A stretch of DNA of 64,000 bases from Leptolyngbyaceae cyanobacterium JSC-12. GTDB lineage: Bacteria > Cyanobacteriota > Cyanobacteriia > Leptolyngbyales > Leptolyngbyaceae. The stretch is taken from positions 9,264 through 73,263 of the forward strand of contig CM001633.1 in the NCBI GenBank assembly GCA_000309945.1. Direction: 5' to 3'. Numbering within the stretch: the stretch's first letter is position 1; each line of letters opens with the position of its first letter. Position numbers and translations under genes: made by a program. Positions 1-64,000 of the stretch are shown piece after piece. Below the pieces are notes generated by a model. That model was not told the origin of the DNA. It did not search any database and worked only from the letters and a program-made list of their open reading frames with translations.

Positions 1-24
1 CTAACGTCTCCTACATTTTCTGCT

Positions 25-96
25 TATCTTTTTCCTTTCTGGGTAACTTGCCAAGTCGTGTATCTTTTTCCTTTCTGGGTAACTTGCCAAGTCGTG
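25..96. repeat. perfect 36-bp tandem duplication
   Basis: Positions 25-60 and 61-96 are identical (the unit begins TATCTTTTTCC and ends CAAGTCGTG). This looks like a recent local duplication in non-coding DNA, just upstream of a possible small ORF. Confidence 0.9.
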
Positions 97-109
97 TCAG
101 GAGACTATT

Positions 110-202
110 ATGCTAAGTAAATTCAAGGATTCGTCCCTTTCTCTTTTCGTGGAATCCAGTTTGACTATCGTGGCTTTCTTGTTCTTGATCTGCTTGTTCT
201 AA
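110..202 (+). CDS. possible 30-residue single-helix membrane peptide
   Basis: A short ATG-to-TAA frame is preceded by an AGGAG-type ribosome site about 7 bases upstream (99-103). The peptide starts polar (MLSKFKDSS) and ends in one hydrophobic stretch (TIVAFLFLICLF) long enough to cross a membrane. Cyanobacteria have many one-helix proteins of this size, but I do not recognise this one as a photosystem or cytochrome b6f subunit. It may be a chance frame. Only the ribosome site and the hydrophobic run support it. Confidence 0.3.
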   Translation: MLSKFKDSSLSLFVESSLTIVAFLFLICLF

Positions 203-347
203 GTCGATAGTGAGAGTGCACCTGCTGAGTTTGATGTTACCAAACTGCATTAAAACTCTAAAGATTGCAGTTTGTCTTATTTTCTAGAAAATCCTGAATC
301 AGGTACCACCATCGCTGCCCACTTTGCCAGGGTTATCTGACCGAGTT

Positions 348-830
348 TTAGCCAAACAATATAATATCCAACGACTTATGGTCATCCTGCGGTGAATTCT
401 GACCCGCTTCAGCCAGTAAAACTCGGGCTACATCTGGAAAATGCTGCCACATACACTGATTGCATACTCCATGAGTAAACTCAACATTGGAAAACTGCTT
501 GATAAACTTTTCGACTGTTGACCAATCGCCCTTGTCGTTGCGGATGCCTTTGCAATACAAACAAATTGGAATCAGCTCTTCCTCCAGCCTAATTTTGTCT
601 AAAGCATCTGCTAGTTGAGTCGAGGTTCGCTTCAATTCCAGTTGGATTACAACCTGGCGAGCCAGAGCTTCAAGGATCATGGCTTGATGCTTTGATAGCT
701 TTCGGGGTTGATAGTCGATGACACAGAGTGTGCCCAGTGAACGCCCCTCGGTAGTCCGCAACGGAACGCTGGCATAGAAGCGGATCTTTGGCGCACAAGT
801 TATAAGCGGACTATCAACAAAGCGCTCATC
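348..830 (-). pseudogene. 5'-truncated GAF-domain signalling gene
   Basis: The frame reads as the second half of a GAF domain (DERFVDSPLI, then IRFYASVPL, then GTLCVIDYQPRKLS). A coiled linker follows, then a cysteine-rich tail (IPICLYCKGIRNDKGDW, then FTHGVCNQC) of the kind found at the C-terminus of many bacterial sensory proteins. No start or N-terminal half is present. Upstream of about position 831 the sequence becomes an IS256-type transposase fragment. The GAF frame stays open from about 838 to 348, and a TTG start at 761 is possible but would begin inside the domain. I read this as a gene broken by an insertion sequence that later decayed. A truncated product could still be made, but it could not form a whole GAF fold. 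Confidence 0.65.
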
Positions 831-1005
831 ATAAGTCGTTCAAACGCTGTCTGTGCACCGGCTTTGGTCTCTGCCATATAGATCTCATGTAAGGCAGATT
901 TGGCTTTTGGTTGCTGCCTCTTCGGCAAATTGTTGAGCAGGTTAGCGGTTTTATGCACCCAGCACTGTTGCACACAAGTGGTGATGGTTCTTGAGCCAGT
1001 GTCAC
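831..1005 (-). pseudogene. IS256-family transposase remnant
   Basis: On the minus strand one frame reads TTCVQQCWVHKTANLLNNL, then PKRQQPKAKSALHEIYMAET, then KAGAQTAFERL. This is the conserved block that follows the second catalytic Asp in IS256 (mutator-type) transposases (usual form: QRCWVHKTANVLNKLPK). Only about 55 residues of a roughly 400-residue enzyme remain, with no start and no recognisable ends. It runs directly into the broken GAF gene at about 831-838, which makes it the likely cause of that truncation. Confidence 0.6.
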
Positions 1006-1139
1006 GCGCAGGTTGTTAGAGTCCCATGTTATGAAACACGGGAAGTGGCTTGAAGGGAAACAGTGTCTGTGGAATGCCATTCATCTGGGGCAAAAAAAGG
1101 CTGATTGCTAGGATGGGGTGAAATATTGTTCAGGTAATC

Positions 1140-1805
1140 CTATTTTTCGAGGTGCCCTGCAGACGGAGCTAGCTGAATAGAAACAGAAAGATCGCCGAGT
1201 ATGGAGGAAACGCCGTTAACTATCAATTGAATCGCGATCGCCAGAATAAAAAAACCAAAAATACGAGTCAGCGTATCAATTCCGCTCCTACCCAGGACTT
1301 TGATGAGTAGTTCTCCAAGCATCAGACAAAAGTAAACCAGTAGCCCAATCCCCAGAATCCCAAGTAAACTTCCCACATAGTTGGCAGGCTGAGGATCTTT
1401 GGCAATCAATCCAACCACCATCCCAATTGCCCCAGGTCCACTGATGATCGGAACCGCCATCGGGATCAAGGTGATGTCCTTTTCCTTGCCTGATCCTTCC
1501 TCTACACCCAACTGGGAGGGTTGAACAGTTACCATTATCCAAGCCGTGTGAGCAATTAACAGTCCACCAGCAATTTGCAATGCTCCCAGAGAAAGTCCAA
1601 AAAAGTTAAGAATCAGCCGACCCGCAATCAGAAAGACTGCCAGGACAATCGTTGCATTGATCGCCACCTGGCGAGCTTGACGACCTCGATGACGGGAGGT
1701 ATTACCAAAAGTGAGGCTATAAAAAGTTGGCACCACACCAATCGGATTGGTGATGGGAAACAATCCTAAAAACGTTATTGCTGCATAGGAGAGAAGCTGA
1801 TCCAT
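1140..1805 (-). CDS. marC: MarC family inner-membrane protein
   Basis: A 221-residue protein with about six hydrophobic segments and MarC-family (UPF0056) signatures: PITNPIGVVPTF near the N-terminus, GGLLIAHTAW in the middle and PMAVPIISGPGAIGMVV in the second half. Length fits the family (about 200-220). The family was named for an E. coli multiple-antibiotic-resistance locus, but that role was withdrawn and no transport substrate is agreed. The ATG at 1805 is the natural start because the first helix follows at once. It is a stand-alone gene, separated by about 55 bases from the next minus-strand gene upstream (1871-2401). Confidence 0.85.
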   Translation of the reverse strand: MDQLLSYAAITFLGLFPITNPIGVVPTFYSLTFGNTSRHRGRQARQVAINATIVLAVFLIAGRLILNFFGLSLGALQIAGGLLIAHTAWIMVTVQPSQLGVEEGSGKEKDITLIPMAVPIISGPGAIGMVVGLIAKDPQPANYVGSLLGILGIGLLVYFCLMLGELLIKVLGRSGIDTLTRIFGFFILAIAIQLIVNGVSSILGDLSVSIQLAPSAGHLEK

Positions 1806-1870
1806 CGCACTATCACTTACCAGAAATAACTACTCAACCATCACGATCGCACTTCACTGCTCAAATCTGG

Positions 1871-2401
1871 TTATGCCACTGGGTTCTCAACATAACCTTG
1901 AAGGTTTTCAGGCTCATACTGACGAAGTAGGCGGGTGGCTTCCTGCATGAGAGCATCAGTTCCTTTGGCAATGATGAGATATTTTCCGGCATTGAGACGA
2001 TTTCGATAGGCGATCGCGTCCCCACTGCCAACCGTCCAACCCGATAGGGTGCCGGTCGCAAAGGCTCCAAACGCACCAGCAGCAGCGCCAAACAATCCCC
2101 CTAAAATGTGGTTGCCCACATTCCCCAGCCAACTGATGATTTCAATGCCGGTCAGGAGATTAAAGAGATACCCCGCCGTGAACCCAAACACGATGACCCA
2201 GCTTGCCAGATAATCGATCTGCTTCGTTGCCTCATCATTTGGGTTAATCAAGCCAAACTCATCCGCAGTCTTGTACCCATGCCCCAGAATATCCAGTTGC
2301 TCAATGGGTAGATTGGCTTTTTGCAGAGCTAGATAGGCGGCTTCGGCTTGAATTCGGTTCGTTAGCACTGCAACCAAATAATTTGTGTTTTTTCTACTCA
2401 T
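1871..2401 (-). CDS. conserved membrane protein with glycine-rich helices
   Basis: A protein of about 176 residues. The N-terminal third (NYLVAVLTNRIQAEAAYLAL) resembles the small alpha/beta fold at the start of stress proteins such as YflT/17M. Two hydrophobic segments follow, the second glycine/alanine rich (GGLFGAAAGAFGAFATG), as in glycine-zipper membrane proteins. A hydrophilic tail ends the protein. I chose the ATG at 2401 because AGGA lies about 8 bases before it; an upstream GTG at 2434 would add MNLFKMIRNKA without a good ribosome site. It lies between marC and the rhodopsin gene, all on the minus strand. Function unknown. Confidence 0.6.
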   Translation of the reverse strand: MSRKNTNYLVAVLTNRIQAEAAYLALQKANLPIEQLDILGHGYKTADEFGLINPNDEATKQIDYLASWVIVFGFTAGYLFNLLTGIEIISWLGNVGNHILGGLFGAAAGAFGAFATGTLSGWTVGSGDAIAYRNRLNAGKYLIIAKGTDALMQEATRLLRQYEPENLQGYVENPVA

Positions 2402-2499
2402 TGCTTTGTTCCTAATCATTTTGAATAGATTCACGACCTAACCTATTCCAACAGTTGAGCGATTCCCCCTCGCAATTAGGGCAAGGGGAAATCGACCCA

Positions 2500-3339
2500 C
2501 TAGTTATTCACAATGCCTTCCAGCACGGGTTGTGTCGTTGTAACTTCATCCACATTGGCAACCTGATCTGCCTTCGTTTTGGCGTTTGCAATTGCAAAGA
2601 TATAAAGTCCAAAGATGGGCTTTGCCAAAACATCAGCGATCGTGTAACCAACTTGTACACCCACGGTTGCAGCAGCACCTGTAATACCCAGAGCAGGCAG
2701 GAGGTACGCGATCGGGTAAACACCCCAGGACAGCAGCAACAACCAGCGGAGGCTTTTGACGAGTCCCTTCACTTCCGGCGGTTGACGGTCGATCGCCTTA
2801 CTCAGCTCAATCCAGAGCACATAAAGGATGTAGACGAAAGGAATGGTGCTGACGGTGCCCCAGACCAAACGGGCAGTAAGGCTACTTGCAATCTCGCCAG
2901 GGTATCCAGTTGCAATCATGATAACAGCGGCAGCAGCCAGTCGAAGCACCATCGAACGCGAAACCTGGGGAGCAAGAGCAAGTACTGCAACCGCCTCAAT
3001 CAGTAGGAGGGGAACAGTCAGCAACCAATCTGCATAACGGTAGGCATCATTGAATGGGGTACCCGTTGCCACATAGATTCCGCCTTGCAAAGCATACGCA
3101 CTATCCCAGCCATTGAAGATGCGAAAGTAGTGGTAAGCTGCAATGCTCACAACCAGAGCTGAAACCAGCAGAGCAGGACGATATTTTTCGGCAACCTGTA
3201 CCCTTGCATTGAAGAAGAAAAGAGCAGCGGCTGCCATTGCGGCGATACAGAAAGAAAAGGAATTGTAAACGAGGTCGAATTGAGCCATTGAAAGCTCAGA
3301 CGGGACAGTTGCTAATGTCGATGTCAACATATTTATCAC
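2500..3339 (-). CDS. xanthorhodopsin-like light-driven proton pump (Gloeobacter rhodopsin type)
   Basis: A 279-residue, seven-helix retinal protein. Helix C reads RYADWLLTVPLLLIE, giving the D104-T108-E115 set of outward proton pumps (counter-ion/acceptor Asp and donor Glu). His70 in AAYHYFRIF is the partner of the acceptor Asp. Lys240 in VLAKPIFGLYIF is the Schiff-base lysine. Gly161 in WGTVSTIPF falls where xanthorhodopsin-type pumps keep a small residue to admit a carotenoid antenna. From memory of Gloeobacter rhodopsin (H87, D121, E132, G178, K257), all five positions sit at a constant offset of 17, so the core appears collinear without gaps. No carotenoid oxygenase for retinal is in the window. 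Expected in the cytoplasmic membrane. Antenna binding is inference. Confidence 0.93.
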   Translation of the reverse strand: MINMLTSTLATVPSELSMAQFDLVYNSFSFCIAAMAAAALFFFNARVQVAEKYRPALLVSALVVSIAAYHYFRIFNGWDSAYALQGGIYVATGTPFNDAYRYADWLLTVPLLLIEAVAVLALAPQVSRSMVLRLAAAAVIMIATGYPGEIASSLTARLVWGTVSTIPFVYILYVLWIELSKAIDRQPPEVKGLVKSLRWLLLLSWGVYPIAYLLPALGITGAAATVGVQVGYTIADVLAKPIFGLYIFAIANAKTKADQVANVDEVTTTQPVLEGIVNN

Positions 3340-3834
3340 TGAATTGACTAGGTCATGCCATCTGAGACCCGAATGATGCCACTTTACTCAAGGGTCATCT
3401 GCAACTTCTCAGATCAAGAAACGTTGCTGGAGCGAACTAATGTAGAACAAGCTCAGAATTACGCTTTGAACTCCTCAGCGTATCGTCCTTTTGGAGAGAC
3501 TGCTACGACGAAACACCACGGTAAGAAGACAATGCTGCCCAAGCAAATCGCACAGTGTCACTGAAACTGCAGATACCAATCAGCCGCTCAGATAGTAGTA
3601 CAGTCGGTCAGCTAGCACAACACGCCTGTACAGACTGAATCGATACCCTCAAAGTTTCAAATGGCTGCGTTGCCAATTCGGACTCATGAACTACCAAAAC
3701 GTCCAGAGAGAAGAAAATCCTGAGAAGACCTTCTAATGCATCTGAGGTCTTTTCAGTAGTTACATACTTAACATAGCGCAATATTTCTGCACGTGCTGGC
3801 TAGTAATATAAAGCATAAGTAAATTTAATCTCTA
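3340..3834. other. intergenic region upstream of the rhodopsin gene, with a 12-bp-stem hairpin
   Basis: About 500 bases between the rhodopsin start and the IS200-type element, presumably holding the rhodopsin promoter on the minus strand. I see no convincing gene. A hairpin lies at 3720-3756: CTGAGAAGACCT pairs with AGGTCTTTTCAG (11 of 12 Watson-Crick, one G-U) around a 13-base loop. It lacks a following T-run, so it may be a processed RNA structure or a relic of the neighbouring element rather than a terminator. Confidence 0.5.
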
Positions 3835-4355
3835 TGGGTCAATTCCCCGCTGCTCTGCAGCGTAAAATGCAGGGATGAGCGAGTACATCCACAAAAGTCA
3901 TAACGTTACGGTTTTGCTATACCACCTTGTGTTTCCAGCAAAGTATCGGCGGGCTGTGTTTGATGAACAGGTCGATGAAGTTTTGCGAGAAGTTTGCCTG
4001 GAGATTGAGAAACGCTACGAGATTAAATTTATAGAAATCGGTGTAGACAAAGACCATGTGCACTTTTTAGTCCAATCGGTGCCGACATACAGCGTGACCA
4101 AATTGGTCAAAATGATCAAGAGTTTGACCGCAAGGGAAGTGTTTCGGCGTTGTCCTCAGGTGAAGCAAAAGCTATGGGGTGGAGAGTTTTGGAGTGATGG
4201 CTATTTTGCAAGTACAGTTGGGAAACACGGGGATGAAGGGATGATTGCGAACTACGTCAAAAATCAGGGTAACGAATATCTCAAGCTACACCGAGATGAG
4301 CAGCTTACTCTTTTTTGATTCTGATACCCCGTCTGCTTGCAGCGGGGTAGTTCAT
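3835..4355 (+). mobile_element. IS200-type (IS200/IS605 family) element, tnpA only
   Basis: A Y1 transposase gene is flanked by two subterminal hairpins, as in this family. Left: CGCTGC-TCT-GCAGCG at 3848-3862, just before the gene. Right: TACCCCG...CGGGGTA at 4325-4349, just after the stop, enclosing an inner CTGC-TT-GCAG. There is no tnpB. Outer edges are estimates because the family makes no inverted repeats or target duplication. Confidence 0.75.
3875..4318 (+). CDS. tnpA: IS200/IS605-family Y1 transposase TnpA
   Basis: A 147-residue HUH enzyme that moves single-stranded IS200-type DNA. Visible motifs are the metal-binding HVH in GVDKDHVHFLVQ and the catalytic tyrosine region GYFASTVGKHGDEGMIANYV. 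The N-terminus (HNVTVLLYHLVFPAKYRRAV) is the usual first strand of the fold, and length matches full family members. The frame is intact, so the copy could be active. The flanking hairpins lie about 15-25 bases outside the frame on each side. Confidence 0.92.
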   Translation: MSEYIHKSHNVTVLLYHLVFPAKYRRAVFDEQVDEVLREVCLEIEKRYEIKFIEIGVDKDHVHFLVQSVPTYSVTKLVKMIKSLTAREVFRRCPQVKQKLWGGEFWSDGYFASTVGKHGDEGMIANYVKNQGNEYLKLHRDEQLTLF

Positions 4356-4415
4356 TAGCCCTTAAAAGATCTATTAATACTTGCTTCTCTCACGATTCTG
4401 GTTCACTTTGGTGGT

Positions 4416-5369
4416 TCACGGCATCAGGCTCCTGATCCAGACCAACAGACTGGGCAAAAATAATCCGCCATCCAGTACGACATCGTAAACATTGCGAGAC
4501 ATTGTTGGGCTTAACGTCCAGATGGCTAGCAGATTGACCAGAATACTCGGTACTACGATTCCTGGTGAGAGAGATGGGAGCGGAGTTGTCCATGACCAAG
4601 TCATGAGTAGGATGAGCAGCAAGTTGAGTGTGGTTAACACAACGCGAGTTCCCCTGATTCCAATTAAGACTGGCAAGGTTTGAACACCCTTCTGTCGATC
4701 GGAGTCCAGATCTCGCACATCAAATAGATGGGAGTTTGTACCAATAAAGACCAGCAAAAATCCAATCAATAAAACTACAGTCCGATCTACAGCAGCACCA
4801 GCGTAAGCCAGAGGGACTGCCACAACAGCATAAGTCAGCACGCAATCAACGATCCAGGCTTTGGCACCTGGGATATCTTTGAGACGATACCAGCGAGTTC
4901 TATTTTGCTGTCGGATTGGCAAGAGGGGAATGCCATAGACCAAAGGTACAAATCCTCCAAGACTGACACGTCGAACAGCCGTCGGTGCCAGAAACAGCAA
5001 GATTCCAGCGACCAGGATAGCGATCGCCAGCAGGATAAAAACACCACGACTGCGGAAATAACCCTGAATTTTTGGATCGGGAATCGTTTGAACATAGGAA
5101 TCCACAATGCGATCTAGGTTGTAAGGGATCAGTGCCATCGCAAAAATCAGGGCGATCGGTCGCCAATCCGCTGGGAAATTGAGGGTTGTCTGGACAAAAT
5201 ATGTTAGAGAAGCCAGTCCCAGAGCAACCCAGATACTGGGATAAACTAAACACTCCAGGCTGAGGCTGAAAAGTCGCTGAAAGACTGTGTACTTGAACCG
5301 AACGGGTTGGAACTGCAAAGATTTAAACATCATTATGGCGATCGCTACTTCGTTTTTGGCTTTGAACAC
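4416..5369 (-). CDS. UbiA-family prenyltransferase-like membrane protein
   Basis: A protein of about 317 residues with eight or nine hydrophobic segments. Two Asp-rich sites fit the UbiA superfamily: N84-L-D86...D90 (YNLDRIVDSY) after the second helix and D217...D224 (FDVRDLDSDRQKG) followed by TLPVLIGIRGT, the usual second motif. UbiA enzymes join an isoprenoid diphosphate to an aromatic acceptor in the membrane. The first motif is weaker than the classical NDxxDxxxD, so substrate and activity are uncertain. Start unclear: GTG at 5369 or the paired ATGs near 5333. Transcribed away from the gene at 5547. Confidence 0.7.
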   Translation of the reverse strand: MFKAKNEVAIAIMMFKSLQFQPVRFKYTVFQRLFSLSLECLVYPSIWVALGLASLTYFVQTTLNFPADWRPIALIFAMALIPYNLDRIVDSYVQTIPDPKIQGYFRSRGVFILLAIAILVAGILLFLAPTAVRRVSLGGFVPLVYGIPLLPIRQQNRTRWYRLKDIPGAKAWIVDCVLTYAVVAVPLAYAGAAVDRTVVLLIGFLLVFIGTNSHLFDVRDLDSDRQKGVQTLPVLIGIRGTRVVLTTLNLLLILLMTWSWTTPLPSLSPGIVVPSILVNLLAIWTLSPTMSRNVYDVVLDGGLFLPSLLVWIRSLMP

Positions 5370-5546
5370 TGGATGAGTGTGGGGATTCGGTGCGAGATAG
5401 GATGCACTTTAGCCCCTCGACAGGGAAAGCTGCTTTACATTCACGGGAGTATCCGGTTCCGAGCAAAGTAGGAAGTCAGATATATTTATGTTAACTTTTA
5501 ATAAGTTGCCGTGTTTTTAGATTGACAAGGGCGCGTTGTTCTGTAT

Positions 5547-6566
5547 TTGGTGATGTTATCCATGCAAAGTGATGCGCGTCAGACGGATGTCCCACGTAAA
5601 CCGTCTTTAAACAACACAGCTCCAGAAGACTCGCTCTATCGAGTCATTCTTAGAAATAGTATCTGGCTGTTGGGAATCTTGACCTGGCTTTTCGGAGTTT
5701 TCGATCGTGTTTACGCTATCGTCATTGGCGAAATGTTTACACTGGCGAACATTGCCCAACTTCTGACAGTTGTTGTCTTATTTGGAGGCTGGCTATACTT
5801 GAAGCCTGAGGATGGCACCCACAATAGCGACAGCGTTGCCTTCCAGGATCATACTGCTTCACCAGATTGGCAGCAATCGCACTATATGGGGACTGCTCAA
5901 GCTCGAATGTCGGAGCTTCATCATTACCACTTGGTGGGTCAAGAGTATGTGCTACCGTTTCCATACCTGTGTCAAATTTATCATTTGCTGAATTTGAAGC
6001 ATTTGGAAACAGTCCACAATTTCAGTCTCAACAATCTCAGGATTCTGGATGTTAAACACTTTCAGCCTACTGCCATTGGTGGCAAACTTCAATTCCAAAC
6101 AGTCCTGGAATCTCCGCTTAATATTTTGCGTTTCTGGCGGCAAGCCATAGTCGAGGTCGAACTCACTCTTCACACGCCTTTCACGGTTGAATTGCAGATT
6201 CCAGTTCGCGATCGCAAGTTTATTAATGTCATCTTTAATGTGTTGCCTCTGACGCAGGGAGAACACAAGTTCTTTGTAGACATTTACAGCAATTTACCCT
6301 GGCCTAAGCCCTTCCTCCGCTTCCTGCTACAATTTGCCACAAGTTTGACTCTATTAGAGGACTTACCTTATTTGCGTCAGCTTGCAGCCTTAAAACAGCA
6401 CAATTTGATGCGTTCAAGTCATCCTGCCGATTCTATTCAAGGTACTCACCACATGATGCAGCTTTTTTATCGCTACGTCGATCTTTATAGCGCATTGTCA
6501 TGCTTAGAACCTGCCGGGAAGTTGCTACCTGATAATAGCTCTCAAAGTGCAGTGGCAGGAGGTTAA
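5547..6566 (+). CDS. unknown membrane-anchored protein with two N-terminal helices
   Basis: A 339-residue protein I cannot assign. Residues about 28-50 (SIWLLGILTWLFGVF) and about 60-85 (ANIAQLLTVVVLFGGWLYL) are hydrophobic, forming a hairpin in the membrane. The remaining 250 residues are soluble, with several aromatic/basic blocks (HYHLVGQEYVLPFPYLCQIY; FWRQAIVEVELTLHTPFTV) suggesting a beta-rich domain, then a helical end. No catalytic motif stands out. It is divergent from the UbiA-like gene, with a 178-base gap holding the promoters. The ATG at 5547 is used; ATGs follow closely (5553, 5562). Confidence 0.6.
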   Translation: MVMLSMQSDARQTDVPRKPSLNNTAPEDSLYRVILRNSIWLLGILTWLFGVFDRVYAIVIGEMFTLANIAQLLTVVVLFGGWLYLKPEDGTHNSDSVAFQDHTASPDWQQSHYMGTAQARMSELHHYHLVGQEYVLPFPYLCQIYHLLNLKHLETVHNFSLNNLRILDVKHFQPTAIGGKLQFQTVLESPLNILRFWRQAIVEVELTLHTPFTVELQIPVRDRKFINVIFNVLPLTQGEHKFFVDIYSNLPWPKPFLRFLLQFATSLTLLEDLPYLRQLAALKQHNLMRSSHPADSIQGTHHMMQLFYRYVDLYSALSCLEPAGKLLPDNSSQSAVAGG

Positions 6567-6690
6567 GGGTTGATTGGGACGTCCCAATGAAACTGAGTAA
6601 AGCAAAAGTACCTCTTTGGGAAATCCTTGCCTAGCAGCTTTTTCAGTCTTGGCGTGTATTTTTGTTCCAATACTACTTAAACCTCATATT

Positions 6691-6945
6691 CTAGTCTTTC
6701 TGGTTCTTCGACTTAAAGCAACCTGTATTGAAATCTCTTCTCTGGAGATGTTTGGTCTTACGTCCAGTGACTCGCTTGCGCCACATCTTAAAGCTTGAGA
6801 CACTCATAAAGCACCTCATCACTGCAATGACCTGCTTTTCCTGTAGACCAAATTGCGCTTCGATCGCCTCAAAGGGGGTTCGGTCTTCCCATGCCATCTC
6901 AATAATGCGGTCAATCGTCTGATTATCCAGGTCGGGAGTTTGCAT
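6691..6945 (-). CDS. DUF2805 / TIGR03643 family protein
   Basis: An 84-residue protein matching the small DUF2805 family: TIDRIIEMAWEDRTPFEAIE, then a helix-turn-helix-like stretch (FGLQEKQVIAVMR), then SSFKMWRKRVTGRKTKH. Family members are usually 75-90 residues and often lie beside photolyase/cryptochrome genes. Here the neighbours are an unknown membrane protein and an IS1 element, so that link is not seen. DNA binding is a guess from shape and charge. The ATG at 6945 fits the usual N-terminus. Confidence 0.75.
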   Translation of the reverse strand: MQTPDLDNQTIDRIIEMAWEDRTPFEAIEAQFGLQEKQVIAVMRCFMSVSSFKMWRKRVTGRKTKHLQRRDFNTGCFKSKNQKD

Positions 6946-7035
6946 GGCTTGATATCTAAACCAATAGACTCAACTGTATTAGGGTAACTGAATTGAGAGG
7001 CATCGCTTCTCAAGGAATCATTCATTCGGCAAGTT

Positions 7036-7886
7036 GGTAATGTTCTAGACATGGGGCTAAGGATCAGGGTAAATAGAATTACCAAATCAGTTAGGGTAGT
7101 TCAAAACGACTACGATGGTACTCGAACCTGTACACTGTCCCACTTGCAACAGCACTAACATCGTCAAACATGGCAAGACGGCTGAAGGCAAACAACGATA
7201 TAAATGTCGGAATTCCGAATGCACTCGCCATAGCTTTGTTCTGGAGTATTCCTACCGAGGTTACTTACCTGATGTGAAACAACAGATTTGTGAGATGGCA
7301 CTCAATGGCAGCGGAATTCGCGATACTGCACGAGTACTCAGAATTAGTCCGACTACTGTCATTGAAGAATTAAAAAAAGATCGTCATCTTGAACAGATCA
7401 ATCGATCATTGTTGGAACAACTGGAGCCAACAGCTGTGACCATTGCCAAACACATCGAAGAAGCCGAAGCAGACGAGATGTGGAGCTTTGTCCGGTGTAA
7501 AAAACAGGAACGTTGGCTGTGGCATGCCATTGACCATCAGACGGGGCAGGTATTGGCGTATGTGCTGGCAGACCATCAAGACCAAGCGTTGGTCGAGTTA
7601 AAAGCATTGTTAGCACCGTTTGGGGTTCAAACCTTTTATACCGATGGATGGGGAGCCTATGCTCGCTTGTTCGATGAAGACCAGCATGTGGTTGGTAAAC
7701 AGAATACACAGAAAATTGAGCGCAAGCATTTGACGTTACGAACCCGAATTAAGCGATTAGCTCGCAAGACGATCTGCTTCTCCAAGTCCGAACGGCTACA
7801 TGACATTGTGATTGGGTTGTTCATCAATCGCTATGAATTTGGACGGGTAGTTTGACCTTATCGATCCCCATGTCTAGCACACTACC
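7036..7886 (+). mobile_element. complete IS1-family insertion sequence with 8-bp target duplication
   Basis: The 851-bp element is bounded by 21-bp imperfect inverted repeats: 7036-7056 (starts GGTAATGTTCTAGACATG) and the complement of 7866-7886 (starts GGTAGTGTGCTAGACATG), two mismatches apart. Outside them, 7028-7035 and 7887-7894 are both GGCAAGTT, an 8-bp direct repeat typical of IS1 insertion. Everything needed for movement is present, so the insertion is probably recent. It interrupts only non-coding DNA. Confidence 0.95.
7115..7855 (+). CDS. IS1-family transposase, single-frame InsAB type
   Basis: A 246-residue DDE transposase. The N-terminal zinc finger is CPTCNS...CRNSEC, followed by a helix-turn-helix (GSGIRDTARVLRISPTTVIE). 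The catalytic acids are visible: D in EADEMWSFVRCK, D in FYTDGWGAYA and E in QKIERKHLTLRTRIKRLAR. In classical IS1 two frames (insA and insB) are joined by programmed frameshifting; here one uninterrupted frame encodes both halves. It starts 59 bases inside the left end of the element. Confidence 0.93.
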   Translation: MVLEPVHCPTCNSTNIVKHGKTAEGKQRYKCRNSECTRHSFVLEYSYRGYLPDVKQQICEMALNGSGIRDTARVLRISPTTVIEELKKDRHLEQINRSLLEQLEPTAVTIAKHIEEAEADEMWSFVRCKKQERWLWHAIDHQTGQVLAYVLADHQDQALVELKALLAPFGVQTFYTDGWGAYARLFDEDQHVVGKQNTQKIERKHLTLRTRIKRLARKTICFSKSERLHDIVIGLFINRYEFGRVV

Positions 7887-7905
7887 GGCAAGTTCAGGTG
7901 TGGAT

Positions 7906-7950
7906 GGGAGCAGGGATTTCGCAATGTGTCGTCACAAAATCCCTGCTCCC
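7906..7950. repeat. 14-bp perfect inverted repeat downstream of the M50 protease gene
   Basis: GGGAGCAGGGATTT (7906-7919) is mirrored exactly by AAATCCCTGCTCCC (7937-7950) with a 17-base loop. A third partial copy (GGAGCAGGGGT) follows near 7973. It lies at the 3' side of the minus-strand protease gene but has no T-run on either strand. It could be a REP/MITE-like palindrome or a stabilising 3' structure. Confidence 0.7.
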
Positions 7951-8017
7951 ACTCAGAAATCACTTCTAGGTAGGAGCAGGGGTAGGACTGCAAATTACAA
8001 TTCAACGCCTATCAACT

Positions 8018-9148
8018 TTACGATGCCAGAGCTGGGGTTACTAATTTCCCATTTTGCAGCAGTTGAATAATGGCGGTTTTCTCCAGTAACCCGACCAGAA
8101 CACCATTGGCTCGCACCACTGATATGGCATCGAGTTTGTGTTCTTCCAAGAACTTCACCACATCTAACAAAGGACGATCGCTCTCCACAGTTAGAGAAGA
8201 TGCCAACGGCATCACCAGGGATTGCACGGCGGTGTCTGCCCAACGCTCACTGGGAATCAGTTTCAGGTCATCCACAGTGATTGTGCCCAGCAGTTGTCCA
8301 GCACCATCTGTCACAAGAAACTTGCGCCAGTTTCGCTGACTTAAAACCTGCTGATCAGCAAATGCCCGTAGAGTTTGAGAGGCTTCCACAATGGGACTTT
8401 CGGCAACTACAGCATCGGCTGCAGTCAGTCCTGCTAGCCGATCTTGTACCGTAGCGTATTGCGCTGCTTGCCCAGCATTTTGTAGCAAAAACCAACCGAT
8501 CAATACATTCCAGAAATTTACTCCCCCACCAGACCAGAAGATAGGTAGTAACCCTGACGCGATCGCCACCCAGCCAAACGCTTGACCCACTCGTCCGGCA
8601 AACTGAATTCCTCTGTAAGGATTGCCGGTTAGCTTCCAGACCAACGCCTTTAAAATGTTGCCACCATCGAGGGGGAGTCCTGGAATCAGGTTAAACAGAG
8701 CTAGAGCCAGGTTAACAGAAGCCAGCACTTTTAGAATGGCTGCTAGTGCTCCAGAAATCCCAGTGAAACCGGCAACCGATGCCACACTCACTGCGATCAA
8801 TAGACTCACTAATGGACCTGCGATCGCCACCCAAAAGGCATCTGCAGGTGTTTCTGACTCTTTTTCTAGACTGGCTAATCCACCAAACAAAAACAGCGTA
8901 ATGGAATTCACGCCAATGCCTTGTTTCAATGCCACAAAGCTATGACCCAACTCATGGGCCAGCACAGAACTGAACAACAGCAGCGCTGTAAGCAATCCCA
9001 ATCCCCAGGCAAGACCCGCAGGTAGAGATGGGAATTGAGCCGCCAGACCCGAACCATAACTCAACGTTACTAATCCCAACACTAGGAACCAGGATGGGTT
9101 GATGTAAAACGGGATGCCGAACAAACTCCCGATACGAATGTTACTCAT
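8018..9148 (-). CDS. M50 (site-2 protease family) membrane metallopeptidase with CBS pair
   Basis: A 376-residue intramembrane zinc protease. HELGH at residues 65-69 lies in a hydrophobic helix and gives two His ligands and the catalytic Glu; D161 in NLIPGLPLDGG is the third ligand. Both are in their usual places. Residues 1-240 hold about five or six helices. The C-terminal 130 residues form a tandem CBS domain (ADAVVAESP...LVTDGAGQLLGTITVDDL; AISVVRANGVLVGLLEKTAI), which in this subfamily may sense adenine nucleotides. Such proteases cleave membrane-bound regulators; the target here is unknown. The gene is monocistronic by spacing, and the start at 9148 agrees with the family N-terminus (IGSLFGIPFYINPSW). 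Confidence 0.9.
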   Translation of the reverse strand: MSNIRIGSLFGIPFYINPSWFLVLGLVTLSYGSGLAAQFPSLPAGLAWGLGLLTALLLFSSVLAHELGHSFVALKQGIGVNSITLFLFGGLASLEKESETPADAFWVAIAGPLVSLLIAVSVASVAGFTGISGALAAILKVLASVNLALALFNLIPGLPLDGGNILKALVWKLTGNPYRGIQFAGRVGQAFGWVAIASGLLPIFWSGGGVNFWNVLIGWFLLQNAGQAAQYATVQDRLAGLTAADAVVAESPIVEASQTLRAFADQQVLSQRNWRKFLVTDGAGQLLGTITVDDLKLIPSERWADTAVQSLVMPLASSLTVESDRPLLDVVKFLEEHKLDAISVVRANGVLVGLLEKTAIIQLLQNGKLVTPALAS

Positions 9149-9222
9149 GTCGGATGCCTTCGAATGTGTAGACGATCTTCATCGCCTTTGGTCTTCATGT
9201 TTCTAATGTAACAATATGTAAA

Positions 9223-9640
9223 CTAATTTTTAATCTTGTAATTGGTGTGATTACCAACTTCGGTCGGTTCGGTTGAGATCCCAATTGGGGCTATGGCAAC
9301 GGGAGGAAATTGCGTAACCAAATTCTCGTGATAACGAAACCCGTTGAGGTCTTCAATCGGAGACATTGAATAGGGATCCATTGCACGGACTTTACGGATG
9401 TAGGGATGGAAGTTCCACAGCAATGCCATTGTCCGTAATCCCTGCTTGGCCGCAGCAAGGGTGCCGTGGAAGTACTGCATGGCATAGAGAATACGGTCTT
9501 GATCGTTAACCTTCTGGGAGATCGAACCACCACAGACAGAACCGAAACCGCTGCCTCAACCAGTAACTTTCTGGGTGGTTTCGGACTCACAAATCACCTC
9601 GAAGAACGAGTGCAAGGACTGGATACAGAGCCAGCTAAAG
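9223..9640 (-). pseudogene. probable transposase C-terminal remnant
   Basis: In one frame, interrupted by a TGA at 9556-9558, the sequence reads SVCGGSISQKVNDQDRILYA, then MQYFHGTLAAAKQGLRTMAL, then LWNFHPYIRKVRAM and later EDLNGFRYHENLV. This looks like the C-terminal end of a DDE-type transposase common in cyanobacteria; I recognise the FHGxLxxAKQGLR...LLWNFHPY pattern but cannot name the family. No N-terminal catalytic region, start codon or terminal repeats are visible. It abuts the truncated toxin gene and may have caused that truncation. Confidence 0.45.
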
Positions 9641-9643
9641 AAT

Positions 9644-9811
9644 CTATGCAAGCCGTGAGAGAGTAAAGACAACCAAACCCTCACCCTCTCCCAGTTGGAG
9701 AATAACAAGAAGCTTCTGGCAATGGATTTGGGCAAATTCAACTGCGTATCCTGCATCGCGCAATAATGCTGCCGCAGAGAGTGGTAATCCCTGATCAAGC
9801 AACAGTTTCAT
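9644..9811 (-). pseudogene. truncated DUF5615-type PIN-like toxin
   Basis: The frame opens with MKLLLDQGLPLSAAALLRDAGYAVEFAQ, the first strand and helix of DUF5615 proteins (PIN-like RNases; about 110 residues when whole). Homology fades after about residue 25, and the frame runs through unrelated sequence to a stop at residue 56. The later acidic residues needed for the active site are absent, so the toxin is very likely dead. Its ATG lies inside the last codons of the DUF433 gene (16-base overlap), the normal arrangement of this toxin-antitoxin pair. Confidence 0.65.
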
Positions 9812-10037
9812 AGCGATTTGGTAACTCGATGATGCGATCGTCTAAGTAGGAAGAAACAAAAATTAGGGCTTGTCGAATGTCTTCATCCTCTAATTCGGGA
9901 AATTCTTGGCGTAGTTCTCCTTTGTCAGGGTAAGTTGCTAGTAATTCAATAACGCGACGAACCGTAAGCCGGAGATTACGAATACAGGGCTGTCCGTTCA
10001 TGCGATTAGGATTGCTAGTGATGCGATCAAGTTTCAT
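9795..10037 (-). CDS. DUF433 antitoxin-like protein
   Basis: An 80-residue protein with the DUF433 pattern: RITSNPNRMNGQPCIRNLRL, TVRRVIELLATYPDKGELRQ, EFPELEDEDIRQAL and an aromatic tail. DUF433 is a small helix-turn-helix domain that pairs with DUF5615/PIN-like toxins. Here it is intact and overlaps the start of a truncated partner, so it is an orphan antitoxin. Such proteins usually bind their own promoter, but I see no clear operator. All genes from 9223 to 12448 point the same way, fitting an accessory island. Confidence 0.85.
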   Translation of the reverse strand: MKLDRITSNPNRMNGQPCIRNLRLTVRRVIELLATYPDKGELRQEFPELEDEDIRQALIFVSSYLDDRIIELPNRYETVA

Positions 10038-10087
10038 GGCAGTAACCCTAGCTCCTTACGAAATTCGTCATCGTATATTGCATGTTC

Positions 10088-10633
10088 CTAGTTTTTAGAC
10101 TCTTTTATTTGCCCTACTGTAATACCTTTCGCTCCTCGAAGATCGGCACCATCAAGACCGCAGACATAGAGATAAGCGCCCTCTAAGTTGATATCCTCTA
10201 GTTTTGCTCCATCAGCATCAATAGTCAGCTTTATAGGTTCTCCCTCTGTATCCTTCTCTTTTGCTAACTCTTCTAAAGCGATTTTCAGTGCAGTGCTAAA
10301 AAATCTTCCCTCTCCGCTTCTTTTGACAGTATTGGCTGAATCAACTGCCTTCTAGTACTCAAAACGCCTTCTCTTTGCCTCTTCCTCTGCTCTCTCTTCC
10401 CACTTTGGGATTTCCCTCAAGAAGGCAATAGCCGCAATCAGTACCCCAAGTTTACTGAGAGAATCAAGAACTTTGATAAATGCTGATTTTTCAAGCCAAG
10501 CAGCAAATTGATTGGAAAAGAGGAACGTGGCTAAGAGCAAAATGGTGATCGTAAGCCAAATACCCCACTCCTCCCGTAAAGTAGTCCGGAGTAACGCTCC
10601 AAAAGTTCTCCGCTTAGGTCGCTTGCTTGTCAT
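10088..10633 (-). pseudogene. pentapeptide-repeat membrane protein with an in-frame TAG
   Basis: Residues 1-93 carry a basic N-terminus, a hydrophobic segment (WGIWLTITILLLATFLFSN), a second weaker one (LGVLIAAIAFL) and a charged stretch ending RRRFEY, then TAG at 10352-10354. The same frame continues for 87 codons (KAVDSANTVKRSGEGRFFST onward) into pentapeptide-like repeats (AKLEDINLEGAYLYVCGLDG, then ADLRGAKG) and a stop at 10088-10090. Cyanobacterial homologues usually have Gln after this Tyr, so one C-to-T change (CAG to TAG) explains the break. Either a young pseudogene or a shorter membrane protein remains. It lies between the DUF433 gene and an attC-like site. Confidence 0.7.
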
Positions 10634-10732
10634 CTTACTTCCACAGGCTCAAGGCAGGTCAAAGTCTATTATCTCTCCAAACTTCAACCAATGAGGCAAG
10701 CGTTGGCTTTTAGAGATGTATCACTTTCTGGT

Positions 10733-10817
10733 GTCTAACGTTCGTGCTCACCGAACGCAAATACCCTTTGGAACGAATTGACAATAACCGTGTTCCGGTG
10801 CAGCGCGGTTGTTATGC
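10733..10817 (-). repeat. attC-like integron recombination site
   Basis: Read on the minus strand the element opens with GCATAAC (10817-10811) and closes with GTTAGAC (10739-10733). The latter fits the attC core GTTRRRY exactly; the former differs from RYYYAAC at one base. Between them GTTCCGGTG (10792-10800) pairs with CACCGAAC (10749-10756) leaving one unpaired base, the extrahelical-base feature of attC. It starts 26 bases after the TPR stop codon, where a cassette attC belongs. A dispersed cyanobacterial palindrome is the alternative. Confidence 0.5.
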
Positions 10818-10843
10818 GGCTGTGAACACCCGGGTTCAATCAA

Positions 10844-12448
10844 CTACCTCCAAAATTGCCACCTTTGCCTGGACTTTGAAGATTGCTGCTGTGCTTTGCT
10901 GAATGTAGTGATTAACCCTTGCAACTTAAACTCAAATTCACGATCGCCCATTGCACGGCTGATCTCTAAGGCTTGTTGCAGAGCTTGTAGGGCTTGTTGC
11001 AACTGCCCCAAACCTAGGTGCGCCATGCCCAGACGAGCTAAAGCATCGATTTCTGCTCTTCGGTCACTCACTTCCCGAATCACGGTTAATTCCTGCTGTA
11101 GTGGGGCAATGGCATTTTGGGGTTGTTCGAGTGAGAAATAGGTTGCAGCTATATCCCCAAGGCATTGAATCTGATAAGGGCGATCGCCAATGTCCCGATA
11201 AATGTCTAAAGCTTGCTGAATGCTTTCAAGAACTCGATTGTATTGCTTCTGTGAGGCGTAGTACATCGCAAGGTTTTTCCAACAGTTCGCTTCACCTCTA
11301 CGTTCTCCTAACGATCGATAAATCGGTAGTGCTTTTTGATAGCACTCATAGGCTTGAGCAGCTTGGTTGAGGCGTGAGTAGCTTGTACCGAGAGAGAGCA
11401 ACATTCCTGCCTCTAATTGTAAATCTCCTTGCGTCTGGGCATAGCTGAGCAACTGTTGATAAATTTCGATTGCCCTTACATATTGGGCTGCTGCAAAGTA
11501 CGCTTCTGCCAAATGATACGAGCAATCCAGTTGAGCTTGATGATTTCCATTTTCCTGAGCAATCGCGATCGCCTGTTGGAAAACTGCGATCGCCTGTGAA
11601 TGTTCACCTAAATGACTATAAGCCGTGCCCAAATCTGCCAGTGTAGCGAGTTCTGAAACCTTGTCGCCTGACTGACGAAAAGCTGCAAGAGCCTGCTGTA
11701 AAAAGTTGATACTCAACTGAACTTGATTGTGTTTATAGTGTAATTGCCCCAGTGTATAGAGCGTCTTGGCTTCCTCTCGTGGCTCGCTGGTTTGCCTAGC
11801 CAACCTCAAAGCCTGCTCACAATACGCCTTGGCTTGCGCGTAATCTCCCTGATTGCTGTAAACACCTGCTAAATTTCTAAGTGGGATGAGTTGCTTATCT
11901 ATGCTGCCAAGTTGTTTCGCTACTTCAGTTGCCCGTTCATAATTCCAGGTTGCCTCTTTCGGTTGACCAGACATCAAATACGTCACACCCAAATGGTTGA
12001 GGACGTTGCATTCTTGATCTGCATCGAACAAGCGGTACACCTCAGCAGCCTGAGTCAGGTACTCAATCGCTTGCTGATGTTGTTGTAAGTCCGAATAGAG
12101 TAATCCCAGGGTCTCCAATGATTTTGCCTCACCTTCCCGATCCCGAATTTCTCTGTAGATAGCGCTCGCCTGCTGTAAATAAGCGATCGCATCCTGATGT
12201 CGTCCTAATGTCTGATATGGAAGGTGAAGATTAAACAAAGCATCCGCCTCACCTTTGCGACTTTCCTGGGGAAATGCCTTACGAACATCAACGTCCTGAT
12301 AGAGTATTAACGCTCGTTGCAAAGAATTGATGCTATGTTGCATTGAGCTTGTGGACTGAAAGGAACGAAAAACCGGGCTTGAACTAAGAAACCCCTGTGA
12401 AACTAAACCATCCGCCTCTGTCTTCTTCGCCGCCGCTTCATCAGACAT
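10844..12448 (-). CDS. tetratricopeptide-repeat protein
   Basis: A 534-residue protein made almost wholly of TPR units (about eleven), e.g. LFNLHLPYQTLGRHQDAIAY, LGVTYLMSGQPKEATWNYER and LAMYYASQKQYNRVLESIQ. This gives a superhelical scaffold for protein-protein contacts. There is no signal peptide, membrane helix or catalytic domain; the end is basic (SRQRWQFWR). The ATG at 12448 is preceded by a GGGAGGAA-like ribosome site. The gene lies between an attC-like fold and the repeat array before a broken integrase, so it may be an integron cassette, although it is large for one. Partner unknown. Confidence 0.8.
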   Translation of the reverse strand: MSDEAAAKKTEADGLVSQGFLSSSPVFRSFQSTSSMQHSINSLQRALILYQDVDVRKAFPQESRKGEADALFNLHLPYQTLGRHQDAIAYLQQASAIYREIRDREGEAKSLETLGLLYSDLQQHQQAIEYLTQAAEVYRLFDADQECNVLNHLGVTYLMSGQPKEATWNYERATEVAKQLGSIDKQLIPLRNLAGVYSNQGDYAQAKAYCEQALRLARQTSEPREEAKTLYTLGQLHYKHNQVQLSINFLQQALAAFRQSGDKVSELATLADLGTAYSHLGEHSQAIAVFQQAIAIAQENGNHQAQLDCSYHLAEAYFAAAQYVRAIEIYQQLLSYAQTQGDLQLEAGMLLSLGTSYSRLNQAAQAYECYQKALPIYRSLGERRGEANCWKNLAMYYASQKQYNRVLESIQQALDIYRDIGDRPYQIQCLGDIAATYFSLEQPQNAIAPLQQELTVIREVSDRRAEIDALARLGMAHLGLGQLQQALQALQQALEISRAMGDREFEFKLQGLITTFSKAQQQSSKSRQRWQFWR

Positions 12449-12612
12449 GACAGTTCCTCCCGCTAATTGGAGTATGGATTTGCAGCAATATCTCTATTTT
12501 ACAAAGGTGCTGAGAGCCGTGATTGTTCGCGAAACACACTATAAAGATACTAAGAGGAGATGAGCAAATTTCGGATATTATTTTCACGAGAGTTCCACCA
12601 CATAACTATGTA

Positions 12613-12844
12613 TTAAGTGTCAAATTTGCTGGATAAGCGCCCAATTTCCCAGCATTATCCTGCACATTTGCGGGATAATCCCCCTTTTTAAGGAATTAAA
12701 CAAAGACTTTACAGGTTAAGTTCGGGAAATCGGGGTGTTATCCATCACTTTTGAGGGTTAATTCTACAGATTAGGGTGCTTATTCATCACTTTTGCTGGA
12801 TAACATCCTCTAATTCGGAGTTATCCAGCAATCTACCATGTCTC
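12613..12844. repeat. array of five 24-bp inverted-repeat units on a 42-bp period, plus a half unit
   Basis: Units start at 12613, 12655, 12696, 12738 and 12780 (steps 42, 41, 42, 42). Each is 24 bp and has the form TTAtcC-N12-GGaTAA with a shared ACwTTTG core. The third is the most diverged (TTAAAC...GGTTAA). A left half unit, TTATCCAGCA, starts at 12821. Spacers are 17-18 bp with an AT-rich centre. A perfect 12-bp inverted repeat (TTGCTGGATAAC at 12793-12804, GTTATCCAGCAA at 12820-12831) links the last two units. The array ends at the integrase start codon. Spacers are too short for CRISPR. Confidence 0.8.
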
Positions 12845-12968
12845 AAACTCAACCACCACGACTACTCAACCAAATCAGGGAATCGATTCACCTCAAACAC
12901 TTCAGCCTCAAAACTGAGACATCTTATGTCTATTACATTTGAGATTTCATTCTGTTTCACAATAAAAT
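12838..12968 (+). pseudogene. N-terminal remnant of an integron-type tyrosine recombinase
   Basis: From ATG at 12838 the frame reads MSQTQPPRLLNQIRESIHLK, then HFSLKTETSYVYYI, stops at TGA (12940-12942) and resumes in the same frame as DFILFHNK. IntI-type integrases have the same run in their N-terminal SAM-like domain (LLDQxRxxIRxxHYSxRTExxYVxWIxxFIxFH). About 44 of roughly 320 residues remain; the catalytic R...H-R...Y half is missing. Two events are visible: a nonsense codon (probably from an Arg codon) and truncation at about 12968, where a hairpin begins. It points away from the cassette-like genes, as intI does in integrons. Confidence 0.7.
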
Positions 12969-12969
12969 A

Positions 12970-13005
12970 AGCTGGTAGCCTGCCTTAAAGCAAGCTCTAC
13001 CAGCT
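12970..13005. repeat. 9-bp-stem hairpin at the integrase breakpoint
   Basis: AGCTGGTAG (12970-12978) pairs perfectly with CTACCAGCT (12997-13005) around an 18-base loop. It begins where integrase homology ends. No T-run follows directly (a T-rich stretch comes only near 13040), so it is more likely an element end or RNA structure than a terminator. From 13006 to 13178 I see no gene. Confidence 0.6.
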
Positions 13006-13178
13006 ATTACATACGCTGATCCTCTTAATTCCTAAAATTTTTTTCTGCTTATCGTTCCATGTTTGGAGATGATTAAGTTTTATGCGATCGCATGAGCATT
13101 ACCATGTCATTTTGAATACACGAACGTGAAAAAAGTAGGCGTTTTCTGCTCATTCACACACACTCAAACGATTTAGTT

Positions 13179-14087
13179 TCAATTGTTAGAACACTGGTGC
13201 AATTCCAAATATCGATGTAGGTATTCAGTGATGATGCCATGTAATAACAAATTCCTTGCAGCTTCAAAAGGGCTTTCTGGTGCAAGCGGATGACGATTTG
13301 TAATTACATGATTCCAGTTATAATCACCCGTAATTGCGCTCACATAGCAGCCAAAATTCTCATCAAACTCCAGAGACAACACAGCTCGCTCAAACTCATC
13401 ACAGGTTAGCCAGAATGAATAGATGATCTTAAACAATTCAATCGCAGATTCCAGATCCAGGACTTGCAGCCATCCACGCTGAGATACGTCGATATGAATA
13501 TCAATCGGCTGGATGCTAGTAAAATTAAGCCCTTGCTTACGAACTTGCTGTACCCAATTAGGGTTATTTCTCTGAGCCTCGTTATAGTCCAGTACAAAGT
13601 TATAAAGAATCAAATCATGCTCCAGGAAAGCATTTTCTGCTAAATCATGCACAGTGCGAGGATAAAGCTTTGATTTCTCAATTGCTGGGTCTGGACCATT
13701 GTCAATCAGGAAATTAACAATATTAGAACCAAGACAAATATGCCGCACAATTAGGTAGCAAGCCTCTGGGGTGACAAAATGATTAAGAAACCAAACTGCC
13801 ATGCGATGCATAAGTTTATAGTGGCTGAACTGAAATGGTAGTAGGCGTTTGACAACCAAAATTACTGCCAGTAACACATTTGCGATCGCTCGAATCGGCA
13901 ACAATAGAAATTTGCGTGTCCAGTTCTGCAAATCTCGAATCATGTATGCCTTTGCTACTGGATCAACAGGAATTGCCTGATCTAGATACAATGCATCCCA
14001 GGCGTTGGGATCTCGGCGATCGCGCGGTTTTGGTATGTAAGGAACCTGCTCAGGTTGAGGACGGGTAAGTGTAGTTTCTTGAGTCAT
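13179..14087 (-). CDS. conserved protein of unknown function, downstream of the KAS III fusion
   Basis: A 302-residue protein I do not recognise. The N-terminus is proline- and charge-rich (PYIPKPRDRRDPNAWDALYL). One hydrophobic stretch at about residues 63-83 (IRAIANVLLAVILVVKRLLP) may anchor it in the membrane; a second weaker one follows (MAVWFLNHFV). The rest is helical with conserved-looking acidic and His residues (LAENAFLEHDLILYNFVLDY; FDENFGCYVSAITGDYNWNH). It lies 178 bases after the KAS III/heme-oxygenase-like gene on the same strand and may share its promoter, suggesting a role in the same pathway. Confidence 0.65.
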   Translation of the reverse strand: MTQETTLTRPQPEQVPYIPKPRDRRDPNAWDALYLDQAIPVDPVAKAYMIRDLQNWTRKFLLLPIRAIANVLLAVILVVKRLLPFQFSHYKLMHRMAVWFLNHFVTPEACYLIVRHICLGSNIVNFLIDNGPDPAIEKSKLYPRTVHDLAENAFLEHDLILYNFVLDYNEAQRNNPNWVQQVRKQGLNFTSIQPIDIHIDVSQRGWLQVLDLESAIELFKIIYSFWLTCDEFERAVLSLEFDENFGCYVSAITGDYNWNHVITNRHPLAPESPFEAARNLLLHGIITEYLHRYLELHQCSNN

Positions 14088-14265
14088 GGCGCAGACAAAC
14101 GATAAAAGAGCAACAACAAGGAGGAACGGAGTAGGGGGGAGTTTTTGTGGTTACCCTAATGTTTCAACAGATCAACGCACAACAGCCCCCACTCAATCTT
14201 GCAGAACTGATTGGACAACCTGCAAAAGCGATGTACCCAAACGAATATCCAGACCTAATATCGGA

Positions 14266-16173
14266 TTATCGAACTTCTTCTAATTGCAACAGGTACAAGC
14301 GGGCAGTCACCTGAGCTGTTTTGACAATTTGTTGAGCTATCTCCAAAGTCATCCAATCTGCATGAATCATTGCATCCAACTTACCAATGTGAGATTCATC
14401 GTTAGCGGCATGATAACCCAGGAACGAAATCTGCTCTTTCTGTAAACCCAGTGTTTGCTGAATTTGCTCTGCCCATTTACCAGCCATCTTATTTCCCAAT
14501 CCTTCAATTATGAACATGCTGCCAATCAGATCCACTGGATTTTCTTTCGACGCTTGATGAAAAATAAACGCTGACAATGCCTCACTTCCTACATTTTTCT
14601 CCGCTTCGAGAATCTCACGCAGCTCACCTCCTACAGCCACGTAATTGCGCTCCAACATTTGAAAATCCCGGTGTTCATCCTGAGCATGACCAATAAACAG
14701 CGATCGCAGCCTGAAATCCGTCATGTTAGATGCAGCTCGTGCAATCCATCGTGCTCCTTCCACAACTTGAGGGCGCAAATTCCGCAATAATGCCTTGTAA
14801 TCATCCAGCGTGAACTCACCCCGATTTAGTTTTCGCACAATTGGCACCGATTGCAACTTCCGCTCAAACTCTAGCCACACCAGCGCTAACTGACGCAATA
14901 GATATTCAGAGGGAATCGGAGATGCCATTGAAGATTGGCGAGGAGCGATTGAAGGTGACAGTTCAGGCGATCGTTGCAATCCAGAATCGGCAATCGGCAA
15001 TCCAAACGCTTCCTGGCTGCTAAATCCTGGACATTTGCTAACAGCATTCCCTACAACTGTTAACAGCAGATACGCAGTGGTAAACCTGCCACTTTCCGGG
15101 ACAAAACAGAAGATTTTTTGCCCTGGCTGCAGGTTTCCTGAATGAAATAACTCTTCCAACATCAAGTAAATAGAGGCACAGCCTGTGTTGCCACGAGTGT
15201 AGAGATTTGTAAACCATTTTTCTTCAGGGATCAGACAACCTGCTTTATCAAGCAATTCCACAATTTGCCCCCGGAAGAAATGGGAAGAATAATGGCACAG
15301 CAACCAATCAATCTCGTCTGGTTTAACTCGTCCTGCTTCAATTAGCCGTAACCAGCCTTCTACCCCTAGTTTGATGACATCATCCAGTAACCGAATATTT
15401 TGCCGAAGATTGATTGCTCCAGCTTTGGCTGCTTCCACGTAGGATGAGTAATCCATCCAACTTTTTTGGGCAGTTCCATCTGCCGTCCCAGCATACATAC
15501 AAACTGGATAGGCATTTGCATGAGAAATTGATTCAATCCATTCAATTTTTAAGCTGATTCCAGATGAGTTTGGATGATTTTGCAAAACAAACGCACCAGC
15601 ACCATCAGAAAGCATCCAGCGCAAAAACTCACTGTCAAACCCTAAATTTCCTCCAGCTTGAATATCAGTTTCAGCTTCAAAGTTAGTGTGTTTAAACAGA
15701 CGAGATGGTTGTTCAGAAGCTACAGCGATCGCAGTCTGCTTTTCTCCTAATTTAATTTGCGAGACTGCATATTTCAGCGCACCAACTCCAGCACAGCAAA
15801 CTCCCATACTGGTCAATATTTCAATTGGAGAAAGTTCCGGTAATTCGCCATGTACCATACTGGCAAAACCTGGAACTAACAAATCTGCCCAACTTGTTCC
15901 AGCACACAATAAATCAATCGTTGATGGATCTAAATCAAGCTGATAAATGGCATCTCGCACAGCATTAGCTGCCATTTGACTATTCAAATACGTAGTCTGC
16001 TGATTTTGATCTAAGGCATAGTATCGTTGTTGAATGCCATTACTCTTTAGAATTCGCCTCTTCACTTTTGATGAACGACCATTCACCTTACCAAGATAAG
16101 TTTCCAGATGATCATTATCAACAGGCTCACCTGGCAAAAACTTGCCAATACTCGTAATAAATACAGCATGCAT
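14266..16173 (-). CDS. ketoacyl-ACP synthase III fused to a heme-oxygenase-like oxidase domain
   Basis: A 635-residue two-domain enzyme. Residues 1-380 are a FabH-like ketosynthase with an intact Cys-His-Asn triad: C127 (GVCCAGVGAL), H294 (DWLLCHYSSHF) and N329 (RGNTGCASIY). A Ser/Pro-rich linker (about 385-420) leads to residues 425-635, a helical heme-oxygenase-like metal-oxidase fold with possible ligands H496, D499 and H501 (GHAQDEHRDF), E557 (FIIEGLGNKMAGKW), H588, D592 and H595 (YHAANDESHIGKLD). Ketosynthase III enzymes condense acyl-thioesters; HDO domains do oxidative chemistry such as decarboxylation or N-oxidation. The fusion suggests a chain is built and then oxidised by one protein. 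Product unknown. A divergent Coq4-like gene shares the upstream region. Confidence 0.8.
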   Translation of the reverse strand: MHAVFITSIGKFLPGEPVDNDHLETYLGKVNGRSSKVKRRILKSNGIQQRYYALDQNQQTTYLNSQMAANAVRDAIYQLDLDPSTIDLLCAGTSWADLLVPGFASMVHGELPELSPIEILTSMGVCCAGVGALKYAVSQIKLGEKQTAIAVASEQPSRLFKHTNFEAETDIQAGGNLGFDSEFLRWMLSDGAGAFVLQNHPNSSGISLKIEWIESISHANAYPVCMYAGTADGTAQKSWMDYSSYVEAAKAGAINLRQNIRLLDDVIKLGVEGWLRLIEAGRVKPDEIDWLLCHYSSHFFRGQIVELLDKAGCLIPEEKWFTNLYTRGNTGCASIYLMLEELFHSGNLQPGQKIFCFVPESGRFTTAYLLLTVVGNAVSKCPGFSSQEAFGLPIADSGLQRSPELSPSIAPRQSSMASPIPSEYLLRQLALVWLEFERKLQSVPIVRKLNRGEFTLDDYKALLRNLRPQVVEGARWIARAASNMTDFRLRSLFIGHAQDEHRDFQMLERNYVAVGGELREILEAEKNVGSEALSAFIFHQASKENPVDLIGSMFIIEGLGNKMAGKWAEQIQQTLGLQKEQISFLGYHAANDESHIGKLDAMIHADWMTLEIAQQIVKTAQVTARLYLLQLEEVR

Positions 16174-16375
16174 AATGGGATTTCCTGAAACGATTGTGAA
16201 GAAAGCAATAGTTTGTGCAGATCAGATATTTTGAATTTAGTGATGATTAAAGAGAACTTTGATAATTTTGTGCCACTTCTTAAAAGTGGTACTAAAAATC
16301 AGTACAACCCCAAGGAAACTATCACATTAGAAATAGCAAATTAGATGTATCTATTCCTATGTAACGACAAACCGA

Positions 16376-16939
16376 TTGAACCCAGCGTTAGAACCAGCTG
16401 ATGTCACTGCATTTTCGACTCTCCTGCGTATGGACATTTCAAGAACCGTCTACTCGACCGTAGCAACCGAGCGATCGCGAACTCTTCAACAAGGCTTGGA
16501 ACACTATTACCGAGCTAATCCCACCTTTATCCAAAATCAGGACCTATGGGTGGGCAGTTTCCGAGTCCCCTGGCATGATCTACTGCGGCACGATGTGATG
16601 CATGTTGTCACTGGCTACAGTACCGATTTAGACCAGGAACTTCAGCTCATCGGCTTTTTGCTAACGGCTTTGACCTGGAAACGCCCCTGGTATTACTACG
16701 CTCAGAGCTTTATTGTCTTCCTAGAACTGCTATGGCAGTCCATTCATGGAAAAGCCTGGGGATCTCACTATCTAAATCCATTGCAAGTGTGCCAGTTTTA
16801 TTTCAAGGGAGTTCGACAAGGACTGACTGTTCGAAAGAAGATCAATGCCTATCTCGATCCACAAACAATGATGACGCGAGACCTAGAAGGGCTTCGTCAA
16901 GAATATGGCATCCAAAATGCTGGAGCCTGGGATAAGTAA
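16376..16939 (+). CDS. Coq4-family protein
   Basis: A 187-residue helical protein with the Coq4 metal-site pattern: H72-D73-x-x-H76 in LLRHDVMHVVTGYSTDLDQE, with E88 after it. Eukaryotic COQ4 acts in ubiquinone synthesis and has been tied to removal of the C1 carboxylate of the head group. Cyanobacteria make plastoquinone, so a different quinone-like or polyketide substrate is likely. The gene is divergent from the KAS III fusion across about 200 bases. Start uncertain: TTG at 16376, with the first ATG at 16430; neither has a strong ribosome site. A tRNA on the other strand begins 13 bases past the stop. Confidence 0.7.
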   Translation: MNPALEPADVTAFSTLLRMDISRTVYSTVATERSRTLQQGLEHYYRANPTFIQNQDLWVGSFRVPWHDLLRHDVMHVVTGYSTDLDQELQLIGFLLTALTWKRPWYYYAQSFIVFLELLWQSIHGKAWGSHYLNPLQVCQFYFKGVRQGLTVRKKINAYLDPQTMMTRDLEGLRQEYGIQNAGAWDK

Positions 16940-16951
16940 GATATAAACAAA

Positions 16952-17025
16952 TGGACACAACTGGACTCGAACCAGTGACCCCCACGATGTCAACGTGGTG
17001 CTCTAACCAACTGAGCTATGCGTCC
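16952..17025 (-). tRNA. tRNA-Val(GAC)
   Basis: The minus strand folds into a full cloverleaf of 74 bases: acceptor GGACGCA with TGTGTCC (one G-U), anticodon stem CCACG/CGTGG with loop TTGACAT (anticodon GAC, valine), T-arm with TTCGAGT, discriminator A. The CCA end is not encoded. It reads GUC/GUU valine codons. Confidence 0.95.
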
Positions 17026-17214
17026 ATGATGCTTTCCTAGTATAGGATGAGCTTCACCTGTCTCGCAAGGTAAACCTCTAGTTAAATTTATACTTCGCAA
17101 TACTTTTGGGGTTTAGCGTTAAACTTCGTTGCGAAGTGAGGAGTGACTCAAGGAGCGTGATACGTTCTTTTACATTACCTACCAAAATGCAGAGTTTGGG
17201 AAAGGAGAACACCC

Positions 17215-17415
17215 TTGAATTCTCGTATTCATCAACCCATAGATGCCTCTTTTAGAGAAGATATCAGCGAATATGTCGCTCATCTCCAACTCCATATGAC
17301 CTTGCAAGCCCGTAACTTGGTGCCCACTCTGACAACGGCGGCGGACAGTCGGGAACAGTTGCTTCAACAAACTCAAGCAAATTTTGAGAAGTTGGTTTCG
17401 CGGCAAACTGTTTAA
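17215..17415 (+). CDS. small conserved-looking protein of unknown function
   Basis: A 66-residue soluble helical protein (ISEYVAHLQLHMTLQARNL; QLLQQTQANFEKLVSR). I do not recognise a family. The start is TTG at 17215, chosen because AAAGGAG lies about 8 bases upstream and no in-frame ATG precedes it. A good intrinsic terminator follows at 17467, so this is a complete short transcription unit, which raises confidence that it is real. Confidence 0.6.
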   Translation: MNSRIHQPIDASFREDISEYVAHLQLHMTLQARNLVPTLTTAADSREQLLQQTQANFEKLVSRQTV

Positions 17416-17466
17416 TCTGCAAGAAACTCCCAGAATTTTTCAGCTTTCTTAAGAAATTCTATCTTT

Positions 17467-17491
17467 AGAGCCGTTATTGGCTCTTTTTATT
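17467..17491 (+). terminator. intrinsic terminator
   Basis: AGAGCC-GTTATT-GGCTCT (17467-17484) is followed by TTTTATTTATTTTTTTT. Perfect 6-bp stem and long T-rich tail, about 50 bases after the small gene ending at 17415. From here to 17717 no gene is visible. Confidence 0.9.
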
Positions 17492-17717
17492 TATTTTTTT
17501 TGCTTGAAGACAGGGTTGTGGAGGCAAAGGCGAAATCGTTGTGCATCAGTTACCTGATCAAGAATGATGATAGGTGCAAATGGTAGGATTGTTTCAGGTT
17601 ATTCCTTGCGAGGTTTAGAGCAGGGCTTTTGAAGAAGCTTGATCATAGGAGCCAGCATGGGTCATTTCTGTGTACGCAGGTGTATGCAAGAGATATTAAG
17701 CCGTTTCTTTCCCCTTC

Positions 17718-20105
17718 ATGCTGGCAACTACAATGTCCAGTGAGTCGTTATGTCGCTGCGATTATGTGCTGCCAGGCAGTATTTTTGAGCGTCTTTCGGC
17801 GGTGATGCGGGAAGTTGCTTGTGCTTCTGGCGATCGCGTTGTTGTCATCACAGAAGCAGCGCTGCCATCCTTCAGGTTTCTCCTCAAACACAAGATTCAT
17901 CGCTTTCTCGTAGTTTCATCCCCTGCCTTCAGTGGGCTGGTGGTGGGCGAGGTTATGCGACCAGAAACTGAGGAGACGCCTAGAAACGACCTAGAGCAAC
18001 CTAAAAGTTACCCAACTGAATGGAGTTTGGAGGAGTGGTATCAAACATCGCTAGAGTTTGAGCCAACAGCGATCGCTCAATTTTTGACTGAACTTCAACA
18101 AGAATTTGCATCTGATTCCAGCCTTTACCAACAGTTGGGGAATGCTATTCACCAGTTACAGCCGAATAATGCCAAACTCCAGGCGCAGTTTACGCTTCGG
18201 CTTGCAGAAGTTTTAACGAATCAGTGTGCAATTCTTACAGATGTCAATTTTTCTGCCAAAGCAACTCCCGTTGCAGAAACAGCACAACAAGCAGAACAAG
18301 GCAAAGTTTTTAGCGAAGTCGCGACTCAAATTCGGCAAACACAAGAATTATCACTGATTTTGCAGATGGCACTCGCCCAAGTGCGATCGTTCTTACAGGC
18401 AGACCGAGTCGTGATTTATCAGTTTGAGGCTAAAGTGCTCAATCAGACAGCGATTGAAGCCGATGCAAAACCTGGAAGCATGAATCTGGTTTGTGGACGC
18501 ATTACCTACGAAGATCGGGCAAACTCTTCCATTCCTCGCATTTTGAACTTAAGTGAAGGGATGCAATGTTTTATTGGTGTACCGGATTATCAAGAGAAAT
18601 ATCGCAAAGGGGCAATTCAAGCAACTAATGACATTCATATCACCTATGCTGAAGCGCCCTGCCTGGTCAATTTGTTAGAATGGGCGCGAGTTCGGGCAAA
18701 GCTTGTTGTGCCAATTGTGGTTCAGGAAGAACTGTGGGGGCTACTCATCGTCCATCAATGTTCGGATACTCGCCATTGGCTGGAGAGTGAAATTCGCTTT
18801 CTTCAGTGTGTTGCGGAATTGCTGGCGATCGCGATTTACCAAAATCAGCTCAACAGTCAACTGCAACGACAAGCCCAAACCCTGGAACAGCGAGTAATTG
18901 AACGAACACAGGAACTGCATGATGCGCTGAACGCGGCTCAAACTGCCAACCTCACGAAAACAGAATTTTTAGCCTCTGTGAGTCATGAACTGCGAACTCC
19001 GCTGACTGCCATTATCGGCATGTCTACCACCCTACTACGCCTACCGTCTGACTCCAGACGCGAGAGTTTGTTGCCTATCGAAAAACAGCAGGAATACCTA
19101 AAAATTATCCGCAATAGTGGCGGACATCTACTGGAACTGATTAACGACATTCTTGATCTCTCAAAAGTAGAAGCTGGTAGAACAATTCTGGATGTGCAAG
19201 AGTTTTCGCTGACCCAGGTGGCACAAGAATCAATCCGGATGCTACGGGATAAGGCTCAGCAAAACCAAATTACGCTTGAACTCGATTTGCGATTAGAAGG
19301 GACTGCTTCCGATATTTCAGGAACTAAGAGCGATCGCTTTGTCGCCGATCCACGCCGAGTCAAGCAAATTCTAGTGAACCTGCTGAGTAATGCCATTAAA
19401 TTCACCCCTGCTAATGGACGAGTGACTCTAAGAGCTTGGCTTGAAGCTGGAACCGCCATCTTCCAGGTGGAAGACACAGGCATTGGCATTCCTTCCAGTC
19501 AATTTCCTCAAATATTCGAGAAATTTCAACAACTCGATCGCACTTATCATCGGCAGTATGAAGGCACTGGTTTAGGCTTAGCCCTGACTAAACAGCTCGT
19601 GGAACTACATGGCGGACGGATTGAAGTGGATTCTGTAGTCGATGTGGGGTCAACCTTTACTGTCTGGCTACCAGCGCAACCCTTAAAAACTCGCACCTCA
19701 GAGACAACCAGTCATTCTCTAGACACAGTATCGGAGCAATTTGAGGGACGGGTTGTACTAGTTGAAAAGCAAGAATCTACAGCCAACTTGATCTGTGATT
19801 TGTTAACCGCCGCTGGACATCAAGTTGTTTGGATGATTGATGCGTTCACAGCTTTACAACAACTAGACATTATCAAACCCGACGTTCTGATTGTTGATAC
19901 ACATCTTGCAGGAATGGGTATTAGTGAAATACTCCAGCAGCTGCGGCAAGAGCCAGCCTTGCAAGCGATAAAAGTCTTGCTATTACTCAATCCAGATGCA
20001 GTGGACAGCGATTGCTGGCTGGAAGCAGGGGCAGACGCCTGTATCACCATGCCGCTGAACTATCCAGAAGAACTACTTGATAGGGTACGGGATTTGTTGA
20101 CATAA
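17718..20105 (+). CDS. hybrid histidine kinase with bilin-GAF-like domain and degenerate receiver
   Basis: A 795-residue cytoplasmic sensor kinase. Residues 1-75 form a small N-terminal domain of unknown type. Residues about 195-375 are a GAF domain of phytochrome/cyanobacteriochrome type (RVVIYQFE; YRKGAIQATNDIH; VRAKLVVPIVVQEELWGLL), with C315 ten residues before VRA, where cyanobacteriochromes attach bilin; the usual next His is Leu316. A coiled helix leads to HisKA (H423 in SVSHELRTPL) and HATPase (LVNLLSNAIKF; DTGIGIP; GTGLGLAL). The C-terminal receiver keeps its Asp (LIVDTHLAG), but Met replaces the conserved Lys (CITMPLN), so phosphotransfer there may be impaired. Chromophore binding is inferred only from that Cys. 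Confidence 0.85.
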   Translation: MLATTMSSESLCRCDYVLPGSIFERLSAVMREVACASGDRVVVITEAALPSFRFLLKHKIHRFLVVSSPAFSGLVVGEVMRPETEETPRNDLEQPKSYPTEWSLEEWYQTSLEFEPTAIAQFLTELQQEFASDSSLYQQLGNAIHQLQPNNAKLQAQFTLRLAEVLTNQCAILTDVNFSAKATPVAETAQQAEQGKVFSEVATQIRQTQELSLILQMALAQVRSFLQADRVVIYQFEAKVLNQTAIEADAKPGSMNLVCGRITYEDRANSSIPRILNLSEGMQCFIGVPDYQEKYRKGAIQATNDIHITYAEAPCLVNLLEWARVRAKLVVPIVVQEELWGLLIVHQCSDTRHWLESEIRFLQCVAELLAIAIYQNQLNSQLQRQAQTLEQRVIERTQELHDALNAAQTANLTKTEFLASVSHELRTPLTAIIGMSTTLLRLPSDSRRESLLPIEKQQEYLKIIRNSGGHLLELINDILDLSKVEAGRTILDVQEFSLTQVAQESIRMLRDKAQQNQITLELDLRLEGTASDISGTKSDRFVADPRRVKQILVNLLSNAIKFTPANGRVTLRAWLEAGTAIFQVEDTGIGIPSSQFPQIFEKFQQLDRTYHRQYEGTGLGLALTKQLVELHGGRIEVDSVVDVGSTFTVWLPAQPLKTRTSETTSHSLDTVSEQFEGRVVLVEKQESTANLICDLLTAAGHQVVWMIDAFTALQQLDIIKPDVLIVDTHLAGMGISEILQQLRQEPALQAIKVLLLLNPDAVDSDCWLEAGADACITMPLNYPEELLDRVRDLLT

Positions 20106-20123
20106 CAACCCCAGCCCTTTCCC

Positions 20124-21089
20124 CTATGGCTTCATCTCTTGCACGATTTGTTGCAATACTACCTCTGGCGATCGCGGGTTCCAGCCCAGCTTTTGTTTTG
20201 CTTTGCTGGCGTCTACTCGTACACAGCGATCGTAGAGATAGTGAACCCGCTCTTTGCTGATAGGGGGCTGCCAGGATAGCCAGCGTCCAATCGGGTCGAG
20301 CATATTTCCTAAAAGGCGCACCAACCACTCAGGTGCTTCTGCCGGAATGGGAATACCTGTTTCGCGGCTAAAAATCTCGAACATCTCTAGGGTTGTGAGT
20401 TCTCCGGCTGAAATAATGAAGTGGTCGCCAGGTTGTCCTTTTTCTGCCGCCAGGAGCATTGCCTCTGCAAGATCATCCACATGCACAATCCCAGTAATGC
20501 GTTGCCCACCTGCCCATAATTTCAATTTGCCTTGCAAGAAAGTCTTCAATACCGGACCAAAGTGGGGATCATCCGCACCAAAGATCCCAGAAGGCATTAC
20601 GCTTACCGCAGCCAAACCTTCACCAACCGCCCCGTCAACAATTTGCTGGGCAACCCATTTGGTGCGGTCATAGGCAGACGAAAAATTAGTTTGTTGGCGT
20701 TGAAAGGTTTCAGCGATCGCCTGTCCGCCCGTATCGCCATATACCCCAATCGTGCTGCAATACACCAACTTCGGCACCCCTACCGCCTGCGCCACCTGCA
20801 CCACGGCACGGGTTCCTTCTACATTCACCCGTTCCATCTCTGTAGCATTGACTAATCCTATCTCCACATACGCCGCCGTGTGGAACACCACATCCACTTC
20901 CTGCATCGCCACTTCAAGTGCTGCCTTATCAGTAATGTCACCATACACAAGCTGCACCGGGCATCCTGCCAAGCGTGCCAGATCACTCGTTGTTCGCACT
21001 AACCCAACCACCTCATCCCCACGCTGGTGCAATCGCTGAACCAGATGAGATCCGGTAAATCCATTCGCTCCAGTCACCAATGCTTTCAT
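20124..21089 (-). CDS. NAD-dependent epimerase/dehydratase (extended SDR)
   Basis: A 321-residue Rossmann enzyme: TGANGFTGSHLVQRL at the N-terminus binds the dinucleotide, YGDITD follows, and the catalytic YxxxK appears as YDRTKWVAQ near residue 140 with an upstream Ser (YCSTIGVYG). It resembles the HpnA/dihydroflavonol-reductase-like group, which act on sugars, steroids or lipids; the substrate cannot be read from sequence. It lies 23 bases after the acetyltransferase-like gene on the same strand, so the two are probably co-transcribed. Its 3' end faces the kinase gene with a gap of only 18 bases. Confidence 0.85.
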   Translation of the reverse strand: MKALVTGANGFTGSHLVQRLHQRGDEVVGLVRTTSDLARLAGCPVQLVYGDITDKAALEVAMQEVDVVFHTAAYVEIGLVNATEMERVNVEGTRAVVQVAQAVGVPKLVYCSTIGVYGDTGGQAIAETFQRQQTNFSSAYDRTKWVAQQIVDGAVGEGLAAVSVMPSGIFGADDPHFGPVLKTFLQGKLKLWAGGQRITGIVHVDDLAEAMLLAAEKGQPGDHFIISAGELTTLEMFEIFSRETGIPIPAEAPEWLVRLLGNMLDPIGRWLSWQPPISKERVHYLYDRCVRVDASKAKQKLGWNPRSPEVVLQQIVQEMKP

Positions 21090-21112
21090 TCCCGGTTCCC
21101 ATTCCCCATTCC

Positions 21113-22345
21113 TTACAAATCTTTTTCATAAATCCGATAGGTTTTGTAGATCGTGCCGCCCGATGCTTCGATCAACCTGCGAGAGGGAAAGTTATCTTCA
21201 TATACCCAGGACAGTTCAGCCCGTTTGTAGGGTTTGCCTTTTTGGATGCCGCCCATCATACCCAGATAAATCAGGGCAAGGGGCACCATTTTACGGCGAT
21301 ATTCGGGCAGAGAGCAAATCGCGATGACTCGCCCCTGGTCAATTTGGCGGCGAAACCAGAGAAATTTGAGGATGCCCCACCAGTTAAGTTTGCCATTTAC
21401 GTGCTTCAGGGCGATGTTGTAGTCGGGAAGTCCCATCCAAAATCCAATCATTTCGCCATCGTATTCGGCAATTGGAAATACGTCTGGATCGACTAGGCTC
21501 TGGAGCGATCGCGCTTCTTCTAAAAATTCTTCCTGGGTGCGAGGCGTTGAACTCCAATTGTTCGCAAATGCTTTGGTAAACAAGTGATATAAGCTGATGC
21601 AATCTTTCTCAAAGGCCTCACCTTTGGTGTAAATGGGGCGAAAAGTCACTCCAGATTTACATGCAATGCGATAGGCTTTTTCAAATTCTTCGGGCAATGG
21701 CTGATCTAACGGAAAGTCATAGGCGTAGGCATCTTTCGCTTTTTGCCAACCAGTTGCTTCTGCAAACTCTGGATAATAGGGTGGGTTGTACGGCATCATG
21801 ATCATGGGGGGAGTGCCAAACCCGTCAATTTGGAAAAAGCAACTGTTATGGGTGGAAAGATCAATAGGACCGCGTACTCGCACCATGCCCTGTGCCCGTA
21901 ACCATTGGTCTGCAGCGTCGAATAAGGCTTGAGCGATCGCTTGATCATGCACACACTCGAAGAACCCAAACAAGCCAATATTAATCCCTTCCCGCTCAAT
22001 CAAGCGCTGATTTACTGCCGCTACGATCCGTCCCAGCAGTTTAGGCGGGCTGAGATGGGAGGGTTGAGATGGGGGCTGTGAGGGTTCCTGATCTCCATTC
22101 CCTACTGCCAAAAATGCTTGCAGTTTACCGTATTGGAAAAATGGATTGGTCGGTGCAAACTTTTTAGCCACCTCACTTTGCAAAGGTGGAACCCAATTCG
22201 GATCGTTGGCATAGACGATCGCAGGTACTTGCAAAAACCAGTCCTGCTGCACAGGCGTTGTCACAGGGATCACCTGGAATGAGGACGTTTGAGCGGTAGA
22301 TTGCCCCGATTCTGACTGGGTGCGATCGCTTAACGGATTGACCAT
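21113..22345 (-). CDS. GNAT-like acyltransferase family protein
   Basis: A 410-residue protein with a long N-terminal region (ANDPNWVPPLQSEVAKKFAP) and two GNAT-like halves: VRGPIDLSTHNSCFFQIDGF in the first and AICSLPEYRRKMVPLALIYL in the second, the place of the acetyl-CoA loop. Related proteins occur widely next to lipid or ladderane-type genes, but their substrate is not established. A Ser/Pro/Gln-rich insert at about 85-105 (EPSQPPSQPSHLSPP) is probably a flexible loop. It precedes the SDR gene in a likely two-gene operon. Confidence 0.7.
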   Translation of the reverse strand: MVNPLSDRTQSESGQSTAQTSSFQVIPVTTPVQQDWFLQVPAIVYANDPNWVPPLQSEVAKKFAPTNPFFQYGKLQAFLAVGNGDQEPSQPPSQPSHLSPPKLLGRIVAAVNQRLIEREGINIGLFGFFECVHDQAIAQALFDAADQWLRAQGMVRVRGPIDLSTHNSCFFQIDGFGTPPMIMMPYNPPYYPEFAEATGWQKAKDAYAYDFPLDQPLPEEFEKAYRIACKSGVTFRPIYTKGEAFEKDCISLYHLFTKAFANNWSSTPRTQEEFLEEARSLQSLVDPDVFPIAEYDGEMIGFWMGLPDYNIALKHVNGKLNWWGILKFLWFRRQIDQGRVIAICSLPEYRRKMVPLALIYLGMMGGIQKGKPYKRAELSWVYEDNFPSRRLIEASGGTIYKTYRIYEKDL

Positions 22346-22536
22346 GCGTTATGGCTCCAATGGGTTGAGACACTTGCTTATGGTGACTATATCAGGGCGA
22401 GGCTTGCTGACAGTTTATTGAGGCCAGAGATTCATCATTGCCATTGACTACAGATGAATTTGCTGGGATATTTTGAGCGTGACTTGTAAAGAAACACTAA
22501 GACCAACGTTGCAGCGTTCCGTTTCCCATCCCTGTT

Positions 22537-25449
22537 ATGTCGAAAAATCATCAGACCCCAGTTATTTCTTTGGCTTTGTTGGTAGCTCTGACCGCGAACC
22601 CACTCGCGTTTTTATCCTCAGGGTCGGTGGTTGCTCAGTCGCCTAGCCCCGCTCCGTCGTTTCCGTTGCCAACCTCTGTGCCAACTGGCTCAACAGTTAA
22701 GGTTGATGGTTCTCCTAGCATGACGGTTGTTAACCAGTTCCTCAAGCAGCGTTACGAAAAAGAATTTGCTGGGACAACAGTTGAGCTAAGTACCAGTGAC
22801 TCGGATACAGCGATCCAGGCGCTTTTGGATGGGAAGATTGATCTGGCTGCTGTAGGGCGTAATTTAACAAAGGCAGAGCAAGAGCAAGGTATTACGCCAG
22901 TCAGCATTGGACGTGAAAAAGTTGCAGTGATCATTGGTCCTAACAATCCCTTTAAGGGAAATTTGACGTTTGAACAGTTTGCTAAAATTTTCCGGGGTGA
23001 AATTACGGATTGGTCTGAAGTAGGAGGTCCACCCGGACGAATTCGCTTGATTGATCGTCCAGAAACCAGCGATACTCGTCGGACATTTCCGACCTATCCC
23101 GTGTTCCAAACAGCTCCTTTCAAAACGGGTGCGACGGCTATCCAGGTAGAGAAAGATGACACTGTAGAGGTCATTAAGCAATTGGGGACGGATGGCATCA
23201 GTTATGCAACGTACAGTCATGTAGAGGGATTGGATGATGTCAAGATTGTGCCGATGCACAAGACCCTACCCGATGATCCCCGTTATCCTTTTTCTAAGCC
23301 TCGCAATTACGTCTATAAAGGTACACCCAGTCCTGCGATCGCTGCGTTTTTGGGCTATGTTACTGGTGCACCCGGACAAGCTGCGATCGCAGAAGCGGGA
23401 GAAGCCGAAGCCGAAGCAATTGCTTCCGGTAAAGACCTTTCAACCGATGCCACTGCTGCCGCTGCTGCCGCCGGAAATACTCCGGAAACAACCACATCAC
23501 CGGACTCTACTCCCACCACGGAGACCCCGGATGTGGCAGCAGTTCCACCCGTAGACACTTCACCAAGTGTACCATTCAGCTTTTCGGCTCCTGGCATTTG
23601 GGATGATTTGTTGGCTTTATTGCTGCTCCCCTTGCTAGCGGGGTTGTTATGGCTATTCTGGCGGCGATCGCGCCCCACGACAACGCCTCTCCCCACTGCT
23701 ACATCATCAATACCTGCTGCTCCGCCACCAGTTGCTCCAACTCAGCCAGTGAGTGAACCGCTGGCGGCGATCTCTGCTCCAGATCCTGATCTACCTCCCG
23801 TGCACACGCCAGAACCTGATGTGCTTCCCCTGGTATCAGGGTCAGAACCAACAGTTACCGCGTCTGTACCGCCGCCAGTTATTCCCCCTCTTGCTGAAAC
23901 ACCAGAGATACCTGCGGCTGAAATGCCTTCTGTTTCACTCGTTGAAGCAGCCTCTCCAAACGGATCAGCGATCAGTAGTGTTGCAGCAGGAGCGGTTGCT
24001 GCCGGTCTGGGAGCGGCAGGATTAGCATCTTTATCTGATGATCCAGGGCAGGCGGATGTGGAGGCGGCAAAATATGATGTTGGGCAAACAGACGATACGG
24101 CAATCGCACCACATGGCGATACATCCCTTGCAGGTGTGGACGATGGATTAACTGGGTTGCCATCTGGTTATGGCGAAAGTCGGATTGTTCTGATGTCTCG
24201 TGATCCGCAGTGGGCGTATGCCTATTGGGATGTGTCGAATGAGCATAAGGCCGCTCTACGTCGCGAAGGTGGAAGCCGTTTAGCGTTGCGGTTTTATGAT
24301 GTGACAGATGTAGATATCAATGTTCAAAATCCTCACAGTATGCAGCAGTATGACTGTGAGGAGATTGCTCAGGACTGGTACATTCCGGTGCCTGTAAGCG
24401 ATCGCGACTATTTAGTGGAAATTGGTTACCTTGCCAATGATGGACGCTGGCTAATATTAGCGCGGTCTGCCCCTGTTCGGATTCCCCCTGTATATCCATC
24501 CGATTGGTCAAACGAGCAGTTTTTGACCGTGGACTGGGAGGAAAATCTACAAGGGCAAACCTTCATGCAGCTAACACCGCCGCGTCAAAATCCCAGCATT
24601 CATGAAACAATGTATGCCTTGTCGCTAGGTACAGAAGCGCAACGAGTTGCTGGTTCAATATATGGCTCTATGCAAGCAGTCAGTTCCCATGCTTTTCCAT
24701 CTGGAGTCGGGATGTCTGGGATTGGCATGTCGGGCGTTGGGATGATGTCCGGGGTGGGAATGGCTGGTGTAGGAATAATGTCAGGCGTGGGCATGTCCGG
24801 CATTGGGATGGCAATACCTACGGTGTCTGGGATTGGCATGTCTGGAGTCGGCATGTCGGGTATTGGAATGATGTCTGGGGTTGGGATGTCGATTTCCACC
24901 ATGTCGGGTGTAGGTATGATGTCTGGGGTAGGCATGATGTCGGGCGTGGGCATGATGTCTGGAATTGGGATGATGTCCGGGGTGGGCATGTCCGTTCCAA
25001 CTATGTCGGGCATGGGCATGATATCTGGAATTGGGATGATGTCTGGGGTGGGCATGTCCGTTCCAACCATGTCGGGCATAGGCATGATGTCCGGGGTGGG
25101 GTTAATGGCACAAATGTCAGGTGTGGGCATGTCAGGTGTGGGATTCTCAGCATCTATGCCACCCATCCGCCCCCGCAAGTTCTGGTTAATTGCTGATGCT
25201 GAACTAATCGTCTATGGTGCAACTGAACCGGATGCCACCGTAACGATCGCTGGTCGTCCAATTCAGCTCAACCCTGATGGCACCTTTCGCTTCCAGATGT
25301 CATTCCAGGATGGCAATATCGACTTTCCAATTTTGGCAGTAGCAGCCGATGGGGTTCAAACTCGCTCCATCCATATGACGTTTGATCGTGAAACACCTGA
25401 GCGCAACACAAACACCAAAGAAAATGCAGTCAATGAATGGTTAACTTGA
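22537..25449 (+). CDS. PstS-like binding domain, membrane helix, DUF4912 and SGVGM-repeat protein
   Basis: A 970-residue mosaic. A signal peptide (residues about 1-34) leads to a PstS/PBP-like domain to about residue 265 (GSTVKVDGSPSMTVVNQFLK; DLAAVGRNLTKAEQEQG). An Ala/Pro-rich linker, one helix at about 354-374 (LLALLLLPLLAGLLWLFW) and a long Pro/Ala-rich stretch follow. DUF4912 spans about 543-675 (ESRIVLMSRDPQWAYAYWDV). Residues about 723-873 hold some 23 pentads of the form SG(V/I)GM. A final beta domain (ADAELIVYGATEPDATVTIA) ends the protein. The binding domain faces the periplasm. By simple topology the DUF4912 and repeat would lie on the other side, in the cytoplasm. Ligand and role unknown. 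Confidence 0.8.
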   Translation: MSKNHQTPVISLALLVALTANPLAFLSSGSVVAQSPSPAPSFPLPTSVPTGSTVKVDGSPSMTVVNQFLKQRYEKEFAGTTVELSTSDSDTAIQALLDGKIDLAAVGRNLTKAEQEQGITPVSIGREKVAVIIGPNNPFKGNLTFEQFAKIFRGEITDWSEVGGPPGRIRLIDRPETSDTRRTFPTYPVFQTAPFKTGATAIQVEKDDTVEVIKQLGTDGISYATYSHVEGLDDVKIVPMHKTLPDDPRYPFSKPRNYVYKGTPSPAIAAFLGYVTGAPGQAAIAEAGEAEAEAIASGKDLSTDATAAAAAAGNTPETTTSPDSTPTTETPDVAAVPPVDTSPSVPFSFSAPGIWDDLLALLLLPLLAGLLWLFWRRSRPTTTPLPTATSSIPAAPPPVAPTQPVSEPLAAISAPDPDLPPVHTPEPDVLPLVSGSEPTVTASVPPPVIPPLAETPEIPAAEMPSVSLVEAASPNGSAISSVAAGAVAAGLGAAGLASLSDDPGQADVEAAKYDVGQTDDTAIAPHGDTSLAGVDDGLTGLPSGYGESRIVLMSRDPQWAYAYWDVSNEHKAALRREGGSRLALRFYDVTDVDINVQNPHSMQQYDCEEIAQDWYIPVPVSDRDYLVEIGYLANDGRWLILARSAPVRIPPVYPSDWSNEQFLTVDWEENLQGQTFMQLTPPRQNPSIHETMYALSLGTEAQRVAGSIYGSMQAVSSHAFPSGVGMSGIGMSGVGMMSGVGMAGVGIMSGVGMSGIGMAIPTVSGIGMSGVGMSGIGMMSGVGMSISTMSGVGMMSGVGMMSGVGMMSGIGMMSGVGMSVPTMSGMGMISGIGMMSGVGMSVPTMSGIGMMSGVGLMAQMSGVGMSGVGFSASMPPIRPRKFWLIADAELIVYGATEPDATVTIAGRPIQLNPDGTFRFQMSFQDGNIDFPILAVAADGVQTRSIHMTFDRETPERNTNTKENAVNEWLT
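24703..25152 (+). repeat. coding tandem repeat (SGVGM pentads)
   Basis: Within the preceding gene, the 15-18-bp motif (T)C(T/G)GG(G/A)(G/A)T(T/G)GG(G/C)ATG recurs about 23 times, broken by spacers such as SVPT, AIPT and SIST. Two longer blocks (near 24961-25010 and 25024-25074) are near-identical copies, showing recent expansion by slippage or unequal exchange. Confidence 0.9.
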
Positions 25450-25547
25450 GTTTTGTCCAAGATAGGTTACCCCTCCCCTACAGGACTACCCCTTGGCAAA
25501 GAAAAGTAGGAGAGGAAGATTGTGTTTATCGTCAGTTTGTCTAGAAA

Positions 25548-26186
25548 CTAGGGACATACTCCAATGTTGCTTTGTCCACCTAACCCGTTGGATACCCAAC
25601 CTGCTGTGGGAGCTTCAATTTGTACCCAGGTGCGACCTTCAGAGTCTCGGCTGGTGGTGGCAGGGTTGGTAGTGATGGTAAACCGTTGATACAGTGCCAA
25701 ACCGCCCACAGTTGCAGAAGTTCTAGAAGGATCGCGCTTAATTACCAGACCTTCTGGTGGATTAATCACTCTGCGGCAGCGGCTAGGTGGAGGGGGTGGG
25801 GGCGGGGTTGGTCCACAATAAACCAGAAAGCCTGGACCACCAATTCCATTGGAAATCCAGCCTGCATTGGGAGCAGAAATTTGTACCCAAGTACGACCTG
25901 CGCCATCTTTGCTGGTGGTTGCAGGACTAGTTGTCAAGGTGACTGTCTCACCGCGCCCAACGCCACCAACCCGTTGTGCACTGGTGGAAGGGTTGGCTCG
26001 GATAACTAATCCTTCTGGTGGGTTGATGACTCGGCGGCACAAATCAGCCGTGGCAGCCTGGGCAAGGATGACAGCATCTGAGGTGTCCGGATTAGCGTAA
26101 ACTGGCAGGGTTGTACTACCCATTGCTGTAAGTGCGATCGCAGTACAGAGAAGTGTATTTTTATATGTCGGATTATCTTTTTTCAC
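25548..26186 (-). CDS. secreted protein with two bacterial SH3 domains
   Basis: A 212-residue protein with a signal peptide (basic start, LLCTAIALTAMGSTTLPVYA, likely cut after the Ala-x-Ala-type site). Two SH3b domains follow: both begin CRRVINPPEGLVI(R/K) and end TWVQI(S/E)AP(N/T)AGW(I/V)SNG(I/L)GG, joined by a run of prolines near residue 135. The near-identity of the two copies points to internal duplication. Bacterial SH3 domains bind cell-wall peptides; no catalytic domain is attached. Expected in periplasm or outside. A stand-alone gene convergent with the large DUF4912 gene. Confidence 0.85.
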   Translation of the reverse strand: MKKDNPTYKNTLLCTAIALTAMGSTTLPVYANPDTSDAVILAQAATADLCRRVINPPEGLVIRANPSTSAQRVGGVGRGETVTLTTSPATTSKDGAGRTWVQISAPNAGWISNGIGGPGFLVYCGPTPPPPPPPSRCRRVINPPEGLVIKRDPSRTSATVGGLALYQRFTITTNPATTSRDSEGRTWVQIEAPTAGWVSNGLGGQSNIGVCP

Positions 26187-26346
26187 GTGCTACGCTCCTC
26201 ACAAGATGTATATCTGCATAAGCGAAAAAACAATACAGCGTCATTAAAGCAGATGTATCCCTGAGTTAGGCGAATTTTCCACGCAGTTTAACGAGTTTTA
26301 TGGAGTTTTATGAGTTTATGGAAAAACTACGGGGCGTCAGCAGTGT

Positions 26347-27243
26347 ATGACTGAGCAGTTAATCTCAGCGGTTGAGTTTGAAGTGGTGACGGTGGACGAA
26401 TTGGGACGCCCGAACAAGCGAATACAAAAATCGGCTCAATGCTGGCGGGAAGACTTAAATGATCACCTGGTACTAGAACTTGTTGCCATTCCAGGCGGAG
26501 CCTACGTTAGAGGAGCACCACCCACAGAAGAAGGCTGGCAATCCAATCAAGCTCCTCAACAGCAGGTAGCGATCGCTCCTTTTTGGATGAGCCGTACCCC
26601 GATTACACAGGCACAATGGCACGTAGTTGCAGCGTTTCCCTCCCTTAACCGCAAACTATCCCCCAATCCGTCCTGCTTTGCAGGCAACAATCGCCCTGTT
26701 GAACAAGTCTCCTGGCATGACGCTGTCGAATTCTGTGCCCGCCTCTCAGCATTCACCAATCGCACCTATCGTTTACCCAGTGAGGCGGAATGGGAATATG
26801 CCTGCCGGGCTGGAACCCAGACTCCGTTTCACTTTGGCGAAACAATTACTACTGATTTGGCAAACTACTCTGGCGTGAACTGGGAATATGATGGCAAATT
26901 GTGCAATAAGGGATTCTATGGCAAAGGACCCCTTGGCAGCGATCGCCGCGCAACAACCGATGTTGGCAGTTTTGGTGTGGCGAATGCCTTTGGTTTGTAT
27001 GACATGCACGGGCTAGTAAAAGAATGGTGTGCTGATTACTGGCATCCCAGCTATGCCAACGCTCCCACCAACAATAGCCCCTGGTTAGCCGATGGTGATG
27101 CAACTCTACGAGTGTTGCGCGGTGGTTCCTGGAATGGTGGACCTAGAACCTGCCGCTCAGCATTTCGTAGCCGCTCCTCAGCCGATAGCAACCTTTACGA
27201 TATTGGGTTTCGAGTGGTGATGGAAGTAAGGGAAGGGAGATGA
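26347..27243 (+). CDS. FGE-sulfatase/C-type-lectin family protein with DGR-like variable C-terminus
   Basis: A 298-residue protein of the formylglycine-generating-enzyme family: IPGGAYVRGAPPTEEGW, then PVEQVSWHDAVEFCARLS and YRLPSEAEWEYACRAGT, all standard. In true FGE the RGGS motif carries two catalytic Cys; here GGSWNGGPRTC keeps only the second, so sulfatase activation is unlikely. The end, RSAFRSRSSADSNLYDIGFR then VVMEV, has the layout of diversity-generating-retroelement targets, where a run of Asn codons in the template becomes varied residues before a constant IGFRVV. No reverse transcriptase is in the window. The 30-residue N-terminal lead (EFEVVTVDELG) is typical of cyanobacterial members. 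Confidence 0.85.
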   Translation: MTEQLISAVEFEVVTVDELGRPNKRIQKSAQCWREDLNDHLVLELVAIPGGAYVRGAPPTEEGWQSNQAPQQQVAIAPFWMSRTPITQAQWHVVAAFPSLNRKLSPNPSCFAGNNRPVEQVSWHDAVEFCARLSAFTNRTYRLPSEAEWEYACRAGTQTPFHFGETITTDLANYSGVNWEYDGKLCNKGFYGKGPLGSDRRATTDVGSFGVANAFGLYDMHGLVKEWCADYWHPSYANAPTNNSPWLADGDATLRVLRGGSWNGGPRTCRSAFRSRSSADSNLYDIGFRVVMEVREGR

Positions 27244-27378
27244 GAAAGATAGGGAATGAAGAGGACTTGAAAGAGCCGATTTGAGATAACAAATTCAGTC
27301 TAACCGCCGATCCTCAATATTCAACCTCCAATCCCTAACCAGCACTCCATCTCCCTATCCCCCCATTCCCCCTCCTTC

Positions 27379-28740
27379 TCACCTGATTGGATGCCGCATT
27401 GTCACAAATTCTTCTGCCGCAGTGGGATGAATCCCAACGGTGGCATCAAAGTTGGCTTTGGTTGCCCCGGTTTTGAGGGCGATCGCCACCCCTTGAATGA
27501 TTTCAGCCGCATACGTCCCAACCATGTGAGCACCCACGACTTTATCGGATGAGGCATGAACAATCAGCTTCATCATGGTTTTCTCGTCTTTACCTGCCAG
27601 AGTGTAATACATGGGGCGGAAGCGCGTATAGAAAACCTTGAGATCATCCCCGTATTTCTCTTTTGCTTCGGTTTCAGTTAGTCCAACCGTTGCCGCTTCG
27701 GGCGTGGTAAATACGGCTGTGGGAACGTTCTCGTAACTCATCACCCGTGGTATGCCACCAAAGACAGTATCGGCAAAAGCTCGACCTTCATTGATGGCAA
27801 CTGGAGTCAGGTTCATTTTGTTAGTGCAATCGCCTACGGCGTAAATGTTCTCTTCGGCAGTTTGGCTGTATTCGTCGACCAACACAGCCCCATCCCGACA
27901 TTTTACGCCCGTGTTTTCTAGCCCCAAGTTATGGGTGTTAGGTTTACGTCCAACTGCCGCCAGACTCACGGCATCTGCAATCACCGTTTCCGCTGTATCA
28001 CCCGTTCCGACCGAAACTGCAACACCATGCTCTGATTTTTCGATTGCGATTAGCTGCACACCTTTAATGATATTGATGCCATGATTCATCATGCCTTGCT
28101 GAATCTCACTGCGAATGTCTTCATCGAAGCCGCGCAAAATGCGATCGCCGCGAATGATCTGAGTGACTTCCGTCCCTAAACCGTTCAGGATGCAGGCAAA
28201 TTCACAACCAATGTACCCACCGCCTAAAATTACCATGCGTTTGGGTTGCTCTTTGAGATGAAAGATGTCATCCGAAGTAATAGCGTGCTCAATCCCCAAA
28301 ATATTCGGCAAAAATGGTCTACCACCCACTGCAATTAACACCTTGTCCGCGGTAACTTTCTTATCGCCTAGATCAATTGTATGGGGATCAATAAACTTGG
28401 CTCGGCTACGAAATACCTCCACTTTGGAGCCGTCCAACATCTTCTGATAAATTCCGTTTAAGCGATCAACCTCATGATTGACCGCCGCAATCATCGCTTC
28501 CCAATCGAGGGAACTTTGTACTGCACTCCATCCGTACCCCCGTGCTTCCTCAAACATAGCAGGGAAGTGAGAGGCGTAAACCATGAGCTTCTTGGGAACA
28601 CAACCACGATTTACACAAGTTCCGCCCAGGCGATCGCACTCAGCAATCCCGACCCGTGCCCCATATTCTGCTGCCCGTCTGGCAGTTGCAATTCCCCCTG
28701 AGCCAGCACCAATTACAAACAAATCAAAATCGTAGCCCAT
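27379..28740 (-). CDS. gor: glutathione-disulfide reductase
   Basis: A 453-residue FAD enzyme that reduces oxidised glutathione with NAD(P)H. FAD site GAGSGGIATARRAAEYGA at the N-terminus; redox disulfide C42/C47 in GGTCVNRGCVPKK; second dinucleotide site ILGGGYIGCEFACIL; C-terminal interface with catalytic His in GIHPTAAEEFVTMR. Length fits the family. It lies 49 bases downstream of the peroxiredoxin gene on the same strand, so the pair probably forms one transcript from the PerR-type operators at 29411-29460. Confidence 0.93.
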   Translation of the reverse strand: MGYDFDLFVIGAGSGGIATARRAAEYGARVGIAECDRLGGTCVNRGCVPKKLMVYASHFPAMFEEARGYGWSAVQSSLDWEAMIAAVNHEVDRLNGIYQKMLDGSKVEVFRSRAKFIDPHTIDLGDKKVTADKVLIAVGGRPFLPNILGIEHAITSDDIFHLKEQPKRMVILGGGYIGCEFACILNGLGTEVTQIIRGDRILRGFDEDIRSEIQQGMMNHGINIIKGVQLIAIEKSEHGVAVSVGTGDTAETVIADAVSLAAVGRKPNTHNLGLENTGVKCRDGAVLVDEYSQTAEENIYAVGDCTNKMNLTPVAINEGRAFADTVFGGIPRVMSYENVPTAVFTTPEAATVGLTETEAKEKYGDDLKVFYTRFRPMYYTLAGKDEKTMMKLIVHASSDKVVGAHMVGTYAAEIIQGVAIALKTGATKANFDATVGIHPTAAEEFVTMRHPIR

Positions 28741-28789
28741 AGTCCCCCCAAATATATCAATCCATCAGATACCCCCCATCCCCTATTCT

Positions 28790-29341
28790 TTATGCTACCG
28801 CTGTGGGCACTTTAGCAGTCTTCAGATAGGTCAGCATCGTATCGGCATCGGATACTTCAAATGGGTCTGTTGGACAGTTGTCAGCAAAGTCTGGCTCGAT
28901 GAAGATTTTTTCGATTTCGCAATCATTCACGACCATCGAATATCGCCAAGAACGCATTCCGAAACCAAGGTTAGACTTATCAACCAACATTCCCATCTTG
29001 CGGGTAAATTCACCATTGCCATCAGGTAACAAGAACACGTTCTTCGCACCTTGCTGTTTACCCCACTGGAACATCACAAACGCATCATTCACAGAGATAC
29101 AAATTACTTGATCAATTCCCTGCGCTCTGATCTCGTCATACAGTTCCTCATAACGAGGGAGGTGAGTAGAGGAGCAAGTGGGTGTGAATGCACCAGGAAG
29201 AGAGAACACGACGACTCGCTTACCACCAAAAATTTCTTGCGTAGTGCGGTCTTGCCAACGGAAGGGATTGGGTCCTTCAACCGATTCATCTCGTACACGG
29301 GTCTTAAACACAACGTTAGGCACTCGTGTCACTGCTGCCAT
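28790..29341 (-). CDS. type II (Prx5-like) peroxiredoxin
   Basis: A 183-residue thiol peroxidase. The peroxidatic Cys56 lies in [16 protein letters not shown], the signature of the Prx5/PrxII group. A further Cys141 ([11 protein letters not shown]) could act as resolving residue. These enzymes reduce peroxides using glutathione or glutaredoxin, which fits the glutathione reductase gene just downstream. Divergent from perR, with palindromic operators between, so induction by peroxide through PerR is likely. Confidence 0.92.
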
Positions 29342-29410
29342 GTGGTCTCTCCTTTAAGTTGACTAATAAAACTGGAACCATTAACTATTGAGACCTGTAA
29401 AGATCTCATC

Positions 29411-29437
29411 CTAAGTCAGAATAATTCTGATTTAGGA
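29411..29437. promoter_or_regulatory. 27-bp palindromic PerR/Fur-type operator
   Basis: The core TCAGAATAATTCTGA (29417-29431) is a perfect 7-1-7 palindrome, the layout of Fur/PerR boxes. The symmetry continues through CCTAA (29411-29415) and TTAGG (29433-29437), with one mismatched pair. It sits between the peroxiredoxin and perR genes and could serve both. Assignment to PerR rests on position. Confidence 0.7.
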
Positions 29438-29449
29438 ATTAGTAAACTG

Positions 29450-29460
29450 TAATAATTACT
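29450..29460. promoter_or_regulatory. second palindromic box in the prx-perR gap
   Basis: GTAATAATTAC is a perfect 5-1-5 palindrome, 33 bases from the centre of the first box (about three helix turns). Flanking AAACT and AGTTT extend the symmetry if one base is looped out. It resembles the AT-rich PerR consensus seen in other bacteria. Confidence 0.5.
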
Positions 29461-29552
29461 TAGTTTTCAGAGAAGAGATGTCTCAAGTATCTCTTTCAAA
29501 AAAGAAGTTTTATAATATAGCCACAGTGTAAAAGCTGCGGAATGTCGTTGCT

Positions 29553-30020
29553 GTGAATGAATTTGTTGCTGTGAACAGTTCAAAGGACATTATTGTGCAA
29601 ACCCTCAAGCAGAAAGGGTTGCGTGTAACACCGCAGCGATTTGCAGTTTACGCTAGCCTATTGTCACGAACGGATCATCCAACCGTTGATCAACTCTTGA
29701 ACGATTTGAATCAGGAGTTTCCGGTTTCATCGCAAGCTACAATTTACACGTCTCTGCAAGCGCTTCAATCTGCTGGATTGGTACGCGAAGTCCTATTGGA
29801 ACCTGGTGTGACACGTTATGATGCGAATGTTGATCCGCATCATCACTTTCGTTGTCGTTGTTGTGGCGAAATTGAAGATATCCCCTGGACAACGTTTGAA
29901 ACTCTCAATCTTCATAACGTGCGCCAGGGGTTACGGGCGGATGAATATGAAGTGACTGTGTATGGCTTGTGCGATCGCTGCCAGACAGAGCCACAGAGGC
30001 AGGAATCAGAGATTGCCTAA
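29553..30020 (+). CDS. perR: PerR-type Fur-family regulator
   Basis: A 155-residue Fur-family repressor. Winged helix with GLRVTPQRFAVYASLL and SSQATIYTSLQALQSAGLV; dimer domain with YDANVDPHHHFRCRCCGEIE and VYGLCDRC. Cys101/104 and Cys140/143 form the structural zinc site, and the DPHHHF histidines serve the regulatory metal. Peroxide oxidation of such sites releases PerR from DNA. The peroxiredoxin neighbour and palindromes between them favour PerR over Fur or Zur. Start taken as GTG at 29553; a second GTG at 29571 is also possible, giving a more usual N-terminus. Confidence 0.88.
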   Translation: MNEFVAVNSSKDIIVQTLKQKGLRVTPQRFAVYASLLSRTDHPTVDQLLNDLNQEFPVSSQATIYTSLQALQSAGLVREVLLEPGVTRYDANVDPHHHFRCRCCGEIEDIPWTTFETLNLHNVRQGLRADEYEVTVYGLCDRCQTEPQRQESEIA

Positions 30021-30090
30021 CTGGGATTAGGCAGGGTTGCTTTATAAACTGGAGCCAGAAGCGCGATCGCCTCACAGGTATGCTCTCAAA

Positions 30091-30357
30091 TTAGAAGGAA
30101 TGGTTGTCTTCATCAAGTAGAGAAGGTTTCCCAATGCCAAGCTGCTTATGGCTTTGCTTTAACTCTTTCCACAACTTTTTAATTTGCTCATAAGATTCTT
30201 CAGGAGACAATTTGCCGTTGGTTTCCAGGCAACTAATATAGGACACTCGCTGGGCAAACTCCTGTAGATTTGCATTAAACACCAGGTTCTCAGGTTTCAC
30301 TTTTCCACGATAGCGAGAACGAGGGAGTAGAAAGCTAGCAGTGTCGATATTGTCCAT
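30091..30357 (-). CDS. small conserved cyanobacterial protein of unknown function
   Basis: An 88-residue soluble protein: FLLPRSRYRGKVKPENLVFN, ANLQEFAQRVSYISCLETNG and KLSPEESYEQIKKLWKELKQ. It resembles a small cyanobacterial family (I think DUF7219) without known role. The ATG at 30357 has TCAGGAGAATAAA just upstream, a good ribosome site. It stands alone, convergent with perR, and its promoter lies in the long gap shared with the porin. Confidence 0.7.
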   Translation of the reverse strand: MDNIDTASFLLPRSRYRGKVKPENLVFNANLQEFAQRVSYISCLETNGKLSPEESYEQIKKLWKELKQSHKQLGIGKPSLLDEDNHSF

Positions 30358-30460
30358 CTATTTATTCTCCTGATTTATAGGGTTTTGCTACCAAAGGTTG
30401 TATGCCATAACTCGACCTTTCAGAAGTCCTTACGATCGAATGGTGATTCTAACATAGACT

Positions 30461-30529
30461 CTTAACTTTAAGTTAACCCTTCCCCTTTGGAGAATTGACC
30501 TTAACGAGGGAGCTTAACCAAATCTTAAC
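30461..30529 (+). promoter_or_regulatory. cluster of CTTAAC repeats (possible Pho box)
   Basis: CTTAAC occurs at 30461, 30500, 30513 and 30524. The last two are 11 bases apart, the spacing of cyanobacterial Pho-box direct repeats (CTTAACCT plus 3). The 13-base step and loss of the CT ending make the match imperfect. It may serve the gene at 30091-30357, the porin, or neither. Confidence 0.3.
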
Positions 30530-30707
30530 TCTTGAGGAGGATCATACACGCTAGCTGCCCAAACCCTAGAACTGCTTTCAAACCCCCCCTGGCAGGATAT
30601 TCATTTAAAGATTGAAACTTTATGATCATCAGGTTCAGCTAATTTAACGCTGTTGACAATAATTTGCATAGACTGCGCTAGACTACCGAAAACAAATTCG
30701 ATTTCGC

Positions 30708-30726
30708 GATAATGATTATCATTGTC
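30708..30726. promoter_or_regulatory. Fur box upstream of the iron uptake porin
   Basis: GATAATGATTATCATTGTC matches the classical 19-bp Fur consensus at 17 positions. It lies 69 bases before the porin start. Iron-replete Fur would block transcription here, so the porin should rise under iron limitation. Confidence 0.8.
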
Positions 30727-30794
30727 GTTCAGTGCGGTAGGATGACACTACGCTTTGCTCGTTTGAAGTGTGATTGTTTGAGGGGTGAGAAACC

Positions 30795-32465
30795 ATGCAA
30801 ATGCAATCTCTTTGGAAATCTTTGTTAGTTAGTCCATTTCTGTTGGGTGCGATCGCGCTCTCTGCATCAGCTCAATCGCTTTCTGATGCCGAAGTTGATA
30901 GCTGGACACCCGTCACTCACCTTGCTTCCAATTCATCCAGTTTGGCTGATCTTGATCAAGTGACTTCTGTTTCCCAGCTTACAGACGTGAGACCTACAGA
31001 TTGGGCGTTTCAAGCGTTGCAATCGCTGGTAGAACGGTATGGCTGTATTGTGGGTTACCCCGATAGAACCTATCGCGGCAATCGTGCCCTGTCTCGGTAT
31101 GAATTTGCAGCAGGTGTCAACGCTTGCCTCGACAAAATTCAAGAATTAATTGCGGCAGCAACGGCAGATTTTGTTAGAAAAGAAGATTTAGAAGTGATTA
31201 AGCGCTTGCAAGAAGAATTTGCCGCAGAACTGGCAACTTTACGAGGGCGTGTAGATGCGCTGGACGTGCGAACAGCGACTCTGGAAAAACAGCAGTTCTC
31301 TCTTACCACCAAGCTTAATGGTGAAGTGGTGTTTGCAGCTAGTGGGCTTGCTACAGGACAAAATGCTCGTGGGGAGGATGTGTTTAAGACAGGGATTTTT
31401 GGCGATCGCGTCCGGCTCAACTTTGACACTAGCTTCACGGGAGAAGACCTACTGCGAACTCGACTCCAGGCAGGTAATTTCCGCTCGTTTACCAGCAGTT
31501 TGGGAACCTTTGAAGGCGAGCAACGCTTTGCCAGCCCAGACGGGAGCAACGAAGTTGAGGTGGATGCATTGCTGTATCAATTTCCTGTGGGGGAAAAACT
31601 GACAGTAGTCATTGAAGCTAACGCAGGTGCATCAGATGACTTTGTTGATACAGTGAATCCGTTTTTGGATGGAGATGGGGGTAGTGGCGCTTTAACCAAC
31701 TTTGGTTCTCGTAATCCAATCCATTACCTGCTCGAGGGGACGGGCTTAGGGTTACGCTACGAATTCAACGATTTTCTGGAAATTAGTGGAGGTTACCTGG
31801 CAGCAGATGCCTCCAGTCCGCTACGTGGTAGGGGGTTGTTTAATGGCGCCTATGGAGTGATTGGGCAATTGACGATCAAGCCTAGCGAAGCCATTAAAAT
31901 CGGCTTAACCTACGTTCATGCCTACAACAACGACTTCACAGCCAATGGAGCATCGGGAAGTAATCGAGCTAATTTGCGATCGGCACTGCTGAATAATACA
32001 GATTTGCCGGATGCTTTAGCGCCGTTTGGCGGGTTGGATATTCCCACTTCTAGCAATGCTTATGGGGTCAGTGCATCTTTCCAGGTCAATCCTAAGTTCG
32101 TGATCAACGGCTTTGGTGGCTATGTGAACACCCGTACCCTGGCTACCCGTGGCGTGTTGCCCAGGGGCGAACTGGATATCTGGACTTATGCGATTGGTTT
32201 GGCGTTTCCTGATTTGTTGAAGGACGGCAACCTGGGTGGCATTATTGTTGGGGTGGAACCTCGGGTAAAAGGTGTGAGTCGTGGGTTGCGCTCAGCAATT
32301 GGGCGCGATCCCGATACATCCATCCATGTAGAAGCCTTTTATCAATATCGCATCAACGACTACATCAGCATTACGCCTGGCATTATCTGGTTAACTGCAC
32401 CCGATATGAACTCTAACAATTCTGATGTGGTAATTGGCACAATCCGAACCACGTTTACTTTCTAA
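30795..32465 (+). CDS. SLH-domain iron uptake porin (OprB-type)
   Basis: A 556-residue outer-membrane protein. Signal peptide to about residue 27 (FLLGAIALSASAQS); one SLH domain at about 63-115 (VRPTDWAFQALQSLVERYG, then YPDRTYRGNRALSRYEFAA) that anchors to the cell wall; coiled coil at about 125-165; then a beta-barrel with alternating strands ending in IGTIRTTFTF, a C-terminal Phe typical of barrels. This is the cyanobacterial 'iron uptake porin' architecture, and the Fur box upstream supports a role in iron entry. Length is standard. Confidence 0.9.
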   Translation: MQMQSLWKSLLVSPFLLGAIALSASAQSLSDAEVDSWTPVTHLASNSSSLADLDQVTSVSQLTDVRPTDWAFQALQSLVERYGCIVGYPDRTYRGNRALSRYEFAAGVNACLDKIQELIAAATADFVRKEDLEVIKRLQEEFAAELATLRGRVDALDVRTATLEKQQFSLTTKLNGEVVFAASGLATGQNARGEDVFKTGIFGDRVRLNFDTSFTGEDLLRTRLQAGNFRSFTSSLGTFEGEQRFASPDGSNEVEVDALLYQFPVGEKLTVVIEANAGASDDFVDTVNPFLDGDGGSGALTNFGSRNPIHYLLEGTGLGLRYEFNDFLEISGGYLAADASSPLRGRGLFNGAYGVIGQLTIKPSEAIKIGLTYVHAYNNDFTANGASGSNRANLRSALLNNTDLPDALAPFGGLDIPTSSNAYGVSASFQVNPKFVINGFGGYVNTRTLATRGVLPRGELDIWTYAIGLAFPDLLKDGNLGGIIVGVEPRVKGVSRGLRSAIGRDPDTSIHVEAFYQYRINDYISITPGIIWLTAPDMNSNNSDVVIGTIRTTFTF

Positions 32466-32522
32466 GTGGTAGCGGCGATCGCCTTTGGGGAAGTCTAAGC
32501 AGAGGACGTTTATCCAGGTACT

Positions 32523-33209
32523 ATGCTAGTTCTATCCCCAAAGCGTATCACCGCAACCTTGTCTGCCTTTGCGCTGGTGTTGTTGCTGATTAGTGTTGCT
32601 AGAAATTTTCATTACCAGATCACAGGCGCAGAACTGAGAGTGGGTACTATCTTCAGCTTTGGTGATCAGGTGAATGTGCCTACCTGGTATTCTTCCTCAT
32701 TGATGCTGCTGTGTGCCCTGCTAATGCTGGTGATTGCCTGGGACAGTCACGACAAGGGCGATCGCTTTGCCCGCCACTGGGGGTTTCTATCACTGCTGCT
32801 CATCTTTCTGTCAGCCAATGAGGTTGTTCTATTGCATCGGCGGCTGTTTGCATTGTTTATCTATGTACTGCCCCTACCTGGAAAGCACTTGATTGGCTTT
32901 TTTCTACTCACAACTTTCGTCGTTGGGTTGTTTCTGGCGTACCGTAAATTTTTAGCCTGTTTACCCAGGCAAATTCTGAGTAGCTTTGTTGCGGTTGGGA
33001 CGCTCTATTTTGCTGCTGCTCTAATTGATAAATTAGACAAGCGTGAGTATTGGCGTTACATGCAAACGTTTGGAATTGAGCGATCGCCTGGGTTACTAAC
33101 CGCAGTTGACGAAATGCTCGAACTGATTGGCGTGATTATATTGATCCACGCTGTGTTGTCTTATATGAGCTTGCATGTCAAAGAACTACGATTTTATATC
33201 AAGGGATAA
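32523..33209 (+). CDS. six-helix membrane protein of unknown function
   Basis: A 228-residue protein with six clear hydrophobic segments (ATLSAFALVLLLISVA; SSLMLLCALLMLVIAW; FLSLLLIFLSANEVVLL; LIGFFLLTTFVVGLFLAY; SSFVAVGTLYFAAALI; MLELIGVIILIHAVLSYM). Charged residues inside or near helices (NEVVLLHRR; DKLDKREYW; DEMLELIG) could line a channel or bind a cofactor. I know no named family. It follows the porin by 57 bases on the same strand and might be read through from it. Confidence 0.6.
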   Translation: MLVLSPKRITATLSAFALVLLLISVARNFHYQITGAELRVGTIFSFGDQVNVPTWYSSSLMLLCALLMLVIAWDSHDKGDRFARHWGFLSLLLIFLSANEVVLLHRRLFALFIYVLPLPGKHLIGFFLLTTFVVGLFLAYRKFLACLPRQILSSFVAVGTLYFAAALIDKLDKREYWRYMQTFGIERSPGLLTAVDEMLELIGVIILIHAVLSYMSLHVKELRFYIKG

Positions 33210-33289
33210 ATCTTAGACTATTTCATTAAGCATCCAGGCAATCACAAAAGTTTGTTTCTACAGGATTGATTCTGGATGCTGAAGCACCC

Positions 33290-33775
33290 CTAATGTTGGA
33301 TATCCAAACTTAAGGTGTAATCGCCTAACTTAAGCTGATCTGCCCACAATTCATATTCCAACAACAAATAACACGGTAGCGGATTGCCCTTCACGTGCAA
33401 GTTGCGTGTAAAGTTACGCAAACAAAACTGTTCACTGGGATTGGCGCTAGCTTGTAGCCAATAACGAGTTGTGCCAAATACACCAGGCGCAAACAAATGA
33501 CGGTAGCTGAACTGCCCATTTCCCTGCATCGTTATAGCGACGCGATAAGGCGAAAACTCGAACCACAACAGGCGGGGTGTAGGAATGACCGTTGTTGAAA
33601 GATCAAAGGCTTGAAATAATAAGTTCCATTCAGTGACCAGCGGTTCCGTTAGTAGCAGATGGTAGCGATCGCAGTCCTTCTGATAAAGTGTTCCAACCGT
33701 TTCAACATCAGACGTGATTAGACCATCGGTAGAACTGAAGGACAACCGAATTGGGCAACGAAGTTGGGTCAACAT
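33290..33775 (-). CDS. conserved protein of unknown function
   Basis: A 161-residue soluble protein, mostly beta strands by pattern (LTQLRCPIRLSFSSTDGLIT; RLLWFEFSPYRVAITMQGNG; CYLLLEYELWADQLKLGDYT), with no signal peptide or membrane helix. No motif I can name. It is convergent with the membrane protein gene and divergent from aroA (65 bases between starts). Confidence 0.6.
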   Translation of the reverse strand: MLTQLRCPIRLSFSSTDGLITSDVETVGTLYQKDCDRYHLLLTEPLVTEWNLLFQAFDLSTTVIPTPRLLWFEFSPYRVAITMQGNGQFSYRHLFAPGVFGTTRYWLQASANPSEQFCLRNFTRNLHVKGNPLPCYLLLEYELWADQLKLGDYTLSLDIQH

Positions 33776-33840
33776 AGTGAGGAGGTCGGATAAAGCGATA
33801 GGATTACTAACGCAGTCCTTAGGCAGTCTAGCCGATCCCC

Positions 33841-35196
33841 ATGTCAGAGTCGAATCGTATTTTCATTGAATCCATTGAATGTCAGCAACGTTTGACAATT
33901 ACCCGCCCTGATGCTGGATTTTCGCTGCAAGGGCGAATCCGCGTTCCGGGAGATAAGTCCATTTCCCACCGAGCCTTGATGCTGGGCGCACTGGCAGACG
34001 GTGAGACAACGATCCAAGGGCTGCTGCTAGGTGAAGATCCACGCAGTACAGCCGCCTGTTTTCGGGCGCTGGGAGCAGACATTTCTGACCTGAATTCGGA
34101 AGCAGTGCGGGTGCGAGGCACTGGGCTGGGAAAATTGCTGGAACCCGCAGATGTGCTGAATGCAGGGAACTCCGGCACAACATTACGGTTGATGCTGGGT
34201 ATTCTGGCATCCCATGAAGGACGATTTTTCACCGTTACAGGGGATGATTCCCTGCGATCGCGCCCGATGTCGCGTGTGGTTAACCCGTTGCAGCAAATGG
34301 GGGCAGAAATTTGGGGACGTAAAGATGGCTCGCTGGCTCCACTGGCAGTGCGGGGGCGATCGCTGCAACCTATACATTATCAGTCGCCTATCGCTTCGGC
34401 ACAGGTGAAATCTTGCGTTTTGCTGGCGGGGTTAATGGCAAATGGACGAACCACTGTGACAGAACCCGCGCTTTCCCGCGACCACAGTGAACGCATGTTG
34501 AAAGCGTTTGGAGCCAATATCATTGTCGATCCTGAAACTTGTAGCGCCAGTGTTGTTGGACCTGCCACTCTTACCGGGCAATCGGTTGTGGTTCCGGGAG
34601 ATATTAGCTCTGCTGCTTTTTGGCTGGTGGCAGGGGCGATCGTTCCTGGCTCCAATTTAACCATTGAGAACGTGGGGATTAACCCGACGCGCACGGGAGT
34701 TTTGGAAGTGCTGGCAATGATGGGGGCAGATATTACCCAAGAAAACGTGCGAGAGGTGGCAGGTGAACCCGTTGCCGATTTGCGAGTACGGGCAAGTGCG
34801 CGATTGCGAGCCTGCAAAATTGCGGGTGACTTGATTCCGCGCCTAATTGATGAAATTCCGGTTTTGGTGGTTGCGGCAGCCTTTGCCGAGGGTACAACAG
34901 TGATTCAAAATGCTGAGGAATTACGTGTCAAAGAAAGCGATCGCATCACTGTAATGGCAACCCAGTTCAACAAAATGGGAGCACAGGTAACTGAACTCCC
35001 TGACGGCATGGAAATTACAGGCGGTACAGCCCTCACTGGCACTGAAGTGGATAGTCATATGGATCACCGCATTGCCATGAGTCTGGCGATCGCCGCCCTC
35101 AATGCCAAAGGCACTACAATAATCAATCAGGCAGAAGCTGCCGCTATTTCCTATCCCGAATTTGTTGAAACCCTGCAAATGGTTTGTACCGAATGA
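33841..35196 (+). CDS. aroA: 3-phosphoshikimate 1-carboxyvinyltransferase (EPSP synthase)
   Basis: A 451-residue enzyme of the shikimate pathway joining shikimate-3-phosphate and PEP. Motifs: [101 protein letters not shown]. The GDKSISHR and AGNSGTT forms are closer to Bacillus-type (class II-like) enzymes than to the E. coli class. About 25 extra residues precede the first strand, so the start could be later. The gene faces the next one with a 4-base gap. Confidence 0.95.
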
Positions 35197-35200
35197 GCAA

Positions 35201-35944
35201 TCACATCATTTTCTGCATTTCACGTTGCACACTCATACCGATTTGCAACGCTTCGTTGAGAAATTGCCCATATTCGCTGGCGTGATGTTTCACTTCCAGC
35301 GCTCTGACTGTGGTCAAATTTGTCTCAATGCTGGTGAGCAACTCCTGCCGCCGAGCCAACAAACCTCTACTCTCCCGCAAAATACGTTCGGTCATTAAAC
35401 TGGCAACCAGACTATCGCGAGTCAGGCGCAAGGCTTCTAGCACTTCCGCCCGATTATGCAAGGTGGATGATTGACCAGCAACCGTTTCTGAGGCTCGGTT
35501 ATTCACAGAATCCAACTGATCCAGCACAGTGATCGCCCGAATCACCTCATGGTAGCGATCAATCTCATCCAGCAAATGCATAAATCGATGGAAATGGCTA
35601 CGACGGATTATCATGTAGCCATTCCAAAGCACTACTACCACCAATGCGCTGCCCATAACAACTCCCAAAAACGGCAGTATACCGCTGAGTTGATTCATGG
35701 TACTGGTTGAATTGCGAATCGTTGCCAAGCCTAACGGCAGCATAAACATACAACTCAGCAAAAAAACCGCTATTTGTGTAAGGCAAAAGCCTACTAACCG
35801 TTGAGAACCTCGAAATGTGGAAGTGCGATAAACCCCACCAAATACGCCACCAATAAAAATAGGACCAACATCGCAACCGCTTAACCGTTCAATCTCCTGC
35901 TCTGAAATCTGCAAATCTGCCAACTCAGGTTTCATTCTTCTCAC
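35201..35944 (-). CDS. membrane protein with two helices and a coiled C-terminus
   Basis: A 247-residue protein. Residues about 50-75 (LVGFCLTQIAVFLLSCMFML) and about 88-112 (SGILPFLGVVMGSALVVVVL) are membrane helices. The remaining 130 residues are helical and probably coiled coil (LLARRQELLTSIETNLTTV). The first 40 residues (ISEQEIERLSGCDVGPIFIG) are soluble. No enzyme motif and no family known to me. Convergent with aroA. Confidence 0.6.
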   Translation of the reverse strand: MRRMKPELADLQISEQEIERLSGCDVGPIFIGGVFGGVYRTSTFRGSQRLVGFCLTQIAVFLLSCMFMLPLGLATIRNSTSTMNQLSGILPFLGVVMGSALVVVVLWNGYMIIRRSHFHRFMHLLDEIDRYHEVIRAITVLDQLDSVNNRASETVAGQSSTLHNRAEVLEALRLTRDSLVASLMTERILRESRGLLARRQELLTSIETNLTTVRALEVKHHASEYGQFLNEALQIGMSVQREMQKMM

Positions 35945-36035
35945 ATCTCACTGAGCAACGGTTTCCCTGGTACGAGCGATACCCTATACCCTATTCCCAA
36001 CGGTAGAAATCATTTTCCAGGATAGAGCAGAGTTT

Positions 36036-36708
36036 TTAGGAGAGTAAATTAATCAACGCATTCCAAACTCCTGTGAAAAAGCTGCCTTCTCTGGGACGAA
36101 ATAGCTCAAACTGCCCCGGTGAGCCAAAAAATGGGCGCAGAGTCCAGCCTAGTTGGCTGCCCACAAACCCATAAAGATAGAGCCAAACGCAGGATGCTCG
36201 TGCGAACCTTGATTCCCTGGCTATTCTCGCCATCGGCAACTGGGCGCATAACCTGGTATAGGAAAGACACTCCTAAGATACCTGTGAGTACGAAGATGAT
36301 AACGTTGAGTAGTAGAAAAAAACTGTAATCGTTGACTGTAATCAGAAAAAAGAGTGTGACAGGTGCAAAGCCACATAGTAATAGTGCAATCACTGAAACA
36401 GCAGTTAGAAGATAGGTGAAATGTTGTGCGATTGTTTGCTTGGCACCAAATAGCACATTAAAAATGTATAGCGTTGGCAAACAAACTAATAATGTGATGA
36501 GATACAGTGCAGGTAGCTTAATTGCTGAAGAAGCTGCCTGGAGGGGACTGTGAAATGTCCCGATGATTGCACCATAAACCGCAAAAAAACAAAAGCTAGA
36601 AATCATCAAAGCTGAAATCTTGCTTTTAAGCTTGACTCCGTTATGAATTTCTTCCAAAAACTCGTTGCGATCGCGCAGCAAAGAGATCACGGTAGAAAAA
36701 TAGTTCAT
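36036..36708 (-). pseudogene. frameshifted four-helix cyanobacterial membrane protein
   Basis: Residues 1 to about 180 (start 36708) form four hydrophobic segments after EEIHNGVKLKSKI, including PALYLITLLVCLPTLYIFNV. After TSILR near position 36187 the family sequence continues in another frame as VWLYLYGFVGSQLGWTLRPF, then FGSPGQFELFRPREG to a stop at 36036. The in-frame product instead ends in an unrelated tail (WVCGQPTRLDSAPIFW). Relatives I recall have ...ILRxWLxLYAFVGSQLGW in one frame, so a 2-base loss or 1-base gain explains it. It could be a true mutation or a sequencing error in the T-run at 36185-36187. Function of the family unknown. Confidence 0.65.
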
Positions 36709-36972
36709 GTAGCTCTCCTAGACAGGCTCAAGAAAGAATGAAAATACACTAATCAAAGCAATAAACGAATTTTGTTGAGCAGTGCGGAAAGCTACAGTCT
36801 CACCCAGATGGGTTACGGAACTTCACTAAAACTTCAAGTCCTTTGAAGAATTTGAACCTGAACTGCAACGTGATGATGAAACCAATTACAAAATCTCTCG
36901 TCTAACAGGGCTTTACACAATAATTTCCGATTTCAGAAACTCTTGATTTTGGCAACCCTAAAGTAGAAATCG

Positions 36973-37764
36973 ATGGAGAAGTTACCAACCATTCTAATTC
37001 CAACAGCGATCACAGACGCGATCGCAACTTCTAAGGATTCATTGCCCTGGGTTCTCAAGCAAACTCAGTCGCCCGTGGGAATGCACTATAAACCACCAAA
37101 GGGACATTCAGAAATCCAATTTGAGCAAGATCTCTGGCAGTATTTTCCTAACAGGATTCATACTGGGTTAATGATGCCCAGACCTGGACATGATCAACCC
37201 TACGTTCCAGATTTTGCTTACATTGATCCCATACTTAACCTGTACATTGATATTGAAGTAGACGAACCTTACACACACAACACTCGTCAACCATTACACT
37301 ATGCTGACTCTGAAAAGGATCAACAACGTAACCAATTTTTTCTGGAGGCTGGATGGATTGTCATCCGTTTCAGCGAATTACAAGTGGTAAAAATGCCGAT
37401 GAGTTGTTGCAAGGTGATCGCGAGTACGATTGCCTCAATCACTCAGGACAACACCCTGATGAATCCGTTCCGACAAGTTCCCACCCTTAAGCCGGAACAA
37501 CGCTGGAGTTATGAAGAAGCTCAACACATGATAAAAACCGCTTATCGTGAGCAGTACTTGCCTGCACCACAATCGGATTTTTCATCCAAACCGCGAAAGT
37601 CAAGAAAATCAGTGCATAGCGCCCATTCGCGATCACCCATTCGTATCACTCAATTCACCTTCTACTGCTCCGTTTGCGGCGAGGGACCACTTCGTTGGAA
37701 AGGTAGCTACATTGCCTGCCCGACTTGTGGTGCTCCTGCCACTACGAGTGACTGCTCCCTCTAA
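36973..37764 (+). CDS. putative PD-(D/E)XK-superfamily nuclease-like protein with zinc ribbon
   Basis: A 263-residue protein. The central part resembles DUF559/Vsr-like nuclease folds: FEQDLWQYFPNRI (helix with Glu), then YVPDFAYIDPILNLYIDIEV, DEPYT, and DQQRNQFFLEAGWIVIRFSE, the order of the active-site Asp, the acid strand and the last strand. The usual Lys of the motif is not obvious (EVDEP). The C-terminal 40 residues form a zinc ribbon, FYCSVCGEGPLRWKGSYIAC then PTCGA. A basic Ser-rich linker joins them. DNA cleavage or binding is inferred. Its last four bases overlap the end of hppD on the other strand. Confidence 0.6.
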   Translation: MEKLPTILIPTAITDAIATSKDSLPWVLKQTQSPVGMHYKPPKGHSEIQFEQDLWQYFPNRIHTGLMMPRPGHDQPYVPDFAYIDPILNLYIDIEVDEPYTHNTRQPLHYADSEKDQQRNQFFLEAGWIVIRFSELQVVKMPMSCCKVIASTIASITQDNTLMNPFRQVPTLKPEQRWSYEEAQHMIKTAYREQYLPAPQSDFSSKPRKSRKSVHSAHSRSPIRITQFTFYCSVCGEGPLRWKGSYIACPTCGAPATTSDCSL

Positions 37765-38846
37765 AGATTACCTCTGCGAGCCTGTTCTTGCTCAAGGGCA
37801 ATAAACAAGGATTTGAAATTTCCGGCTCCAAATCCACGTGAACCATGTCGTTCGATCACCTCAAAGAATAGGGTGGGGCGATCGCTAACTGGTTTCGTGA
37901 AGAGCTGTAATAGATAGCCATTTTCATCACGATCCACTAAGATGCCTAATTCTGCTAACTTCTCAACCGGAATATCAATGTCTTTAACCCAGCTATCTAG
38001 GTTCTCGTAATAGGTTTTTGGAATTGGTAGAAACTCCACTCCACTCTTTTTGAGATGAACCACAGTTTCAACAATATTTTCGGTTATCAAACCAATATGT
38101 TGAATACCAGGACCATTATGAAACTCTAGATATTCATCAATTTGAGACTTACGTTTACCAACAGCTGGTTCATTTATATTGAAGGTTGTTTTCCCGCCAT
38201 TTTGCAACACTTTTGACATCAAAGCTGAGTAATCAGTTGAAATCGCTTGATCATCGAAATGCATCTGTACATCAAAACCCATTGTTTTGACGAAGAAATC
38301 TACCCAGCGATTCATGGCACCAAGTTCAACGTTACCAACAACGTGGTCAATCCCTTTTAAGCCAGCAGCATTTGTCAATGTTGATGCACGTGGAACAAAC
38401 CCCGGAGCAAAAACTCCTGCATAGTCGCTGCGATCAATGAATTTGATCATCGTATCGCCAAAAATCCGAATTGCTGCATATCGCAGTACACCATGCTCAC
38501 TTTCTTGCTCCGTTGGAGGAATAATACCAACGGCTCCCCCTCCTACTGCGTGCTTATAAATACTGACAACATCCACAACCTCCAACGCAACCACAGCAAT
38601 TGTATCGCCGTGCTTCAATACGCTTTTTGCAATTGCATGCTCTGAACCGAGTGCTGAGCTAATCACAAAGCGAATATTTCCCTGCTCTAATACATAGGAA
38701 GTTACTTTGCGTTCACCTGTTTCTAAGCCACAGTATGCTGTAGTCGTGAATCCAAAACACTTAGAAAAATAGGTAGCTGCTTGCTTGGCATTGCCAACAT
38801 AAAACTCCAAATGATCAAGTCCCTTAATTGGGCAAATGTTACTCAC
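37761..38846 (-). CDS. hppD: 4-hydroxyphenylpyruvate dioxygenase
   Basis: A 361-residue Fe(II) dioxygenase turning 4-hydroxyphenylpyruvate into homogentisate, the head-group precursor of tocopherols (and in plants plastoquinone). Two vicinal-oxygen-chelate halves: GLDHLEFYVGNAKQAATYFS at the N-terminus and GIDHVVGNVELGAMNRWVDF in the C-terminal half (first His ligand), then GPGIQHIGLIT (second His) and the C-terminal Glu in PTLFFEVIERHG, with the closing helix FGAGNFKSLFIALEQEQ. Length and ending match HPPD rather than hydroxymandelate synthase. The adjacent synthetase is divergent, 670 bases away. Confidence 0.93.
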   Translation of the reverse strand: MSNICPIKGLDHLEFYVGNAKQAATYFSKCFGFTTTAYCGLETGERKVTSYVLEQGNIRFVISSALGSEHAIAKSVLKHGDTIAVVALEVVDVVSIYKHAVGGGAVGIIPPTEQESEHGVLRYAAIRIFGDTMIKFIDRSDYAGVFAPGFVPRASTLTNAAGLKGIDHVVGNVELGAMNRWVDFFVKTMGFDVQMHFDDQAISTDYSALMSKVLQNGGKTTFNINEPAVGKRKSQIDEYLEFHNGPGIQHIGLITENIVETVVHLKKSGVEFLPIPKTYYENLDSWVKDIDIPVEKLAELGILVDRDENGYLLQLFTKPVSDRPTLFFEVIERHGSRGFGAGNFKSLFIALEQEQARRGNL

Positions 38847-39515
38847 CGCAACTTCTCCTGAGGCATTGTGTGTTTAAGAGAAAATCCCAAGAATTAACTG
38901 ACACCATAGAAGTGTCTAGGACTGACTTGGGGTGTGCCTGTGAATACAAGTCTATTTCTCCATTTCCTAGAACTGCTAGTGAAACTACGTAGTCTTCATC
39001 TAAATCCGCCGCTTTGTTAAGATTTGGTCTAACGGACTGGTTATTGATTCGGAGTTTCCGCTTACTTAAACGGCAGTATAGTTTGCCTGTTCACAGGCTA
39101 GCAACTGTCATTTTCAGATAGATTAAAATCTCTCTGCTTGGGAATATTCATGTATTAAAAGACACTGCTTGCCGAATGGGGGTAATCACTGATACCTACT
39201 TCCTTAATAATTAGGCTTGTGTTGTATTTTTCTGATGAACTACGAACAAAAATACTGACTTGACTAGGAAGCATGTGTTACCTTGCCCTGATAAGTATCA
39301 ACGCAGATTAGCTGATAACCAGTAGGCAAGCGTGATCTACAGGGTGCTAACCCCTCTAAAGCGCCACAATTGACGATAACTTGTAATTTAGAGGTTGTTT
39401 AAACCTGACTTTTATCAAGTCTATATTAAGTCTGCACTGGTTGAACGTAGAAAACGATACCTCCATTGTGGTTACTTTTGGTGAGATCATTTTTTTCTGA
39501 GCAAGAGGTTGAACT
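38847..39515. other. long intergenic region between hppD and the synthetase gene
   Basis: About 670 bases without a credible gene, holding two divergent promoters. One hairpin is clear: CCTCTAAA (39353-39360) pairs with TTTAGAGG (39387-39394), with an inner ACAA/TTGT pair; no T-run follows. The synthetase ATG has GAGCAAGAGG about 10 bases upstream. The leader of some 150 bases or more suggests post-transcriptional control, but no known riboswitch is recognised. Confidence 0.5.
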
Positions 39516-42500
39516 ATGGGTCTTGAATTAACGTCAGAGCGAGTTGAATCATCTCTTACTTCATCTGTCCAACCAAGGATAGATCATGTCCAGCGACTTC
39601 CGCAGAAGATGGCTTACAGTCTTACCACAGATGCAGAGCTAGCTGCCTTACAGTTGCCAGGCGACTTTCTCAATGCATTTTCTGATGATTGTGAGCCTGA
39701 GCATTATGCATTCTCTTTGCCAGGTGATCTAAGTGACTTGAGTCAGCGATCGCTCCTCTTCGCTGCATTTAGTGTTTTGCTGTATCGCTACACTCAGCAA
39801 ACTGCTATCGACTTAGAGTTAACCCTGGCAGATGCTAAACTCGGTTCTGGATATACACTCCCCTTACAGACTGTAGCAAACGAAAATTTAACCTCTCAAG
39901 CATTTATTCGAGAGATCACTGATTCCCTCATATCTGTTCAAAAGAACCTCAGTGATCTCCAGGCTTCTCTGACAACTAGTTTATCCAGGCACGAACCAAA
40001 ATCAGCGATCGCTTTAAGCTTCATCGATAACATTTCCTATCTCGAAAGCGAAAAGCCCTGGCTTACAACACTATGGCAGGTATTGTTTGGGCAGTTTAAT
40101 CGTTTTAATTTGCACCTCATCATTCTTCCGCAAAAGCAAGCGACTCAGGGAGTTCTGAGATATAATGCCAACCTTTTTAAACCAGGTATCATTCAACGAT
40201 TGGTTGAACATTTGCAGATTTTGATGGAAGGGATGCTGCGCAACCCAGACTGCCAGATTGCTAGGTTGCCTCTCCTAACCCAGGCTGAAGAGCGGCAATT
40301 ACTGGTCGAGTGGAGCAGTGGCTCGACAGATTATCCCCAAATTCCAGTCCATCAATACATTGAAGCTCATGCACTCCGGCAACCTGATGCGATCGCGCTG
40401 AAGTTCAATGGACAGCAACTTACCTATGCAGAACTGAACCAACGTGCCAATCAACTTGCACACTACTTAATGCAAATGGGGATTGGAGCGAATGACCGAG
40501 TTGCAGTCTGTGTGGAACCGTCGTTGGATATATCTATTGCTTTACTTGCGGTCTTTAAGGCGGGTGGTACTTATGTTCCGCTAGACCCAACCCATCCGAC
40601 GGAGCGCTTGACAGCGATTTTGGAAGATACTCAACCCAAAATTTTGTTGACTCAGTCTCATCTTTTATCAACCTTACCCGCTATTTCAGCCTATCAGTTC
40701 TGCTTCGAGCAAGATTGGCAATACATTCAATACCTACCAACTTATAACCCTCACACTGCCATTTGTTTGGATCAAACGGCTTATGTGGTTTACACCTCTG
40801 GCACAACTGGTAAACCCAAAGGGGTGATGGCCACCTATGGCAATTTGGTGAACTACATTCTGGTGGCACGGGATCAATTTAGTTTCGACCACCACGATGT
40901 GATGCCTGCGATCGCTCGCTTCACTTTCAGCATTACCATGTTTGAATTGCTGTCTCCCTTGGTTGCCGGTGGAACGCTGGTAATTCTAGAACGGGAACAT
41001 GTTTTGGATTTCAAGCGCATGGTACAAACCTTGCAACAAGTCACAGTTGCGCATTTGTCTCCCAGTTTGCTACGAAAACTCATTGCTTATATTAAAGACA
41101 CAGGTGTAGACATTCAAACCTTCCGAGGACTCAAACATATTTCGTCTGGCGGAGATATGGTTTCTGCCGATTTGTTGGAGTCAATGAAACAGGTATTTCC
41201 GTCCGCTGAAATTTATGTTATCTATGGTTGCAGCGAAATTAGTTGCATGGGGTGTTTTTATCCCGTGCCACCTGACTGTACAGTGACCAGAAGCCGGGTA
41301 GGCAAACCGTTCAAAAATGTATCAGTGCGGTTATACGATCCCCAACAAAACCTGGTGCCCGTTGGCGTTGTTGGCGAAATTTACTTTGGCGGTGCAGGTG
41401 TTACACAGGGATATCTCAATCGGGCAGAACTCACTCAAGAAAAATTTGTTGTCATCAATGGACAGCGCTTCTACCGCACAGGTGATCTGGGGCGTTTTGA
41501 TACAGATGGCAACTTAGAAATTCTAGGTCGCTCAGATTTCCAAATTAAGCTGCGGGGCATTCGGATTGAGCCAGGAGAAATTGAGGTGGCGTTGCGCCAG
41601 GCTCCGGGTGTGCGAGATGGTGTGGTCATGGCGCGTGAACTGGGAACGAGCGAAAAGAGTCTGGTTGCTTACGTGGTGCTTGATCCTGCCCAAAAGCCTG
41701 CGATCGAGGAGATTCGACGCTTTCTTCAAACAAAATTGCCAGACTATATGGTGCCTGTGGGCTTTGTTGTCCTGGAAGCAATGCCCGTCAACATGAATCA
41801 AAAGATTGATCGTCGTGCACTGCCTCTGCCTACTCCCGAAAACCTGGCAGGGTTTAAGCCGTTTGTTGCGCCCCGTGATGAATACGAACAGCGACTTGCT
41901 GAGATTTGGGAATTTGTCCTTGGGATTCGCCCCATCGGAGTACAAGATAACTTTTTCGATATTGGAGGAGATTCGCTGCAAGCAGTCATCTTGATGGATC
42001 GAATTGAAAAAGTGTTCGGAAAAGCGCTGCCGTTGAGTACTCTGCTGACAGAATCAACCATTGAGCAGTTGGCGGCCGTTCTTAAGCAAGCGAAAGAATC
42101 TGACATTCATAAGTCAGTTGTATTACTGCGCAAAGGTGGCTCCAAGCCTCCAATTTTCTTTATTCATGATGGTGAGGGTGAAACACTGCTGTATCGCAAC
42201 CTGGCATTTTGCCTGAAGGCTGATCACCCAGTGTATGGTTTACAACCTTACAGCCGAGATAGCTTTCCCATCTTGCATACTCGCATCGGGGAAATGGCAA
42301 GCTATTATACGGATCAGATCCGCCAAGTTCAACCTGAAGGTCCTTACTTTCTGGGGGGATTATGTATTGGAGGATTTTTGGCATTTGAAATTGCTCGTAG
42401 GCTGCAAAACCTTGGTCACACGGTTGCAATGGTTGCCTTGATTGATACAGCAGACGTACAAGCAACTGTGCGGACCGGACTAGTTACCAGCCAACGATTC

Positions 42501-43037
42501 AATAGTTTCTCAAAATCTTTGAGTCAAAGTCAGCAACTCAGCCACCACCAGCGCATTTTCCATCTACTAAAAACGGTTGGAAAAAAAGCTCGTAATTTGA
42601 TTGCTTATGAAGTTCAATCTAGAGCTGCCAAATCTCAAGCTCAAATCAAAATGCAACTTCTCCGATATTACCTAGATCGTGGACTACCACTGCCATCATT
42701 TCTGCAAAACATTTCAGTTCGAGTGGCTCTCAAGTTTGCTGAAAAAGAGTATGTACCGGAGGCTCCTTTCCAGGGAGAGGTGTTATTGTTCCGGGCAACT
42801 CAGAAAAGCAGTGTGTTTGATGGCACTGAGATTGACGATACACCTTACACCGAGATTTACAGCGACCCACTCCTGGGGTGGGAAAAACGGGTAACCGATG
42901 GAGTGAGAGTCTACGATGTGCCAGGTGGGCATTCTAGTATGCTTCAAGATCCCAATGTCCAGGTGATGGCTGAAGAAATGCAACTGTATATTGATACCGC
43001 GATCGCAACTTATGAACACAAATATCCTTTGCACTGA
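39516..43037 (+). CDS. NRPS-like synthetase: partial condensation, adenylation, carrier, thioesterase
   Basis: An 1173-residue single-module synthetase. Residues 1-260 look like the C-terminal lobe of a condensation domain without HHxxxDG. Adenylation, about 265-780: YVVYTSGTTGKPKGVM, YRTGDLGRFDTDGNLEILGR, and Lys in NMNQKIDRRAL. In core A4 (FTFSITMFELLSPL) Ser replaces the Asp that normally holds the amino group, so a keto, hydroxy or aryl acid is likelier than an amino acid. Carrier Ser in DIGGDSLQAV (about 819). Thioesterase has GGLCIGG (Cys nucleophile near 950), with Asp in ALIDTAD and His in PGGHSSM. A-T-TE proteins of this shape dimerise aryl-pyruvates; product here unknown. Overlaps the GT2 gene. 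Confidence 0.88.
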   Translation: MGLELTSERVESSLTSSVQPRIDHVQRLPQKMAYSLTTDAELAALQLPGDFLNAFSDDCEPEHYAFSLPGDLSDLSQRSLLFAAFSVLLYRYTQQTAIDLELTLADAKLGSGYTLPLQTVANENLTSQAFIREITDSLISVQKNLSDLQASLTTSLSRHEPKSAIALSFIDNISYLESEKPWLTTLWQVLFGQFNRFNLHLIILPQKQATQGVLRYNANLFKPGIIQRLVEHLQILMEGMLRNPDCQIARLPLLTQAEERQLLVEWSSGSTDYPQIPVHQYIEAHALRQPDAIALKFNGQQLTYAELNQRANQLAHYLMQMGIGANDRVAVCVEPSLDISIALLAVFKAGGTYVPLDPTHPTERLTAILEDTQPKILLTQSHLLSTLPAISAYQFCFEQDWQYIQYLPTYNPHTAICLDQTAYVVYTSGTTGKPKGVMATYGNLVNYILVARDQFSFDHHDVMPAIARFTFSITMFELLSPLVAGGTLVILEREHVLDFKRMVQTLQQVTVAHLSPSLLRKLIAYIKDTGVDIQTFRGLKHISSGGDMVSADLLESMKQVFPSAEIYVIYGCSEISCMGCFYPVPPDCTVTRSRVGKPFKNVSVRLYDPQQNLVPVGVVGEIYFGGAGVTQGYLNRAELTQEKFVVINGQRFYRTGDLGRFDTDGNLEILGRSDFQIKLRGIRIEPGEIEVALRQAPGVRDGVVMARELGTSEKSLVAYVVLDPAQKPAIEEIRRFLQTKLPDYMVPVGFVVLEAMPVNMNQKIDRRALPLPTPENLAGFKPFVAPRDEYEQRLAEIWEFVLGIRPIGVQDNFFDIGGDSLQAVILMDRIEKVFGKALPLSTLLTESTIEQLAAVLKQAKESDIHKSVVLLRKGGSKPPIFFIHDGEGETLLYRNLAFCLKADHPVYGLQPYSRDSFPILHTRIGEMASYYTDQIRQVQPEGPYFLGGLCIGGFLAFEIARRLQNLGHTVAMVALIDTADVQATVRTGLVTSQRFNSFSKSLSQSQQLSHHQRIFHLLKTVGKKARNLIAYEVQSRAAKSQAQIKMQLLRYYLDRGLPLPSFLQNISVRVALKFAEKEYVPEAPFQGEVLLFRATQKSSVFDGTEIDDTPYTEIYSDPLLGWEKRVTDGVRVYDVPGGHSSMLQDPNVQVMAEEMQLYIDTAIATYEHKYPLH

Positions 43038-44028
43038 TCAGTGCTCACTCTTGATTGTCATCATCAATTACCGCACCCCTCAACTAACGATTGAATGTTT
43101 GCGTGCGCTTGCTAGCGAAGTTCCCTCTGTTCCAGGTACGCAGGTTGCGATCGTTGATAACAATTCGGGTGATGGTTCTGTTGAAGCCATTGGCGCGGCA
43201 ATTACAACTGAAAGCTGGGAAAGTTGGGCAACTTTACTGCCATCAAACTACAACGGTGGCTATGCTTACGGTAATAATTTTGCCATTCGTCCAGCCCTTC
43301 AAAGTCCTAATCCACCTGCGTACTTTTGGCTGCTAAACTCAGACACCCAAGTTCGCCCCGGCGCAATCAAAGCGCTTGTTGAGTTCATGGAGCAGCATCC
43401 GACCGTGGGGATTGTGGGTAGTAGCTTAGAGAATCCAGACGGAACTTCCTGGTCTACTGCTTTTCGCTTTCCATCTGTATTGAGCGAATTAGAAGCAGGT
43501 CTGCGATTGGGGTTCATTTCCAAACTGTTATCAAATTGGGTGGTTGCTCAAAAAATGGGCGATAAACCTCAACCAGTAGATTGGTTGCCCGGAGCCAGCA
43601 TGATGATCCGGCGAGAAGTATTTGAGTCAATTGGCTTAATGGATGAAGACTATTTCTTGTATTATGAAGAGACTGATTTTTGCCTCCAGGCGAAGCGGGC
43701 AGGTTGGTCGTGCTGGTATGTGCCAGATAGTCGCGTGATGCACATCGCTGGGCAGAGCACTGGAGTTACTGCTAGAGATGGTACGCCAAGGCGATTACCC
43801 CAATATGTGTTTGATTCACGCCGTCGATATTTTGTGAAGAATCATGGCTTAGTGTATGCCGCTTTAACTGATTTTGTCTGGACGTTGGGCTTTACTGTCT
43901 GGCAACTACGACGAATGGTTCAGCGCAAACCTGACACTGATCCTCCCTATCTGTTACTGGATACGTTGCGGAATAGTGTGTTCTTAAAAGGTAACAAATT
44001 TGTGAAATACGAGCCTGCCAGGAACTGA
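43012..44028 (+). CDS. GT2-family glycosyltransferase (rhamnosyltransferase-like)
   Basis: About 338 residues, GT-A fold. N-terminal strand SLLIVIINYRTPQLTIECL, then VAIVDNNSGDGSVEAI; a DxD-like site in FWLLNSDTQVRPGAIK; acceptor-side acids in LMDEDYFLYYEETDFCLQAK. Resembles WbbL/RfbF-type transferases of O-antigen and exopolysaccharide. A C-terminal hydrophobic patch (DFVWTLGFTVWQL) may touch the membrane. I chose the ATG at 43012, overlapping the synthetase by 26 bases, over an upstream TTG at 42991; the overlap suggests translational coupling, so the transferase may glycosylate the synthetase product. Confidence 0.85.
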   Translation: MNTNILCTDQCSLLIVIINYRTPQLTIECLRALASEVPSVPGTQVAIVDNNSGDGSVEAIGAAITTESWESWATLLPSNYNGGYAYGNNFAIRPALQSPNPPAYFWLLNSDTQVRPGAIKALVEFMEQHPTVGIVGSSLENPDGTSWSTAFRFPSVLSELEAGLRLGFISKLLSNWVVAQKMGDKPQPVDWLPGASMMIRREVFESIGLMDEDYFLYYEETDFCLQAKRAGWSCWYVPDSRVMHIAGQSTGVTARDGTPRRLPQYVFDSRRRYFVKNHGLVYAALTDFVWTLGFTVWQLRRMVQRKPDTDPPYLLLDTLRNSVFLKGNKFVKYEPARN

Positions 44029-44094
44029 AAGGGGGAACCTTGGACACTCCCCTATCTTGATGCAGGTTAGAGCGATCGCCAGTCCGAGAATAGT

Positions 44095-45348
44095 TTAGCT
44101 GGGTTCAAGTCGAATTAATTGCCCGTTGGATTCATCAGTTAGGATGTACAACAAACCATCAGGTCCCTGGCGAACATCTCGCACTCGTTGACCGATGTTG
44201 ATGGCTTCCTGACTTATTACTTTACTGCTAGAGTCTAGGCTGATGCGGCTAATACTGCGAGAAACTAACCCGCCTGCAAACAGGTTGCCTTTCCATTGGG
44301 AAAAGCGATCGCCCGTATAAAATGCTAAGCCAGAGGGTGCTTTCGCTGGTGTCCACACAATTTTGGGATCAACCATTCCTGGACGCGATCGCTCTTGTGA
44401 AATTTCCGGACCGAAGTATTCTTTGCTGTGTGTGACAAGGGGCCACCCATAATTTTTGCCAGCCTGCACTAGGTTTAGTTCGTCGCCACCTCGTGCACCA
44501 TGCTCTGTTGACCATACTTGATTGGAAATTGGGTCAAATGCTAATCCTTGAATATTGCGATGTCCATAGCTCCAAATAACAGGATCGGCGTCAGATCTCG
44601 TGACAAAAGGATTATCACGGGGTACTGAGCCATCGTCATTAAGACGCACAATTTTACCCAAATGACTGCGAAGATTTTGTGCTTGCTTCCGAATTAAATC
44701 ACCATCGAGTTCCACAGGCGGATTGCCCCCATCTCCAATTGCTACTAGCATGGTGCCATCAGGAAGCCAAAGCATACGGGAACCAAAGTGTTGCCCATCA
44801 GGTTTTACTTGAGATACTTCAAAAATCACTTGCACATTCTTTAAAGCCTTACCATCAAAAGTGCCACGAGCCACTCGAGTTCGATTTGCAGTTCTTGTCC
44901 CGTGAGAGTAGGTGAGATAAACAAACTGATTTTCTGCAAAGCGTGGATGAAGTGAAACATCCATCAAGCCTCCTTGATTAAAGGCAAGCACAGTTGGCAC
45001 GCCTGCAACTGGGACTGGATCAAGTGTTCTATCTCGAACAATTCGCAAGCGCCCCGGACGCTCTGTAATCAGCATGGCACCATCCGGCAACCATGCCATA
45101 CTCCAGGGATGCTCCAATCCGCTGAGCACGGTTGTTTTACGAAAGCTGACTGCTGAAATTTTGCCTGGAGTTGATGTTGGGGTAGTTGTTTCTGGGGTTG
45201 GTGAATGGGTTGTTTGTGCGTTAGATGCATTGGGAGAGGTTTGAGTAAAAGAGCAAGCTGCGATCGCACTAACGGCAATTCCACTCGCACAGATTAATGG
45301 CAGTATGCTTTTAGCTTTTCTCATCCCGCAGGAAATAGTCACATTCAT
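44095..45348 (-). CDS. PQQ-dependent sugar (glucose/sorbosone) dehydrogenase, lipoprotein
   Basis: About 417 residues. A lipoprotein signal ends at the lipobox SAIAAC, so the mature protein is probably lipid-anchored outside the cytoplasmic membrane. The rest is a six-bladed propeller of the soluble GDH-B/Asd type: LEHPWSMAWLPDGAMLITER, GGLMDVSLHPRFAENQFVYL, HFGSRMLWLPDGTMLVAIGD, SYGHRNIQGLAFDP and WSTEHGARGGDELNLV, which carry the usual calcium and PQQ contacts. It oxidises aldose sugars to lactones. Cyanobacteria generally take PQQ from outside; no synthesis genes are here. The start may be GTG-free ATG at 45348 or the Met eight codons in (MRKAKSIL). Confidence 0.88.
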   Translation of the reverse strand: MNVTISCGMRKAKSILPLICASGIAVSAIAACSFTQTSPNASNAQTTHSPTPETTTPTSTPGKISAVSFRKTTVLSGLEHPWSMAWLPDGAMLITERPGRLRIVRDRTLDPVPVAGVPTVLAFNQGGLMDVSLHPRFAENQFVYLTYSHGTRTANRTRVARGTFDGKALKNVQVIFEVSQVKPDGQHFGSRMLWLPDGTMLVAIGDGGNPPVELDGDLIRKQAQNLRSHLGKIVRLNDDGSVPRDNPFVTRSDADPVIWSYGHRNIQGLAFDPISNQVWSTEHGARGGDELNLVQAGKNYGWPLVTHSKEYFGPEISQERSRPGMVDPKIVWTPAKAPSGLAFYTGDRFSQWKGNLFAGGLVSRSISRISLDSSSKVISQEAINIGQRVRDVRQGPDGLLYILTDESNGQLIRLEPS

Positions 45349-45553
45349 TCGTTAATTTCCTCTACCAGTCAACCCTCTACGATTTTGATATTGCCACACC
45401 CAATCCCTGATCGTGTTGTGATGCAACTTCACATCGAAGCGAGAAGATTGAACCTCGTTCACGTCCAAATTCGTAGCTTTTTCTTTGAGGAACCTTTAGG
45501 CTTCGATGTGGACGTGGTTTAACTAGAAAAATCCAGCTTATAAAATAACTTTA

Positions 45554-45625
45554 TGGGTGACCTGGGATTCGAACCCAGAACCAGCGGATTAAGAGTCCGA
45601 TGCGCTACCGTTGCGCCAGTCACCC
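45554..45625 (-). tRNA. tRNA-Lys(CTT)
   Basis: Cloverleaf of 72 bases on the minus strand: acceptor GGGTGAC with GTCACCC, anticodon stem CGGAC/ATCCG region with loop CTCTTAA (anticodon CTT, lysine), T-arm with GGTTCGAATCCC, discriminator A. CCA is not encoded. A CTT tRNA reads AAG codons. Confidence 0.92.
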
Positions 45626-45787
45626 GATTTTACTAGGATAACACATGAACATGATTGTACAACAACACAATTGCTGATCGCAGGCATTTGACTGTATACT
45701 GGCGATCTATTTCAGGTTAATCTGCCTAAATTAACTTTGCATGAGGGTCATGCAGACGCTTTCAAAACGCAACAAAGAAATTACTAA

Positions 45788-45834
45788 GAAACAAACTAAG
45801 TAAGTCTCTAATTAATATCAGGAGACTTACTTAG
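45788..45834 (-). terminator. probable intrinsic terminator, 13-bp perfect stem
   Basis: CTAAGTAAGTCTC (45796-45808) pairs perfectly with GAGACTTACTTAG (45822-45834), loop 13 bases. Read on the minus strand the stem is followed by TTTGTTTCTTAG, a T-rich tail. It lies 14 bases after the stop of the small membrane gene at 45848, and supports that gene being real. Confidence 0.7.
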
Positions 45835-45847
45835 AACCCATTAAAGG

Positions 45848-46078
45848 CTAATAAATTTCTTTGGATGAACTGAGTTTCCAGAGTTTTTCTAAATTTGCAA
45901 CCTGTGAACGCAAAACTCTAGCTCGATATTGCTTATACCCTATTACGATTAAGACAAAAATCATTGGAAGAAGAATTGTTAATGAGGCTAAAAAAGCCTC
46001 TGAGCCAGATTTAGCGTCTTTTTGCAGGGGTGTCTGAACAGTGGATGCGGAATAAGTGTAACGGTGGGGCTTTTGCAT
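45848..46078 (-). CDS. small single-helix membrane protein of unknown function
   Basis: 76 residues from the ATG at 46078: a polar lead (MQKPHRYTYSASTVQTPLQK), one membrane helix (FLASLTILLPMIFVLIVIGY), then a basic, helical cytoplasmic tail (KQYRARVLRSQVANLEKLWK). A TTG at 46156 in the same frame would add a second hydrophobic stretch (FFYSVVPFLVCF), so the start is open. No family recognised. A perfect-stem terminator follows. Confidence 0.5.
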   Translation of the reverse strand: MQKPHRYTYSASTVQTPLQKDAKSGSEAFLASLTILLPMIFVLIVIGYKQYRARVLRSQVANLEKLWKLSSSKEIY

Positions 46079-46345
46079 AGAAATCGCTGGGTTATTCTTC
46101 AAATGTTGTTGGGGGCTGAAACAAACTAAAAAGGGAACCACTGAGTAGAAAAACAATCACACTCAATTCAATTGAAGAGCGCTAAGTTCTTTTTTTGCTG
46201 ACAAACCTAAAAATTTCGCAAAAGCTTTATGATTTCTGGCAGAAAGTGGATTTTGCATCAATTTTTAGGGTGTTAACTCTAGGTTAGCAAGTGAAGCACT
46301 ATTAACCACTGAACAGATGTCATCTCTAAGCACTATTGCTTGTCA

Positions 46346-46375
46346 TTTAAGTCATGACAATTGTCATGACTTAAA
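46346..46375. promoter_or_regulatory. perfect 30-bp palindrome before the parvulin-like gene
   Basis: TTTAAGTCATGACAA (46346-46360) is followed at once by its exact reverse complement, TTGTCATGACTTAAA (46361-46375). Length and perfection are far beyond chance. It lies 60-110 bases before the likely starts at 46434/46458, a fitting place for an operator bound by a dimeric or tetrameric regulator. A frame open from 46317 runs through it, but that part is unlikely to be coding. Confidence 0.8.
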
Positions 46376-46457
46376 GGTGACATTCATTCGATGTAAAGGT
46401 GATGCGATCGCTTGTAACTTAATAGCTATTAATATGAGCGAATCTGGTAAGTCAATA

Positions 46458-47198
46458 ATGAATCTTGCAGTCCCTAACTATCAGGTAAGCCTGCTCAATG
46501 AGATGCCATTTGTGATGCAGGCAGATATTGCTTCGAGTCATATCCTGACGCTAATGATGAAGTATCAGATCCTACCTCAACTGAAGCGTGAGATGTTTAT
46601 CGATCAAGTAATTGCTTCGGTTTCCTACACTCGTGAAGAAATCCTAATCGCGCGTGAACAGTTTTATCAACAACATCACCTGATCTCGTTTGAGCAACAG
46701 CAAGCCTGGATGGAACGGCACTCCCTATCATTGCAAGATGTAGATAAGTTAGCGATTCGGCAGTTTGGGATCGAAAAATTTAAGCGCAATTGCTGGAATC
46801 ACGTCCTGGAAGGATATTTCTATAAACGTAAACCCCAGCTTGATCAAGTTGTTTACTCCGTATTGCGAGCAACCGACTGGCAAACTGCCTTTGAACTGTT
46901 TTTACGACTCGAAGCTGGAGAAGCATCGTTTGCCGATTTAGTCTATTCCTACTCACAGGGGCAGGAAGCTCAAACAGGTGGTTTGGTGGGTCCAGTTGAG
47001 TTGGGGACTTTGCCTTCTGCCCTGGCTCGCACTTTAATTTCTAATCAACTGGGTCAGCTTTTGCGCCCATTTCGGTTAGGGGAATGGATTGTGATTGTTC
47101 GACTGGAAACGCTAATTTTTGCATCGCTGGACGAAGCAATGCGTCAACGGTTGCTAGATGAGTTATTTGAGAACTGGATTCAAGAACAGATGATGTAA
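46458..47198 (+). CDS. parvulin-like peptidyl-prolyl isomerase family protein
   Basis: About 246 residues from ATG 46458 (ATG 46434 is an alternative; a TTG/ATG-type start near 46317 would run through the palindrome). The first half is a helical chaperone arm (SHILTLMMKYQILPQLKREM; EEILIAREQFYQQHHLISFE). The second half is a PpiC-like domain: FLRLEAGEASFADLVYSYSQ, GQEAQTGGLVGPVELGTLP, then LGQLLRPFRLGEWIVIVRLE. Such proteins are common in cyanobacteria, often beside HlyD/HlyB export genes, and are thought to assist peptide export; no exporter is here. No signal peptide, so cytoplasmic. Confidence 0.75.
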   Translation: MNLAVPNYQVSLLNEMPFVMQADIASSHILTLMMKYQILPQLKREMFIDQVIASVSYTREEILIAREQFYQQHHLISFEQQQAWMERHSLSLQDVDKLAIRQFGIEKFKRNCWNHVLEGYFYKRKPQLDQVVYSVLRATDWQTAFELFLRLEAGEASFADLVYSYSQGQEAQTGGLVGPVELGTLPSALARTLISNQLGQLLRPFRLGEWIVIVRLETLIFASLDEAMRQRLLDELFENWIQEQMM

Positions 47199-47208
47199 CT
47201 GTCAGATT

Positions 47209-47889
47209 TTATTCCTGACTGGATTGCAACCAGGAGAGGAATGAGTTTGCAACGATCGCCGCTTGAGTGCGATCGCGCAGGTTAAGTCGTGCCAGGATAT
47301 GGGAAATATGATTACGCACCGTGCCCTCTGACAGGTACAGTGTTTGAGCAATTTCTCGATTACTTGCACCTGTGGCAATCATGCATAAAACTTCTCGTTC
47401 ACGCATCGTCAGGTCAGCGAGTCCCGGTGGCAATTCTTCTGGTTTCTCAGGTTCAGTAACCGGAGTAGTTGCCATCAATTTTTCCAAGATTCCTGGTCCA
47501 AATTGCGTGTACCCTCGATCAATCAATCGAATCACTTCAGCTAATTCTTCCGAAGGTGTATCTTTGAGGAGATAACCTTTTGCCCCAAAGCGTAAAGCTT
47601 CAGATACATACTGGCTATCGTCAAATGTTGTGAGGACTAGAATTTTGGCTCCTGGAAATTTTTGGCAAATTTGTTGAGTTGCGGCGACGCCGTCCATCAC
47701 TGGCATTCGAATGTCCATCAAAATAACATCGGGGATAGCTTCATCGGCATGTAGAGTTTCCACTACCTGAATAGCTTGTTGCCCGTTGCCAGCTTCGCCA
47801 ATAACCTGAATATCGGGTTTGGTTTCCAGTAATGTTTTTAGCCCGCGGCGAACAATTTCTTGGTCTTCAACCAGTAGCACACGAATCAT
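47209..47889 (-). CDS. NarL/LuxR-type response regulator
   Basis: 226 residues from the ATG at 47889 (MIRVLLVEDQEIVRRGL); a longer frame to 47937 would add 16 unlikely residues. Receiver with D59 (VILMDIRMPVMDG), Thr and Lys (LTTFDDS; YLLKDTP). C-terminal LuxR helix-turn-helix: LTMREREVLCMIATGASNRE then IAQTLYLSEGTVRNHISHIL. It binds DNA when phosphorylated. The HisKA_3 kinase 215 bases upstream on the same strand is the likely partner, since NarL-type regulators pair with that kinase class. Confidence 0.92.
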   Translation of the reverse strand: MIRVLLVEDQEIVRRGLKTLLETKPDIQVIGEAGNGQQAIQVVETLHADEAIPDVILMDIRMPVMDGVAATQQICQKFPGAKILVLTTFDDSQYVSEALRFGAKGYLLKDTPSEELAEVIRLIDRGYTQFGPGILEKLMATTPVTEPEKPEELPPGLADLTMREREVLCMIATGASNREIAQTLYLSEGTVRNHISHILARLNLRDRTQAAIVANSFLSWLQSSQE

Positions 47890-48102
47890 AGATACTGAAG
47901 TGTAGAGTAATCTCTTTACGAACGATCGCGGAAGCAAGGCAGAAAGCCAAAACCTGGACTGGGCAGTTGAACATTTAGTCCTGTCTTAAGTTTTCTGACC
48001 AAAGCTAGAGTGGAGGGCTTCACCTTCTTTTTCAAAGATTAAGTTGAAATCAAGAATTTTTTTGAAAAGTTCTTAATTTGAAAAGGTTGCTTGCTGAGCA
48101 GG

Positions 48103-49167
48103 CTATTTAGACTCAAGCGGGAGTAGAACAGTGATGCAACAACCTGAGCCTGGCTGGCTGGTAATGCTGAGTTTCCCGGATAGGGCGGCAATGCGTTCAT
48201 TCATACCTTGTAACCCAAAGCCAGTGCGATTTGCATCAACTTGAAAGCCGTTACCATTATCTTGAATTGTGAGCGATAAGCCTGTTTCTGTGGAGTGTAA
48301 GTTGATTTGAACGGACGCGGCGTTGGCATGTTTGGCAATATTAGTTAACCCTTCTTGCACAATCCGATATAAAACAGTACTGATTTTGCTGGAAAGGGGT
48401 TTTGCTAATTGAATTTGGCATTCTGGCTGGATTCCAGTCGTGCGGCAAAATTCTTCAGCCAGTGCAGCGATCGCCGCTTCTAGCGATTGTCCCTGTAATG
48501 GATTGGTTCGCATTCCTGAAACAGAGGCGCGGGTTGCCTGTAGCGCATTTGAGCCTAATTGCTTGGCTTCTACCAAAAATTCATAGGCTTTATCGGGATT
48601 ATCTTTCCAGAGGGCAATCGCGGTTTCCATCTGAATATTTAAGGCAACGAGAGCATGTCCCAGAGAGTCGTGAATGTCACGAGCAATGCGGTTCCGTTCT
48701 TCTAATGCTGCCAATTCTTCAATTCGCTGATTCAGTTGTCGTTCCTGGTCTAGCGCCTGTTGCAATTTCAGTTGTAAGCGGCGAATTTTAAGTTGATTTT
48801 CAACCCGAACTAACACTTCTTCGACCTGAAAGGGTTTGCTAATGTAATCTACACCGCCTACAGTAAAGGCTTTGACTTTGTCAAACACTTCATTCAGTGC
48901 ACTGATAAAAATGACAGGAATTTCCAGAGTCTCTGAGTTACTTTTTAGCCGCTCACAAACTTCATAACCGTTCATCTCTGGCATGTTGATGTCCAACAAG
49001 ATGAGATCGGGGGGTTGGGCTTGCACGCCCATCAACGCGGCTGAACCACTGCGGACACTACGCACATCATACCCTTGACTAATCAGCATGGTGGAAAGCA
49101 GCCGCAGGTTGTCAGGTGTATCATCTACGAGCAGAATATCGCCCTTGGAGAGTTGGCTAGAAGTCAT
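48103..49167 (-). CDS. receiver plus HisKA_3 histidine kinase
   Basis: A 354-residue soluble kinase. Residues 8-125 are a receiver (ILLVDDTPDN; D59 in LILLDINMPEMNG; YISKPFQ). A coiled helix leads to the NarX/DesK-type dimerisation helix with H166 in RNRIARDIHDSLGHALVAL, then HATPase with IVQEGLTNIAKHANA and FGLQGMNERIAALSG. With the receiver at the front and no sensor, it probably takes phosphate or signals from another kinase, such as the large hybrid kinase divergent at 49409, and passes it to the NarL-type regulator downstream. Confidence 0.92.
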   Translation of the reverse strand: MTSSQLSKGDILLVDDTPDNLRLLSTMLISQGYDVRSVRSGSAALMGVQAQPPDLILLDINMPEMNGYEVCERLKSNSETLEIPVIFISALNEVFDKVKAFTVGGVDYISKPFQVEEVLVRVENQLKIRRLQLKLQQALDQERQLNQRIEELAALEERNRIARDIHDSLGHALVALNIQMETAIALWKDNPDKAYEFLVEAKQLGSNALQATRASVSGMRTNPLQGQSLEAAIAALAEEFCRTTGIQPECQIQLAKPLSSKISTVLYRIVQEGLTNIAKHANAASVQINLHSTETGLSLTIQDNGNGFQVDANRTGFGLQGMNERIAALSGKLSITSQPGSGCCITVLLPLESK

Positions 49168-49408
49168 AAGAATGGGCAGGGTATTGACGAGTTAATCCGA
49201 ACCACAGGAAAGACAATCAATCAGAGCGATCGCTTCTGAATTATATGGCAATCTATCCTTCTGTAAAAAACCTAATAGCTTCCATGTTTAACCAGTTCTG
49301 CCCTCACAATTGATCACAACAGTCGAACCTTTTTACCAAATTGATCTTTTACTAGTATCGATAACGGTAATTTGCTTGTTTAGCTCTATCCCAACTAACA
49401 ATTCCTGA

Positions 49409-52400
49409 ATGACGAGCCAAATTAACCCGCAAAGCAATTTGAATTATCTGCCTCGACGTCTACCGATCGCCGCGATCGCGCTAACTTGTGCAAGTGGAGT
49501 GCTGTTTATTGGGTTTTGGTGGTTGCAATCACAGGCGATAAACCTCCTCCGTCAACATATTCGTTATGTCGAGCATCTGCGCCAAGCACAAGTTGTTGAT
49601 GCCCAAATTAATCAACACGTATCACTGGCAAAGAGTGGTTTATTATCTCGACCTAATATCATTTCAACCGAATTAAGAGAGCTAAGTAAACTGCAAAATG
49701 AACTAAAGCAGTTGCCTGATTTTTTAAACAGAACAAGCCGGATAGAACTTGAACCCCTCTTGCAGAGCTATTTACAAACATTGCAAGCCAAAGAGCAACT
49801 GATTCAACAGTTCATCGAAGCTTCCCCACCTACCAGCAATCTATCTCAGGCAATCATCGCGTTGCCAACTACTGACCAAAGTGAAGCGCTGATGCAGGCT
49901 TATAATCGTCGCTATGAGCAAGCTGCTAAAACCGTAGACACCTATTATTTCAGTTTTTACATTTTCTCTGCTTTGTTCCTGGCGGGTTTTACTGCCTTCT
50001 TCATCCGCAAATTGCACACAGCTACTAACGCTCTGCGACGCAGTGAAGCGAAATTTCGCAACATTTTTGACAACTCCCAGGTTGGAATTTTTCGAGTTAG
50101 TTTGGAAGACGGCTTAATTTTGGATGTCAATGAACGCATGGTGACAACTCTGGGCTATGATTCAGCCGACGAAATCATTGGGATTAAACGAACAACGGAT
50201 TTATATCTTGATCCGCAAGATCGTCCCCGTGCTCTCAACCTGTTAAAAGTTCAAGGTGCTATTTACAACTTTGAGACGCAATTTCGAAAAAAAGATGGTT
50301 CTGTTTTTTGGGGATTGTTCTCCGCTCGCTTTAATCTGGAAGATGATTGCATCGACGGTGTTATGACCGATATTAGCGATCGTAAACAGGCAGAAGAAGC
50401 CCTGAAGTCTTCTGAAGCAGAACTGCGGACCCTATTCTCGGTAATGACTGACATTGTGTTAGTCAAAGATGCCCAGGGGCGCTATCTGAAGGCAGCGACC
50501 AATCCTGCGCAATTGTTTGGTGCATCAAGTGCTGAAGAGTTACTTGGCAAAACTGAATACGATGTGCTGCCGCAAGAACAAGCCGAGCAATTTGTGCAAT
50601 ACATTCGGCAGGCATTAACCACCCAAACAACGATTCGAATTGAATACGATTTTAAGATTGCAGGACGAGTAGCCTGGTATGCTGCCGATATTTCACCCCT
50701 TTCGGCAGATACAGTGCTTTGGGTAGCACGCGACATCACGGATCGTAAACAGGCAGAAGAAGCCCTGCGTCAAAGTGAAGCAACCAACCGTGCATTAATC
50801 AACGCGATTCCCGATTTGTTGTTGCGGCTTCGAGATGATGGCACGTATCTCGATGTGATGAATGGGGGCAAATTCAGCTTGTTGAATTCGTCTTGGCTCA
50901 ACCCTGGCAAGAGCGTTTATGATTCTTTGCCAGGCGATCGCGCCCAGGAGCGGATGGAATATACCCATCGCGCACTGGTAACCGGAGACCTGCAAGTTTA
51001 TGAACAACGGCTAGAAATTGATGGTCAAACCCACGATGAAGAAGTTCGCATTGCTGTATGTGGCAGCAACGAAGTCTTAGTCATGGTACGCGATATCACG
51101 GATCGCAAACAGGCAGAAGCCGCTTTGCAAAAAGCCGTTGAATCTGCTGAAAACGCCAACCGGGCTAAAAGCGTTTTCCTAGCGAACATGAGCCACGAGT
51201 TGCGTACACCCCTTAACATTATTCTTGGCTTTACCCAGTTATTAATTCGAGGCGGCTCTCTGACTCCACAACAACAAGAACAATTAAATACAATCAATCG
51301 CAGTGGTGAACACCTGCTGACCTTAATTAATGATGTATTGGAAATGTCCAAAATTGAGGCAGGAAGAGTCACCTTAAACGAAACTAACTTCGATTTTCAT
51401 GATCTGCTAGATTGGCTTTACCAAATGTTTCAGTTCAAGGCTCAATCGAAGGGGCTGCAATTTACGATCACTCATGTCAATACCCTTCCCGAATACATTC
51501 GTACCGATGAGAGCAAACTTCGCCAGGTACTAGTTAACCTGATTGGCAACGCTATCAAATTTACCAGTGAAGGCACAGTCATCCTGCGAGTCAGAAGTCA
51601 AGCTTCAGAACCTTCTCCCTCTTCTCCATCATCATCCCCTTCCCCAATTCCCCATTCCCCTTCTCCCCTCACTCTAACCTTTGAAGTTGAAGATACCGGA
51701 CCTGGGATCTCTCCAACTGATCTAAAGCGGTTGTTTCAGCCCTTTGTACAAACTGAAACAGGGCAAAAATCTCAAGAAGGAACTGGCTTAGGCTTAGCAA
51801 TTAGCCAAAAATTTGTGCAATTGATGGGTGGGGAAATTACAGCCAGCAGTGTGTATGGAGAAGGAGCACGATTCCAATTTCATATTCAGACTCAGGCAGT
51901 GGCAACCGGTACCCGCAAAGATTTAACCCCTACCCGCCAAATTGTAGGGCTAGAAGCGAATCAGCGAACTTACCGTATTTTGATCGTGGAGGATAAGCCT
52001 GACAATCGTCACATCTTGCTTGAGTTATTAAGACCTGTTGGCTTTGAAGTATACGAAGCAACAAATGGGCAAGAAGCGATCGAACAATGGGAAACCTGGT
52101 CTCCTGATTTAATTTGGATGGATATCCGAATGCCAGTGATGGATGGCTATGAGGCAACCAAACGAATTAAATCAGCGAGTTTGGCAAATAACCGGAAACC
52201 ACCCATCATCATTGCGTTAACAGGTAGTGTGTTTGAAGAAGATCGCAAAGTTGCGTTGGAAATGGGCTGTAGTGATTTTGTTAGAAAACCCTTTAGAACC
52301 GAGGAAATTTTTGAGAAGATGGCAGAATACTTGGGAGTGCGCTATATCGATGCGAATAGCCAGGCTCTCGCAGATGCAAGTCTGTTAAACAGTTTTGAAA

Positions 52401-52636
52401 CAGATAGTTTTTCCTTAACAGCCGATAGTTTATCGATCATGCCGTTAAGCTGGATTGCAGAGCTACGCCAAGCCGCTACAAAGGTCAATGCGAAACTTGT
52501 GCACAACCTGATTGAGCAAATCCCTAACTCTCATAATCAATTAGCCCGTGCACTCACTCAACTAGTAGATGACTTTTGCTTTGAAGAAATCGTGGCCCTG
52601 ACGAATGACCATTTGAACAATCATTTGGACTCATGA
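49409..52636 (+). CDS. multi-PAS hybrid histidine kinase
   Basis: A 1075-residue membrane kinase. Helices at about 19-40 (AIALTCASGVLFIGFWWL) and about 178-198 (FSFYIFSALFLAGFTAFFI) enclose a 140-residue helical periplasmic domain (CHASE3-like). Three PAS domains follow (about 212-330, 335-450, 452-565), each closing with DI(S/T)DRKQAE. HisKA has its His in FLANMSHELRTPLNIILGF; HATPase in LVNLIGNAIKF, DTGPGIS and GTGLGLAI, interrupted by a Ser/Pro-rich insert (SPSSPSSSPSPIPHSPSP). The receiver has WMDIRMPVMDGYEAT. A helical tail ends it. Divergent from the receiver-kinase, forming a local phosphorelay candidate. Confidence 0.93.
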   Translation: MTSQINPQSNLNYLPRRLPIAAIALTCASGVLFIGFWWLQSQAINLLRQHIRYVEHLRQAQVVDAQINQHVSLAKSGLLSRPNIISTELRELSKLQNELKQLPDFLNRTSRIELEPLLQSYLQTLQAKEQLIQQFIEASPPTSNLSQAIIALPTTDQSEALMQAYNRRYEQAAKTVDTYYFSFYIFSALFLAGFTAFFIRKLHTATNALRRSEAKFRNIFDNSQVGIFRVSLEDGLILDVNERMVTTLGYDSADEIIGIKRTTDLYLDPQDRPRALNLLKVQGAIYNFETQFRKKDGSVFWGLFSARFNLEDDCIDGVMTDISDRKQAEEALKSSEAELRTLFSVMTDIVLVKDAQGRYLKAATNPAQLFGASSAEELLGKTEYDVLPQEQAEQFVQYIRQALTTQTTIRIEYDFKIAGRVAWYAADISPLSADTVLWVARDITDRKQAEEALRQSEATNRALINAIPDLLLRLRDDGTYLDVMNGGKFSLLNSSWLNPGKSVYDSLPGDRAQERMEYTHRALVTGDLQVYEQRLEIDGQTHDEEVRIAVCGSNEVLVMVRDITDRKQAEAALQKAVESAENANRAKSVFLANMSHELRTPLNIILGFTQLLIRGGSLTPQQQEQLNTINRSGEHLLTLINDVLEMSKIEAGRVTLNETNFDFHDLLDWLYQMFQFKAQSKGLQFTITHVNTLPEYIRTDESKLRQVLVNLIGNAIKFTSEGTVILRVRSQASEPSPSSPSSSPSPIPHSPSPLTLTFEVEDTGPGISPTDLKRLFQPFVQTETGQKSQEGTGLGLAISQKFVQLMGGEITASSVYGEGARFQFHIQTQAVATGTRKDLTPTRQIVGLEANQRTYRILIVEDKPDNRHILLELLRPVGFEVYEATNGQEAIEQWETWSPDLIWMDIRMPVMDGYEATKRIKSASLANNRKPPIIIALTGSVFEEDRKVALEMGCSDFVRKPFRTEEIFEKMAEYLGVRYIDANSQALADASLLNSFETDSFSLTADSLSIMPLSWIAELRQAATKVNAKLVHNLIEQIPNSHNQLARALTQLVDDFCFEEIVALTNDHLNNHLDS

Positions 52637-52801
52637 CGCAGGCGAACTTGGATTAGGAGTGCATTCATCAACTCTAAACCAGCGTTTTCTACCCGTCTTC
52701 ACTTTCACTAACACACGACCGGGCGTTAAATGGGGCGATGGAATCACAACTCCATCACGACCGTTGGGAAGTTTAACAGGTGTGCCCGGAAGAATTGACA
52801 T
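52631..52801 (-). CDS. small conserved-looking protein of unknown function
   Basis: 56 residues from the ATG at 52801, chosen because GAGG lies about 7 bases upstream; an ATG four codons earlier lacks this. The sequence (LPGTPVKLPNGRDGVVIPSP; HLTPGRVLVKVKTGRKRWFR; VDECTPNPS) looks like a small SH3/KOW-type beta barrel. The 3' end overlaps the kinase gene by 6 bases. No role known. Confidence 0.5.
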   Translation of the reverse strand: MSILPGTPVKLPNGRDGVVIPSPHLTPGRVLVKVKTGRKRWFRVDECTPNPSSPAS

Positions 52802-53288
52802 TAGATACCTCATACAGAAGGGATAAATAAGACAACCATTTTGATGCCCAGACTGTTGACTGGGGTTTCAATCCAGGAAGATTAAGAAAATCTAAAGATA
52901 ATTATGAGTTTATCTTTTCCTTGAAAACTCTCTCAGTGATTACATATTTCTTTACATATTTGAATAGAGAAGTTTCCGAGGCTAGAACGCAATGATGCCG
53001 GTCTTATTGGCTTAATTGCAAATAAAATTAAGTAGTCGTAAATTTAACTTGACAGAAGGACTCTTTACATCATTGGATGCAGGGACTACTATGAGCAAAT
53101 AATTTAAAGAAATTATTAAGTGCTACAGGTGGGTTTATTGGTCTCTTTAGAGATTACCAATGCTGTCTAGAGAATTGCAATTGTGTTAGCAGTCTGTCTC
53201 TGCTGAGGTAATGGTCAAGATCTGGCTTTGGAGTGTTTTCTTTTGTTTAAAGCAACTAAGATCTGGATAGTTCAAGGGATACCTGACG
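52802..53288. other. intergenic region without visible gene
   Basis: About 490 AT-rich bases. I see no ORF with a ribosome site, no strong hairpin and no repeat. It should hold the promoter of the NYN gene and of the small minus-strand gene. Confidence 0.5.
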
Positions 53289-53987
53289 ATGCAATTACTT
53301 CCAAAACCTGAAAAGGGTCGTTCTGATGCATCTAAATTAGAACCGTCTCAGTCTCAGCCGTTAAGGCTTGAGCGATCGCACCCCTTTGCTGCCCGCGACC
53401 TTTCTACAACTCTCTCCCTTCAAACAATCGTGCAACAAAGTAGTCCTTTCCCAAGTAGCTCTGATTATGAATCAACAACTTACAACCTCTCTGTGGACTC
53501 ATTGAGTCAGCGTGTTGTCATTTTAATTGATGGTTCTAACCTGTTCTATGCTGCCTCGTATCTCAATATTGAAATTGACTATGTGAAGTTGCTGCGTTAT
53601 TTAGTGAGCGATCGCCGACTGGTACGGGCTTATTTCTATACCGGAGTTGATCGTGGTAACGAGAAGCAACAAGGATTTCTCCATTGGATGCGGCGGAATG
53701 GCTATCGAGTTGTTGCAAAAGACTTAATTCAGTTTCCAGATGGCTCCAAAAAAGCCAATGTGGAAGTTGAAATTGCTGTAGATATGATGCTTTTAGCAGA
53801 TTACTGTGACACCATTGTGCTGCTGAGTGGAGATGGGAATCTTGCGTATGCAGCGAATGTGATTGCTTACCGAGGAGTGCAGATTGAACTCGTTAGCTTG
53901 AGATCTATGACTAGTGATAGCCTCATCAATGTTGCTGATTGCTACACTGATCTAGACTCAATTAAGCAAGATATTCAAAGACTGTAA
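53289..53987 (+). CDS. LabA-like NYN-domain protein
   Basis: A 232-residue protein. The first 70 residues are Ser/Pro-rich and disordered. The rest is a NYN (PIN-like) domain: VVILIDGSNLFYAASYLNIE with the first Asp, AYFYTGVDRGNEKQQGFLHW, KANVEVEIAVDMMLLADYCD with the second acid, and IVLLSGDGNLAYAANVIAY with the third. These acids form a possible RNase site. LabA of Synechococcus elongatus dampens circadian output, and this protein has the same core, but paralogues are common, so a clock role is not certain. Confidence 0.85.
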   Translation: MQLLPKPEKGRSDASKLEPSQSQPLRLERSHPFAARDLSTTLSLQTIVQQSSPFPSSSDYESTTYNLSVDSLSQRVVILIDGSNLFYAASYLNIEIDYVKLLRYLVSDRRLVRAYFYTGVDRGNEKQQGFLHWMRRNGYRVVAKDLIQFPDGSKKANVEVEIAVDMMLLADYCDTIVLLSGDGNLAYAANVIAYRGVQIELVSLRSMTSDSLINVADCYTDLDSIKQDIQRL

Positions 53988-54074
53988 CAACTTAAGCAAG
54001 TGTAGTTTAGATTTTATGTTTTATTGGGTGATTTCTCATTGTAGGAGTTTCTATCAGTCAGGTAAGAGGGGCTT

Positions 54075-54896
54075 GTGGCTGAAAGAGTATTAGTTGCAGG
54101 GGCAACGGGTGGTGTTGGGCAATTAGTGGTTGCAAAATTACTAGAAAAGTCCATTCCAGTAAGGGTTCTAACGCGAACTAGTGAAAAAGCTGATCGGATG
54201 TTTGGCAATCGCGTTGAAGTTGCAGTTGGAGATATTCGTCACGCCGATACGTTACCTGCAGCAACCCAGGGCATTCGCCATGTGATCTGTTGTACTGGAA
54301 CAACTGCTTTTCCCTCTGCCCGTTGGGAGTTTGATCTTCCTACTCACTTAAATCCTTTGCAACGGTTCCAAACGTGGAGCAAGATTTATCTGGATGCAAA
54401 TTACCGAAATGCGATCGCTAAGAATAGCCCGATGAAAGTGGATGCTGAAGGTGTTTGTAACTTGGTTAGTGCAGCCCCACAGAACTTGCAACGATTCGTG
54501 TTTGTTTCTTCCTGCGGCGTTCAACGTAAAAACAAACCTCCCTATAATTTGCTAAACACATTTGGTGTGTTGGATGCAAAACAGCAAGGAGAAAGCGCAA
54601 TTGTACGATCAGGATTGCCCTACACTATCATTCGTCCTGGACGATTGATCGATGGTCCCTACACCTCCTATGATCTCAACACCTTGCTGAAAACAACCAC
54701 TCAGGGTAGACAAGGAATTGTGCTAGGTACTGGAGATACACTCAACGGGCAAACAAGTCGGATTGACGTAGCTGCTGCCTGTGTTGAAAGTTTGAACTAT
54801 CCGGAGACTGTTGGCAAAGCCTTTGAAATAATTAATCAGGGAAGCCGACCAACTGTAATCGATTGGGCAGGCTTATTTGCTCAACTAACATTATGA
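54075..54896 (+). CDS. NAD(P)-binding atypical SDR (NmrA/Ycf39-like)
   Basis: A 273-residue Rossmann protein: VLVAGATGGVGQLVVAKLLE binds NAD(P), followed by VRVLTRTSEKADRMF and VAVGDIRHADTLPAA, then FVFVSSCGVQRKNKPPYNLL and YTIIRPGRLIDGP. The classical YxxxK is absent, as in atypical SDRs that act as assembly factors or sensors (Ycf39, complex I NDUFA9). The start is GTG at 54075, with AAGAGGGG about 6 bases before. It is followed after 18 bases by the WG-repeat gene, probably one transcript. Confidence 0.8.
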   Translation: MAERVLVAGATGGVGQLVVAKLLEKSIPVRVLTRTSEKADRMFGNRVEVAVGDIRHADTLPAATQGIRHVICCTGTTAFPSARWEFDLPTHLNPLQRFQTWSKIYLDANYRNAIAKNSPMKVDAEGVCNLVSAAPQNLQRFVFVSSCGVQRKNKPPYNLLNTFGVLDAKQQGESAIVRSGLPYTIIRPGRLIDGPYTSYDLNTLLKTTTQGRQGIVLGTGDTLNGQTSRIDVAAACVESLNYPETVGKAFEIINQGSRPTVIDWAGLFAQLTL

Positions 54897-54914
54897 AAGA
54901 AGCATGGGTAATTC

Positions 54915-55991
54915 ATGAAACAACCAGACTCTGTTTCCAGTTTTCTGCTTGGCATTATCCTCATTTTCGGAGGGTTCTTTTTATTAGAAACCAGTAGTCC
55001 TCTACTCCAGGCAACTGCTTCTCCTCCAAGACTCATCGGACAGTCTAGTTCTGCATCATCATCATCACAGCGATCGCACAGACTATATCGCATTTCGCAA
55101 AATGGCAAATTTGGCTTTATCGATCATACTGGAAAGGTAGTAATTCCGCCCCAATTTGAGCTTGCCTGGAGTTTTGTAGAAGGGCGATCGCAGATCAAAT
55201 CAAACGACAAATATGGTTACATTGACGAAACTGGAAAAGTGGTGATTCCACCTCAGTTTCGGCTAGCATTTGCCTTCTCCGAAGGACTGGCACTCGTCGT
55301 TATTGGCTCCCAATATGGCTATATTGATACGACTGGGAAAGTGGTCATTCCTCCACAATTTAATGAAGCCCTTGCCTTTAAACAAGGCTTAGCAGCTGTA
55401 AAAATTGGTGAAAAATATGGGTTTATCAATAAAACTGGCAAACTGGTAATCCCAGCCCAATTTGAGTATGCTATGCACTTTTCAAATGGGCTTGCTCCCG
55501 TGCAAGTAGATGGTGCTCGTGGTTACATTGATCAATCTGGAAAGTTGGTCATCCCACCCCAATTTAAAGGCGACTGGTTATCGGGGATGTGGACATTTCA
55601 TGAAGGGTTGGCAGGTATCGAAAAAGACGGAAAATGGGGATATATCGACATGACTGGAAAAGTGGTCATTCCTGCACAATTTGATGAAATTCGAGCATTC
55701 CACGAAGGGCTTGCCAGTGTGCAAATTGCTGGAAAATGGGGATACATTGACAAAACTGGAAAGATCGTGATTCCCCCCCGATTTGATCGGGCAGAACACT
55801 TTTCCGATGGGTTGGCGGCTGTAAAAACTGAAGATCAGTATGGGTATATCGATGAAACTGGAAAAATCGTCATCCCGCCCCAATTTGGCTATGCCCTTAC
55901 ATTTACGGATGGACTGGCGCTGGTGTATGCAGACGGTAAAGCCGCATACATTGACAGAACCGGCAAATACGTTTGGGGACCAGATAAGTGA
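54915..55991 (+). CDS. secreted or anchored WG-repeat protein
   Basis: A 358-residue protein with an N-terminal hydrophobic segment (FLLGIILIFGGFFLLETSSP; signal or anchor), a Ser-rich linker, then nine WG (KWG) repeats of about 33-37 residues, each with G(Y/F)I(D/N)xTGKxVIPPQF. The repeats fill residues 63-358 and form a beta-propeller-like or solenoid array. The fifth repeat is longer (GDWLSGMWTFHEG). Role unknown; such proteins are usually extracytoplasmic binders. Confidence 0.88.
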   Translation: MKQPDSVSSFLLGIILIFGGFFLLETSSPLLQATASPPRLIGQSSSASSSSQRSHRLYRISQNGKFGFIDHTGKVVIPPQFELAWSFVEGRSQIKSNDKYGYIDETGKVVIPPQFRLAFAFSEGLALVVIGSQYGYIDTTGKVVIPPQFNEALAFKQGLAAVKIGEKYGFINKTGKLVIPAQFEYAMHFSNGLAPVQVDGARGYIDQSGKLVIPPQFKGDWLSGMWTFHEGLAGIEKDGKWGYIDMTGKVVIPAQFDEIRAFHEGLASVQIAGKWGYIDKTGKIVIPPRFDRAEHFSDGLAAVKTEDQYGYIDETGKIVIPPQFGYALTFTDGLALVYADGKAAYIDRTGKYVWGPDK

Positions 55992-56443
55992 AACCGTCGA
56001 TGGGTAGAGCGTTGGGCAGAACATTTAGGACAACGTCTTTTGTCAAATACTGATTCCATGTAAGCTTTCTGACTTGATGTGCCACGTTTCACACGGCGAC
56101 AACTATATTAAATTTTTATCGAAGCTTTATCAAACTTCCGTGAAATGCCCAAGGTATTTGAAGATTCTTGGAAGCTAAGGCGATCGCCTGCCAACTTCTA
56201 TCACTGAATCCGGGAGAATATCTAAGTATTACATCGGTCAATTTATTAGAAGAGGACAAAGCGAGTAGTCTAAACGCCTAGTCCAGGCAGACTTACTGAC
56301 CTACCTCTTGCGAATAAGCGCTAATGGCGAAGACTGGAAACGCTTCGCATTGCGATGGTTATATCAGGGATTGCACTGCGTTGGATTTCCCAAAGTGTTG
56401 CAGCACTGAGCCTTTGGGACTGCTGTTCACCTCCGCCTTGGTC
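55992..56443. other. intergenic region without visible gene
   Basis: About 450 bases. A frame continuous with the next gene is open from 56324, but its first 40 residues (TGNASHCDGYIRDCTALDFP) look non-coding. I see no RNA gene or strong repeat. Confidence 0.4.
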
Positions 56444-57499
56444 ATGAATACTCGTGTGTACACTCCCCGCAGTTTTCGAGAAACTACTGGAAGGCTTCCC
56501 TGCATTGTGTATTGTACGTCAGCAAAAGATAGTTGGGCATGGCTAGCTGAAGAACTAGACGAAAAGCCGCGCCAGTGGGTCTTTTGTGATGATCAGCCCC
56601 GTGGATTGCTAAAGCAGTTGGTTCACAATCCTCATTTGGCTGCGATGTGGGTAAGTTGGCAGGCAATTCAGGTTGTGCGACGGCAAAAAGCTAATTTGCT
56701 CGTGACAGGTCATCCTTCCCTGTCGTTTTGGTGTGCAGTGTTTGCTAATTTGCAACGCATACGGGTGCCTCACGTTGCCACAGCGTTTTACTTGCCAAAA
56801 GTGCCCCATGGGATGCGTTATGTGCTAGCACAATGGGCATATTCCACAATTCAACGATTTATCATTTATTCCAGGGCTGAAAGGCAGTTTTATGGAGAGT
56901 ATTTTGGGATTCCGTTTGCTCGCTTTGAAGTGCAACACCGAGCCATGCTCACTGCGCAAAAACATCCTGCATCCCGTTTAGAACCCGGAGATTATATCTG
57001 TGCCATTAGCCAACAAGATCAGGATTATCATACCTTGATGACTGCTATGGCAAAATTGCCAAAGATTCCACTGGTGCTGGTTGTGCCCAGAGGACGAGCG
57101 ATCGCGACCAGAATTCCCCCGAATGTCAGGCTGCGAGTTGGGTTATCGTCTACCCAAATCACAAATATTTTGCACCATTCTCAGTTCATGGTGCTGCCAC
57201 TCTGCCAGACAACTATTCCGTGCGATCATGAATCGTTGGTTACAGCGATGCAGTTAGGCAAAACTTTTGTCGTAGCCAATCTTCCTGGCATCAGTGATTA
57301 TGCCTTCCATAATTCCAACGCAGTACTTTATAAACCTGGCAATCCAGTCAGTTTAGCAGATGCTATTCAAGATTTGTGGAGTAATCCGATTAAACGCCAA
57401 GTATTAGGTGAAAATGGACGAGAGTTTGCCAATGCATTTTGTTCAAAAGAATCCCTTCGAAAATGGTTTCAACAACTATTGGTTCGTCAGGGGCTATAA
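56444..57499 (+). CDS. GT-B glycosyltransferase-like protein (GT4 type)
   Basis: About 351 residues from the ATG at 56444 (MNTRVYTPRSF). The N-terminal half lacks clear motifs but contains LLVTGHPSLSFWCAVFANLQ and an FIIYSRAERQFYGEYFGIP run, like the domain junction of GT4 enzymes. The C-terminal half has PLVLVVPRGRAIATRIPPNV, then FMVLPLCQTTIPCDHESLVT with the E-x7-E-like region (the usual EGFP/E replaced by CDHES), and GKTFVVANLPGISDYAF. It would transfer a sugar from a nucleotide donor. No operon partner. Confidence 0.7.
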   Translation: MNTRVYTPRSFRETTGRLPCIVYCTSAKDSWAWLAEELDEKPRQWVFCDDQPRGLLKQLVHNPHLAAMWVSWQAIQVVRRQKANLLVTGHPSLSFWCAVFANLQRIRVPHVATAFYLPKVPHGMRYVLAQWAYSTIQRFIIYSRAERQFYGEYFGIPFARFEVQHRAMLTAQKHPASRLEPGDYICAISQQDQDYHTLMTAMAKLPKIPLVLVVPRGRAIATRIPPNVRLRVGLSSTQITNILHHSQFMVLPLCQTTIPCDHESLVTAMQLGKTFVVANLPGISDYAFHNSNAVLYKPGNPVSLADAIQDLWSNPIKRQVLGENGREFANAFCSKESLRKWFQQLLVRQGL

Positions 57500-57504
57500 A
57501 CTTC

Positions 57505-58329
57505 TCATTTCCCGCCTGTATAGGTAATCCCTTGAATAAAATAGCGATTGAAAAAAACGTAGATTGCTAAAGCTGGCAAGGTAAAGATGATTGAAGCTGC
57601 CATGATGTAATTCCAATAGCTAATGTATTGCCCTTTAAACGCATTCAAACCTAGCGGAAGTGTAAACATTTCTGGATCAGACATAATCACAAGTGGTAAT
57701 AAAAACTCATTCCAGGAACCCATAAACACAAAGATTGTTTGAGCAGCAAGAGCAGGCTTTGCCAGAGGTAAAACAACTCGGAAAAATGTTTCAAATCGTC
57801 CCAGTCCGTCTAGAGCGGCCGCTTCTTCTAGCTCTTTAGGAAAGTTTAAAAAAAACTGACGCATCATAAAAATAAATGTGGCGTTGATTGCAGTTGGTAT
57901 GATTAATCCCTGGTAAGTATTCAGCCATCCTAATGACTTCAGAATCAAAAACTTGGGTAGTAATGTGATTTGTCCAGGAACCATTAATGCTACCAGAATG
58001 ATGAAAAACCATAGTCGATTTCCTGGAAACTGAATGCGAGCAAGGGCATAGCCTGCCATTGAGTTAAACAATAAGTTGAGCACTGTTACTAAAATTGCCG
58101 CGATCGCACTATTAAATAACCAACGCCCAAACAAAGGCTCTTGCACAAAAATTGTCCGATAGTTATCCAGCGTGAATGTTTGTGGAATAAAGTTGACACC
58201 CCCAGCTGCAATTTCTGACAATGGCTTAAATGATGCTGACAATGCCCATGCAAAAGGCACTAGTGTGATGACTGCATATCCAATTAGTAGCAGGTAGAAA
58301 ACTGAAGTCATCCAGCGATTTGCTTTCAC
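57505..58329 (-). CDS. carbohydrate ABC transporter permease, MalG type
   Basis: A 274-residue inner-membrane permease with six helices. The EAA loop that contacts the ATPase is EEAAALDGLGRFETFFRVVL followed by PLAKPAL. The N-terminal periplasmic loop (SASFKPLSEIAAGG...DNYRTIF) is typical of CUT1 sugar importers. It follows the MalF-type gene by 11 bases. No binding protein or ATPase gene is adjacent, so these must be encoded elsewhere. Substrate unknown. Confidence 0.92.
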   Translation of the reverse strand: MKANRWMTSVFYLLLIGYAVITLVPFAWALSASFKPLSEIAAGGVNFIPQTFTLDNYRTIFVQEPLFGRWLFNSAIAAILVTVLNLLFNSMAGYALARIQFPGNRLWFFIILVALMVPGQITLLPKFLILKSLGWLNTYQGLIIPTAINATFIFMMRQFFLNFPKELEEAAALDGLGRFETFFRVVLPLAKPALAAQTIFVFMGSWNEFLLPLVIMSDPEMFTLPLGLNAFKGQYISYWNYIMAASIIFTLPALAIYVFFNRYFIQGITYTGGK

Positions 58330-58340
58330 GGGTTCCTCCC

Positions 58341-59249
58341 TTAGTCCAATCGCTCTTCTTTAAAGATCAACCGCTGAATCAACGTCGTCCCTATCAGCAA
58401 TACCGCCAGCATCAGCGTCAATGCTAATGCATATCCCATCTCTAAATTCTTAAACGCATACTGGTAAATCAGTAACACAATAGTCAATGTTGAATTGTTA
58501 GGACCTCCAGATCCTGCTGAGAAAATATAGGATTGGTCAAATAATTGAAACGTTCCAATCATCCCAATTACAATCACAAAAAATGTAACAGGTCGAAGAA
58601 ATGGCAACGTAATGTGCAACAGCTTTTCCCAACGACTTGCACCGTCAATGGTGGCAGCTTCGTAGAGTGATTCAGGAACATCTTGTAATGCTGCCAAATA
58701 AATTACCATAAACAAAGGAGCCGTTGACCAGATGTTCATCAGCATAATGCCTTTGAGGGCAACAGATGGATCGCCTAACCAGTTGTAGGTTGGTAATCCT
58801 AAAAAGCTTAAAACTGAATTTAACAAACCATTAGAGTTATAAATCCACATGAAGATAAGAGTAAGTACCGCTGAAGATGTCACTGTTGGCAAAAAGAAAA
58901 TCACTCGAAACAGTTGTTTGCCTCGCAATTGACTATTCAATATTAGTGCCAGACTCAGTGCTATGATGGTCTGGCTGGGAACAACGATCGCAGCATAGGT
59001 GGCTGTATTTTGCAGGGCAATCCAGACTCGTTCGTCTTCAAGCATTCGGACAAAATTTTTGAAGCCAACAAATCGAATACTCACATCACCCAATAGCTCC
59101 ACGTTATAGAACGCCAGGATTACTGAACAAATGACTGGCAAGATCAAAAAGGCTCCTGCAATCAACATTGTAGGAGCCATAAAAGCGTAACCTGTCAATC
59201 CTTCTTGGGTATGTTTTTTATGCCACACCCGGTCAAACCAATCACTCAT
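58341..59249 (-). CDS. sugar ABC transporter permease, MalF type
   Basis: A 302-residue permease with six helices and a conserved EAA loop, LYEAATIDGASRWEKLLHIT then LPFLRPV. The N-terminal cytoplasmic lead (RVWHKKHTQEGLTGYAFMAP) is standard for CUT1 MalF/UgpA-like subunits. It forms a two-gene operon with the MalG-type gene. A solute-binding protein gene is normally just upstream; here a DUF6335 gene stands there instead. Confidence 0.92.
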   Translation of the reverse strand: MSDWFDRVWHKKHTQEGLTGYAFMAPTMLIAGAFLILPVICSVILAFYNVELLGDVSIRFVGFKNFVRMLEDERVWIALQNTATYAAIVVPSQTIIALSLALILNSQLRGKQLFRVIFFLPTVTSSAVLTLIFMWIYNSNGLLNSVLSFLGLPTYNWLGDPSVALKGIMLMNIWSTAPLFMVIYLAALQDVPESLYEAATIDGASRWEKLLHITLPFLRPVTFFVIVIGMIGTFQLFDQSYIFSAGSGGPNNSTLTIVLLIYQYAFKNLEMGYALALTLMLAVLLIGTTLIQRLIFKEERLD

Positions 59250-59271
59250 TGCTGTTGCTTCAAACCTCTAC

Positions 59272-59496
59272 CTAATCTCGTCGTTCCTCGTAGTCTTCAG
59301 AGGATTTGGGATCTAATTCCCAACGGTGATCATCTCGTTCTTCCAGGATGTCACTAATTCTCACATCCGTGCGATCGTCCAGTTCCAAACCTACTGCTGC
59401 TGCAACTTCGTCAACCACATCTTGGTCGGGGGTTGGAGCAGTTCCACCAACCGCTTCTTCTCCTATAGCATCCGCATTCTTCTGATTGTTAGCCAC
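59272..59496 (-). CDS. DUF6335 family protein
   Basis: A 74-residue, very acidic soluble protein: GGTAPTPDQDVVDEVAAAVG, LELDDRTDVRISDILEERDD and HRWELDPKSSEDYEER. The ordering fits the small cyanobacterial DUF6335 family of unknown role. The start at 59496 has GGGGAGGTGAAG upstream, a strong ribosome site. It precedes the permease genes by 22 bases on the same strand. Confidence 0.8.
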   Translation of the reverse strand: MANNQKNADAIGEEAVGGTAPTPDQDVVDEVAAAVGLELDDRTDVRISDILEERDDHRWELDPKSSEDYEERRD

Positions 59497-59678
59497 AGTG
59501 CTTCACCTCCCCAAAAGCGCTATCTAAAGCACCATAGTTGTATGATAGCCGACTGCCCTAAGGGTGATCTCTTTACCTGGGTAGACTCTGCCTTGCTCAG
59601 CAGAACAAAATCCTACTAATAAAGACTACTGGTAAAGTCAGATCAATCTTCAATTGGCAGGCGGAACAGCAGCCAGTG

Positions 59679-60041
59679 CTAAATTGCCACCAATCCGGTT
59701 TGGCGCAGGATGAAAAAGAGAATAGAGTTAACAATTGCTAGCGCGATCGCGCCCAAAATTGCACTACCAATCCCCCAACGCAGGCGAAACCCTTCAATCA
59801 ATAGAGCCGTTAAGCCAAATACAATAATGCTACCAAGGAGGGGAATTAAACCCAGACTTAAAATTGCTGGAATTGCCCGTAGCCAGGTAGGAAATAAGCC
59901 CCAGAATCCATTGATTGCGCCGATAATTGCGCCTGCAATCAGTGCAATAAAAGGGCTATCAATCTCTACTCCAGTTGGCAACTTAGAAATAATCAGTAGG
60001 CTGATTGCCGTTACAACCACAGAAATTAGAAAAATCGTCAC
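59679..60041 (-). CDS. four-helix membrane protein, phage-holin-IV-like
   Basis: 120 residues from GTG at 60041, selected because a perfect AGGAGG (60050-60055) lies 8 bases upstream; the frame stays open to 60116 but that part is probably untranslated. Four hydrophobic segments (FLISVVVTAISLLIISK; FIALIAGAIIGAINGFWG; ILSLGLIPLLGSIIVFGLTA; SAILGAIALAIVNSILFFI) match the PF04020-type family. This is a widespread bacterial family of unknown role despite the phage-holin name; no phage genes are near. Confidence 0.75.
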   Translation of the reverse strand: MTIFLISVVVTAISLLIISKLPTGVEIDSPFIALIAGAIIGAINGFWGLFPTWLRAIPAILSLGLIPLLGSIIVFGLTALLIEGFRLRWGIGSAILGAIALAIVNSILFFILRQTGLVAI

Positions 60042-60493
60042 GGGGACTGCCTCCTTAAAATACAGATCAGGACGAGAGAGTTGTACTGCATCGATGCCTG
60101 AGTGCACTAGTTGCACTAGTTACTTATCCCTGTTGCTTTTGCAACCCTTTCTGATAATTCCTGGCGCTTCCGGTGTAAAACTTGCACCTATGCCCTTTAT
60201 TTATAGAACTGTGACAGAAAGTATAGAAACAGAAAATAAGAAACTCATAAAACCCTGATTGGCAAAAACCCTGACTGGAGGATGATAGACGAAGCTGCGT
60301 CGAGATTGTGCCATACTTCTTTACTATTCACCCTTTGAAGAGAATGCTACTCTGCTATGTATAAAGCTTTAGTCAGAAAGCATAAGACGGTGCAAGTGGT
60401 TGCAACCTGATCTGAGTAGGCTTTCTGACATACCTCCGTCATCTTTCTGATGGCTGCGGCATAAACCAATCCCTGTTGTCTTAACTCTACTCT
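60042..60493. other. intergenic region without visible gene
   Basis: About 450 bases. A short 9-base direct repeat (GCACTAGTT twice at about 60103-60120) is the only pattern seen. It should hold the promoters for the holin-like gene and the hydrolase operon. Confidence 0.4.
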
Positions 60494-61438
60494 GTGAATG
60501 TGAATACGTTACCCAGTTATTACCGCGATCGCTTTCATCACCTTAATCAATTGCCCAGCGTGCGCCATTCTGAGGGAATGCTAAAAAGTCAGGGAGGAGC
60601 TTCGCTGTACTATCAGAGTTGGTGCCCCGTGAATGTGCCTCGCGCAGTTGTCGTAATTATCCACGGGCTAGGAGGGCACACTGGTCTTTTTGGTAACATG
60701 ATTGACTACCTTGTCCATCAGGATTTTGCGGTTTATAGCCTGGATTTGCGGGGACATGGGCGTTCGTCCGGGCAACGCGGCTATATCAATACATGGGCAG
60801 AGTTTCGATCTGATTTGGAGGTCCTTCTGAGCTTGGTTGATACTCAGCTTCCTGACCACCCCTGCTTTATTGTGGGTCATAGCTTGGGTGCAGTTGTTGC
60901 GCTGGAGTATGTGCTCTGCTATCCCAGTGCAGTTCAAGGTGTGATTGCGATCTCCCCTCCCATGGGTAAAATTGAGATTTCTCGTTTGCGATTAGCATTG
61001 GGAACCCTATTTTCACGGATTTATCCCCGCTTTAGCCTCAGCAGTGGAGTAAGCTCTGCAGTAGGTTCCCGTGATCCCGATGTCAATCTTGCCTATGCTC
61101 AAGATACGTTACGTCACAAGCGGGGCACCGCACGCCTTGCCACCGAATTTTTTAAGACCGTTACCTGGATCAAGCAGCACAGTGCCAATTTGAAAACGCC
61201 ACTGTTGATTTTGCATGGAGGTGGCGATCGCTTTGTTTTACCAGAAGGAAGTCGAGAATTCTTTGAGCAACTGATCTTTCCCGACAAAAAGCGCATTGAA
61301 TATCCCGGAGCTTATCACGAGCTTCAGAACGAGTTGAATTATCAAGAGATTTTACACGACATGACTAATTGGATTGAACGCCATTTAGCAGTAGCGCCCC
61401 AACAAGCATCCGCCAATTCCACCTGCGAACACTCCTGA
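60494..61438 (+). CDS. alpha/beta hydrolase (monoacylglycerol lipase/lysophospholipase type)
   Basis: A 314-residue serine hydrolase. Oxyanion region VVVIIHGLGGHTGLFG; nucleophile in CFIVGHSLGAVVALEYV (GHSLG); Asp in LLILHGGGDRFVLPEGS; His in EYPGAYHELQNE. The arrangement and the RGHGRSSGQRGYINTW stretch match the monoglyceride lipase family. The start is GTG or ATG near 60494. It is followed after 18 bases by an acyltransferase on the same strand, suggesting acyl-chain turnover of glycerolipids by the pair. Confidence 0.9.
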   Translation: MNVNTLPSYYRDRFHHLNQLPSVRHSEGMLKSQGGASLYYQSWCPVNVPRAVVVIIHGLGGHTGLFGNMIDYLVHQDFAVYSLDLRGHGRSSGQRGYINTWAEFRSDLEVLLSLVDTQLPDHPCFIVGHSLGAVVALEYVLCYPSAVQGVIAISPPMGKIEISRLRLALGTLFSRIYPRFSLSSGVSSAVGSRDPDVNLAYAQDTLRHKRGTARLATEFFKTVTWIKQHSANLKTPLLILHGGGDRFVLPEGSREFFEQLIFPDKKRIEYPGAYHELQNELNYQEILHDMTNWIERHLAVAPQQASANSTCEHS

Positions 61439-61456
61439 TCTTAGCTGGGCGCGTTT

Positions 61457-62869
61457 ATGAGCTATCTGCATTCCCGATTGAACTTTATTCCACAGGCGTT
61501 TAACCCGCTGGTGCTGCGAATCACGCATAGTGTTTTACCTGTGATGCTCAAGGTTCGCTTAAAAGCATGGCTCCCATCTGGGATTGCTACTGTGGAAGCG
61601 ATCAATGTGGAGGTGTTAGCAAACCTGTATCAACAATTTCAAGCTGGAAAAATTCGCTTTATTATGGCGTTCCGGCATCCTGAGGTGGATGATCCACTGT
61701 CTGCGCTGTTTCTCCTATCTCGAATTGTCCCTCGTGTTGCTCGCCAAGCGGGAATTACACTCAAGCCTCCAATTCATAGTCATTTTATTTATGATCGCGG
61801 TATGCCTTTTTGGGCAGGTTCCTGGCTTGGCTGGTGGTTTTCCAGATTGGGGGGAATTCCCATTCATCGGGGGAAACGTCCTGCTGACCGTGTAGCGTTG
61901 CGGGCAGCAAGAGAACTGTTAGTGAATGGCAAATTTCCACTTGCGATCGCGCCCGAAGGTGGCACTAACGGACATAGTGAGATTGTCAGTTCATTAGAAT
62001 CAGGGGGTGCTCAATTAGGGTTTTGGTGTGTGGAAGATTTAGCAAAAGCAAATCGAACTGAGCAAGTTTTTATTGTGCCAATTGGAATTCAATATCATTA
62101 CACTAAACCCATTTGGAAGAATCTAGATCGAGTATTAAACCAGCTAGAAAAAGATTGCGGACTATCTTCACAATTTTTAGAACTAAGTCATTCTGATGAT
62201 CTAAAATCTATTTACTACCAACGACTATTTCGTTTAGGAGATCATCTTTTATCTCAGTTAGAAAATTTCTATTGTGAGTTTTACCATCAAACCTTATCCC
62301 CTTTACAACCAGTTGACCACAATACTAAATCCGATGTAAATGTGCTACTTTCAGTTCGGCTTCAACGATTGTTGGATACTGCTTTACGTGTATCTGAAAG
62401 TTATTTCAACTTGGAGTCGCAAGGTAACCTGACAGAACGGTGCCGTCGGATCGAGGAAGCCTGCTGGCGCTATGTGTATCGGGATGATATCACAGATGTG
62501 AAGCAGCTTTCAGCCGTGAATCGAGGGTTGGGAAACTGGGTGGCAGAAGAAGCGTTGCTACGAGTCAAACATATGCGGTTAGTGGAGAGCTTCGTCGCAG
62601 TGACAGGCACCTATGTCCGGGAAAAACCAACAGTTGAACGGTTTGCTGAAACAACCCTGATCTTATTTGATGCGATTGCCCGGATTAAAGGACAAAAGCT
62701 TCCTCGTCGTCCTCGCTTAGGCTGGCGCAAATCAACAATTACTGTGGGAGAACCAATTTGTATATCAGAGCGCTGGGAGAGGTATTGCTCTAGCCGCCAA
62801 GCTGCCCGCCAAGCTGTTGCAGATCTAACTCAAGAATTGCAGGTCGCGCTTAACAAAATGATTGCTTAA
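61457..62869 (+). CDS. PlsC-type 1-acyl-glycerol-3-phosphate acyltransferase-like protein
   Basis: A 470-residue protein. The acyltransferase core lies in residues about 55-230: HPEVDD (HX4D) in IMAFRHPEVDDPLSALF, GGIPIHRGK as the glycerophosphate-binding motif, and APEGGTNGHSE in place of the usual FPEGTRS. The C-terminal 230 residues are a helical extension not found in E. coli PlsC; similar long forms occur in cyanobacteria. Expected at the membrane, acylating lysophospholipids or lysoglycolipids. Operon with the lipase-like gene. Confidence 0.85.
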   Translation: MSYLHSRLNFIPQAFNPLVLRITHSVLPVMLKVRLKAWLPSGIATVEAINVEVLANLYQQFQAGKIRFIMAFRHPEVDDPLSALFLLSRIVPRVARQAGITLKPPIHSHFIYDRGMPFWAGSWLGWWFSRLGGIPIHRGKRPADRVALRAARELLVNGKFPLAIAPEGGTNGHSEIVSSLESGGAQLGFWCVEDLAKANRTEQVFIVPIGIQYHYTKPIWKNLDRVLNQLEKDCGLSSQFLELSHSDDLKSIYYQRLFRLGDHLLSQLENFYCEFYHQTLSPLQPVDHNTKSDVNVLLSVRLQRLLDTALRVSESYFNLESQGNLTERCRRIEEACWRYVYRDDITDVKQLSAVNRGLGNWVAEEALLRVKHMRLVESFVAVTGTYVREKPTVERFAETTLILFDAIARIKGQKLPRRPRLGWRKSTITVGEPICISERWERYCSSRQAARQAVADLTQELQVALNKMIA

Positions 62870-62955
62870 ATCCAGCAACAGTTCAGACATTGTCCCAAGA
62901 AGAAATTTAAACGTAATTTTTAGTTTGCTGACAACAGTGCTATTCTTAGACCAGA

Positions 62956-63080
62956 ACTATCGGTTCTGATGGGGAGCAGCCATCAGACGCAAGGGGGAAA
63001 GTGCAGTGTGAATCTGCCGCTGTCCCGCAGCTGTGAAGAGAGGCGCAACTCTCTGAGTCAGAATGCCCGCCGAGTCATAA
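62956..63080 (+). promoter_or_regulatory. cobalamin (B12) riboswitch
   Basis: Conserved blocks of the cobalamin aptamer appear in order: a P3 hairpin (GATGGGGAGCAGCCATC), GGGGGAAAGTGC, GTGTGAATCTGCCGCTGTCC, CGCAGCTGTGAAG, a variable arm, then GAGTCAGAATGCCCGCC. It lies 275 bases before the metE remnant. Bound B12 would switch off downstream expression, the normal control of the B12-independent enzyme. Edges are estimates. Confidence 0.9.
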
Positions 63081-63288
63081 ACCCATTACATAAACATCTG
63101 CGAGGTACGGATGATGCAAACTTTAAGCTTTTGCGATCGGCTATTAGTCGGAATTTTAAGGTTATAGCGTTCTGAGACGACTATTTGAGTTGAACGCGAG
63201 GTTGACATTCAGCGAGGCTACCTGAGTAAAGGTGGCGGCTAGCTGTTCTGGCAGTTAAAGCCAGCACTTTCGCGATGTCTAACCGTAG

Positions 63289-63320
63289 TCTGCCTCCCAA
63301 TCAGGAGACAGCTAGTTTTT
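63289..63320 (+). terminator. candidate riboswitch-controlled terminator
   Basis: CTGCCTCC (63290-63297) pairs with GGAGACAG (63304-63311) with one mismatch, followed by CTAGTTTTTC. A competing pairing, CTAGCTGT (63239-63246) with ACAGCTAG (63308-63315), would disrupt it. Two exclusive folds before a T-run are what an expression platform needs. Confidence 0.45.
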
Positions 63321-63353
63321 CTAGTTATTTACAAATTTTAGGACGCTACAGCT

Positions 63354-63668
63354 ATGGCTCCTCAAACTGCAACGCTGGGGTATCCCCGTATTGGTAAAAA
63401 TCGTGAGGTGAAAAAGGCGTTAGAAACCTTTTGGAGCAGTGAATCTGATGTAGAAACTTTGCTGCAAACGATTCGAGCGGTTGAACTTGCGAAACAGATG
63501 GTGCAACAGCTTAAAACGGGAGTGGCGCATCTACCTAGTGAACAAATCTGGGTGAATCCCGATTGTGGTCTCAAGACACGACGCTGGGAGGAGGTCATTC
63601 CTGCCCTCAAAAACATAGTGGAGGCCGCAGAGATCCTACGGGAGGAAGTAAATGCGTCCCAGACATGA
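63354..63668 (+). pseudogene. metE: metE reduced by an in-frame internal deletion
   Basis: A 104-codon frame that joins both ends of cobalamin-independent methionine synthase. Residues 1 to about 58 are the N-terminus (TLGYPRIGKNREVKKALETF, then W...LLQTIRAVELAKQMVQQL). From SEQIWVNPDCGLKTRRWEEV onward it is the extreme C-terminus, keeping the last zinc-ligand Cys. About 650 of roughly 750 residues are missing, including the folate site and the other zinc ligands, so it cannot be active. The junction is at a Leu-Pro present at both edges, suggesting recombination at short homology. The riboswitch, start and downstream overlap remain intact. Confidence 0.85.
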
Positions 63669-64000
63669 AGTGTGGCAGGGATGCTCTGACGACTGGCAAA
63701 ATTACTTTATCCAGCAGAATCTACTTTTGCTTGGATATACAGCCTGGGATGGTTATCTGCGCCAAGGGCGGGGTGTGCTGATCTGCAAAGTTGCAGATAT
63801 GATTCCTGCATCGATCAATTGGCAAGTTAAGCGAGTTCAGTTTACGCAACGGTTCATCCCACAGGCGCAGATTGGCTCTGATTTAGAGGAATCTGGCCTA
63901 CAACCATCAGCGATCGCCCCTTTGCTCCAAGCTGTTGCCACTTACGATCCTACCCACGAGATCGTCGTCCTGATTCAGGGCAATGGGACGATTGACATCA
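63652..64000 (+). CDS. unknown protein, partial at the window edge
   Basis: The first 116 codons of a gene running off the window: MRPRHEVWQGCSDDWQNYFI, then QQNLLLLGYTAWDGYLRQGR, then GVLICKVADMI. I do not recognise a family. A GGGAGGAAGTAA ribosome site precedes the ATG, which lies 17 bases inside the end of the metE remnant. With no promoter between, it is probably co-transcribed with metE and so under B12 riboswitch control. Confidence 0.65.
   Translation, partial: MRPRHEVWQGCSDDWQNYFIQQNLLLLGYTAWDGYLRQGRGVLICKVADMIPASINWQVKRVQFTQRFIPQAQIGSDLEESGLQPSAIAPLLQAVATYDPTHEIVVLIQGNGTIDI

Follow-up and report, generated by a model that had tools for sequence, protein, structure and literature searches.

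Upstream open reading frames (uORFs) that pass riboswitch control on to a downstream gene are already known, but the origin of such uORFs is not. One of them, uPPE2 of Mycobacterium tuberculosis, stands under a B12 riboswitch, and the overlapping ppe2 was shown experimentally to be translated mainly by termination-reinitiation from it (Kipkorir et al., 2024, PMC11260477). In Anabaena PCC 7120 a cobalamin riboswitch precedes alr4027-btuB2 (PMC10878165). A search of the open-access literature returned the mycobacterial B12-riboswitch uORFs but no account of a metE relic serving as a leader ORF.

The locus analyzed in this work lies in a window of 64,000 nucleotides (G000:C1:9264-73263) from the genome of Leptolyngbyaceae cyanobacterium JSC-12 (G000). 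Cyanobacterial loci of this kind have the same parts as the ppe2 system, i.e., a B12 riboswitch, a short ORF and an overlapping downstream gene (gene X in our case). The differences from it are twofold: the mycobacterial uORF is not described as gene-derived in the sections consulted (PMC11260477), whereas the cyanobacterial one is a decayed metE, arising repeatedly, and the coupling of translation, which is experimental in M. tuberculosis, is something that we infer for the cyanobacterial stumps. Compared with RF00174 control of an intact metE, the aptamer and its position before metE are the same, and relatives retain intact riboswitch-metE-X loci, whereas metE of the window is a non-catalytic stump and the targets left are X and the genes for a methyltransferase, DUF1636 and CobW. 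In sum, a dead first gene under a riboswitch was turned into a short leader ORF repeatedly and by degrees, for which translational coupling is the best explanation.

The metE stump and the loss of MetE

The features of the locus are collected in Table 1.

Table 1. Features of the riboswitch-stump-X locus, in window coordinates.
Feature	Position	Strand	Basis or remark
Cobalamin (B12) riboswitch aptamer RF00174	62944..63088	+	cmscan 54.3 bits, gathering 31.5, model 1-189
Hairpin CATCTGCGAGGTACGGATG, 3' of aptamer	63095..63113	+	near-invariant among relatives (leader alignment)
Anti-start element GGTTATAGCGTTCTGAG, complementary to metE start region	63160..63176	+	complementarity P 0.015 in window
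Translation-start region of stump, TTTAGGACGCTACAGCT-ATG, predicted 3' arm of anti-start stem	63337..63353	+
metE stump (104 codons), putative leader ORF under riboswitch control	63354..63668	+	ORF list, profile matches, codon comparison
MetE N-terminal end, codons 1-46	63354..63491	+	codon comparison with G017 metE
Junction of the 644-codon deletion	63491..63494	+	codon comparison with G017 metE
MetE C-terminal end, 57 codons and stop	63495..63668	+	codon comparison with G017 metE
Shine-Dalgarno-like GGGAGGA of gene X, within the last codons of the stump	63640..63646	+	sequence; same context in most relatives
Gene X, 152 aa, CcmS-like	63652..64000, continuing past window end to G000:C1:73373	+	overlaps stump by 17 nt including stop codon

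In Pfam, the stump matches Meth_synt_1 over profile positions 2-60 and Meth_synt_2 over 272-323, and its similarity to TIGR01371 and PRK05222 (E about 1e-27) is far beyond chance. Both its ends are MetE sequence; unlike MetE, the stump lacks the catalytic middle, covering only positions 1-53 and 702-754 of the 754 in TIGR01371, and it scores far below the family cut-off, over which nothing was found genome-wide. Codon-by-codon alignment with the closest intact metE (748 aa, from the relative G017) revealed codon-level identity to both ends of that gene: the stump follows its N-terminal end to codon 46 and its C-terminal end from codon 48, with the junction at codon 47, where 2-3 nt are common to both sides. 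Relative to this reference, the deletion comprises 1932 bp, i.e., 644 codons, and is in frame. The sequence-only reading had described an in-frame fusion of the MetE ends in 104 codons, which the alignment reproduced; the proposed split into about 58 N-terminal and 46 C-terminal residues at a shared Leu-Pro near 63530 was ruled out, being placed 40 bp too far downstream, as the ends count 46 and 57 codons and the Leu-Pro lies within the C-terminal one. The start codon and the downstream overlap are both kept, as was stated in that reading, with the ATG at 63354 and the start of the next ORF, gene X, at 63652 inside the stump. Among 59 positions invariant in MetE, the stump shows three changes not common to the intact G017 metE, against one for G017 itself; because the stump has barely diverged at these positions, the deletion in G000 does look recent.

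The genome is a single contig of 5.53 Mb (100% complete), in which a MetE search finds only the two pieces of the stump and no second metE anywhere, and which carries a full-length metH (with its Pfam domains) and corrin-ring biosynthesis genes, e.g., CbiC. The absence of another metE from a closed genome, together with the full metH, supports the loss of MetE, as had been proposed earlier. Within the family of this cyanobacterium, a full metE is rare (one of 42 genomes), and relics occur in others; among the stump-bearing genomes that belong to the class-wide set, none carries a full metE at another locus, and metH matches were obtained in all 17 genomes tested, stump-bearing ones included. 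Collapse of a full metE during assembly would produce the same picture, yet it is highly improbable because the genome is closed and stumps recur: the single complete contig holds no other metE fragment, the junction shows no long repeat but just the few common nucleotides, and the same architecture is present in unrelated assemblies.

The RF00174 match exceeds the gathering score across the whole aptamer (model 1-189), in line with the earlier claim that it is intact, and its 54.3 bits are close to the 53.2 bits of the aptamer before the intact metE in G017. Judging by the sequence, cobalamin control of the downstream genes is its predicted role, and the riboswitch now precedes only these genes, the same reading having supposed that it may serve only the next one. 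The hairpin CATCTGCGAGGTACGGATG that follows the aptamer is presumably the P13/L13 kissing-loop hairpin. One further weak RF00174 match in the genome (28.8 bits, below the cut-off; G000:C1:3305300-3305497) lies near metH and corrin biosynthesis genes.

Recurrent stumps in front of gene X

Both X and metE were followed across 390 genomes of the class, with 75 additional loci retrieved and scanned for riboswitches. Upstream of X, 84 of 89 loci have an RF00174 match that reaches or exceeds the gathering score, and at one locus lacking a call (G153) the match was just under the threshold (28.8 bits). The riboswitch stands directly before X, with no leader ORF, in 42 loci, while a full or nearly full metE lies between them in 14; the remainder contain relics or other genes. 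Where metE is replaced by a methyltransferase, CobW or DUF1636, the replacement usually ends with the same 17-nt overlap. In some Nostocales (L239, L216, L218), X is preceded, again with a similar overlap, by a DUF1636 stump of 25 codons or by a 71-codon C-terminal end of CobW, which looks like the same shrinkage in other first genes.

A dead metE before X is usually internally deleted to 16-120 codons running from the metE start codon through the X start, and the overlap with X is mostly the same 17 nt across loci. Besides the 104 codons of G000, the stumps have 106 codons in G153, 93 in G241, 67 in G363, 64 in G027, 53 in G221 and 16 in G301; one of 41 codons is common to G010, G262 and G233, and one of 28 codons to G339 and G354, while three Rhizonema MAGs have 57 (with a TTG start), Kamptonema 120 and N. 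punctiforme NIES-2108 28. Similar two-ended stumps occur in about ten other lineages, and since their junctions and lengths differ, they represent separate deletions. With only the start and the last codons in common, they appear from their sequences to be recurrent leader ORFs, not one conserved protein family. Consequently, the sequence-only description of a fresh record of MetE loss holds as regards recency (three changes against one) and fails as regards a one-off relic; short two-ended MetE-like ORFs do exist in other lineages, differing in junction and length.

A role as a functional small MetE-derived protein could be imagined for the stump from the ORF of G000, which stays open and resembles MetE from end to end. 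Such a function is very doubtful, as the catalytic middle is absent, the stumps elsewhere range from 16 to 120 codons with different junctions, and in the three genomes sharing the 41-codon stump its pN/pS is near-neutral (0.28-1.23 vs 0.15-0.22 for X, from few changes). On these substitution rates, the stump peptide looks unconstrained and seems unimportant, while the frame is kept.

Ordinary decay would make the stump a recent neutral relic, its frame and ends retained by chance, with the riboswitch acting on X via termination or transcript stability, irrespective of the stump. We regard this as a rather unlikely, although not negligible, account. It agrees with the recency of the deletion in G000, with the existence of X loci devoid of any leader ORF, and with two exceptions in which a relic lies beside an intact X, namely a frameshifted metE in G015 and a metE reduced to its C-terminal end in G026b. 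Against it stands the same outcome in about ten other lineages, including old stumps: in G153 the MetE residues are eroded (catalytic motif GANPDCGSKTR), and the frame is still open. One third of deletions would be in frame anyway, and random deletions simulated in intact metE-X loci gave such an ORF 38% of the time, whereas about 10 of the 12-13 independently detected, frame-blind cases have it (P about 0.002-0.006; with a more generous null of 0.45, P 0.008-0.02), the statistics being modest, as the events are few and their independence is assumed. This count covers neither G301, G339/G354 and G059 (the shortest cases, found through ORF search) nor G288, where X is frameshifted. The frame counts support selection for an open frame, though not overwhelmingly.

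Two loci of other form were recorded in addition. In G288 (L175) a 212-codon two-ended metE stump precedes the frameshifted X. In G265 (L121), a further exception to the usual form, the MetE C-terminal end is in frame with X in a 255-aa open frame, a possible MetE-X fusion, and no riboswitch was found there.

Anti-start stem and proposed translational coupling

Between the aptamer and the metE start, the leader holds an element that complements the 17 nt upstream of the start codon, and the centroid fold of the window contains the stem of 63160-63176 with 63337-63353, by which the platform is predicted to be able to mask the start region of the stump. In 8 of the 21 loci compared, this complementarity is stronger than in shuffled leaders (P<=0.015). 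In an alignment of the stem from 14 loci, 86% of cells are paired vs 31-50% with slid partners, some changes being two-sided, and the covariation score is 0.246 vs at most 0.114 for slid partners, although the loci were picked where the element is recognisable, so that paired cells lean towards the stem. The stem is weak or was not found in G241, G301, G354, G049 and G244, and in G017 the riboswitch stem is degraded despite the intact metE. Pairing of the leader with the X start, instead of the metE start, was no better than in shuffled leaders, none of 12 stump loci reaching P<=0.05. A hairpin sequestering the Shine-Dalgarno sequence of X is present in the window fold, but its sequence is absent in relatives such as G241, and the fold is not superior to shuffles (z -0.26); this candidate was rejected as well. 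The predicted anti-start stem suggests that control is exerted on translation at the metE start, which would leave the leader ORF as the path of this control to X.

Control through termination, as the account by ordinary decay would have it, finds a parallel in the Synechococcus PCC 7002 riboswitch, for which a terminator role has been postulated, as cited in PMC10878165. In our case, an intrinsic terminator was rejected, for a scan of the window's leader found no terminator-like site; the search for Rho gave no match over the family cut-off, and transcriptional control of X is therefore less obvious.

We consider it fairly probable that the stump is a translated leader ORF coupling X to the riboswitch by translation: it is a short ORF after a riboswitch and overlaps the start of the next gene (63354-63668 vs 63652). 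The sequence of events would be as follows. MetH made metE dispensable, and one in-frame deletion then presumably removed the catalytic middle. When B12 is scarce, the riboswitch would free the metE start region, and ribosomes would translate the 104-codon stump, terminate 14-17 nt inside X and re-initiate on X, the ribosome-binding site of which lies in the last codons of the stump. When B12 is plentiful, the anti-start stem would block the metE start and no ribosomes would arrive, so that X would be turned down along with the genes that follow it (methyltransferase, DUF1636 and CobW). Selection would then keep the metE start, the open frame and the metE end, not the protein. Translation of the stump, dependence of X on it and this on/off logic are all three what we infer from the arrangement. 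The loci with the riboswitch directly before X mean that a leader ORF is not essential for regulation in general.

In broader terms, we would give an even chance to the statement that in cyanobacterial riboswitch operons a useless first gene is repeatedly whittled by in-frame deletions to a minimal coupling leader ORF. If true, this would be a general route from dead genes to regulatory uORFs. Since present-day cyanobacteria include intact metE, intermediate stumps and stumps of 16-28 codons side by side, the path from an enzyme gene to a leader ORF lends itself to comparison and testing. For annotators it means that short MetE ORFs of this kind are neither to be deleted nor to be completed.

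Gene X and the neighbouring genes

Of the family's 42 genomes, 16 contain gene X. No Pfam family was found for it, and NCBIfam gave a weak match to CcmS (NF049993) in 15 of 31 X members, X reaching 19.2 bits vs the equivalog cut-off of 125 bits. Its AlphaFold model (pLDDT 85.9) retrieved CcmS (PDB 9iur, 8zlh) as the top two Foldseek matches and the sole ones at E<=0.001, the best having E 9e-7 and probability 1.00. X thus resembles CcmS, a beta-carboxysome assembly chaperone, in its predicted fold and weakly in sequence, and differs from it in identity (16-20%), in a TM of about 0.5 and in its setting, which is that of B12-regulated operons without carboxysome context; by the model it is CcmS-like, and a candidate only for CcmS itself. 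X has a strong Shine-Dalgarno sequence of its own, from which its translation might begin independently of the stump. As it lies behind a cobalamin riboswitch with or without metE, X is itself a target, and this constant place suggests a task for X when B12 is short. We thereby recognize a consistent B12-riboswitch target in cyanobacteria that is CcmS-like and has no curated family.

The genes behind X in the window genome, i.e., those for the methyltransferase, DUF1636 and CobW, have the same direction as X. The order in G017 is riboswitch, metE, X, X2, methyltransferase, DUF1636 and CobW, where X2 is a paralogue of X adjoining it; X2 is absent from G000 (L013:1874-2325 vs L083:4565-5032), which by gene content would be a second loss in the same operon. 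Past the window, a second and stronger cobalamin riboswitch (70.4 bits; L013:5857-5999, G000:C1:77356-77498) precedes genes of a TonB receptor, DUF7676, a periplasmic binding protein and a FecCD permease.
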